Assembly: GCA_003251535.1 (NCBI GenBank)
Contig: QKFD01000112.1
Location: 1-37,432, forward strand
DNA: 37,432 nucleotides
Reading direction: 5' to 3'
DNA from: Chromatiales bacterium
GTDB taxonomy: Bacteria; Pseudomonadota; Gammaproteobacteria; Thiohalomonadales; Thiohalomonadaceae
Below the pieces are notes generated by a model. That model ran no database searches. It was not told the DNA's origin and was given only the letters and a program-made list of their open reading frames with translations. This document shows, piece by piece, positions 1 to 37,432 of the stretch (position 1 is its first letter; each line of letters starts with the position of its first letter). Position numbers and translations under genes: made by a program.

Positions 1-51
1 CCCCCCAACGCAACAAGGCCCGCCAATGGCGGGCCTTGTTGCGTTGGGGGG
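1..51. terminator. Perfect 24-bp hairpin, probable terminator
   Basis: Bases 1-24 and 28-51 are exact reverse complements, separated by the 3-base loop AAT. The stem is very GC-rich at its base (six C paired with six G). It lies 35 bp downstream of the stop of the minus-strand TauE/SafE gene, so it most likely ends that transcript and any convergent transcript entering from outside the window. There is no clear T-run, and the structure may extend past the window edge. Confidence 0.65.
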
Positions 52-85
52 GCAGCACACCCCACCCCGCTTTACTCAGCAAGGG

Positions 86-766
86 TTAGATAAACGAGCG
101 GGCCAGCTGCAGCAGACCAAAGGCGATCACCAGCGCTCCGGCAGCATGACGCACCACCGCCCGGCGTAGGAAGTGGCCCAGGCGGGCGGCAAACATCCCC
201 ATGGCAAACAAGTTGGGCAGAGTGCCAAGCCCAAACGAGAGTAGTAGTAGCGCCCCTTCCAATGGCCCAGCCGAGGTGATGGCCCAAATGAGCACCGTAT
301 AGACCAGTCCACAAGGTAGCCAGCCCCATACCAGGCCGAAAGCAAAGGCCTGACCCAGCGAGCGGACCGGCAACAGGCGCCGCCCCAACGGCTCTAGCAG
401 ACGCCATACCGGCTTACCTACCCGCTCCAGTTGCACCAGTCCGGACCACCAGCCGCCAAGGTAGAGACCCAGCACCACCATAAACAGCCCAGAGAGCATC
501 TGGAGCCCAAGGCGAAAATGGGCTTGGGCGGTCATCTGAGCCGCCACCAAACCGACACCACCCACTAACATTCCAGCGAGGGCGTAGCTCAGGAGCCGAC
601 CGCTGTTGTAGGCCAACAGATAGGGAAACAGCCGCGTTCCCTGACCCCTCACGGGCTCAGGCAGCCCAAAGCAGAGCGCCCCCACCAGCGCCCCGCACAT
701 CGCAGCACAGTGCACGCCGCCAAACAGTCCAAGGAGCAGGGCGGCGAGGTAGGAACTCTCATGCAT
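86..766 (-). CDS. TauE/SafE (UreH/DsbD-2-like) family inner membrane protein
   Basis: This 226-residue polytopic membrane protein belongs to the group annotated as sulfite exporter TauE/SafE or UreH-like transmembrane domain, which is related to the DsbD core. An N-terminal motif GGVHCAAMCG at residues 16-25 carries His19, Cys20 and Cys24. A second conserved block, GWLPCG at 148-153, holds Cys152, and GTLPN follows at 181-185. The spaced cysteines in membrane segments suggest metal or thiol-redox work; relatives often sit beside cbb3 oxidase maturation genes (ccoGHIS), but none is visible here. The start ATG at 766 places the first membrane helix at about residues 7-30. It is divergent from the AmpG-like gene. 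The family call is fairly safe; the substrate is unknown. Confidence 0.8.
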   Translation of the reverse strand: MHESSYLAALLLGLFGGVHCAAMCGALVGALCFGLPEPVRGQGTRLFPYLLAYNSGRLLSYALAGMLVGGVGLVAAQMTAQAHFRLGLQMLSGLFMVVLGLYLGGWWSGLVQLERVGKPVWRLLEPLGRRLLPVRSLGQAFAFGLVWGWLPCGLVYTVLIWAITSAGPLEGALLLLSFGLGTLPNLFAMGMFAARLGHFLRRAVVRHAAGALVIAFGLLQLARSFI

Positions 767-805
767 AGGGAAAAGGCCTGGGCGCGGAACAGCGTGCGAT
801 TATAG

Positions 806-828
806 AGCCCCTGGTGGCCTGAGGGGCT
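806..828 (+). promoter_or_regulatory. Hairpin covering the ribosome binding site of the AmpG-like gene
   Basis: AGCCCCT at 806-812 pairs with AGGGGCT at 822-828 across a 9-base loop. The right arm contains the GAGGGG stretch (821-826) that is the only good Shine-Dalgarno sequence for the ATG at 832. If the transcript includes both arms, ribosome access would be reduced. Seen in sequence; a regulatory role is inferred. Confidence 0.35.
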
Positions 829-831
829 ATC

Positions 832-2355
832 ATGCCCCCTCTTCTGCCACTGCCCCCGCCTGCCATGTCCCCCGAGAGCCGCCCACCAATATTGCAATCC
901 AAGCTGTTCTGGGTGGGGATCCTCTACTTCGCCCAGGGCTTCCCCATGGGTATGTTCTATGACGTATTTCCCGTCTATTTCCGGCAGCAGGGGGTGAATC
1001 TCTCCGAGATAGGCTTTCTCAGCCTGCTCGGTCTGGCGTGGACACTCAAATTCCTCTGGGCACCGGCCATCGATCACTTCCGTCACCATCGGCGCTGGAT
1101 GGCAGCAGCGGATCTAGGCATGGGTTTAGTGGCCCTGAGTCTTGCTATCCATGCCGACTTTGGGCCGTGGGTGTGGGTCACCGTGGCACTGTTTACCCTG
1201 CTCTCTGCCACCAATGATATTGCTACCGATGGTTACACCATCGAGCGATTGGAGCGGCAAGAGTTGGGGCTCGCCAATGGCCTACGGATTGGCCTATATC
1301 GGGTCGGTATGTTGGCGGCAGGCGCGGTGTTAATGCTCAGCGACTGGCTCGGCTGGGCGGGCTCCTACGCCAGCGCCGCGGCCCTCTCTTGTCTACTCGC
1401 CTTGGTGGTACTGCAAGCCCCCCGCGAGCAGCCAGCGCCGTCAAACACCGACTCAGCAACCAACTCGGCGATCAGAGAGGAGCTGGCGGATCTACTCCGT
1501 CGCCCTCTAGCACTGGCGGCCATTATCGGCCTGTTTCTAGTGGCCGTTGCCCTCGCCGATATCTCTCTCCACTTCTCCCGCCACTATCCCAATTTCTGGC
1601 TCTATGGGATCGCCTTAGGGGCACTGCCCCCACTCCTGGTCCTGCTGCACCAACTCCCCGAGAGACCAGAGCAGCATCACCAGAGAGCCGCCGTGCGCGG
1701 CCCACTATTTGGCGCGCTGTTGGAGCTGTTTGGGCGGCCGGCCATGTTACCCGTCGCGCTATTCATCCTGACCTTCAAGTTGGGCGATACGGCCATGGGC
1801 TTCATGGTCAAACCGTTCTGGGTAGATGCGGGCTTCTCGGCCAGCGAGATTGGTCTGGTCTCCGTCAACGTGGGTCTGGCGCTTTCAGTGGCTGGCGGTG
1901 TGGTTGGGGGCTGGCTCACCGACCGGCTTGGTATCTTTCACGGCCTGTGGCTATTGGGGTTGACCCAGGCGCTCTCCAATCTTGGATATGCTGCGGTGGC
2001 GTGGTGGCTGCCATTGGGAGATGGTGCGGTGCTTGGTGATCTTGAGCGTCTGGCACTCTATAGCGCCTCAGGTCTCGAATCCTTCACCGGCGGGCTTGGT
2101 ACCGGGGCCTTCCTTGCCTTCCTCATGGCCATCGTAGATAGGCGGCGAGCGGCGACCGAGTATGCGCTGCTCTCCTCCCTCTTTGCCCTCAGCCGCTCGC
2201 TCGCCGGTTGGGGAGGCGGTTTCGGTGCCGAGTCCTGGGGCTATGCCCCCTTCTTCTTGTTCACCTTCTTTCTCTCCTTTCCTGCCTATCTGTTGCTGCC
2301 TTGGGTGTATCAAATGCTGTCCCGTACAGAGAGTGGCGCCAAGGGAGGACAGTAA
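832..2355 (+). CDS. AmpG-like major facilitator permease (PAT family)
   Basis: This 507-residue transporter has about 12 hydrophobic segments. The opening block, with YFAQGFPMG followed by FLSLLGLAWTLKFLWAP, matches AmpG, the muropeptide importer of peptidoglycan recycling, as do the central FKLGDTAMGF and the later GGLGTGAFLAFLM. E. coli AmpG has 491 residues, so the length fits. AmpG brings GlcNAc-anhydroMurNAc peptides from periplasm to cytoplasm; paralogues in the same family may carry other substrates. The start at 832 has GAGGGG about 6 bases upstream; a second ATG at 865 lacks a ribosome site. Compared with E. coli AmpG the middle loop (about residues 190-290) is divergent, so the substrate is not certain. 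Confidence 0.75.
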   Translation: MPPLLPLPPPAMSPESRPPILQSKLFWVGILYFAQGFPMGMFYDVFPVYFRQQGVNLSEIGFLSLLGLAWTLKFLWAPAIDHFRHHRRWMAAADLGMGLVALSLAIHADFGPWVWVTVALFTLLSATNDIATDGYTIERLERQELGLANGLRIGLYRVGMLAAGAVLMLSDWLGWAGSYASAAALSCLLALVVLQAPREQPAPSNTDSATNSAIREELADLLRRPLALAAIIGLFLVAVALADISLHFSRHYPNFWLYGIALGALPPLLVLLHQLPERPEQHHQRAAVRGPLFGALLELFGRPAMLPVALFILTFKLGDTAMGFMVKPFWVDAGFSASEIGLVSVNVGLALSVAGGVVGGWLTDRLGIFHGLWLLGLTQALSNLGYAAVAWWLPLGDGAVLGDLERLALYSASGLESFTGGLGTGAFLAFLMAIVDRRRAATEYALLSSLFALSRSLAGWGGGFGAESWGYAPFFLFTFFLSFPAYLLLPWVYQMLSRTESGAKGGQ

Positions 2356-2781
2356 CGAAACAATTGGGTATCCTGAAGCCAAATCGCTCCCGAACACTAG
2401 GCAGAGTCGCGGCCTCTAACGTGAAGTAGAGCGCGATAGGGGGCGGCAACACACCACGATCTGGCGAGTACAGCGGCGAATACCCAGCACCAAGAGGCGA
2501 CTGGCCAAAACAGATGATCCCCTGTGTGGCGCTGAGGGTCCTGCAATCGAACTCCCGGCAGCGAAGCTTCCGATACGGCCCTACCATAAGACGGTGCTAA
2601 ACCGGTGTAGCGGGCGTAGGGGGAGATGCCAGAGGTTCCGCTAGCCCCTACCTCAGCCAGCGCCACCCATTCGGGCAGGTATGTTGAATGGGTAGCTTCA
2701 GGGGACCCACCCACAGCTGCGCTATCCCCGGCCGCTAGAGGTCGGCAGACACCCAACCATCCATCGCGTGGGAACCGCTCC
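2356..2781. other. 426-bp stretch without a recognised gene
   Basis: I find no tRNA, tmRNA, RNase P, SRP, 6S RNA or riboswitch signature here on either strand. A 7-bp hairpin (GTAGGGG at 2616-2622 with CCCCTAC at 2645-2651) lies in the middle. The minus strand stays open across much of it, but the translation matches no family I know. An in-frame upstream ATG for the cytidylate-kinase-like gene exists at 2626, inside the hairpin loop; the added 52 residues look low in conservation and rich in Pro/Ala/Ser, so I leave them out. Confidence 0.4.
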
Positions 2782-3486
2782 ATGCCACAAACAGATCCAC
2801 AAGCAGTCATCCAGGGGCTTATCCAAGCCGACCTATTCCATACAGAACAAGACAACCGGCCGCGCCCCTCCCGCCCCACCGTGACCGTCTCCCGTGATTT
2901 CGGGTCTGGGGGGCACATCATTGCCCAACGGGTGGCCGAGCGACTGGGCGTGCCTCTTTGGGATCGGGGGATCCTCGACTCCATCGCCCAATATGCCCAG
3001 GTCGCACCGGAGTTGATGGATCAACTGGACGAGAAGGTGCAGCAACGGCACGACGCCTGGCTCTATAACCTGCTCTCCGGGCAGAACGCCTTCCTCACCT
3101 CCTACCGTCGCCACTTGGTCAACGTCGTCCTCGCCTTGGCAGAGAGTGGAGCGGTGATCCTTGGACGGGGCGCCCACCTCATCCTGGCGACCCGCCCTGT
3201 GCTCAAGGTACGGGTAGTGGGCTCGCCGTATCAGTGCGCTACCCGGGTAGCCACACGGGAGGGGATCGATCCTGAGACGGCACTAGAGAAGGTGGCTGCG
3301 GTCAACCGCGAGCGCGAACACTACCTGTGGAATCTGTTCCGCCACCACATAGATGAGGCGACCACCTTCGATTTGGTGATCAACAGCGATAAGTTTGGTG
3401 ATCGCTGGGATGATATCGCCAGTCTGATTATTGATGTCTTGGCACGCACCGGACTGGCCAGCCACCACCCTGGAGCGGCCCCATGA
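2782..3486 (+). CDS. Cytidylate-kinase-like family protein
   Basis: This 234-residue protein has the cytidylate kinase-like architecture: VTVSRDFGSGGH at about 34-45 replaces a classical P-loop, then AERLGVPLWDRGIL, and VILGRGAH near 125-132, which is typical of the family. True Cmk phosphorylates CMP/dCMP; members of this divergent group have no settled substrate. The start at 2782 is chosen because the family-like sequence begins there; the upstream in-frame ATG at 2626 has its G-run directly against the codon, which is too close for a ribosome site. The stop overlaps the next gene, atpC, in an ATGA arrangement, so the two are probably translated together. The link to ATP synthase is unexplained. 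Confidence 0.75.
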   Translation: MPQTDPQAVIQGLIQADLFHTEQDNRPRPSRPTVTVSRDFGSGGHIIAQRVAERLGVPLWDRGILDSIAQYAQVAPELMDQLDEKVQQRHDAWLYNLLSGQNAFLTSYRRHLVNVVLALAESGAVILGRGAHLILATRPVLKVRVVGSPYQCATRVATREGIDPETALEKVAAVNREREHYLWNLFRHHIDEATTFDLVINSDKFGDRWDDIASLIIDVLARTGLASHHPGAAP

Positions 3487-3923
3487 GCCAGAGTCCACGC
3501 AACCCACAACTCCAGCTCACCATCGTCAGCGCCCACCAGCAGATCTTTTCCGGCCCGGTGCGGATGGTCTCGGCCCGCTCCGTGGTCGGTGACCTTGGCA
3601 TCCTGCCACGCCACACCCCCCTGCTCACACTGCTACAACCCGGAGAGGTGCGGATCCAGATGCCGGAGGGAGACGAGGAGTTCATCTACGTCTCCGGTGG
3701 CATGATGGAGGTGCAGCCCTTTGCCGTCACCATCCTGGCGGACACCGCCCTGCGCTCCGACCAGATAGACGAAGAGGCGGCCCAAGCGGCGCGGCGCAAG
3801 GCCGAAGAGACCATCCGCAACAGTATGCTCTTCTCTGACCGCGACAAGGCGCACGCCGAGCTGCTCAAGGCGGTGGCCCAACTGCAAACCTTGCAGGACG
3901 CCCGGCGACGGCGCAAAAGGTAG
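3483..3923 (+). CDS. atpC: F1Fo ATP synthase epsilon subunit, orphan copy
   Basis: This 146-residue protein is the epsilon subunit of F-type ATP synthase, the central-stalk subunit that couples and inhibits F1. The N-terminal beta-sandwich (about 8-92) contains the hallmark GDLGILPRHTPLL and FIYVSGGMMEVQP; two C-terminal helices follow (DEEAAQAARRKAEE onward), ending in a basic tail of Arg and Lys. Length is close to the E. coli subunit (139). Unusually, no other atp gene lies nearby: upstream is a cytidylate-kinase-like gene, overlapping by 4 bp, and downstream is the sulfur-globule-like gene. It may be the only atpC of the genome, moved out of the operon, or part of a second ATPase set. Family assignment is firm. 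Confidence 0.92.
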   Translation: MSQSPRNPQLQLTIVSAHQQIFSGPVRMVSARSVVGDLGILPRHTPLLTLLQPGEVRIQMPEGDEEFIYVSGGMMEVQPFAVTILADTALRSDQIDEEAAQAARRKAEETIRNSMLFSDRDKAHAELLKAVAQLQTLQDARRRRKR

Positions 3924-3950
3924 TGGCCTCGCATAAGACACCCCACGAGA

Positions 3951-3979
3951 TTGACAGCACAAGGGTCAGGGACTATTCA
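3951..3979 (+). promoter_or_regulatory. Probable sigma70 promoter of the sulfur-globule-like gene
   Basis: A perfect -35 box TTGACA at 3951-3956 is followed after 17 bases by TATTCA at 3974-3979, a weaker -10. It sits 28 bp after the atpC stop and 72 bp before the next start codon, so the small secreted protein can be expressed on its own. Confidence 0.5.
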
Positions 3980-3985
3980 ATCATC

Positions 3986-4026
3986 CGATGGATCGGAACC
4001 TCCCGTTGTTTTGCCATGATCCATCG
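3986..4026 (+). promoter_or_regulatory. Inverted repeat in the leader of the sulfur-globule-like gene
   Basis: CGATGGATC at 3986-3994 and GATCCATCG at 4018-4026 are perfect 9-bp inverted repeats around a 23-base spacer, directly after the proposed -10. They could form a stem in the 5' leader or bind a regulator. The role is inferred. Confidence 0.4.
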
Positions 4027-4050
4027 ATAATCCAACAAGGAGAGCGGACG

Positions 4051-4392
4051 ATGAGGATCAGATCATTGGTCAAGGCGGTCGCCGTGGCGACCACTCTCGG
4101 TCTTTCCGCACTGGCCAGCCAACCCGCCCAAGCGTGGTGGTGGCCGTGGAGCAATGGCTGGGGTGGTGGTCCGTGGGACTGGGGTGGCAGCCCTTATGGC
4201 TACTATCCCTATGGAGGAGGCTGGGGTAACCCCTATTGGAGTGGCTATGGTGCCCCCTACTATGGTGGCCCTTACGCCCCCTACTACGGTGGCTGGGGTC
4301 AACCTTGGGGATATGGTTACACCCCCTATTGGGGGGGCTATGCCCCGCCGCCGGCACCAACCACGGGGAGCGATAGTAGCAGTAGTCAGTAG
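4051..4392 (+). CDS. Secreted Gly/Tyr/Trp-rich protein, sulfur-globule-protein-like
   Basis: This 113-residue protein starts with a Sec signal peptide (basic MRIRSLVK, hydrophobic core, cleavage after AQA at 28). The mature 85 residues hold about 12 Trp and 15 Tyr in Gly/Pro-rich repeats such as PYYGG, GWGNPYW and PYWGGY, then a Pro and Ser-rich tail; there is no Cys. This composition, with Trp directly after the signal cleavage site, resembles the structural proteins that coat periplasmic sulfur globules in purple and colourless sulfur bacteria. An outer-surface or spore-coat-like structural protein is the alternative. AAGGAGAG about 8 bases before ATG 4051 decides the start; an in-frame ATG at 3988 lies inside the leader repeat. 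It has its own promoter and a strong terminator. The repeats, not the fold, support the call. Confidence 0.55.
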   Translation: MRIRSLVKAVAVATTLGLSALASQPAQAWWWPWSNGWGGGPWDWGGSPYGYYPYGGGWGNPYWSGYGAPYYGGPYAPYYGGWGQPWGYGYTPYWGGYAPPPAPTTGSDSSSSQ

Positions 4393-4404
4393 TCACCCCT
4401 CTGC

Positions 4405-4440
4405 AACGAAAAACCGGCGCCATGGCGCCGGTTTTTCGTT
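4405..4440. terminator. 36-bp perfect palindrome, bidirectional terminator
   Basis: The 36 bases are their own reverse complement. The core is CCGGCGCCATGGCGCCGG flanked by an A-run on the left and a T-run on the right, so each strand has a GC stem followed by U residues. It lies between the convergent sulfur-globule-like gene (ends 4392) and the thioesterase gene (ends 4459) and should stop both transcripts. Confidence 0.88.
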
Positions 4441-4458
4441 CAATGAGAGAGGCTGCGG

Positions 4459-4824
4459 CTATTGAAGCGGACGTGGAATAGGCACCTTGCTACCATCATC
4501 CGCCACGCAGACGAAGCTCACCTCCGTGGCGAAGACAATCTCCTCCTGCCCACTCTCAATATCGTCGGCATAGACCTCCACCCGGTACTGCACGGAAGAG
4601 TTGCCTAAGCGAGAGCGCTCCACCGAGAAGCGAAGGATGGCGCCATTGCGCACCGCCTTGCGGAACTCCACCCGATCCATCCCGATGGTGACAAACCGGC
4701 AGCCGGGAAACTCCAGGCTAGCGGCGATCCAGGCGTACTCATCCACCCACTTCAGCATGTTGCCGCCGAACAGATAGCTGTAGTGGTTAAGGTGCTCGGG
4801 GAGGACTAGCTTGTAGTTTTCCAT
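4459..4824 (-). CDS. Hotdog-fold acyl-CoA thioesterase
   Basis: This 121-residue single hotdog domain protein belongs to the acyl-CoA thioesterase group (YciA/ACOT-like). The active helix shows LFGGNMLKWVDEYAW at about 18-32, with Asn22 and Asp28 in the places of the usual catalytic or binding residues; the strand FVTIGMDRVEF and the later SVERSRLGNSSVQ are typical of the fold. It would hydrolyse acyl-CoA thioesters in the cytoplasm; chain-length preference cannot be read from sequence. It lies 35 bp downstream of hemE on the same strand and probably shares its transcript, ending at the palindromic terminator. The functional link to haem synthesis is not obvious. Confidence 0.82.
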   Translation of the reverse strand: MENYKLVLPEHLNHYSYLFGGNMLKWVDEYAWIAASLEFPGCRFVTIGMDRVEFRKAVRNGAILRFSVERSRLGNSSVQYRVEVYADDIESGQEEIVFATEVSFVCVADDGSKVPIPRPLQ

Positions 4825-4859
4825 TGGCGCGACGCCCCCAGGAGGCCGTTAGCCCCTAT

Positions 4860-5933
4860 TCAGAACTCACCCGCGTGGTAACTGGCACTCAACTCATGCA
4901 CCGCATCGATGAAGACCCGGGCGCGCTCAGGATCCACCCCTTGGTGAATACCATGCCCCAGGTTAAACACGTGACCGTTACCATGGCCAAAGCTGGCGAG
5001 GATCTCCGCCACTTCGGCCCGAATGCGCTCTGGCGGTGCATAAAGTACGCTGGGATCCATATTGCCCTGGAGGGCCACCCTCTCCCCCACTCGACGCCGC
5101 GCCTCTCCTAGATCAGTAGTCCAGTCGAGCCCCAGGGCATCGCAGCCCGTGGCGGCCATCGCCTCCAACCACTGCCCACCCCCCTTAGTGAAGAGGATGA
5201 TAGGGACCCGTCGCCCCTCTGCCTCCCGCGTCACGCCAGCCACAATCTGCTGCATGTAGTCGAGGGAGAACGCCTTGTAGTCCCGTGGCGTCAGCACTCC
5301 ACCCCAGGTATCAAACACCATCACCGCCTGGGCACCAGCGGCAATCTGGGCATTGAGATAGAGGGTGACCGACCTCGCCAGCTTATCTAACAGCTGGTGC
5401 ATTAGATCGGGACGAGAGAAGAGCATCCCCTTGACCTTGGAGAACTCCTTGGTGCTTCCCCCCTCTACCATGTAGGTCGCCAAGGTCCAGGGGCTACCAG
5501 AGAAGCCGATGAGCGGTACCCGACCAGCCAGGGCACCGCGAATGGTGCGCACCGCATCCATCACGTAGCGCAGCTCATCCTCTGGATCCGGCACCGGAAG
5601 CTGGAGTACGTCGGCCTCTGACTGCACCGGAGACTTGAAGCGGGGGCCCTCACCCTGCTCAAAGTAGAGACCAAGCCCCATGGCATCGGGGATGGTGAGG
5701 ATATCGGAGAAGAGGATGGCGGCATCTAACGGGAAGCGCTCCAACGGCTGGAGGGTCACCTCACAAGCCAGCTCTGGATTCTTACAGAGGCTCATGAAGT
5801 CACCTGCCCGTCCCCTAGTCGCCCGATACTCCGGTAGATAGCGCCCAGCCTGACGCATCATCCAGACGGGCGTGACATCGACGGGCTGCCGCAGCAGGGC
5901 ACGGAGGAATCTATCGTTCTTGAGATCGGCCAT
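4860..5933 (-). CDS. hemE: Uroporphyrinogen decarboxylase
   Basis: HemE removes the four acetate carboxyl groups of uroporphyrinogen III to give coproporphyrinogen III, a cytoplasmic step of haem and bacteriochlorophyll synthesis. The 357-residue product matches the family length (E. coli 354). Diagnostic motifs are [11 protein letters not shown] at 27-37, [12 protein letters not shown] at 75-86 with the catalytic Asp77, [13 protein letters not shown] in the middle, and [13 protein letters not shown] near the end with the conserved His327. The start at 5933 (MADLKND) is chosen because the family begins there; the frame is open for 33 more codons upstream with no family-like residues. It follows gltD after a 228-bp gap that contains hairpins, so it may have its own promoter. 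Confidence 0.97.
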
Positions 5934-5977
5934 GGGGACACTCAACCGCAGGGCGCACAGGGCGCAGACAGGGATAG

Positions 5978-6016
5978 CGGCAGGCCCAACGGGGGGATTC
6001 CCCATTGGGCCTGCCG
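5978..6016 (-). terminator. 12-bp stem hairpin between gltD and hemE
   Basis: CGGCAGGCCCAA at 5978-5989 pairs exactly with TTGGGCCTGCCG at 6005-6016; the loop itself holds a G-run and C-run that can pair. It lies downstream of gltD and 45 bp upstream of the hemE start. It could terminate or attenuate read-through; no strong T-run follows on the minus strand. Confidence 0.5.
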
Positions 6017-6124
6017 GCGTGAAGCGTACCAACGTCGCTTGGGACGGGTAGCGGCGGCAATCTTTAGGAGACTAAAGGCGCCGCGATAGCTAGCAGGGTG
6101 GCGAAGTGACCCTACCGAGGCGGC

Positions 6125-6154
6125 CCCCAGATGGGCACTTAGCGGCCTCTGGGG
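6125..6154 (-). terminator. Hairpin just after gltD
   Basis: CCCCAGA at 6125-6131 pairs with TCTGGGG at 6148-6154; an alternative pairing of GAGGC (6118-6122) with GCCTC (6145-6149) overlaps it. It begins 7 bp beyond the gltD stop. There is no clear U-run, so it is a weak terminator candidate. Confidence 0.35.
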
Positions 6155-6161
6155 AACCCAC

Positions 6162-7583
<1,422 letters not shown>

Positions 7584-10500
7584 TCACGCCGCGCGTTCTA
7601 GGGTATCGAGCAGGGTACCTATCTCGGATGCCTTGGGCTTGACCAGCCAGAACTTATCCACGAAGTCGGAGAAGTTCGCCAGGATCTCGGCGCCCCAAAC
7701 GCTCCCCGTTAGGGCAACGTGCTCCTCGATCAGGCCTCGCAGATGCTCGCGGTGGGCCGCTGTCCGCTCATCGGTGATGGGATGGACGTCGATCAGCTCG
7801 TGGTTGTAACGGCGCGCAAATCCACCATCCTCATCGAGGATGTAGGCAAAGCCTCCGGTCATGCCAGCACCAAAGTTGACGCCAGTGGGGCCTAGCACCG
7901 TGATACAGCCACCGGTCATGTATTCACAACCGTGGTCACCCACCGCCTCCACCACGGCGTTGACACCGGAGTTGCGCACCGCAAAGCGCTCCCCGGCCTG
8001 GCCGGCCGCAAACAGCTTGCCGCCCGTCGCGCCGTAGAGGCAGGTGTTGCCGATGATGACGGTATCGCGGGCAATGAAGCCGGAGTTCACCGGTGGACGG
8101 ATGGCGATCACCCCCCCGGCCATCCCCTTGCCTACATAGTCGTTGGCATCGCCCTCCAGCAGCAGGTGGAGACCCCCGGCATTCCACACCCCGAAGCTCT
8201 GCCCCGCCGTACCGCGCAGCTTGACCACCAGGGGTTGGCCTGCCATCCCCTGATTGCCCCAGTGCTTGGCGATCTCGCCGGAGAGGCGTGCGCCGATGGA
8301 GCGATGGGTGTTACGCACCTCATAGCTGAACTCACCACCGCGCTTCTCGACGATGGCGGAGCGGCACTCTGCCACCATCTGATCGGCCAATTCACCGCGA
8401 TCAAACGGCTCATTGCGTTCAACGGTACACCACTGCGCCTTCTGCTCCGGCTCCAGCCCACCCCGCAAGATGGGGGAGAGATCCAGACGGCGCTGCTTAG
8501 GTGTATAGCCCTCGATCGCCTCTAGCAGATCTGTGCGACCGATGAGATCTTGCAGCTTGCGCACCCCCAGCTTGGCCATCCACTCCCGCGTCTCACGGGC
8601 GATGAACTGGAAGTAGCGCATCACCATCTCGGGCAGGCCGATAAAGTGATCTTTGCGCAGCTTCTCATCCTGCGTGGCAACGCCAGTGGCGCAGTTATTG
8701 AGGTGGCAGATACGCAGATATTTACAGCCCAAGGCCACCATCGGCCCAGTACCGAAACCGAAGCTCTCGGCCCCCAGAATAGCCGCCTTGACCACATCGA
8801 GGCCGGTCTTTAGACCACCATCGGTCTGTACCCGAACCTTATCGCGCAGCTCGTTGGCCACCAGGATCTGGTGGGTCTCCGCCAATCCCAACTCCCAGGG
8901 AGAGCCGGCGTATTTGACCGAGGTGAGCGGACTCGCACCGGTGCCACCGTCATAACCAGAGATGGTGATGAGGTCGGCATAGGCCTTGGCCACACCGGCT
9001 GCAATGGTCCCAACCCCCGCCTCGGCCACCAATTTGACCGACACCAACGCCTCGGGATTGACCTGCTTCAGATCAAAAATGAGCTGAGCCAGGTCCTCGA
9101 TGGAGTAGATATCGTGGTGCGGCGGCGGTGAGATGAGGGCGACACCGGGATTGGAGTAGCGCAGCTTGGCGATCAGGCCATTGACCTTATGGCCCGGCAG
9201 CTGGCCCCCCTCACCCGGCTTAGCACCCTGGGCGATCTTGATCTGGAGCACCTCGGCGTTGACCAGATAGTGCGGGGTCACGCCAAAACGCCCAGAGGCC
9301 ACCTGCTTGATCTTGGAGCGGCGCTCGGTGCCATAACGCGCCGGATCCTCACCACCCTCGCCGGAGTTGGAGCGCCCGCCGAGGCGGTTCATCGCCTCCG
9401 CCAGGGCCTCATGGGCCTCCGGGGAGAGGGCCCCGAGTGACATACCGGCCGAGTCGAAGCGCGGCAGAATCGCCTCTTCGGACTCCACTTCATCGATGGA
9501 GATAGCGGTCAGGTCGCTGCGGAAACGGAACATATCGCGCAGCGCTGCTGGCGGCCGCTGGTTGACCAGCTCGGCATAGCGCAGATAGTCGCTATAGTCG
9601 CCGCTACGCACCGCCTTGTGCAGGGTCTGTACCACGTCTGGGTTGTAGGCGTGATACTCGCCACCAAACTGGAACTTCAGTAGACCACCCTGCTCGATGC
9701 TGCGGCGGCTGCTCCAGGCACGCTGGGCGAGCACCGCCTGATCTAGCGCCAGCTCCTCAAAGCCGGTGCCTTGAAGACGGTTAGTGGTCCCCTTAAAGCA
9801 GAGATCCACCACCTCATCGGCCAGACCGACCGACTCGAACAGCTGGGCACCACGGTAGGAGGCGATAGTGGAGATCCCCATCTTGGAGATCACCTTGTAT
9901 AGCCCCTTGTTGATCCCCTTGCGGTAGTTCTCCACCAGCTTCTCACCGTCGATCCCAGAGACCTCCTTGGTACGCAGCAGGTCGTGCAGCACCTCATAGG
10001 CCAGGTAGGGGTAGATGCAGGTGGCGCCGTAGCCGATAAGGGCCGCGCACTGGTGGGGATCCCGCGCCGTTGCGGTCTCCACTACGATGTTGGCATCGCA
10101 GCGGCGCCCCTCGGTGATCAAGCGGTGATGGACCGCCCCTGTCGCCAGAAGGGCGTGGATAGGCAGTCGCTCCGGCGAGATAGCACGGTCGGAGAGGACG
10201 ATAACGACCTTATCCCTCTTCACAGCCGCCACGGCCTGATCGCAGACCGCCGTAATGGCCACCTTGAGGTCACCATCCGCAGGATAGGTGAGGTCGATCC
10301 GCTCGCAACCATAGGTGCTGCTATCCAGCCCGATGAGCTTCTCAAACTTGCTGCGCGAGAGGATGGGTGAGTCTACCAAGAGCCGAGCGGCGTGCCCCTC
10401 TACCTCGTCAAACAGGTTCTGCTCACGCCCCAGGCAGGTCTCCAGCGACATCACGATCTGCTCGCGCAGCGGGTCGATAGGGGGGTTGGTCACCTGGGCA

Positions 10501-12104
10501 AACTGCTGCCGGAAGTAGTCGTAGAGCGAGCGGATCTGCTGCGACAACACCGCCATCGGGGTGTCATCCCCCATGGAACCGATGGCCTCTTGGCCCGCCT
10601 CGCCGAGGACCCGCAGGACCTGATCACGCTCTTCAAAGGTGACCATGAACAGCTTCTGGTAGACCTCCAGCTGCTGCTCACTCAGCTGTGCCTGCCCGTC
10701 CAGTGAGAGGTCGAGTCCGCTCTCCAGACGCTGGGCATGACGATCCAGCCACTGCTTGTAGGGGTGCTGCTGCTTGAGGTGAAGATCCACATCCTCTGGG
10801 AGGAGCAACGAACAGCTCTCGGTGTCCGCGGCCAGCATCTGCCCTGGGCGCAAGCGCCCCTTTGCTACCACCGACTCCGGTAGATAGTCAAAGACCCCGA
10901 TCTCCGAGGCCAAGGTGATGATGCAACCCCGATAGTCACCCTTCTCAGGCGCTACCGCATCAGGCCCCCGGGTGATAACCCAGCGGGCAGGCCGTAGGCC
11001 GTTGCGGTCCAGGGTGCAGGCGGCGTATCGGCCATCGGTCAAGACGATGCCGGCCGGGCCATCCCACGGCTCCATGTGCATGGAGTTATATTCGTAGAAG
11101 GCGCGCAGGTCCGCATCCATGGTCTGCACGTTCTGCCATGCAGGTGGGATGAGCAGGCGCATCGCCCGGAAGACATCCATCCCACCGGCGACCAGCGCCT
11201 CCAACATATTGTCCAGACTGTTGGAGTCAGAGCCCGTCATGGAGACCAGGGGACGCACCTCATCCATCGGCAGCTTGGCCGTGCCCAGCTTGTGGCCACG
11301 GGCGATGGACCAGTTGCGATTGCCTTGGATGGTGTTGATCTCGCCGTTATGGGCGAGATAACGGAAGGGCTGCGCCAAGCGCCACTGCGGCCAGGTGTTG
11401 GTGGAGAAGCGCTGATGGAAGACACAGAGCGCTGACTCTAGCCGGGGATCGTTCAGATCCTGGTAGAACACCGGTAGATTCTCCGGCATCACCAGGCCCT
11501 TGTACGACACCACGCGGGAGGAGAGGCTGGAGATGTAGAAGGCAGGATCGTCCTTCTCGATCACCTTTTCGGTGCGCCGCCGGGCGATATAGAGTTGGCG
11601 CTCGAAGTCATCCCCCACCATGTCAGCGGGTGCATTGACGAAGATCTGCTCGATAACCGGCAGGCTCTTCAGCGCCTCTTTGCCACAGGCAGCGGCATTG
11701 GTGGGCACCACCCGCCAGCCGGCCACTGCCAGCCCTTGACGGGCCAGGGCCTCGACCAAGGTAGAGCGTGCGGTAGCGGCCAGCGCAGGGTCCTGATTCA
11801 GGAAGACCATGCCAACCGCGTAGAGCGGATCAAGCGAGAGCCCTGCCTCGGCAGCAACTGCCCGAAGAAAGCCATCCGGCTTCTTCATCAGCAGGCCGCA
11901 GCCATCGCCGGTCTTCCCATCGGCCGCGACGGCGCCACGATGGGTAAGGCGTGCCAAAGCGCCGATGGCAGTCGCCACGGCCCAATGGCTCGGCTTACCG
12001 TCCATATGGGCGATGAGACCGAAGCCGCAGTTCTCTCGTTCAAATTCCGGGCGATAGAGCCCGGATCCCAGAATATTTTGGTAGCGCGAGGCCGGATTTT
12101 TCAT
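7584..12104 (-). CDS. gltB: Glutamate synthase (NADPH) large subunit
   Basis: GltB makes glutamate from glutamine and 2-oxoglutarate. The N-terminal class II amidotransferase domain begins at the catalytic Cys26 in the motif [13 protein letters not shown], exposed after removal of a short propeptide. The FMN-binding synthase domain follows ([28 protein letters not shown]). A 3Fe-4S cluster motif [16 protein letters not shown] is encoded near 8690-8735, and a C-terminal beta-helix contains repeated Gly-rich turns. The product has 1506 residues, close to E. coli. I choose ATG 12104: the next in-frame ATG at 12164 overlaps the -10 box of a good promoter, and GGGGAG lies about 12 bases before 12104. 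It is followed by gltD. Confidence 0.96.
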
Positions 12105-12151
12105 CAGAGCCGACAGCTCCCCATTGACGGGGGACGGAAAAAGGGTCAAGC

Positions 12152-12180
12152 AGTATACGGCCATCCCCCCTAGGGTTCAA
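12152..12180 (-). promoter_or_regulatory. Promoter of gltBD
   Basis: On the minus strand TTGAAC (12180-12175) and TATACT (12157-12152) are separated by exactly 17 bases, matching sigma70 boxes at 4 and 5 of 6 positions. The start of transcription would fall near 12145, giving a leader of about 40 bases to the ATG at 12104. This excludes the upstream ATG at 12164 as a start. Confidence 0.6.
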
Positions 12181-12182
12181 TT

Positions 12183-12200
12183 CCGTTACCCATCTAACGG
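12183..12200. promoter_or_regulatory. Inverted repeat upstream of the gltBD -35 box
   Basis: CCGTTA at 12183-12188 and TAACGG at 12195-12200 form a perfect dyad with a 6-base spacer, ending 3 bp from the -35 box. The position suits an activator or repressor of glutamate synthase. The binding protein is not known; the pattern does not look like Lrp or NtrC sites that I can name. Confidence 0.4.
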
Positions 12201-12215
12201 GGGTGCGAAGCCCCC
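12199..12215 (-). terminator. GC hairpin after the WGR gene
   Basis: GGGGG at 12199-12203 pairs with CCCCC at 12211-12215 around a 7-base loop that contains GCGA. It lies 33-49 bp beyond the stop of the minus-strand WGR gene and just upstream of the gltBD promoter region. No U-run follows. Confidence 0.3.
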
Positions 12216-12247
12216 CTGTGACCGCTTTCCTGCTCTCCGCTACCACC

Positions 12248-12502
12248 TCAGCGGGGCTGCTCTTGTCCCTGGATAAACATGACCTTATAACCCCTCGCCA
12301 CCTGGGCATCCCGATGTTTCAACATCGCCTCCTGGGCCGCCTGAAAACTGGGGAAGTGTTCCCGTGCGGTACGCCCACCGCCCCCAGTGGAGCCCCATTC
12401 ACGCACCAAGGTCCACCCCTCCAGCAGGTCCTCCTGGATGAGTAGTTGGTAGAAACGGGGGGGTCGGTCGTCAGAAACCGAGGTCTGCATATAGATGCGC
12501 AT
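12248..12502 (-). CDS. Small stand-alone WGR-domain protein
   Basis: This 84-residue protein is almost entirely a WGR domain: VREWGSTGGGGRTAREHF at about 33-50 carries the Trp-Gly-Ser variant of the WGR signature, then a helix (SFQAAQEAMLKHRDAQ) and GYKVMF close it. WGR domains occur in PARPs and other proteins and bind nucleic acid ends; stand-alone bacterial copies have no fixed function. It lies between dgt and gltB on the same strand, 142 bp after dgt and before the gltBD promoter. A DNA-binding role near a dNTPase gene is possible but is inference only. An internal ATG at residue 5 is an alternative start. Confidence 0.8.
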   Translation of the reverse strand: MRIYMQTSVSDDRPPRFYQLLIQEDLLEGWTLVREWGSTGGGGRTAREHFPSFQAAQEAMLKHRDAQVARGYKVMFIQGQEQPR

Positions 12503-12644
12503 GACAGGCCGCGTTGATGGGCGATGGAGGTGGGCCGATCTTTAACTCAGTTAGCAAAACATCACAATGTATACAACGGTAGCGCTGTCCCCTGACGAAG
12601 AGCATCAGCCGACCCAGACCGACCCGTTCCGCGTGACGGGGAGA

Positions 12645-13796
12645 TCATGTGAGATCGCTAGGCGAGAAGAGCTTACGATGTTCCAGCAGGGCGTAGCGGT
12701 CCGTCATGCCCGCGATATAGTCCGCCACGGCCCGGGCCCGGCCGGTCTCGCCATGTGCCTGCTCGCGCACCTTGACCAACCGCTGGTGCTCTGGCGGCAA
12801 GAGGCGCGGCTCAGAGAAGAAGGCATCGAATAACTCTTTCACCACCCGTTGTGACTTACCCATCATGCGCAACACGCGGTAGTGTCGGTAGAGATGGGTC
12901 ATCAGGAAGCTCTTCATCTGCTGGTGGAGCGCCCCCATTGCAGGGCTGAAACGGATGAGCGGGGTAGCGTAGGCGCGCACGGCATCGATATCAGGCGGTG
13001 CCACCTCAGCGAGCGAGGCCAGGCTGGTCTCCAGCAGATCCACCACCTGGCGGTTGATCATGCGCCGCACAATCTCATGCACCAACCGCCGCTCAGGTAG
13101 CTCCGGCCAAGTGGCAACAACCAATTGATATTGCTCATCGAACAGGGTCACCTCACGGAGCTGTTGGAGACTCAGTAGACCCGCCCTGATCCCATCATCC
13201 ACATCGTGGTCGTTGTAGGCGATGGCATCGGCGATATTGGCCACCTGCGCCTCCAGCCCAGGCTGTCCCCCTTCCAGAAAACGGCGACCGACCTCCCCAA
13301 GCGTGGCAGCATCGGCCCGAGAGCAGTGCTTCAAGATCCCTTCGCGGGTCTCGTAGGTCAGATTCAATCCAGGAAAATCGGCGTAACGCTCCTCCAGCTC
13401 GTCCACCACCCGCAGCGACTGCAGGTTGTGCTCGAACCCGCCAAACGGCTTCATACAGTCGTTGAGGGTATCTTGGCCGGCATGGCCGAAAGGGGTGTGG
13501 CCCAGGTCATGGGCGAGGCTGACCGCCTCCGTAAGGTCCTCATTGAGCCCAAGGGCGCGGGCGATTGCCCGCGCAATCTGCGCCACCTCAATGGAGTGGG
13601 TGAGGCGGGTACGGAACATGTCCCCCTCATGGTTCACAAACACCTGGGTCTTGTACTCCAGGCGCCGGAACGCGGCTGAGTGGACAATACGATCGCGATC
13701 CCGCTGGAAGGGGGATCGGTATTGCGGCGGGGCCTCGGGATAGCGCCTTCCCCGGGAGCGTTCAGGTGACGCAGCAAACGGGGCAAGGGCGCTCAT
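12645..13796 (-). CDS. dgt: dGTPase-like deoxynucleoside triphosphate triphosphohydrolase
   Basis: This 383-residue HD-domain enzyme splits dNTPs into deoxynucleoside and triphosphate. The metal site is visible: His67 (RLTHSIEVAQ), His96-Asp97 (LAHDLGHTPFGH) and a later Asp in IAYNDHDVDDG. FQRDRDRIVHSAAFRRLEYKTQVF near 30-53 is typical of the Dgt family. It is the shorter type (about 380 residues), unlike E. coli Dgt (505), and so the group usually named dGTPase-like protein with possibly broader dNTP use. It begins 7 bp after the aroB stop with no clear ribosome site, suggesting coupling to aroB. In Pseudomonas a SPOR-domain gene occupies the place between aroB and gltB; none is here. Confidence 0.92.
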   Translation of the reverse strand: MSALAPFAASPERSRGRRYPEAPPQYRSPFQRDRDRIVHSAAFRRLEYKTQVFVNHEGDMFRTRLTHSIEVAQIARAIARALGLNEDLTEAVSLAHDLGHTPFGHAGQDTLNDCMKPFGGFEHNLQSLRVVDELEERYADFPGLNLTYETREGILKHCSRADAATLGEVGRRFLEGGQPGLEAQVANIADAIAYNDHDVDDGIRAGLLSLQQLREVTLFDEQYQLVVATWPELPERRLVHEIVRRMINRQVVDLLETSLASLAEVAPPDIDAVRAYATPLIRFSPAMGALHQQMKSFLMTHLYRHYRVLRMMGKSQRVVKELFDAFFSEPRLLPPEHQRLVKVREQAHGETGRARAVADYIAGMTDRYALLEHRKLFSPSDLT

Positions 13797-13803
13797 GGGA
13801 GAG

Positions 13804-14889
13804 CTACGCAGCGGCCAGATGCCGCTTTAACGCCCCTTTTATCTGCTCAGGCGCCACCTCACCCGTCACCAAGGAGTCGCCAATTGCCCGCATCAAGACT
13901 AGACGCACTCGGCCATCCTGGACCTTTTTGTCGATGGTCATTAGCTCAAAGAAACGCTCTACTGCCATCGATTTTGGTGCCTGCACCGGCAAACCCGCCC
14001 GCTCTAAGAGCCGCTGCATTCGCTGCAATGATCCCTCGTCCAGCCAACCAAGCTGCACGGACAGCTCGGCCGCCACTACCATGCCGGCGGCCACTGCCTC
14101 ACCATGGAGCCACTCGCCATATCCCATCCCGGTCTCAATGGCGTGGCCAAAGGTGTGGCCCAGATTGAGTAGCGCCCGCACCCCACGCTCCCGCTCATCG
14201 GCCCCCACCACCTGGGCCTTGATCTGGCAGGAGCGCTCAATAGCGTCACTGAGCAGCGCTTGATCACGAGCAAGCAACCCCTCCATGTGCGCCTCTAGCC
14301 ACTCAAAGAAGGCCAGATCATTGATGAGGCCATACTTGATCACCTCCGCCATGCCGGCCTTGAGCTGCCGATCTGCCAGCGTATCCAGGGTTCGCGTGTC
14401 GGCCACCACGCAACGCGGCTGATGAAAGGCGCCGATCATGTTCTTACCCAGCGGGTGATTGACGCCGGTCTTGCCGCCCACCGATGAGTCCACTTGCGAG
14501 AGCAGGGTCGTGGGGATCTGGATGAACGGTACCCCTCGCTGGTAGCAGGCGGCCGCAAAGCCTGTCATGTCCCCCACAACCCCGCCACCCAAGGCCACAA
14601 GGGTGCAGCTACGCTCGAAACGCTGCGCCAAAAGGGCGTCAAAAATGGTGTTGACCACGGAGAGGGATTTGAACTCCTCGCCATCGGGCAACACCACCTG
14701 CTGCACAGTCTTGTGGCTGAGACTGGCGCGAACTCGCTCCAAATAGAGTGGTGCGACCGTTTCGTTGGTGACAATAAGGACTTGGGAGCCCGCGACAAAG
14801 GGCTCAATCAGCTCAGGCTGCCCGAGGAGATCGGGACCGATATAGATGGGGTAGGCACGTTCGCCCAGGTCGACGCGCAAGGTCTTCAT
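13804..14889 (-). CDS. aroB: 3-dehydroquinate synthase
   Basis: AroB converts DAHP to 3-dehydroquinate, step two of the shikimate pathway, using NAD and a divalent metal. The 361-residue protein matches the family (E. coli 362). Motifs are [22 protein letters not shown], the block [20 protein letters not shown] and the metal-site helix [11 protein letters not shown]. The start ATG overlaps the aroK stop by 4 bp (ATGA), the usual aroK-aroB coupling. dgt follows after 7 bp, so aroK-aroB-dgt form one transcript. Confidence 0.96.
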
Positions 14890-15446
14890 CGACGACTATC
14901 AACCTCCTCTGAGGTAGAAGCAGCGCTTTCAGCGGCGGAAAATTGGCGCAATATCTGTTGTACGACGCTCCGAACAGAGCGATTGTCGGTATCCACGACG
15001 AGATCGGCCACCTCACGGTAGAGCGGATCTCGCACCCGCAAGATCTCCTCTATGCGCGCCCGGGGATTCTCCGTTTGCAGTAGCGGCCGATTACGATCCC
15101 TGGCTGTGCGCTTGAACAGCTGCTCAATGGAGGCATTCAGGTAGACCACAAACCCCCGCTCGGCGAGTACTGCACGGTTATGTGGACTGAGGACGGCCCC
15201 TCCGCCAGTCGCTAAGACCAGCTCGCGGCCACGGGTCAGCTCCTCGATCACCTGGGTTTCCCGACGGCGAAAACCCTCCTCGCCTTCTACGTCGAAAATC
15301 AAAGGGATACTCGCCCCTGTACGACGCACAATCTCATGATCGGAGTCCTCAAAGACCCGATTGAGTGCGGCCGCAAGCTGGCGACCGATGGTGGTCTTAC
15401 CGGCACCCATCGGACCCACGAGAAAGAGATTACCCCGGGAAGTCAT
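14886..15446 (-). CDS. aroK: Shikimate kinase
   Basis: AroK phosphorylates shikimate to shikimate 3-phosphate. The 186-residue protein starts [19 protein letters not shown], with the P-loop GPMGAGKT at about 11-18. It continues with the shikimate site ([10 protein letters not shown]), the Gly-rich LATGGGAV and the lid RDRNRPLL. I choose ATG 15446 because E. coli AroK aligns from that point; 13 more codons are open upstream but look unrelated. Neither start has a strong ribosome site. The C-terminal tail after about residue 170 is Ser/Glu-rich and longer than usual. It is separated from pilQ by a lipoprotein gene and a terminator hairpin, unlike the common pilQ-aroK arrangement. Confidence 0.95.
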
Positions 15447-15486
15447 GGAGCGGAAGTATACCGGATGCGCCCCCTGAACGTGCAAA

Positions 15487-15513
15487 CGCCACCCGGGAGG
15501 ACCCCGGGTGGCG
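15487..15513 (-). terminator. Terminator between the lipoprotein gene and aroK
   Basis: CGCCACCCGGG at 15487-15497 and CCCGGGTGGCG at 15503-15513 form a perfect 11-bp stem with a 5-base loop. On the minus strand it is followed by TTTG, a short U-run. It sits 19 bp after the lipoprotein stop and should separate the pil transcript from aroK-aroB-dgt, at least in part. Confidence 0.65.
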
Positions 15514-15532
15514 TGACAGCGGCCAGCCGGTA

Positions 15533-17830
15533 CTATTCAGTGAAAACACATACCGGCAAACTAAGCTCCGTTATGAGCAGACTGTCAAGAGTGGACACAC
15601 TCACCGCAGCACTACCAGCGGATCCTTTACCTGTAACCGTAACCGTGAATACCAGCTCTCCATTTGCATCTGTCACAGGGGGTTCCGAGCTAAGGGTGAT
15701 ATAGGCACTCAACTCCGCGCTTGTAGAAGATCCGACGTTAAGCTGACTATTCGGAAGAGGCTCCCCAAGGACAGTGAGTAGCGTTGCCGTCACCGTGTAT
15801 ACGCTGGTCACAACAGACTCGCTCTCATCAACATCTGGGGTGTTAGTGTCATCCACAGGACACGTTGCCACAGAGTCTGGCGTTATCGATGCAGTTAGAG
15901 CAGCAGTAGTAGCAAGCACATACAGGTTCACTACACCATACTGATTACCCTTTTCATCCACGGCCATAATAGCAGGGTTAAAAAACACCACCTGCAACGC
16001 AGGTGTGCCATAGGCCATATCGATGTGGACATCAAAGGTTGCACAACCATTTGCACCCGTTACCGGAGGATCTTGGGGAAGGGTATACAGATTAGTAGTT
16101 GATCCATAGATCAACGAATCATCTGGATCTAACCATTCAATCTCATGGTACAACTCCAACCCTGGAACTGGGTTTCCTGCAGAGTCCCTAGCACAGAGGG
16201 TCACTGTATCTTCGCCTGTTTCAGTGAGCGTCGTCTTCGAGGCCATCAGGGTGAAGTAACCCGGTGCACCAAGGTAAGTTGCCGCCCCTGTATTCAACAC
16301 AGCGCCCACACCATTTGGACCCTGTGCAGTCAAGACAGCAGCTTGACCAATGCGCGTTGCCGGATAGGTTAGGACGGTAGTCGCAACCCCATCGACGGTA
16401 TACACAGGGCTCATGATCGAGCCGTACATCGCATGCCCAATAATCCACGGGACAGTGGCGCCGGTGTCGTATTGCCCACCATTAAAGCGTTCGGTCACCG
16501 TCAAATCGGCCTCCCCCAATACGCTTGCGACTCGCCATACACCCGTATGGATATCGTTAGCAGAGTTGGGAATCCCATCATCTTTACCATCCAATACCAC
16601 TCTATCCAGCAGAGGGGTTACGCGATCTGTTACAAATGTTCCATCATTCGCATGAAAATTATATCCACCCTCTTCAGGATTGCCCGCAGCACCCTGAATA
16701 TCGAAGGTACCAGCCCCCAGATCCGGATAGTTGCTAATAGGCCCATCCACTAAACCAAAGTGGATCAAGGTACCATCGGGCACCGGATTACCATCAGCTG
16801 AAGTCGCTATTACGCTGATTACCCGAGAATAGGTACCGTCCTGGTAACCGGTATCAGTGCCATCGCTGTAGTACAGATGGTTCGCCAAGACGGCCTCGGC
16901 ATAAGACCCAGCGAAGGTCAGGGAAGCCAGCTTACCGTCAGTAATGGTGACATCAATAGAGTTCACCACAGAGGCGCTGATGCCATTATCGACATCGTTG
17001 TCGGAGCCATCTGCAGTAACTCGAATCGTGACGGTGCCAGCGAGCGTTCCTGCCTGGAGTGCCACTTGAGCAACACCGGATGTTGTATTGACAGAGATGG
17101 TTTGGCCGGTCACTGTCTGGCCGGAAACATCGCGTCCTTGAAGCCGCTCACCTCCCCCTGGACCGCTAACAATCTCAAGCTTCAAGTTGTTACTGCTAGG
17201 ATTGGCGACAGGCTGGGAGAATGCATCAAGAACCTTCAGAGTCATCATCGCGGAATCAGTCGAGCCAATCCCAGACACATAGAGCACACTCGGCGCCAGG
17301 TCACTGAGGATGACGCTCGCAGGCATACCAATCGATCCACCACCGGAACCCACGGTGACGGTGATTTCATCACTGACGGTTATCCCCGACTCCACATCCG
17401 TATACGAGGCAACTACCTTCATAGTACCGGCTTGGTCATAGGCCTGTAGCTGCATTTGAGCCAACCCTGCACCTAACGAGACGGGATAGCTCCAATAGGC
17501 ATCTGGCCCATTATCTGCGTCCGGATCCAGATCCCACACCATGTCATATAGTGCGGCGATACCTGTGGGGGTTGCGGTGAACTGAACGCTGTAATCCTCG
17601 CCCGATACCACATTGCCAGCTGCGTCCTTGACATATGCCCGCACGATGGTACGGGTTGAGATATCCCCAGGAACGATGAGATTAGGGTTGAGGGCTAGGG
17701 CCGTGCGATCTGCCTCAAGCCGTATTGTGGGTTTAGGGGATGTAAACCCCCCACCACTACCGCCACCGCCACAACCGGCTACACCAACCGCCAGTAGGAA
17801 GACGAATATCCGCCCGATGAACGTACGCAT
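15533..17830 (-). CDS. Large Ig-like-domain lipoprotein inserted in the pil-aro locus
   Basis: This 765-residue exported protein has a lipoprotein signal peptide: [20 protein letters not shown] with lipobox VAGC and Cys20, then a Gly linker. The rest is beta-rich, with several bacterial Ig-like (Big/invasin-type) repeats, recognisable by phrases such as [59 protein letters not shown] and [14 protein letters not shown] at roughly 100-150 residue spacing. Asp/Asn-rich loops ([11 protein letters not shown]) could bind calcium. Four further Cys lie in the C-terminal third. The start at 17830 has GGAG 6 bases upstream. It follows pilQ by 61 bp and ends in a terminator. The DNA looks more A/T-rich than the flanking aro genes. 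A surface adhesin or pilus-associated factor is inferred, not shown. Confidence 0.75.
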
Positions 17831-17891
17831 AACAAGCTCCATCGAAATTGAGTTCTCATTCATGTGGAACAGCCCGCTCATCCTGTCCCGG

Positions 17892-20096
17892 TTATGGCGC
17901 TACAGAAGAGGCTAAGCCATCACGTAGGATTTTGGGTGTAACGAAGATCAGCAGCTCTGCCTTTTGATCCGTATTCAAGGTATTACGGAACAAGGCCCCC
18001 AAAAGCGGCAGATCACCTAGAACAGGGACCTTATCCGTCTCAACGGATTTGGTTTGTTCATAGATACCACCCAGCACGATGGTTTCACCGTTATTGACGA
18101 GGACTTGAGTATTGACCTCGCGCGTATTGATGGAGGGCACACCGTTAAACATCTCACCCACCGAGTCTTTATGAACATTCAAATCCATAATGACCCGCTC
18201 ATCCGGCGTTATTTGTGGTGTCACATCCAAGCTCAACACAGCCTTCTTGAAGCTGACCGAGACGGCGCCGCTAGAGGAGGCCTCAAGATAGGGAATCTCA
18301 ACACCCTGCTCAATGAGGGCCTTTTTCTGATTGGCTGTCACCACCCGAGGGTTTGAGACCACCTCCCCTCGCCCCTCAGACTGTAGTGCAGAGAGCTCTA
18401 AGTCGACTAAATAGTCAGCCCCAAGCACCGCCAATGCGATACTGGGTGCGGTCGATGCAGCGGGCAAATCGACGTTGTATTCGTTGAACTGAGAGATGGG
18501 CGAGGGAGAGACGGGGAATGCCGATCCGGTACTCGCCAAGTTGGTCACGGCCTGCTGCTCAAGATAGGTGTTATTGAGCGCAGATCCGCTCGTCGATATC
18601 ATCCCATTACGACCATTGGCAGCCACCCCTGTCACCCCAAACCGCACACCTAAATCCCGGCTGTAATCGTCGTTAGCAATGACAATACGAGATTCGATGA
18701 GCACTTGGCGCACGGGGATGTCCAGCTCCTCGACCAAGGCGCGGATCTGGTCGATATTCTCCTGGGTCTCCTTAACCAACAGCTTGTTGGTCCGCTCATC
18801 CAACGAGATACTTCCCCGCTCAGAGATGAGATTGCCCTGTTCATTCTTGATGAGTTCAGCTAGATCAGAGGCCTTGGCATAGTTGACCTGGATACTCTCG
18901 CTCCGCAGAGGCGCCAGCTCTTGAAGTTGTTGTAGCGCTTGAAGTTCAGCCTTTTCGCGGGCAGCGATCTCTTCCGCCGGAGCAACGAGCAATACATTGC
19001 CCGTCTTCCGCATATCAAGCCCCTTAGTCTTCAAGATGATATCCAGCGCCTGATCCCAAGGTACATTCTTCAACCGTAAGGTGACATTGCCGGATACCGT
19101 ATCGCTGGTGACCAGATTGAACCCGGTAAAATCGGCCAATAGCTGGAGTACGGCCCGGACTTCGATATTCTGGAAGTTGAGAGAGAGCCGCTCACCGGTA
19201 TAGCCAAATTTCTCTTTCTGGTTCTTCTCTTTCTCGGCCTGCGTAATGGGCTTCACCTCCAAGGTGAAGGTGGTCCCTGTCTGATACGCCAAGTGGGTAT
19301 AGTCCCCAATAGGGGTAATCACCATCCGGACCTTGCCATCGGTGGGAAAGGTCTCAATGGACTTCACCGGCGTGGCAAAGTCGGTCACTGTCAATCTGCG
19401 TTGCAGCTGGGCAGGGACGGTCGTATGCAGGAAATCGACGATAATCTGACCGCCTTTCTCGCGCACATCGAAGGGGATATTGGGATCGTTGAGTTCAACA
19501 ACGACACGCCCTTCGCCCGCCTCACCCCGGCGGAAATCCACCATTGAGATACCATCGCCAGCGCTACTACCCGCACCGTTACTGGCCGCAGTCGTGGACA
19601 TGGCAACTGATGAACCGCCTTGCGCGCTTCCCGCGTCGCCTAGGCTCCCCGCAATGACAACCACCACGTCATTGCCTTCGGTCTTTACCTCATGGGGGGT
19701 CAGCTTCGATAAGTTGATCACGACGCGGGTGCGATTACCTGCCTCGACGGCGCGCACGGAACGGGCCACACCGATCCCAATATCCTTACTTCTTTCACTC
19801 AGCGCCAACTCGGTATCGGGAAGATCCAACGCAATCCGCGGCGGATTGTCGATAGTGAAACTACCTGGCTCCGGGGCCGGTCCGCTCAATGTAAAACGCA
19901 CCTCCACCTTATCTCCCGGGAGGGACGAATAGCTGATCTGCTGGAGCTGTTCGGTTGCCCATACCGGGAGCGCGAGGCCAAGGCACAGCAACGACGCAAG
20001 CGTATTGGCCACAACCTTGCGCTTCACTCCACCGCCTATCGTTATAGGTGCAGGTGAGGTGCGCACCCACTGCTTGGTATTCGTTCCAAGGCCCAT
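17892..20096 (-). CDS. pilQ: Type IV pilus secretin
   Basis: PilQ forms the outer-membrane channel through which type IV pili extend. The 734-residue protein has a signal peptide ending near PVWATEQ, two AMIN domains (about 45-140 and 165-270, peptidoglycan binding), the secretin short N domain (LSLNFQNIEVRAVLQLL to about 365), a second N domain and the secretin core. The core ends in VPVLGDLPLLGALFR and a C-terminal FVTPKIL. ATG 20096 is used because GGGAGAGAG lies directly upstream; a TTG at 20111 is in frame but less likely. It is 17 bp after pilP. Motifs and length are normal, so a working pilus system is likely if the other pil genes exist elsewhere. Confidence 0.96.
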   Translation of the reverse strand: MGLGTNTKQWVRTSPAPITIGGGVKRKVVANTLASLLCLGLALPVWATEQLQQISYSSLPGDKVEVRFTLSGPAPEPGSFTIDNPPRIALDLPDTELALSERSKDIGIGVARSVRAVEAGNRTRVVINLSKLTPHEVKTEGNDVVVVIAGSLGDAGSAQGGSSVAMSTTAASNGAGSSAGDGISMVDFRRGEAGEGRVVVELNDPNIPFDVREKGGQIIVDFLHTTVPAQLQRRLTVTDFATPVKSIETFPTDGKVRMVITPIGDYTHLAYQTGTTFTLEVKPITQAEKEKNQKEKFGYTGERLSLNFQNIEVRAVLQLLADFTGFNLVTSDTVSGNVTLRLKNVPWDQALDIILKTKGLDMRKTGNVLLVAPAEEIAAREKAELQALQQLQELAPLRSESIQVNYAKASDLAELIKNEQGNLISERGSISLDERTNKLLVKETQENIDQIRALVEELDIPVRQVLIESRIVIANDDYSRDLGVRFGVTGVAANGRNGMISTSGSALNNTYLEQQAVTNLASTGSAFPVSPSPISQFNEYNVDLPAASTAPSIALAVLGADYLVDLELSALQSEGRGEVVSNPRVVTANQKKALIEQGVEIPYLEASSSGAVSVSFKKAVLSLDVTPQITPDERVIMDLNVHKDSVGEMFNGVPSINTREVNTQVLVNNGETIVLGGIYEQTKSVETDKVPVLGDLPLLGALFRNTLNTDQKAELLIFVTPKILRDGLASSVAP

Positions 20097-20113
20097 GTCT
20101 CTCTCCCGCAATC

Positions 20114-20659
20114 TTATTCTTCGAGGGCGAGGCTTGCCTCGCGCTCTACCCAGCCACCATTGGGGCCAGGTACCAGTTCAGTGAGTTCAATCCGATCTTC
20201 AGTAATGGTGTGAATCCTGCCATGGTTTTGCCCCATGTAGTTCCCCACCTGCACGCGGTAGACCAAACCATCGGGCGCAGTAATCACCGCCCAACTTTCA
20301 CCATCCTTCTCCACGTGTCCCCCAAGCTTCAATCCATCTAAGGGGAACGCTTCCAACGCCTCTTTAATGCGGCCTGAAATCGGAGCCTTACCCGAACCAC
20401 CCGTGTTGTTATCTACGTCTCCCTTCACTTCAGGTTGGAACGGAGAGCGCAAGTTATCTACATCATAGATGTGAGAAGGGTAGGTTTTGATCTCTGGAAC
20501 GGGCTCGATACGTCCACCAGGCTTTGCTTTTGTCTGCTGGATAAACGTTTGTACTTCGGAGATGTCACCAACGATGCAACCTGAAAGCAGAGCCACTCCC
20601 GTTAGCACGAAGACTCGTGCCCACAGCCGGGGCTGGTGTTTGGAAGTCAACCCAGTCAC
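20114..20659 (-). CDS. pilP: Type IV pilus inner-membrane lipoprotein PilP
   Basis: This 181-residue lipoprotein links the PilMNO inner-membrane platform to the PilQ secretin. The signal peptide ends in the lipobox LLSGC with Cys28. A flexible Pro-rich stretch is followed by the Pilus-P domain with DNLRSPFQPE, the C-terminal LDGLKLGGHV, VYRVQVGNYMGQNHG and the ending ITELTELV-like strand. The start codon is GTG, overlapping the pilO stop by 4 bp. Gene order and family agree. Confidence 0.95.
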   Translation of the reverse strand: MTGLTSKHQPRLWARVFVLTGVALLSGCIVGDISEVQTFIQQTKAKPGGRIEPVPEIKTYPSHIYDVDNLRSPFQPEVKGDVDNNTGGSGKAPISGRIKEALEAFPLDGLKLGGHVEKDGESWAVITAPDGLVYRVQVGNYMGQNHGRIHTITEDRIELTELVPGPNGGWVEREASLALEE

Positions 20660-21318
20660 TTGCGGCCTCCCTTCTTTCCGCCCGCGGTACTAGACTTCTT
20701 GGCTGAGGCGGCCTGTGCCTGCATCTCATCATCATCGAGATAGCGATAGGTCTTTGCCTTGGCATCCATGGAGAGGACACCATCTTTATCCGTATTGATG
20801 ACTAGGTCATGCAACGTCACGATGCGGGGAAGGGCAGCCACCCCGCTGACAAAATGGCCTAGCTCATGGTAGGAACCGATCACCTGGAGGGAGATAGGGA
20901 GCTCTGCGTAAAACTCCTTACGCTGCTCCCCTTCTGGCTTGAACAGATTAAATTCTAGGCCCGCGCCCAAACCGGTCTGAGTCACGTCCACGAGGAGATC
21001 AGCGACTTCGGTGCGCCCTGGAAGCTGTCGCAGCAACGTACCGAAGGTCTCCTTCATCTCCTCCATCTGTGCCTTATAGGCATCCAGATTGACCGCCTTA
21101 GCCTGCTTAGTTTCGAACTCTTTTCTCAGATCGCCTTCAGCCCGCTGGGCCTTCTCAAGCGACTCCCATTGATCCTTGGTGTCAAGGGCAAACCCAGCCC
21201 CCAGCAGCGCCACACACAGGACAACGATGACCAAACCCTTGGCGATGGGAGGCCAATCACCGATCTGCTTAGGATCGAGCCCTCGCAAATCATCGAGCAC
21301 ACTTCTCTTCTCGGCCAT
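20656..21318 (-). CDS. pilO: Type IV pilus assembly protein PilO
   Basis: PilO (220 residues) is an inner-membrane protein that pairs with PilN through coiled coils and ferredoxin-like periplasmic domains. A cytoplasmic tail (LRGLDPKQIGDWP) precedes one membrane segment at about 27-45, a coiled coil (LEKAQRAEGDLRKEFETK), and the domain with LLRQLPGRTEVADLLVDV and ISLQVIGSYHELGHFVSG. The C-terminus is a Lys/Gly-rich tail. The start overlaps the pilN stop by one base (TAATG). Confidence 0.95.
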   Translation of the reverse strand: MAEKRSVLDDLRGLDPKQIGDWPPIAKGLVIVVLCVALLGAGFALDTKDQWESLEKAQRAEGDLRKEFETKQAKAVNLDAYKAQMEEMKETFGTLLRQLPGRTEVADLLVDVTQTGLGAGLEFNLFKPEGEQRKEFYAELPISLQVIGSYHELGHFVSGVAALPRIVTLHDLVINTDKDGVLSMDAKAKTYRYLDDDEMQAQAASAKKSSTAGGKKGGRK

Positions 21319-21865
21319 TACGAACTCCCCTCCTGTGCGGAACTCTGGTTGACCGTCAGGCTGAAGGAGCGGCCATCATCCTTCTCTGTCTTAATCACCC
21401 CGAGCGAGGGATTGGTAAACCAAGGGGAGGCATCCAGATTGCGCATGAAGGCGGAGACACGGGCATTCGATTCTGCCCGGCCCTCGATGGCAACCACGTT
21501 GCCAGCCTGCTTCATGCGGGTGATGTAGAGACCATCAGGAACAGCCTTGACTAGCTCCTCCAGCAGATGAACGACTGCCGGCCGGTTACTCTGGAGGCTT
21601 TCGATAACCTTGATGCGTGAGAGAAGGCTGGCCTTCTCCTTTTCAAGGTCTTCGATCTCCTTAATTTTCGCCTCAACCGCCTTGATCTCTGTGCGCAAGT
21701 AGCTATTGCGCGCTTCCTGGGCGTCAATCTGTCCTGCCATGAACAGGTGAACAGCGAAGACCACCACCCCCATCACCGCAGCCGCGATGACAACTACAGT
21801 GGCAAACTCCTGCTTCCGCTGTTTGCGTAGCTCCTCGCGCCAGGGAAGAAGATTGATGCGTGCCA

Positions 21866-21866
<1 letters not shown>
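21318..21866 (-). CDS. pilN: Type IV pilus assembly protein PilN
   Basis: PilN (182 residues) begins MARINLLPWREELRK, the conserved cytoplasmic peptide that docks into PilM. A membrane helix follows at about 22-44, then a coiled coil (KAVEAKIKEIEDLEKEK) and the periplasmic domain with SNRPAVVHLLEELVKAVPDG. The start overlaps the pilM stop by one base (TGATG). All parts are as expected. Confidence 0.96.
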
Positions 21867-22942
<1,076 letters not shown>

Positions 22943-22981
22943 TTACGCTACCCTGTGTTAGGAAAGGATGTTTAGGAACGC

Positions 22982-23010
22982 ATTAAATACCATGCTTAAC
23001 CCCTCGTCAA
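22982..23010 (-). promoter_or_regulatory. Promoter of the pilMNOPQ operon
   Basis: On the minus strand TTGACG (23010-23005) and TTTAAT (22987-22982) are separated by exactly 17 bases; each matches the sigma70 consensus at 5 of 6 positions. It lies 46 bp before the pilM start codon. Confidence 0.7.
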
Positions 23011-23033
23011 TACATCGATTGTGAGCGGCCGCA

Positions 23034-23063
23034 TGGTTATCTGCGGTACGGCAGACTTATACT
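23034..23063 (+). promoter_or_regulatory. Possible promoter of mrcA
   Basis: TATACT at 23058-23063 is a good -10 box (5 of 6). The best -35 is TGGTTA at 23034-23039 with an 18-base spacer, only 3 of 6. It lies 46 bp before the mrcA ATG and back to back with the pilM promoter. Confidence 0.35.
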
Positions 23064-23109
23064 GTCATCCCCCAATGGACAACGTTGACCCAGTTCACAA
23101 CGCCTCCCG

Positions 23110-25569
23110 ATGAGACCTCTTCTGCTACTGATAAGAGTCGTTTCGGCGACCATTCTGAGCCTGCTGCTGCTCGGAGCCATAGGGCTCGGGGGCGCGTATT
23201 ATTATTTCGCCCCTCAGCTGCCGTCTATCGAAGTGCTGCGCGATGTCCGGCTCCAAGTCCCGCTCCGGGTCTATAGCCGAGATGGCCTGCTGATGGCCGA
23301 GTTCGGCGAGATGAAGCGCACCCCAGTCAGCTATGACCAGGTACCCCCCCGCCTCATAGAGGCGCTGCTCTCCGCTGAGGATGACCGCTTTTTTAGCCAT
23401 CCCGGCGTCGATTACCAGGGCATGATGCGAGCGGTTCTCAACTTGATCCGTACCGGTGAGCGCTCTCAAGGGGCGAGCACCATCACCATGCAGGTGGCGC
23501 GCAACTTCTTCCTGACCTCAGAGCGGACCTACAAGCGCAAACTCATCGAGGTACTGCTCGCGCTCAAGATCGAGCGAGAACTCTCCAAGCAGGAGATCCT
23601 GGAGCTATATCTCAACAAGATCTATCTCGGTAACCGCGCTTACGGTGTGGCAGAGGCGGCCCGCGTCTACTACGGCAAGGAGCTAGGAGAGCTGGATCTG
23701 GCGGAGATCGCCATGCTGGCAGGGCTACCCAAGGCCCCCTCCACCATCAATCCGGTGGTCAACCCCGATAGAGCCGGGGCCCGCCGCAACTATGTCCTTG
23801 GGCGGATGCGCGAGCTGGGCTTCATCAACGATGAGGAGTTCAAGACCGCCTCCGCGGCCCCAGTGGCCACCCAGGTCCACTACACCCCTATCGAGGTTGA
23901 GGCGCCCTACGTGGCGGAGATGGTCCGCGCCGAGATGCTCAGCCGATTTGGCGACGAGACCTACAGCCACGGCTATAACGTCTACACCACCATCAATCCC
24001 CGCCTCCAACGGGCGGCCAATCGAGCGGTCCGCGGGGGATTGCTGGACTACGACCGGCGCCACGGCTACCGAGGGCCGGAGGAGCATTGGGACCTTGCCG
24101 AGCTGGATGAGCCAGAGCTGCGGCGGCGCCTCGATAAACGGGGCACAGTGGGTGAGCTGCTGCCCGCGGTGGTCACCCGAGTCGATGAACAGGCCATCGA
24201 GGCGCTGCTGCCCGGGGATAGGCGGCTGGAGATCGAGTGGAAGGGGCTCTCCTGGGCCCGGAAATATATCAACACCCTCAGTAGCGGCCCGACCCCCAAA
24301 CGGGCCTCGGACATCCTCGCGGTGGGGGATGTCATCCGCTTGGAGGCGCCGCGCAGCGAGGAGGATATCTGGAAGTTGGCCGAGGTCCCGGCGGTCTCCT
24401 CTGCCCTGGTCTCTCTCAACCCCAACGACGGCGCCATCCATGCGCTGGTCGGTGGTTTCGACTATTACCAGAGCAAGTTCAACCGGGCGACCCAGGCCGA
24501 ACGCCAGCCGGGATCCAACTTCAAGCCCTTCATCTACTCCGCCGCCCTCGCCCACGGCTTCACCCCCGCCAGCCTGATCAACGATGCCCCAGTGGTCTAT
24601 GAGATCCCCGGCTCCGAGCCGTGGCGGCCGGAGAACTATAACGGTCGCTTCTACGGCCCCACCCGCCTGCGGGAGGCGCTGACCCATTCGCGCAATCTGG
24701 TCTCTATCCGCCTGCTACAGGCGGTGGGGGTAGAGACGGCCATCGATCACGTCATCAAATTCGGCTTCGACCGCAGCAAGTTGGCCCCCAACCTCTCCCT
24801 GGCCCTCGGTACCGCCGATGTCACGCCACTGGAGCTGGTGCGGGGCTACGCCGTGCTGGCCAACGGCGGCTACCATGTCGATCCCTACTTCATCGAGCGC
24901 ATCACCGACATCGACGGTAACGACATCGATGAGGCGCATCCGCTGACCGTATGTGAGGCGTGTGAGACGGACCCGGCCACCCCAACGGATCAGCCCCAGC
25001 CGCTCCCGGTCGCCCAGACCACGCCAGCCAACGTCGGCGACAAACCCGCCCCTCCGCCGGCACCGCGGGTGGTGGATGCACGCAACATCTACATGATGAA
25101 CTCCATCATGCAGGACGTGATCACCTACGGTACCGGCCAGCGCGCCAAATCCCTGGGGCGTAGCGACCTAGCCGGCAAGACCGGGACCACCAACGACCAA
25201 AAGGATGCCTGGTTCTCCGGCTTCAATCGGGATCTGGTAACCACCGTCTGGGTCGGCTTTGACAACCCGGTGACCTTGGGTAGTAAAGAGACCGGTGCCC
25301 GCGCCGCACTCCCCATCTGGATCGACTACATGGGGGTCGCCCTCGATGGCGTCCCCGAAAGCACCCTGGCGGAGCCGCCGGGCCTGCTGCGGGTACGGGT
25401 AGATAAGGAGAGCGGCCTGCGCACCAGTGCCGACAATCCCAACGCCATGTTTGAGATCTTCGCCGAAGAGAACCTACCGGAGCAGGAGGCCCCCTACTAC
25501 GCCTCCGGCCCGGCCATCGACATCGGTGGCGGCGATCCCAACCAGACCGTGATAGAACAGCTCTTCTAA
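23110..25569 (+). CDS. mrcA: Penicillin-binding protein 1A (bifunctional)
   Basis: This 819-residue class A penicillin-binding protein polymerises and cross-links peptidoglycan. A membrane anchor (about 5-30) is followed by the GT51 transglycosylase with catalytic Glu90 in EDDRFFSHPG and QGASTITMQVARNF at 120-133. An OB-like insert occupies about 300-420. The transpeptidase has the active Ser469 in PGSNFKPF (SxxK), Ser527-Arg-Asn (SxN) and KTGTT at 690-694. A Pro-rich loop at about 625-655 precedes the KTG motif. It is divergent from pilM, as in many gammaproteobacteria, where the symbol ponA is also used. All catalytic motifs are intact. Confidence 0.96.
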   Translation: MRPLLLLIRVVSATILSLLLLGAIGLGGAYYYFAPQLPSIEVLRDVRLQVPLRVYSRDGLLMAEFGEMKRTPVSYDQVPPRLIEALLSAEDDRFFSHPGVDYQGMMRAVLNLIRTGERSQGASTITMQVARNFFLTSERTYKRKLIEVLLALKIERELSKQEILELYLNKIYLGNRAYGVAEAARVYYGKELGELDLAEIAMLAGLPKAPSTINPVVNPDRAGARRNYVLGRMRELGFINDEEFKTASAAPVATQVHYTPIEVEAPYVAEMVRAEMLSRFGDETYSHGYNVYTTINPRLQRAANRAVRGGLLDYDRRHGYRGPEEHWDLAELDEPELRRRLDKRGTVGELLPAVVTRVDEQAIEALLPGDRRLEIEWKGLSWARKYINTLSSGPTPKRASDILAVGDVIRLEAPRSEEDIWKLAEVPAVSSALVSLNPNDGAIHALVGGFDYYQSKFNRATQAERQPGSNFKPFIYSAALAHGFTPASLINDAPVVYEIPGSEPWRPENYNGRFYGPTRLREALTHSRNLVSIRLLQAVGVETAIDHVIKFGFDRSKLAPNLSLALGTADVTPLELVRGYAVLANGGYHVDPYFIERITDIDGNDIDEAHPLTVCEACETDPATPTDQPQPLPVAQTTPANVGDKPAPPPAPRVVDARNIYMMNSIMQDVITYGTGQRAKSLGRSDLAGKTGTTNDQKDAWFSGFNRDLVTTVWVGFDNPVTLGSKETGARAALPIWIDYMGVALDGVPESTLAEPPGLLRVRVDKESGLRTSADNPNAMFEIFAEENLPEQEAPYYASGPAIDIGGGDPNQTVIEQLF

Positions 25570-26204
25570 TGGCACGCCGAACCCGACGTAGCGCACCGGT
25601 GGAGCGCGATCCCCGCCAAGTGGAGGCCATCGCCCAAGGGGCGGCCCGGCTGATGGCGGAGGATGGCATACGTGATTTTGCCTACGCCAAACGCAAGGCG
25701 GCGGAGCAGCTGGGTCTGGGCCAGACCCGCAGCCTACCGAGCAACACCGAGATCGAGCGGGCACTCGTGGAGTACCAGCGCCTGTTCCGGGCCGATAGCC
25801 AGCCCCAACACCTGCGATCGCTACGCGAACACGCCCTCAACGCCATGGAGCTGCTGGGGCGCTTTGAGCCGCGCCTGGTGGGCCCCGTGCTAACCGGCAC
25901 GGCCGACAACCACTACCCCATCACCCTCCACCTCTTCACCGATCCCGCCGAAGAGGTGGGCTGGTTCCTGGAGGAGCAGCAGATCCCCTATGAATTGGAT
26001 AGCCGGCGGGTCAAATATGAACAGGAGCGGGCCGAGGAGTTTCCGCTCTATCGCTTTATCGCCGGCAACGTCCCGGTTGAACTGACCGTCTTCCCCTACG
26101 ACGGCCTACGCCAGGCCCCTCTCAGCCCCGTGGATGGCAAGCCGATGCGCCGCGCCAATACCCCAACAGTGGCGGAGCTGATCGCAACGAGCGATGGGGG
26201 CTGA
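25569..26204 (+). CDS. Unrecognised conserved-looking protein coupled to mrcA
   Basis: I do not recognise a family with confidence. The 211-residue protein has no signal peptide or membrane segment. The N-terminal part (about 15-75) is helical and basic, AIAQGAARLMAEDGIRDFAYAKRKAAEQ in pattern. The middle has VGPVLTGTADNHYPITLHLF at about 104-123, which recalls the start of nucleotidyltransferase folds (Gly-Thr, then alternating polar residues), but the expected DxD pair is absent. The C-terminal half is acidic then basic (YEQERAEEF, LTVFPYDGL). The start shares one base with the mrcA stop (TAATG), so it is translated from the same transcript. A role tied to the cell wall is possible only by position. 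Confidence 0.7.
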   Translation: MARRTRRSAPVERDPRQVEAIAQGAARLMAEDGIRDFAYAKRKAAEQLGLGQTRSLPSNTEIERALVEYQRLFRADSQPQHLRSLREHALNAMELLGRFEPRLVGPVLTGTADNHYPITLHLFTDPAEEVGWFLEEQQIPYELDSRRVKYEQERAEEFPLYRFIAGNVPVELTVFPYDGLRQAPLSPVDGKPMRRANTPTVAELIATSDGG

Positions 26205-26214
26205 GAGGTCACAT

Positions 26215-26232
26215 GGGGCAGGCCCATGCCCC
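26215..26232. terminator. Hairpin between convergent genes
   Basis: GGGGCA at 26215-26220 pairs with TGCCCC at 26227-26232 around a 6-base loop. A wider pair, GGTCAC at 26207-26212 with GTGACC at 26261-26266, encloses it. It lies between two convergent stops (26204 and 26269), a place where a terminator is expected. No strong T-run is seen. Confidence 0.4.
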
Positions 26233-26268
26233 TCCAGCCAACCGCTGGGAAAAACAGATAGTGACCAC

Positions 26269-27459
26269 TCACCCTGGCTTTCTCCCCCACACGGCAAAGA
26301 GGGGATCGGCCGTGGGGAGCTGGCTGGCATAGGGGTCGTCGGCCGGACGGGGGAGATTACGCACCGACTCACTGGCCAGCTCAGAGAAGCCGGCCTGGGC
26401 CAACCACTCCAGCACCAACCCCATGCGCTCGAACGGATGGAGTTCACTCCAGAGGCGGATCGCCTTGGTGGGAAAGAAGCGATCGGAGAAGGTGATCACC
26501 AGCGGCGCGCCGGGCCGCAGCACCCGATGCAGCTCGGCCAACACCTGTTGTGGCGCCACCAGATACTCCACCGAGGCGCTACAGACCACCCCAGCGAACC
26601 ACCCATCCGGCCAGGGCAGGGCGGTAGCGACATTGAGGTCCTGCACCACCCGTTCACTCAGGGCGGGATTGGCCGCCAACTCATCGGCGTTGAGCCCAAG
26701 TCCGATGACACTCGCCCCCGTCGGTAGATGGGACTCCCAGCTGGCCATCAGATCCAGCAGCCGCCCATCGAGAGGCAGTAGGCGGCGGTAGAGCGCGGTC
26801 AGCTCGGTGCGAGCGGCGGCATCCAGGTGGTGTACCAGCCGCGGCTGGGCATAGAACAGCGAGTCGTCCCGCGGATCCATCCGTTCCAATGCCCCCTCAA
26901 ACAGGAAGCCCCCCTCCCCCTCCGGCAGGGCACCCTGCATCCCAGGCCCCCGCTCCGTCACCACTTGAGGGATATCGTTGCAGCGCCCCCCACGCTCCGG
27001 CTCCTGCGCCAGCAGCTCCGCTACTCGGGCAGTAAGGGTGAGGGGGTAGCGGCACAGCGGGTGGTTAAAGTCTACGGTGATCGCCCCCTCCTCCACGGCC
27101 ACTACCCGCAGCGCCCTGAGATCCCCTTGAAAGGTGTCCCCCACCCCAGGCAACAGGGTACGCGGGAAGAAGCGACCAGGTAGCGGGTGCAGGGCAATGC
27201 CCCGCAGCTCTACAGGAAAACGGGCCCGTGGCACCTTGTGGATCGCTCGGCTATCCCACGGCGCCACCAGCTCACCCGGATCGAAGTGGGCACTTACCTC
27301 GCCACCAACAGGGAGCTGAGCGAGCCGTTCAGCCATATCGCCGGGGAGATAGTCGCGCCAGAGATTGAGCTTGGGTAGCCTCCAGCGATCCCGATGGTGG
27401 CCCCGTGGCCCCTGCCAATCCAGGCGCAGTTCAGCGCTGATCAGGCGGGATGAGTGCAT
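26269..27459 (-). CDS. SlyD-like FKBP domain fused to a SAM methyltransferase
   Basis: This 396-residue protein joins two parts. Residues about 30-145 look like a SlyD-type FKBP prolyl isomerase: DYLPGDMAERLAQLPVGGEV, then HKVPRARF, the long insert-in-flap region and DFNHPLCRYPLTL, close to the SlyD hallmark GNHxLAG. Residues about 220-350 are a class I methyltransferase of the type-11 kind: VIGLGLNADELAANP, VVCSASVEYLVAPQQVLAELHRVLRPG and ITFSDRFFPTKAI. The glycine-rich SAM loop is reduced to GLGLN. The start at 27459 has GGAGGT 6 bases upstream, a strong ribosome site, so the longer frame to 27513 is rejected. It lies 153 bp after the HIT gene on the same strand. The substrate is unknown. 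Confidence 0.75.
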   Translation of the reverse strand: MHSSRLISAELRLDWQGPRGHHRDRWRLPKLNLWRDYLPGDMAERLAQLPVGGEVSAHFDPGELVAPWDSRAIHKVPRARFPVELRGIALHPLPGRFFPRTLLPGVGDTFQGDLRALRVVAVEEGAITVDFNHPLCRYPLTLTARVAELLAQEPERGGRCNDIPQVVTERGPGMQGALPEGEGGFLFEGALERMDPRDDSLFYAQPRLVHHLDAAARTELTALYRRLLPLDGRLLDLMASWESHLPTGASVIGLGLNADELAANPALSERVVQDLNVATALPWPDGWFAGVVCSASVEYLVAPQQVLAELHRVLRPGAPLVITFSDRFFPTKAIRLWSELHPFERMGLVLEWLAQAGFSELASESVRNLPRPADDPYASQLPTADPLFAVWGRKPG

Positions 27460-27612
27460 GGTTTTACCTCCAATAGTGGGGGTTGGGATGCCACCCGCCT
27501 CTGAGAGGGGCAACGCGCCCCCATCGGTTCACCTTCACCCCAGATCGAGAGCCGGCTGGTCAGTTATATATAGACACCGCTCCCCCGCTACGGCCGCCGC
27601 TCGCGGCGACGG

Positions 27613-28635
27613 CTACCCTGCCGCCACCGCAATGGCCGCGGCGATGTCGGTCGCCCCCAACCGCTCATAGTGCCCACGCTCAAATGCCACCACCCCGCCG
27701 GCCATCTCATACCAGGTGGTACCCACCCCACCCGGCGGGAGCGAATAGCTCCCTTGGAAGCGGCGCGGCAGCAACACCATCTGCCCCGGCAGGTAGAGCA
27801 GATGGTAGGGCTGCGGACGCCCATGGAGGGCCTCAAGCGCCGCCCAGGCAGCGGCGCGGTCGGTTAGGCGGATGACCGGCGCGGGATAGGGGGTAGGGCC
27901 CCCCCAGTGGCCCCACGCCTCCCCCAGCACCGGCAAGGGCTGGGCGGGTCGAATCAGGTGGGCGTGGAGGTGGTTGACCGAGGCGAAGGCACCAAAGGAG
28001 TTGTAGGCGATCAGGGCGCCCGGCAGCTGGGTCCCCAGCCGCTCCGCCAGCTGCCACAACCAGTGGTGGTCCGCCTCCATCAACCACTGCGGGCGACCCG
28101 CCTCTCGCTCCGGCACCAGCAACAGATGCCCCTCCACAAAGGGGAATTTGTTGTAGAACAGGTCGGCCGCACGCCCGAGCAGCTGCCCCGCCCACAGCCG
28201 CTCAGGCAGCAAGAAGGGGCGATTAAAATGGAACCCTGTGGCATCAAACGGCGCCTGTAGAGACGCCAGCGAGGTGGCCGTCATGCGGGGGGGACGCAGT
28301 GCCCGCAGAGGGTTAAAACGCGCCTCAAACGGCCCCGCCGCGCGCCGCTCCGCCCCCTGGAGAGAGGCGAGACCACGCTCCAGTAGCTGGGCAAACACCT
28401 GTTGATCATCAGCCGGTCCAGCCGGGGGCTGGCCGGTCGCCACCGCTGCCTCTGCCAGCTGGTGAAAACGGCGCCCCAACGCCTCTCCCAACCGCTGTTG
28501 TAGTGCGGGTTCGGTCAAGGCGTTGGCCAGTACCAGAATAAAGGCCCCCAGCCCCCCTTCGGCCAACATCCGCTCCAGACCCGCGGCAAAGGCATCGGTA
28601 AAGTGGTGGGGATCGGTGAGAGGAGAGTGGTCCAT
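27613..28635 (-). CDS. HIT-superfamily protein, GDP-glucose phosphorylase-like
   Basis: This 340-residue protein has a helical N-terminal part (about 1-110) and a C-terminal HIT-like domain. The active-site stretch VNHLHAHLI (about 219-227) gives the H-L-H-A-H pattern of nucleotidyl transferases and hydrolases. NKFPFVEGHLLLVPE and AYNSFGAFASVNH resemble GDP-D-glucose/GDP-L-galactose phosphorylases (VTC2 and animal C15orf58 type) more than ordinary short HIT proteins. Such enzymes split NDP-sugars with phosphate. The start ATG at 28635 has no clear ribosome site. It follows the DUF58 gene by 53 bp and so likely belongs to the MoxR transcript. The substrate is uncertain; the superfamily call is fairly good. 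Confidence 0.7.
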   Translation of the reverse strand: MDHSPLTDPHHFTDAFAAGLERMLAEGGLGAFILVLANALTEPALQQRLGEALGRRFHQLAEAAVATGQPPAGPADDQQVFAQLLERGLASLQGAERRAAGPFEARFNPLRALRPPRMTATSLASLQAPFDATGFHFNRPFLLPERLWAGQLLGRAADLFYNKFPFVEGHLLLVPEREAGRPQWLMEADHHWLWQLAERLGTQLPGALIAYNSFGAFASVNHLHAHLIRPAQPLPVLGEAWGHWGGPTPYPAPVIRLTDRAAAWAALEALHGRPQPYHLLYLPGQMVLLPRRFQGSYSLPPGGVGTTWYEMAGGVVAFERGHYERLGATDIAAAIAVAAG

Positions 28636-28688
28636 AACGGTGTCGAGGGTCGTAGGTGGTGAGGCTGGGAGTGACAGGGTGGCGCGTG

Positions 28689-29996
28689 TTAGATCCGTCC
28701 GTGGGCCCGCAGCCGCTCATACCCCGCCAGCACCAGGGTGTCGATGCGGCTCTCCGGGGCCAGCACCACCTCGGCCCCGAGGCGCTGCAAGCGCACCGAG
28801 ATACGCCGCCACCCCTCACTGGTCTCCTGGGCGGCGAGGCTGCGAAAGGGGTCGAGCCAACTGCTGGGTGGCTGCTGGGCAAGGGCGGTCACCGCCGGGT
28901 CGGTAATACCCACAATCAGGGGTTGGTGGTGAGGACGTAGCAGGGAGGTCGCCTTGACCAGCTCCTGACCCGCCTCACCATCTTGGGGATCGGTGATCAA
29001 CACCACCAGCGCCCGCCGCCGGGTGAGCCGGCGCACCTCCAGCACGGCCGGCAGTGGATTGGAGGCCACCTCAGCGGCCCGCAGCCGGGCCAGCAGCTCG
29101 CGGGCCGTTACCACCCCCGCCGCCCCCCGCATACCGGCCGCGCTGACCAGCACCCGATCGGCAAAGGCCGCCAGATGCACCCGATCCCCATGCCCCAGGG
29201 CCTTTTCCGCCAGCCGGGCAGCCACATTGCAGTAGTGGCCGAGGCGGGAGAGTGGACCGGCCTGGATCGCACTGGCGCGCCCAACATCCACCAACAGCAC
29301 CAACTCCAGGTGCTGCTCCTCCGCCATCACCCGCACCACCGGCCGCCTACCGCGGGCGGTGGCCTTCCAGTCGATACTCTGCACCGCATCGCCAGGCTGG
29401 TAGTCGCGTAACCAGAGCAGCTCTGCACCACTACCAGCACGCCGCTGCTGACGCTCCCCCACCGGCTGCTGGGCACACCGCACCCGCTCGTTGGCACTCA
29501 AGCGGTTGGGCACCACCCGGCATCCGCCGACGCTCCCGCCCAGGGCGCGACGACTCCACCAGGCAAGACCGAGATGACCGCGCAGCCGCAACAGCAGTGG
29601 GTCGGAGAAGCGCTGCTCGCCCAGCTGGGTAGCCCGCACGCTTACCGCCACCGTAGCCTCGCCCCGTGCGGCCACTCGCCACTCCAGGGGGTGGGTGAGC
29701 AGCGCCAGTCCCGCCGGTGGCCGCTCCGCCCCTAGCGCCACCAGTGGACGCTGGCTAGGGTTGTGCAGGGTGATCGCATACCCCTCCACCACCCCGAGAT
29801 GAAACCGCTCTGGCAGCTGGCGGGCGATACTGAGGGGACGGTGCCGTGCCACCACCCCCTCCAAGAGCAGCAGCAGCACCCACACACCGGCCACCCAGCG
29901 CCAGAGTCCAGCAAGCACCTCCGGCCCCCACTGGCCCAAAATACCGAGGCCGGTGATGAGGATGGCAAATAGATAGCTCGGGGCGGCCAGGTTCAC
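28689..29996 (-). CDS. DUF58 protein (von Willebrand A-like), MoxR partner
   Basis: This 435-residue protein has two N-terminal membrane segments (about 5-50). The DUF58 signature, GSGAELLWLRDYQPGDAVQS then IDWKATARGRRPVVR, is near 195-230. After it comes a vWA-like domain with LLVDVGRAS where the MIDAS motif DxSxS is expected: the two serines are replaced by Gly and Ala, so metal binding may be altered. A later block (ALVVLITDPQDGE) matches the vWA fold. The start codon is GTG with GGAGGGG upstream. It follows the MoxR gene by 58 bp. DUF58 proteins work with MoxR AAA+ ATPases, probably as substrate adaptor or target at the membrane. Confidence 0.85.
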   Translation of the reverse strand: MNLAAPSYLFAILITGLGILGQWGPEVLAGLWRWVAGVWVLLLLLEGVVARHRPLSIARQLPERFHLGVVEGYAITLHNPSQRPLVALGAERPPAGLALLTHPLEWRVAARGEATVAVSVRATQLGEQRFSDPLLLRLRGHLGLAWWSRRALGGSVGGCRVVPNRLSANERVRCAQQPVGERQQRRAGSGAELLWLRDYQPGDAVQSIDWKATARGRRPVVRVMAEEQHLELVLLVDVGRASAIQAGPLSRLGHYCNVAARLAEKALGHGDRVHLAAFADRVLVSAAGMRGAAGVVTARELLARLRAAEVASNPLPAVLEVRRLTRRRALVVLITDPQDGEAGQELVKATSLLRPHHQPLIVGITDPAVTALAQQPPSSWLDPFRSLAAQETSEGWRRISVRLQRLGAEVVLAPESRIDTLVLAGYERLRAHGRI

Positions 29997-30054
29997 GCCA
30001 CCCCTCCCCGGGGCCGCCTACCCTCCCCTAGATCTGGCCCACGCCTCCCCCAGC

Positions 30055-31002
30055 TCATTCGCGCGGGACCGGGACCTGGGCCAACAGCGTCGTGGTCAAC
30101 GCCCGGGGATCCTGCCCCTCCAGCAGGGCATCGGGGGCGAGTACCAGGCGATGGGGGATGACAGCAGGGGCAACCGCCTTCAGGTGATCCGGGGTGAGGA
30201 AATCATCCCCCAACAGCGCCGCCTCAACCCGGGCGCAGCGCATCAGATTGAGCACACCGCGGGTGGAGAGGCCGAGCGCCACCTGTGGATGACGACGGCT
30301 GGCGGCGGCCAGCTCCAGGGCATAGCGATAGAGGGCATCGGAGACGTGGACCGCCGCCGCCGCCGCCCGCGCCCCCACCAGCAGTTCGGCGGGGGCGGTG
30401 GCCAACACCGGCGCCTCGGCGTGACCCCCACCGGGCTTGTCGTAGGCGGCCAGCACCTGCTGCTCCGCGGCCGGCTCGGGATAGTCCAGATCAATGCGCA
30501 GCAGAAAACGGTCCACCTGCGACTCGGGCAGCGGGAAGGTCCCCTCAAAATCGGTGGGATTTTGGGAGGCGATCACCAGGAAATCGGCGGGCAGCTGATA
30601 GGTCTCGCGGTCAATGGTCACCCGCCCCTCCTCCATCGCCTGCAACAGCGACGACTGGGTCTTTGGGCCGGCCCGATTGATCTCATCGAACAGCACCACA
30701 TCGGCAAACAGCGGCCCGGGGATCAGCTCGAAGCGCCCCTCCTCACTGCGGTAGATGTGGATCCCGGTGATATCCGCCGGCATGAGGTCGGCCGTGCCCT
30801 GGATGCGGGCAAAGCGTCCCCCCCGCAGCAGGGCAAAACTCTTGGCCAGCAGCGTCTTACCGAGGCCGGGAACCCCCTGCACCAGCACATGGCCGCCGGT
30901 GATCAAGGCAACCGTGAGTTGGTGGATGGCGCTACTCAGGCCAAACACCACCCGGCCAAGCTCCTGTTGGAGGTGCGCTTCCAGATTCTGGGCGTCGTTC
31001 AT
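30055..31002 (-). CDS. MoxR-family AAA+ ATPase
   Basis: This 315-residue ATPase has Walker A GVPGLGKT at 43-50, Walker B VVLFDEINR at 102-110 with the MoxR phrase AGPKTQSSLLQAMEE, sensor-1 region VIASQNPTDFEGTFPLPESQ and arginine-finger region ESQVDRFLLR. The C-terminal lid contains ALGLSTRGVLNLMR. MoxR ATPases act as chaperones that activate or load metals or cofactors into partner proteins, often with vWA proteins. The start at 31002 is chosen because it gives an ATGA overlap with the DUF4350 stop; an in-frame ATG at 31032 is upstream and less likely. It is the third of four overlapping genes. Confidence 0.93.
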   Translation of the reverse strand: MNDAQNLEAHLQQELGRVVFGLSSAIHQLTVALITGGHVLVQGVPGLGKTLLAKSFALLRGGRFARIQGTADLMPADITGIHIYRSEEGRFELIPGPLFADVVLFDEINRAGPKTQSSLLQAMEEGRVTIDRETYQLPADFLVIASQNPTDFEGTFPLPESQVDRFLLRIDLDYPEPAAEQQVLAAYDKPGGGHAEAPVLATAPAELLVGARAAAAAVHVSDALYRYALELAAASRRHPQVALGLSTRGVLNLMRCARVEAALLGDDFLTPDHLKAVAPAVIPHRLVLAPDALLEGQDPRALTTTLLAQVPVPRE

Positions 31003-32276
31003 TGTTGCATCTTCCTGGTCCGGTAAAGCCATTCTTGGAGTTCCATCAGATCCACCGCCTCCCCCCGCTCCAGGGCGCGATGGAGCGCCTTGAGCCGCTC
31101 AATGGCGACAGGTTCGATACGCGGATCGTCGGCCAGCAGCTCCCAGGCGGGTTGCCCATTGCGGTTTGCCCCCCGGTTGCCACGCACTGCATTGAAAAAG
31201 TGGCTGAATAGCCGCTGCGCCACCGCCTCGCGCCGCACCCGTCGGGCGAGTAGCCCCCCTAGGGCGCGCACCTCGTCCACCAGCCCCATGCCGACCACTG
31301 GGCGGGAGGCGGAGCGGAGGCGATTCCCGCTACCGATCAGCCACACCAACCAGAGGAAGCCGAGGAAGCCAAGGGTGCGGTGGAGGCGACTATCGGCGTA
31401 GAACGCCGTGGGGTCATAAAGCTCGGAGAGGCCGTGGTGGTAGTCATCAAAGATAACGGCCCCCCCCTCCGCCAGACTCCAGGCCACGATGTTGGCCATC
31501 AGCTGGGCGTTGTCGGCATCGAGGATATGGCCATTGGAGAAGAGATCGGCATGGCGGGCCAGGAGCAGCGACCCCTCACCCACCCGCGCCAGCCAGAAGG
31601 CCGGCTCCTCCTCGCCCTCCCGCAAGAGCACCAGCACGGCCCGCTCATGGTCGCTCCCAGTCAGGCGCCAGTAGTGCCCCTCGGTACGGTACCAGGTGGC
31701 GGCAACCTGCTTCACCCCAGCCAACAGCGGGTGCTCCAGGGCAGGGGTGAGGGAGAGTTTTACCAGGGGATCCAGGAGCTGATCGGTCAGCGAAACCGCC
31801 GGCTCCGCCTCGCCTATCTCCCCCTGTAGCGGCTCCCAGCCCTCCGAATCGGCCCGCCCCTCCACCTCATAACCCAGATCGGAGAGCAGCCACTCGCTCG
31901 CCATATCGCCATAGCGGCTGGCCCAACCCGGCCAGTCCGAGAGGGCGTGGAGCACTAGCACACTATTGCCACGGGCGATGAACTCGGCGAAGGATTCGCT
32001 CTCCAGCGGCAGCTCCCCGGAGGGGAGGCTCACAATGACGAGGTTGCCCCGCTCCGGGATATCGGAGCGCAACAGCAGCTCGTCATAGGGCATACGCAGC
32101 GAGTGCACCGGGATCCCCCCGCCCCGCAGCCACTCGGCCAGTGCCGAGAAACCAAACTCCCCTGCGTCCACGGAGGTGGGCCGGGAGACCGGCACCTCTG
32201 CCTTGGGGCCAAACAGGACGTAGACGATAAACAGCGCCAGCAGACCGCCCAGCAGGGTGACTAACCGCTCCTTCAA
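30999..32276 (-). CDS. DUF4350-domain membrane protein
   Basis: This 425-residue protein has a membrane segment at about 5-25 and another near 305-325 (LGFLGFLWLVWLI). Between them is a globular, probably periplasmic, DUF4350-like part with GFSALAEWLRGGGIPV, NLVIVSLPSGEL and VIFDDYHHGLSELYDP, a pattern of the GATase-1-like fold found in these MoxR loci. The cytoplasmic tail (from about 330) is basic and helical. The start codon is TTG at 32276, overlapping the DUF4129 stop (TTGA), with GGAGG about 8 bases upstream. It overlaps MoxR by 4 bp. Function is unknown; it is a standard member of MoxR-DUF58 operons. Confidence 0.82.
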   Translation of the reverse strand: MKERLVTLLGGLLALFIVYVLFGPKAEVPVSRPTSVDAGEFGFSALAEWLRGGGIPVHSLRMPYDELLLRSDIPERGNLVIVSLPSGELPLESESFAEFIARGNSVLVLHALSDWPGWASRYGDMASEWLLSDLGYEVEGRADSEGWEPLQGEIGEAEPAVSLTDQLLDPLVKLSLTPALEHPLLAGVKQVAATWYRTEGHYWRLTGSDHERAVLVLLREGEEEPAFWLARVGEGSLLLARHADLFSNGHILDADNAQLMANIVAWSLAEGGAVIFDDYHHGLSELYDPTAFYADSRLHRTLGFLGFLWLVWLIGSGNRLRSASRPVVGMGLVDEVRALGGLLARRVRREAVAQRLFSHFFNAVRGNRGANRNGQPAWELLADDPRIEPVAIERLKALHRALERGEAVDLMELQEWLYRTRKMQQ

Positions 32277-33175
32277 GCTCGTCCCTCCGTCTGATCGCCC
32301 GCCTCGATGACGGCAGTGGCGGCGTGCAGGGCAGCGAGATCAAGCGGTAGATCGGCGGGCCCAAACAGCGCCCTGTCAGCCCCCTTGGCCAAGGTGCCAA
32401 AGGGGGTGGCCAGACGCGGCAGGGCGCGGGCCAACTCCCGCCGATACTCGCCGGAGGTGCAACCGCGACGAGGCGAGAGCTGGCCACGGGCGGCCAACAG
32501 GGCAATGGCGTAACGCCAGAGGGCGGCGGCCTGGGCGCGGGGGGGCAGCTGGCGAATGGCAGCAGGATCGGCCAGCCCCTCCCCCGCCTCCGGCAGCGGA
32601 AGGGTGGCCGCCCCCGGCCGCTGCCGCCGACCACCGGCCGGGGTGACACGGAGCTGGCGCAGCTCATTCACCACCACCCCAAGCGCCAGTACCACCAGCA
32701 GCAGGGTAATGAGATTGATCAGGAGATCGGCCGTCTCATCGGACAGCCGGAGCTTCTGCAACCACTCCACCAGGAGCGGATCAGACACATCCTGCCCCTG
32801 CCCCATCCAACTCCGCAGCCAGCGCTTGAACTGCTGCCACCAAGACTCCGCCGCCGCCGCCCGGGTCGATTCCAACTGCGTCGCCAGGGCGGCCCTATCG
32901 AGGGATAGCGGGGTAGAGAGGGGGTGCCCCAGCCCCTCATCCAGATAGGCGGCATCCCGCAGTTGATCGACGTTGGGCAGCGCCTCCAGGGGCGGCTGTA
33001 GCGGCAGGGGGGCCAGCCGCTCGGCCAGCGGCCCCCACTCCGGACAACCCCCCGGGGAGATCTCCGCCGCCGGGTCGATCGACTCGGCATCACCAAAACA
33101 GTCTGCCGAGAGGGGAACAGAGTGTCCCGCTGAAGACCCAAGCAGCAGCGCCAGCGCAAGGAGAGGGGCGCGCAT
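32273..33175 (-). CDS. DUF4129-domain membrane protein
   Basis: This 300-residue protein has a signal-like N-terminus (MRAPLLALALLLGSSAG), a hydrophilic, Pro/Glu-rich periplasmic part and one membrane segment near 145-170 (LLINLITLLLVVLALGVVV). The C-terminal cytoplasmic DUF4129 domain has WRYAIALLAARGQLSPRRGCTSGEY and FGPADLPLDLAALHAA. In MoxR loci this domain sits next to DUF4350 and DUF58. It overlaps its upstream neighbour by one base (TGATG) and its downstream neighbour by four, so all are translated together. The function is unknown. Confidence 0.85.
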   Translation of the reverse strand: MRAPLLALALLLGSSAGHSVPLSADCFGDAESIDPAAEISPGGCPEWGPLAERLAPLPLQPPLEALPNVDQLRDAAYLDEGLGHPLSTPLSLDRAALATQLESTRAAAAESWWQQFKRWLRSWMGQGQDVSDPLLVEWLQKLRLSDETADLLINLITLLLVVLALGVVVNELRQLRVTPAGGRRQRPGAATLPLPEAGEGLADPAAIRQLPPRAQAAALWRYAIALLAARGQLSPRRGCTSGEYRRELARALPRLATPFGTLAKGADRALFGPADLPLDLAALHAATAVIEAGDQTEGRA

Positions 33176-33957
33176 CAGGCCGGCACAAGTAGGCGGTTGG
33201 CGCGGGCGATGAGGTCATCCCCATCCCGGCGTACCTTGAGATCGTGGTAGATGGCCAGGGTAGGGGCATACAAGAGCGGTAAGAGCATGGCGGTCAGCGG
33301 CCCCTCGGCCAAGGCGGAGAGCAGCATCATCACCTCCGGATCGGGGCCATCAACGGAGATAAAGAGTATCACCACCGCCATCACCACCAACATGATGGAA
33401 AACACCCCCACGATGTAGACGATCCCCACCACCGAGATCCCCATCATGGTGCGCCACCAGTTCCCCCACACCAGCGCATGGCTGCGCCGCAGGGACGCCA
33501 GCGGACCGCGCTGCTCTACCACCAGGACAACCACCATGAGCCAGAGCGACACCATCAGGATCACCCCTGGCACGATGAGCAGCAGCAGCCCCAGCAGGAT
33601 TGCCAACCCCAACATGATGGAGGCCGCCAAGAGGATAGGGGCGCGTCGCAGGCCGATCCCCAAGGCCCGCTTGACGCTGATGGGCTCATCCATGGCGACG
33701 GAGTAGTAGTGGGCCGTAATGGCGATGGCCGAGATCATGACAAGCACCATGGAGGCGAGATACCCAATCACCAGAGGGGCCACCCACTCGGCCCCCGGTC
33801 CCTGCGGGGTCATGATGAACTGCTGTAACACGGTGGTACCGACATTGCCCACCGCGCCGACCAAGCCCAGCAGTACCGCCTTGGGATAACCGCGGGCGGC
33901 TAAGCGGAAGCCATCGTCTAGCACCTTGGAGAGCGGCTGCGGGGTGGCAGAGAACAT
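33175..33957 (-). CDS. Polytopic membrane protein, first gene of the MoxR train
   Basis: This 260-residue inner-membrane protein has about five hydrophobic stretches, including LLGLVGAVGNVGTTV, VLVMISAIAITAHYY and AILLGLLLLIVPGVILMVSLW. The motif RSHALVWGNWWRT resembles the YciC/glycerophosphodiester phosphodiesterase membrane-domain group, though the match is only from pattern. It begins MFSATPQPLSKVLDDG; ATG 33957 is preferred over 33969 because GGAAAGG touches the latter codon. It opens the overlapping gene train, so the module is probably expressed from a promoter between it and exonuclease III. Confidence 0.7.
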   Translation of the reverse strand: MFSATPQPLSKVLDDGFRLAARGYPKAVLLGLVGAVGNVGTTVLQQFIMTPQGPGAEWVAPLVIGYLASMVLVMISAIAITAHYYSVAMDEPISVKRALGIGLRRAPILLAASIMLGLAILLGLLLLIVPGVILMVSLWLMVVVLVVEQRGPLASLRRSHALVWGNWWRTMMGISVVGIVYIVGVFSIMLVVMAVVILFISVDGPDPEVMMLLSALAEGPLTAMLLPLLYAPTLAIYHDLKVRRDGDDLIARANRLLVPA

Positions 33958-34055
33958 GGGAAGACGCATCCTTTCCGGCTCAGGGGCGAAAGTGGGTGAA
34001 TATACCAAACCCCCAGCGCGGGCGTCCCCGCTACGAGGCAGATCGCCACACCCCG

Positions 34056-34841
34056 CTACGGGCCGTCAAACTCGGCCACCACCGGGGCGTGGTCGGAGGG
34101 GCGCGGCTCACCCCGAGGGGTCCGATCAATCACCACCTGGGTACAGCGGTTCGCCAACGGCGCGCTGACCAGGATGTGATCGATACGCACACCGTGGTTA
34201 CGGCGGAACGCCCCCATGCGGTAGTCCCACCAGCTGTAGCTCCCCGCCGGCTGGTCAAACAGGCGGAAGCTATCCTGCAAGCCCAGCGCCAATAACCCCT
34301 GAAAGGCGGCCCGTTCCGGCGCGGAACAGAGCACCGACCCCTCCCAGGCGGCCGGGTCGTGGAGGTCTCGCGCCTCCGGGGCGATATTGAAGTCCCCCAT
34401 CACCACCAGCTGCGGATAGCGCGCCAGCTCCTCCCGCAGCCAATCGGTCAACCCCGCCAGCCAGGCCAGTTTGTAGAGATACTTGTCGGAGCCCACCGTC
34501 TGGCCATTGGGGACATAGAGGTTGATCACCCGCAGCGCCTCACCGGCATAGGGGTAGGTGGCAGCCAAGACCCGCCGCTGCGGATCGGGGAAGCCCGGGA
34601 TCTCCATCACCGGCTCCCCCTCCGGGGGTTGGCGCGAGTAGAGCGCCACCCCGTTATAGGTCTTCTGCCCGGCGTGGAGCGGGTAGTAGCCGGCGGCGCT
34701 GATGGCCGCCACGGGACTCTGCGCGTCGATCAACTTGGTCTCCTGTAGACCAACGATATCGGGCTGTTGGGTCGGCAACCACGCCAGCAGTTGATCGAGG
34801 CGAACCCGCAGAGAGTTGACGTTCCAGGTAGCGATACGCAT
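34056..34841 (-). CDS. xth: Exodeoxyribonuclease III / AP endonuclease
   Basis: XthA-type enzymes cut DNA at abasic sites and degrade one strand from 3' ends in base excision repair. The 261-residue protein shows MRIATWNVNSLRVR, IVGLQETKL with the metal-binding Glu34, YVPNG, VMGDFNIAPEARD, SWWDYRMGAFRRN with the conserved aromatic pair, RIDHILVS and the catalytic SDHAPV at the C-terminus. Length matches the family (E. coli 268). It diverges from the SpmA-SpmB gene. All catalytic motifs are intact. Confidence 0.95.
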   Translation of the reverse strand: MRIATWNVNSLRVRLDQLLAWLPTQQPDIVGLQETKLIDAQSPVAAISAAGYYPLHAGQKTYNGVALYSRQPPEGEPVMEIPGFPDPQRRVLAATYPYAGEALRVINLYVPNGQTVGSDKYLYKLAWLAGLTDWLREELARYPQLVVMGDFNIAPEARDLHDPAAWEGSVLCSAPERAAFQGLLALGLQDSFRLFDQPAGSYSWWDYRMGAFRRNHGVRIDHILVSAPLANRCTQVVIDRTPRGEPRPSDHAPVVAEFDGP

Positions 34842-34895
34842 GGGGATGGGGCGAATAGGTGGTCCTGATGGCCTGCCGGGACGAGAGGGGCGCCG

Positions 34896-34926
34896 TTGGA
34901 ACCCACCCCCGGTGAGCCACTATCAT
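34896..34926 (+). promoter_or_regulatory. Possible promoter of the SpmA-SpmB gene
   Basis: TATCAT at 34921-34926 is a good -10 box (5 of 6), but TTGGAA at 34896-34901 lies 19 bases away, longer than ideal. It is 65 bp before the ATG at 34991. Confidence 0.25.
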
Positions 34927-34990
34927 AGCTGCTTTACGCTGCCCGCCCGGCGCCAGCGGCGACCGCCCCCCCAACCGCGACCACGCCCCC

Positions 34991-36280
34991 ATGAATGCCA
35001 TCTTTTTCGCCTTTGTCCTGATCGCCTTCCTTGCCGCCGCCGTGGCCCAACTGGGCTGGAGCGGTGATGCCAGCTCACCGATGGATCTCCTCTCCAAGGC
35101 GATGGTCGATTCGGCCGGCAGTGCGGTGGATCTGGCCATCGGCCTGGTAGGGGTGATGACCCTCTTCCTAGGGTTGATGAAGGTGGCGGAGGCGGGGGGG
35201 CTGTTAACGGTGATCGCCCGCCTGATCCGGCCCCTCATGGTCCGCCTCTTCCCTCAGATCCCGGCGGATCACCCGGCCATGGGGGCGATGATCCTCAACC
35301 TCTCCGCCAACGCCCTCGGTCTCGGTAACGCCGCCACGCCGTTTGGGATCCGCGCCATGCAGGAGCTGAATCGACTCAACCCCCACCCCGGCACCGCCAC
35401 CGATCCCATGGTGCTGTTCCTGGCCATCAACACCTCCAGCGTCACCCTGCTACCCACCGGTGTCATCGCCCTGCGGGCCGCCGCGGGCTCCGCAGACCCT
35501 GCGGCGATCCTCCCCACCACCCTCTTCGCCACCCTCTGCTCCACCGCCGCCGCCATCGGCGCCGCCCTGCTCTTTCGGCGTCTGTTCCCCACCCCGCTGG
35601 CCGCGGCCACAGCGGTGCCGAGTGAGGAGCCGGCCCCGCCCGCCGTTGAGGCAACGGAGTTACCCGCCTTGGAGGGGACGGCCTACCCACTGTGGGTCTC
35701 CTGGCTCGCCATCCTGCTGGTGGTGGCGCTCATCCCGCTGATGGTGCTCTACGGCCAACAGGTGGCCCCCTGGATCCTCCCCAGCCTGATGGTGGGCTTC
35801 CTTGGCTATGGCGTAGCGCGCGGGGTGCGGATCTACGAGGTGTTTGTGGAGGGGGCCAAAGAGGGGTTCCAGGTGGCGCTGCGCATCATCCCCTACCTGG
35901 TGGCGATCCTCGTGGCGGTGGCGATGCTACGGGCGAGCGGGGCGATGGCCACCTTCGTCGGCTGGATAGGGCCACTAACCACCCCCCTAGGGATGCCAGC
36001 CGAGGCGCTCCCCATGGCACTCCTGCGCCCCCTCTCCGGCTCCGGCGCCTATGCAGTAATGGCCTCCATCATCAACGATCCGCAGGTGGGACCCGACAGC
36101 TATGTCGGGATGCTGGTCAGTACCCTGCAAGGCTCCACCGAGACCACCTTCTACGTCCTGGCGGTCTACTTCGGCGCCGCCCAGGTGCGCCGCATTCGCC
36201 ACGCCCTGGCCACCGCCCTGACGGCCGATCTAGTGGGCATCATCGCCGCGGTGGTGGCCTGTAGCTGGCTGCTCCACTGA
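34991..36280 (+). CDS. Fused SpmA-SpmB nucleoside-recognition membrane protein
   Basis: This 429-residue polytopic protein joins two halves. Residues about 1-200 match spore maturation protein A: LIGVMTLFLGLMKVAEAGG-like, then NLSANALGLGNAATPFGIRAM and FLAINTSSVTLLPTG. Residues about 245-429 match SpmB: VFVEGAKEGFQVALRIIPYL, LMALLRPLSGSGAYA-like and LQGSTETTFYVLAVYFG. The family carries the nucleoside-recognition (Gate) domain. In Bacillus SpmA and SpmB are separate and needed for spore core dehydration; in non-sporing proteobacteria the fused form is common and its role unknown, probably transport. It ends 13 bp from the stop of the convergent DUF1566 gene. Confidence 0.88.
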   Translation: MNAIFFAFVLIAFLAAAVAQLGWSGDASSPMDLLSKAMVDSAGSAVDLAIGLVGVMTLFLGLMKVAEAGGLLTVIARLIRPLMVRLFPQIPADHPAMGAMILNLSANALGLGNAATPFGIRAMQELNRLNPHPGTATDPMVLFLAINTSSVTLLPTGVIALRAAAGSADPAAILPTTLFATLCSTAAAIGAALLFRRLFPTPLAAATAVPSEEPAPPAVEATELPALEGTAYPLWVSWLAILLVVALIPLMVLYGQQVAPWILPSLMVGFLGYGVARGVRIYEVFVEGAKEGFQVALRIIPYLVAILVAVAMLRASGAMATFVGWIGPLTTPLGMPAEALPMALLRPLSGSGAYAVMASIINDPQVGPDSYVGMLVSTLQGSTETTFYVLAVYFGAAQVRRIRHALATALTADLVGIIAAVVACSWLLH

Positions 36281-36293
36281 GCCGGCGAGGGCC

Positions 36294-36908
36294 TCAAGGC
36301 GCCTGATGGACCAGGCGGATATAGAACGGTTTGCTCTTTAGGTCGGCATTGGGGTAGCCATCCCGAAACAGCACCAGCCAGGCATAGCCGTTGTCGGGGG
36401 CCCAGTCGTCCCGACTCCAATACCAACCGTTGACGGTGTTGGGGAAGAAGCCCTGATCGATCTGCGGTGAAGAGAAGCGCCCCGAATGGCCGATGGTCAC
36501 CAGCTCCTTGCGGGACGGTAACCGCCAACCGGAGTGGTAACCGCAGAGCCCCACCGCATTCACATCGGCAACAAACTTCGCCGTATCGCAGCGGCTCCCC
36601 CCAAAGCAACCACCGTTGCCATCGGCCAGCCCCGGGTTGGCGGCCTCCGGGTTATGCCAGGTGTAGGTCCAATCCTTGTCCCGCAGCTGATCGTCATCAC
36701 GCTTCACCTCCCAGATGAGGCCGGTCACCTGGTCGTGGATACAGCTGGGGGTGGCGCTAGGGAGCCCATTGATCAGCGTAATGGGGCTGCCGCTCTCATC
36801 GAGCGGGATCAGTTGGGCGGGATCCGCCCCACCACTGGCTGGCGCGGCGTGGAGCGCGAGGGGCAGGGCAGATAGGCAGATGAGCACCGACACGACGTGG
36901 GGGCGCAT
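36294..36908 (-). CDS. Secreted DUF1566 (Lcl C-terminal type) protein
   Basis: This 204-residue protein begins with a signal peptide (MRPHVVSVLICLSALPLALHA, cleaved near APA). The rest fits DUF1566: DQVTGLIWEVKRDD, WTYTWHNPEAA, the core CGYHSGWRLPSRKELVTI, then YWSRDDWAPDN and a C-terminal strand YIRLVHQ. Four Cys lie in SATPSC, GGCFGGSRC and GLCGYH and could form disulfides in the periplasm. These proteins are often adhesin or surface modules (Lcl of Legionella binds polysaccharides); the function here is not known. The ATG at 36908 has GGAG upstream. Confidence 0.82.
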   Translation of the reverse strand: MRPHVVSVLICLSALPLALHAAPASGGADPAQLIPLDESGSPITLINGLPSATPSCIHDQVTGLIWEVKRDDDQLRDKDWTYTWHNPEAANPGLADGNGGCFGGSRCDTAKFVADVNAVGLCGYHSGWRLPSRKELVTIGHSGRFSSPQIDQGFFPNTVNGWYWSRDDWAPDNGYAWLVLFRDGYPNADLKSKPFYIRLVHQAP

Positions 36909-37171
36909 TGGGGAGACTCCAGAGATAGATGAGATAGAGATACCGGTCCGCCCCTCCCCGCCGTGGATCGCCATGCAGAGAGGCCAACGCACCACCCAGG
37001 GCGGAACCACCCAGCGCTATGCTGCGTAGTCCCGCCCTCGGGATCACTGCCCCGATTGTTATCGCCATAGGCGTCCGGCACTCCCCCTGGTAGGGGGTTG
37101 CCGATATTGGGGTCAGGTGAATAGATCCCGCAGGGGATCGCACCACAACATTGTTACAACTTTATTGCCAA

Positions 37172-37236
37172 GGCCGGGTTGGCGCAGCGTAACCTGACAA
37201 TCCCCACCCCGGCACACACCCTCAAACACAGCAGCG
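37172..37236 (+). repeat. Repeat unit A (65 bp) with REP-like palindrome
   Basis: It begins with a degenerate form of the palindromic core GGGTTAGCGCAGCGTAACCC, followed by a 37-base stretch that starts ATCCCCACC and ends CAGCAGCG. It repeats with 4 mismatches, all in the core, at 37368-37432; the period is 196 bp. Confidence 0.85.
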
Positions 37237-37297
37237 AAACAACCACACCACGCAGCACCAACAGCGCCAGTGGAATGCGGTGGTGCTCCTGCGGAGA

Positions 37298-37334
37298 GTT
37301 GTCGGGTTACGCTGCGCTAACGCCGACCTACAAC
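37298..37334 (-). repeat. Inverted REP-like palindrome B
   Basis: This 37-base unit is an imperfect palindrome in the opposite orientation to units A and C: TCGGGTTACGCTGCG, then CTAACGCCGACC. Opposed units of this type are usual for BIME-like clusters of REP elements. Confidence 0.8.
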
Positions 37335-37367
37335 GGATAGCGCCCCACCTCGGCGATGAGTTGCGTA

Positions 37368-37432
37368 GGTCGGGTTAGCGGAGCGTAACCCGACAATCCC
37401 CACCCCGGCACACACCCTCAAACACAGCAGCG
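37368..37432 (+). repeat. Repeat unit C (65 bp), second copy, cut by window end
   Basis: Same 65 bases as unit A with four changes. Its core, TCGGGTTAGCGGAGCG then TAACCCGA, is closer to a perfect palindrome. It is preceded by GCGTAGG. The end of the window coincides with the end of the repeat match. Confidence 0.85.

Follow-up and report, generated by a model that had tools for sequence, protein, structure and literature searches.

A SlyD-like FKBP domain joined to an atypical class I methyltransferase, found mostly in bacteria of dissimilatory sulfur metabolism

SlyD, SlpA and FKBP26 combine an FKBP fold with an insert-in-flap (IF) domain and a DFNHPL strand, and all three features are present in the fusion protein described here. 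Unlike these proteins, the fusion has its active-site tyrosine replaced and a methyltransferase attached, and it has neither a metal-binding tail nor a match to Pfam FKBP_C. Its second half resembles Methyltransf_11-type enzymes (MitM, Hvo_0019, UbiG, NTMT1) in having a Rossmann fold at residues about 187-396 and a Pfam score above cut-off, whereas it differs from them in a motif I of the form LDLMxSWxSHLP with no GxGxG, in G255 at the place of the beta2 acid and in the FKBP that stands in front. The zinc-finger methyltransferases of Desulfobacterota have the same core and motif I, with a zinc finger instead of the FKBP. A third point of comparison is given by the RudS-PhrB-LitR operons, described as light-responsive in the available parts of PMC11417400 and PMC9758184; judged by RudS, photolyase or MerR-B12, the fusion gene appears to lie in or beside such clusters in 16 of 77 surveyed neighbourhoods, and the copy studied here does not. 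In the accessible text of PMC5241685 photolyase and cyclopropane synthase of Vibrio are responsive to blue light, and in that of PMC7074977 CbiX, a glutathione peroxidase and photolyases go up in Rhodobacter capsulatus under singlet oxygen. The word FKBP has no occurrence in the available parts of PMC11417400, PMC5241685 and PMC7074977, nor has methyltransferase in those of PMC9758184, and no FKBP-methyltransferase fusion was recognised among the papers listed by searches of the open-licence PMC literature.

The gene lies in a stretch of 37,432 nucleotides from a Chromatiales bacterium, which we refer to as the window (Table 1). A preliminary description, which did not give the strand, had proposed a SlyD-like half and a methyltransferase in one frame behind a good ribosome site; both points hold, as the minus strand carries a single open frame of 396 codons (ATG at 27459, stop at 26269) in which both halves are supported, preceded at 7 bases by GGAGGT. 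The two halves have GC3 values of 0.71 and 0.78, near those of the neighbouring genes (0.78-0.81), and thus nothing points to a recent joining. At 154 bases upstream on the same strand is a gene for a HIT-domain protein (27613-28635, minus) with an additional N-terminal part, and at 25569-26204 on the plus strand is one for a 211-residue protein with no Pfam family above cut-off and no NCBIfam match. Structure prediction of the full chain by AlphaFold2, run with 47 aligned family members, gave one rigid chain (pLDDT 94.3, pTM 0.93).

Table 1. Positions of the fusion gene and its parts in the window
Feature	Residues	Position in window	Strand	Basis
FKBP(SlyD)-methyltransferase fusion, whole gene	396 aa	26269..27459	minus	open frame, AlphaFold2 model
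Shine-Dalgarno GGAGGT, last G 7 bases from ATG		27466..27471	minus	
SlyD-type FKBP half with insert-in-flap domain	1-156	26992..27459	minus	sequence and model
IF-domain motif GRFFP (family GRFYP)	95-99	27163..27177	minus	
DFNHPL, SlyD signature strand	130-135	27055..27072	minus	
Linker with GGRCND and RGPGMQ (G173 47/47)	157-186	26902..26991	minus	
Class I methyltransferase half	187-396	26272..26901	minus	Pfam, fold matches
Altered SAM motif I, LDLMASWESHLP	235-246	26722..26757	minus	
GLGLN, strand beta2 and loop (G255 47/47), not the SAM glycine loop	253-257	26689..26703	minus	

The N-terminal half folds as an FKBP in the models, being predicted with a pLDDT of 95.0 when residues 1-156 were modelled alone. 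All 23 of the 23 Foldseek matches of this part in the PDB at E<=0.001 were FKBP-family chains, the top one being T. thermophilus SlyD with a TM of up to 0.66. This was further supported by sequence searches: the single sequence matched T. thermophilus SlyD (4odm/3cgm) along residues 20-155 (E 7e-6), and a profile made from the N-terminal half matched it at E 3.9e-12. The identity to the T. thermophilus protein is 26-27% over about 153 aligned columns (TM 0.62-0.66). Together with the DFNHPL strand these matches bear out the SlyD-type assignment. None of the curated FKBP models reached its cut-off on the fusion protein; FKBP26_IF scored 15.6 of the 27 bits required and was matched at E<=0.01 in one of 47 members. 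In the IF domain, G95, R96 and P99 are present in 47/47 aligned members. Because GRF[YF]P and W[SG]E[LM]H had served as search patterns, conservation in this alignment (A2) is biased in their favour. We therefore recounted it in 31 members found by profile, three of them (L083, L085, L087) identical to proteins already in A2, and found G95, R96, Y98 and P99 in 31/31.

The active-site tyrosine of SlyD, which we take to be Tyr63 of the T. thermophilus protein, falls by alignment on V65 of the fusion. This column holds L, V, T, I, F, P, Q or C among the 47 aligned members, with tyrosine in none of them and in 2 of the 31 profile-found ones; the neighbouring acid (D24) is kept as Asp or Glu in 45/47. 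Proline catalysis is therefore doubtful, and we rejected prolyl isomerase as the working activity. The preliminary description had suggested a protein methyltransferase that presents proline-containing substrates: the second part of this proposal is not supported, while a protein may still be the substrate because the insert-in-flap (chaperone) part of SlyD is kept.

By family as well as by fold, the C-terminal half belongs to the class I methyltransferases, as had been proposed. Pfam Methyltransf_11 scored 34.1 bits against a cut-off of 21.2 over residues 247-322, and was matched at E<=0.01 in all 47 members. The VIA fold matches span residues 187-396 only, so that the lack of FKBP chains among them carries no weight, and for this reason the FKBP half was compared separately by Foldseek. 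Hvo_0019 was the best VIA match (Z 17.6, rmsd 3.1, 187 aligned) and the next had a Z of 16.1; many others, ranging from UbiG to protein alpha-N-methyltransferases (Z about 15.5), lie no more than about 1-2 Z units lower, and Bud23 is also among them. The substrate cannot be named from this shared fold alone.

The preliminary description had read GLGLN as a reduced SAM loop and for this reason held the activity to be uncertain. The doubt was right and the reason was wrong: in a profile alignment the MitM motif VLDLGCGVG falls on LDLMASWES, and the model places beta1 at 233-237 and beta2 at 250-255, so that GLGLN belongs to beta2 and had to be rejected as the SAM loop, and motif I is the altered sequence listed in Table 1. 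It is motif I itself that has lost its glycines. M238 and S243 are found in 47/47 members, H244 in 46/47 and S240 in 42/47 (Gly in 4/47), and the variable residue 242 is Gly in 0/47; a glycine-rich motif I (GxGxG) is absent from the window protein and from the 47-member alignment. An acidic residue ending beta2 is likewise absent, the position as set by the MitM profile alignment being G255 in 47/47. Retained are D236 (47/47) and D274 (43/47), and K332 and W337 are present in 31/31 profile-found fused members. Relatives that have no FKBP carry the same motif I, as LDLMSSWVSHLP, LDLMASWDSHIP or LDLMCGADSHLP, and consequently the change in motif I is older than the fusion or independent of it. 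Methyl transfer by the fusion protein is putative, and use of SAM is our guess.

The preliminary description had suggested searching other genomes for the same fusion and its neighbours. Both halves were in one open frame in 46 of 48 loci found in named genomes, mostly metagenome-assembled genomes of Gamma- and Betaproteobacteria and Desulfobacterota; the two exceptions are L068, split by a frameshift, and L071, cut by a contig end. At least four phyla contain this architecture. Full-length members were present in 3 of 39 near relatives (own genome counted) and the fusion in 18 of 274 genomes of a class sample, three more of which had the methyltransferase alone. A phylum sample made up mostly of other lineages gave 2 full-length members in 398 genomes plus 6 partial matches, and a Desulfobacterota sample 12 one-frame and 2 frameshifted copies in 198, plus 22 methyltransferase matches with no FKBP part. 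Two further samples of 90 genomes, from the phylum of a Chlorobiota-titled genome and from that of a Nitrospiraceae genome, had the fusion in 2 and 3, respectively.

In a tree of 95 methyltransferase halves (midpoint root, no outgroup) the fused members form a single clade, on one side of a branch with an SH-aLRT of 93, below the 95 mark; the sole FKBP-less row on this side is the truncated L071. The zinc-finger form is the neighbouring clade, with an SH-aLRT of 99 on its own branch. From the midpoint-rooted tree we infer that the methyltransferase came first and that the FKBP was added later. Exchange of the gene across phyla is suggested by Desulfobulbaceae rows that stand among gammaproteobacterial ones and by Thioploca, which is placed among desulfobacterotal rows. 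As the fusion recurs across phyla and its members group together, it is real and no product of read-through. Of the two outcomes that the preliminary description named as fatal to its proposal, an N-terminal part of another fold and a read-through artefact, neither was borne out. The sister architecture was seen in Desulfobacterota (L117, L118, L120-L122), where the same methyltransferase lacks FKBP and carries an Ogr/Delta-like zinc finger at its C-terminus; the zinc-finger Pfam was above cut-off only in L122 and sub-threshold in L117, L118 and L120, and L119 of the same group is cut by a contig end. The core also occurs alone (L092-L094, L097-L102). Three relatives (L068, L115, L116) are frameshifted copies, by assembly error or decay. 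We considered L115 and L116 as a natural two-gene version and rejected this, because the frames break at different places.

Genomes with the fusion are strongly enriched in dsrA, the gene of dissimilatory sulfite reductase (model TIGR02064). In the class sample dsrA was found in 17/18 carriers versus 77/256 non-carriers (p 5.8e-8) and, counted by genus, in 12/13 versus 62/209 (p 9.4e-6); relatedness is not fully removed by such tests, and the genus-level count reduces this concern but does not end it. The Desulfobacterota sample gave 14/14 carriers versus 86/184 others (p 4.3e-5). Among the genomes behind the named loci 41 of 46 had dsrA (39 above the curated cut-off), as had 4 of 5 further carriers, so that with overlaps removed 72 of 79 distinct carrier genomes have dsrA and 7 do not. 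Many carrier genomes are incomplete assemblies, and aprA was present in 3 of 6 dsrA-negative carriers tested. The FKBP-less matches in Desulfobacterota were also enriched (17/22, p 0.007), and for this reason the methyltransferase, and not the fusion, may be what is linked to dsrA in that sample; dsrA was found in 0 of the 3 FKBP-less members of the class sample. No class-sample carrier had the fusion gene and dsrA on one contig, and the association may reflect ecology (sulfidic habitats, gene exchange) and not a pathway. NiFe hydrogenase was enriched as well (12/18 carriers versus 45/256, class sample, p 1.6e-5). This enrichment is weaker than that of dsrA, and we therefore rejected a main role in SlyD-type delivery of nickel to hydrogenase; dsrA was enriched even among hydrogenase-free genomes (5/6 versus 49/211, p 0.004). 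Sulfur genes next to the fusion are few but real: DsrC-like genes in three separate lineagemates (L042, L053, L067), ATP sulfurylase (sat) in L031, L052 and L056, and APS kinase in L049.

A second association emerged from the surroundings (8 kb) of 77 fusion copies, all distinct proteins. RudS, photolyase or MerR-B12 was present in 16/77 of these neighbourhoods versus 0/20 arbitrary regions from five carrier genomes and 1/20 regions round dsrA (pooled control 1/40, p 0.005), with the reservation that the neighbour profiles were built from the test regions themselves, which favours detection there. Across the tree, the light-gene neighbours arise at seven or more separate positions. The core neighbours were RudS (TudS+DUF1722; 11, one of them, in L030, only a fragment), photolyase (10) and MerR-B12 (6), followed by PNPOx-like proteins (6), Cfa, CbiX, CrtI-like proteins and DCC1 (5 each), and more rarely glutathione peroxidase, lipocalin and NmrA/DUF2867 (4 each). 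PNPOx-like genes were also found in 2/20 dsrA regions and CrtI in 1/20 arbitrary regions, and these two associations are thus weak. In 61/77 neighbourhoods none of RudS, photolyase or MerR-B12 was found within 8 kb, and there are no light genes around the copy in the window.

In L033, L034 and L043 a small HNH protein stands between RudS and the fusion gene, all three co-directional with ends overlapping or close, and in L039 (Desulfobacteraceae) RudS, photolyase and fusion run in the same direction. In L125, L126 and L131, MerR-B12 and photolyase come first; RudS and glutathione peroxidase follow on the opposite strand, and next come the fusion and, behind it, lipocalin. CbiX lies in between in two of these loci. 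The small protein (L033 5666-5959, L034 1687-2028, L043 4674-5036) matched Pfam HNH_3 above cut-off in L033, and those of L034 and L043 were matched to it by sequence. A different setting was seen in eight betaproteobacterial loci (L040, L045, L051, L057, L058, L060, L066, L073), where the fusion follows lptD-surA, after which pdxA-ksgA is the expected order; this setting is also absent at the window copy.

Our preferred explanation, held tentatively as one possibility among several, is that the fusion is a cytosolic two-domain accessory enzyme of photo-oxidative stress in dissimilatory sulfur bacteria, with the SlyD-like half holding the substrate. A single event would have placed a SlyD-like FKBP in front of an atypical class I methyltransferase of older origin, and the product would belong to, or work with, the light or photo-oxidative stress response. 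The SlyD-like half would have given up prolyl isomerisation, its insert-in-flap domain holding a loosened protein segment or a partner, while the methyltransferase half would bind SAM or a relative through the glycine-poor motif I and act on the held protein or a cofactor that this protein carries. The stress role and the loss of isomerase activity are our readings of the two associations and of the replaced tyrosine, respectively, and a cytosolic location is likely as no signal peptide was visible by eye; SAM use and the identity of the substrate are guesses. Since FKBP-less relatives keep the same motif I, the substrate of the methyltransferase may not need the FKBP. A narrower form, to which we give a low probability, is a light-induced, client-holding methyltransferase that protects or repairs the sirohaem/Fe-S enzymes with which these bacteria carry out dissimilatory sulfur metabolism, as a photo-damage repair particular to Dsr bacteria. 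Sirohaem would here be a possible photosensitiser, and CbiX, which adjoins the fusion in five loci, is a sirohaem-type chelatase.

It is also conceivable, if somewhat unlikely, that the enzyme methylates a small molecule (a lipid, quinone, carotenoid or tetrapyrrole) and that the FKBP half is a stabilising or partner-docking lid. The existence of the core with the same motif I and no FKBP, alone or with the zinc finger, would fit this, as would the invariant K332 and W337 and the CrtI-like flavoenzymes, Cfa and CbiX that each adjoin the fusion in five loci, but the conservation of the GRFYP motif is stricter than a lid requires. Clearly unlikely is an RNA (tRNA) methyltransferase with protein-type adaptor domains. 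Its best VIA match, Hvo_0019, is a partner of the Trm112 activator and Bud23 matches too; the commonest neighbour, RudS, is a tRNA 4-thiouridine desulfidase according to the accessible part of PMC11417400, and the gene divergent from the fusion in L003 and L041 is, as we take it, tRNA methylthiotransferase-like. The fold matches are, however, scattered over unrelated methyltransferases, protein alpha-N-methyltransferases included, and no RNA-binding domain was seen in domain scans of the window protein or the members. Very unlikely, in our judgement, is a SAM-free pseudo-enzyme, a scaffold that would act in the sulfur pathway as chaperone of its Fe-S or sirohaem proteins: the lost motif I glycines and beta2 acid (M238 and G255, both invariant) speak for it, as does the binding of Fe-S assembly proteins by E. 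coli and H. pylori SlyD (available part of PMC10653786), while the retention of D236, D274 and many polar pocket residues over very distant members speaks against it. Finally, the chance that a sequencing error or read-through joins two genes is practically nil, since in spite of the three frameshifted relatives the 46 one-frame loci, the 18 class-sample carriers and the differing split positions already refute it.

Taken together, a chaperone fold is here combined with a methyltransferase of unusual SAM motif, in one clade that spans sulfate reducers and sulfur oxidisers, and the associations of this fusion with dsrA and with light operons are new. Whether SAM can be bound in the absence of GxGxG could be examined on the conserved, glycine-free motif I. 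Should both associations hold, they open to testing a question that is seldom asked, namely how bacteria with abundant sirohaem and Fe-S enzymes withstand light and oxygen. That the relatives occur mostly in bacteria of sulfur chemistry, and sometimes beside genes for the repair of light damage, points to an undescribed stress-protection enzyme.
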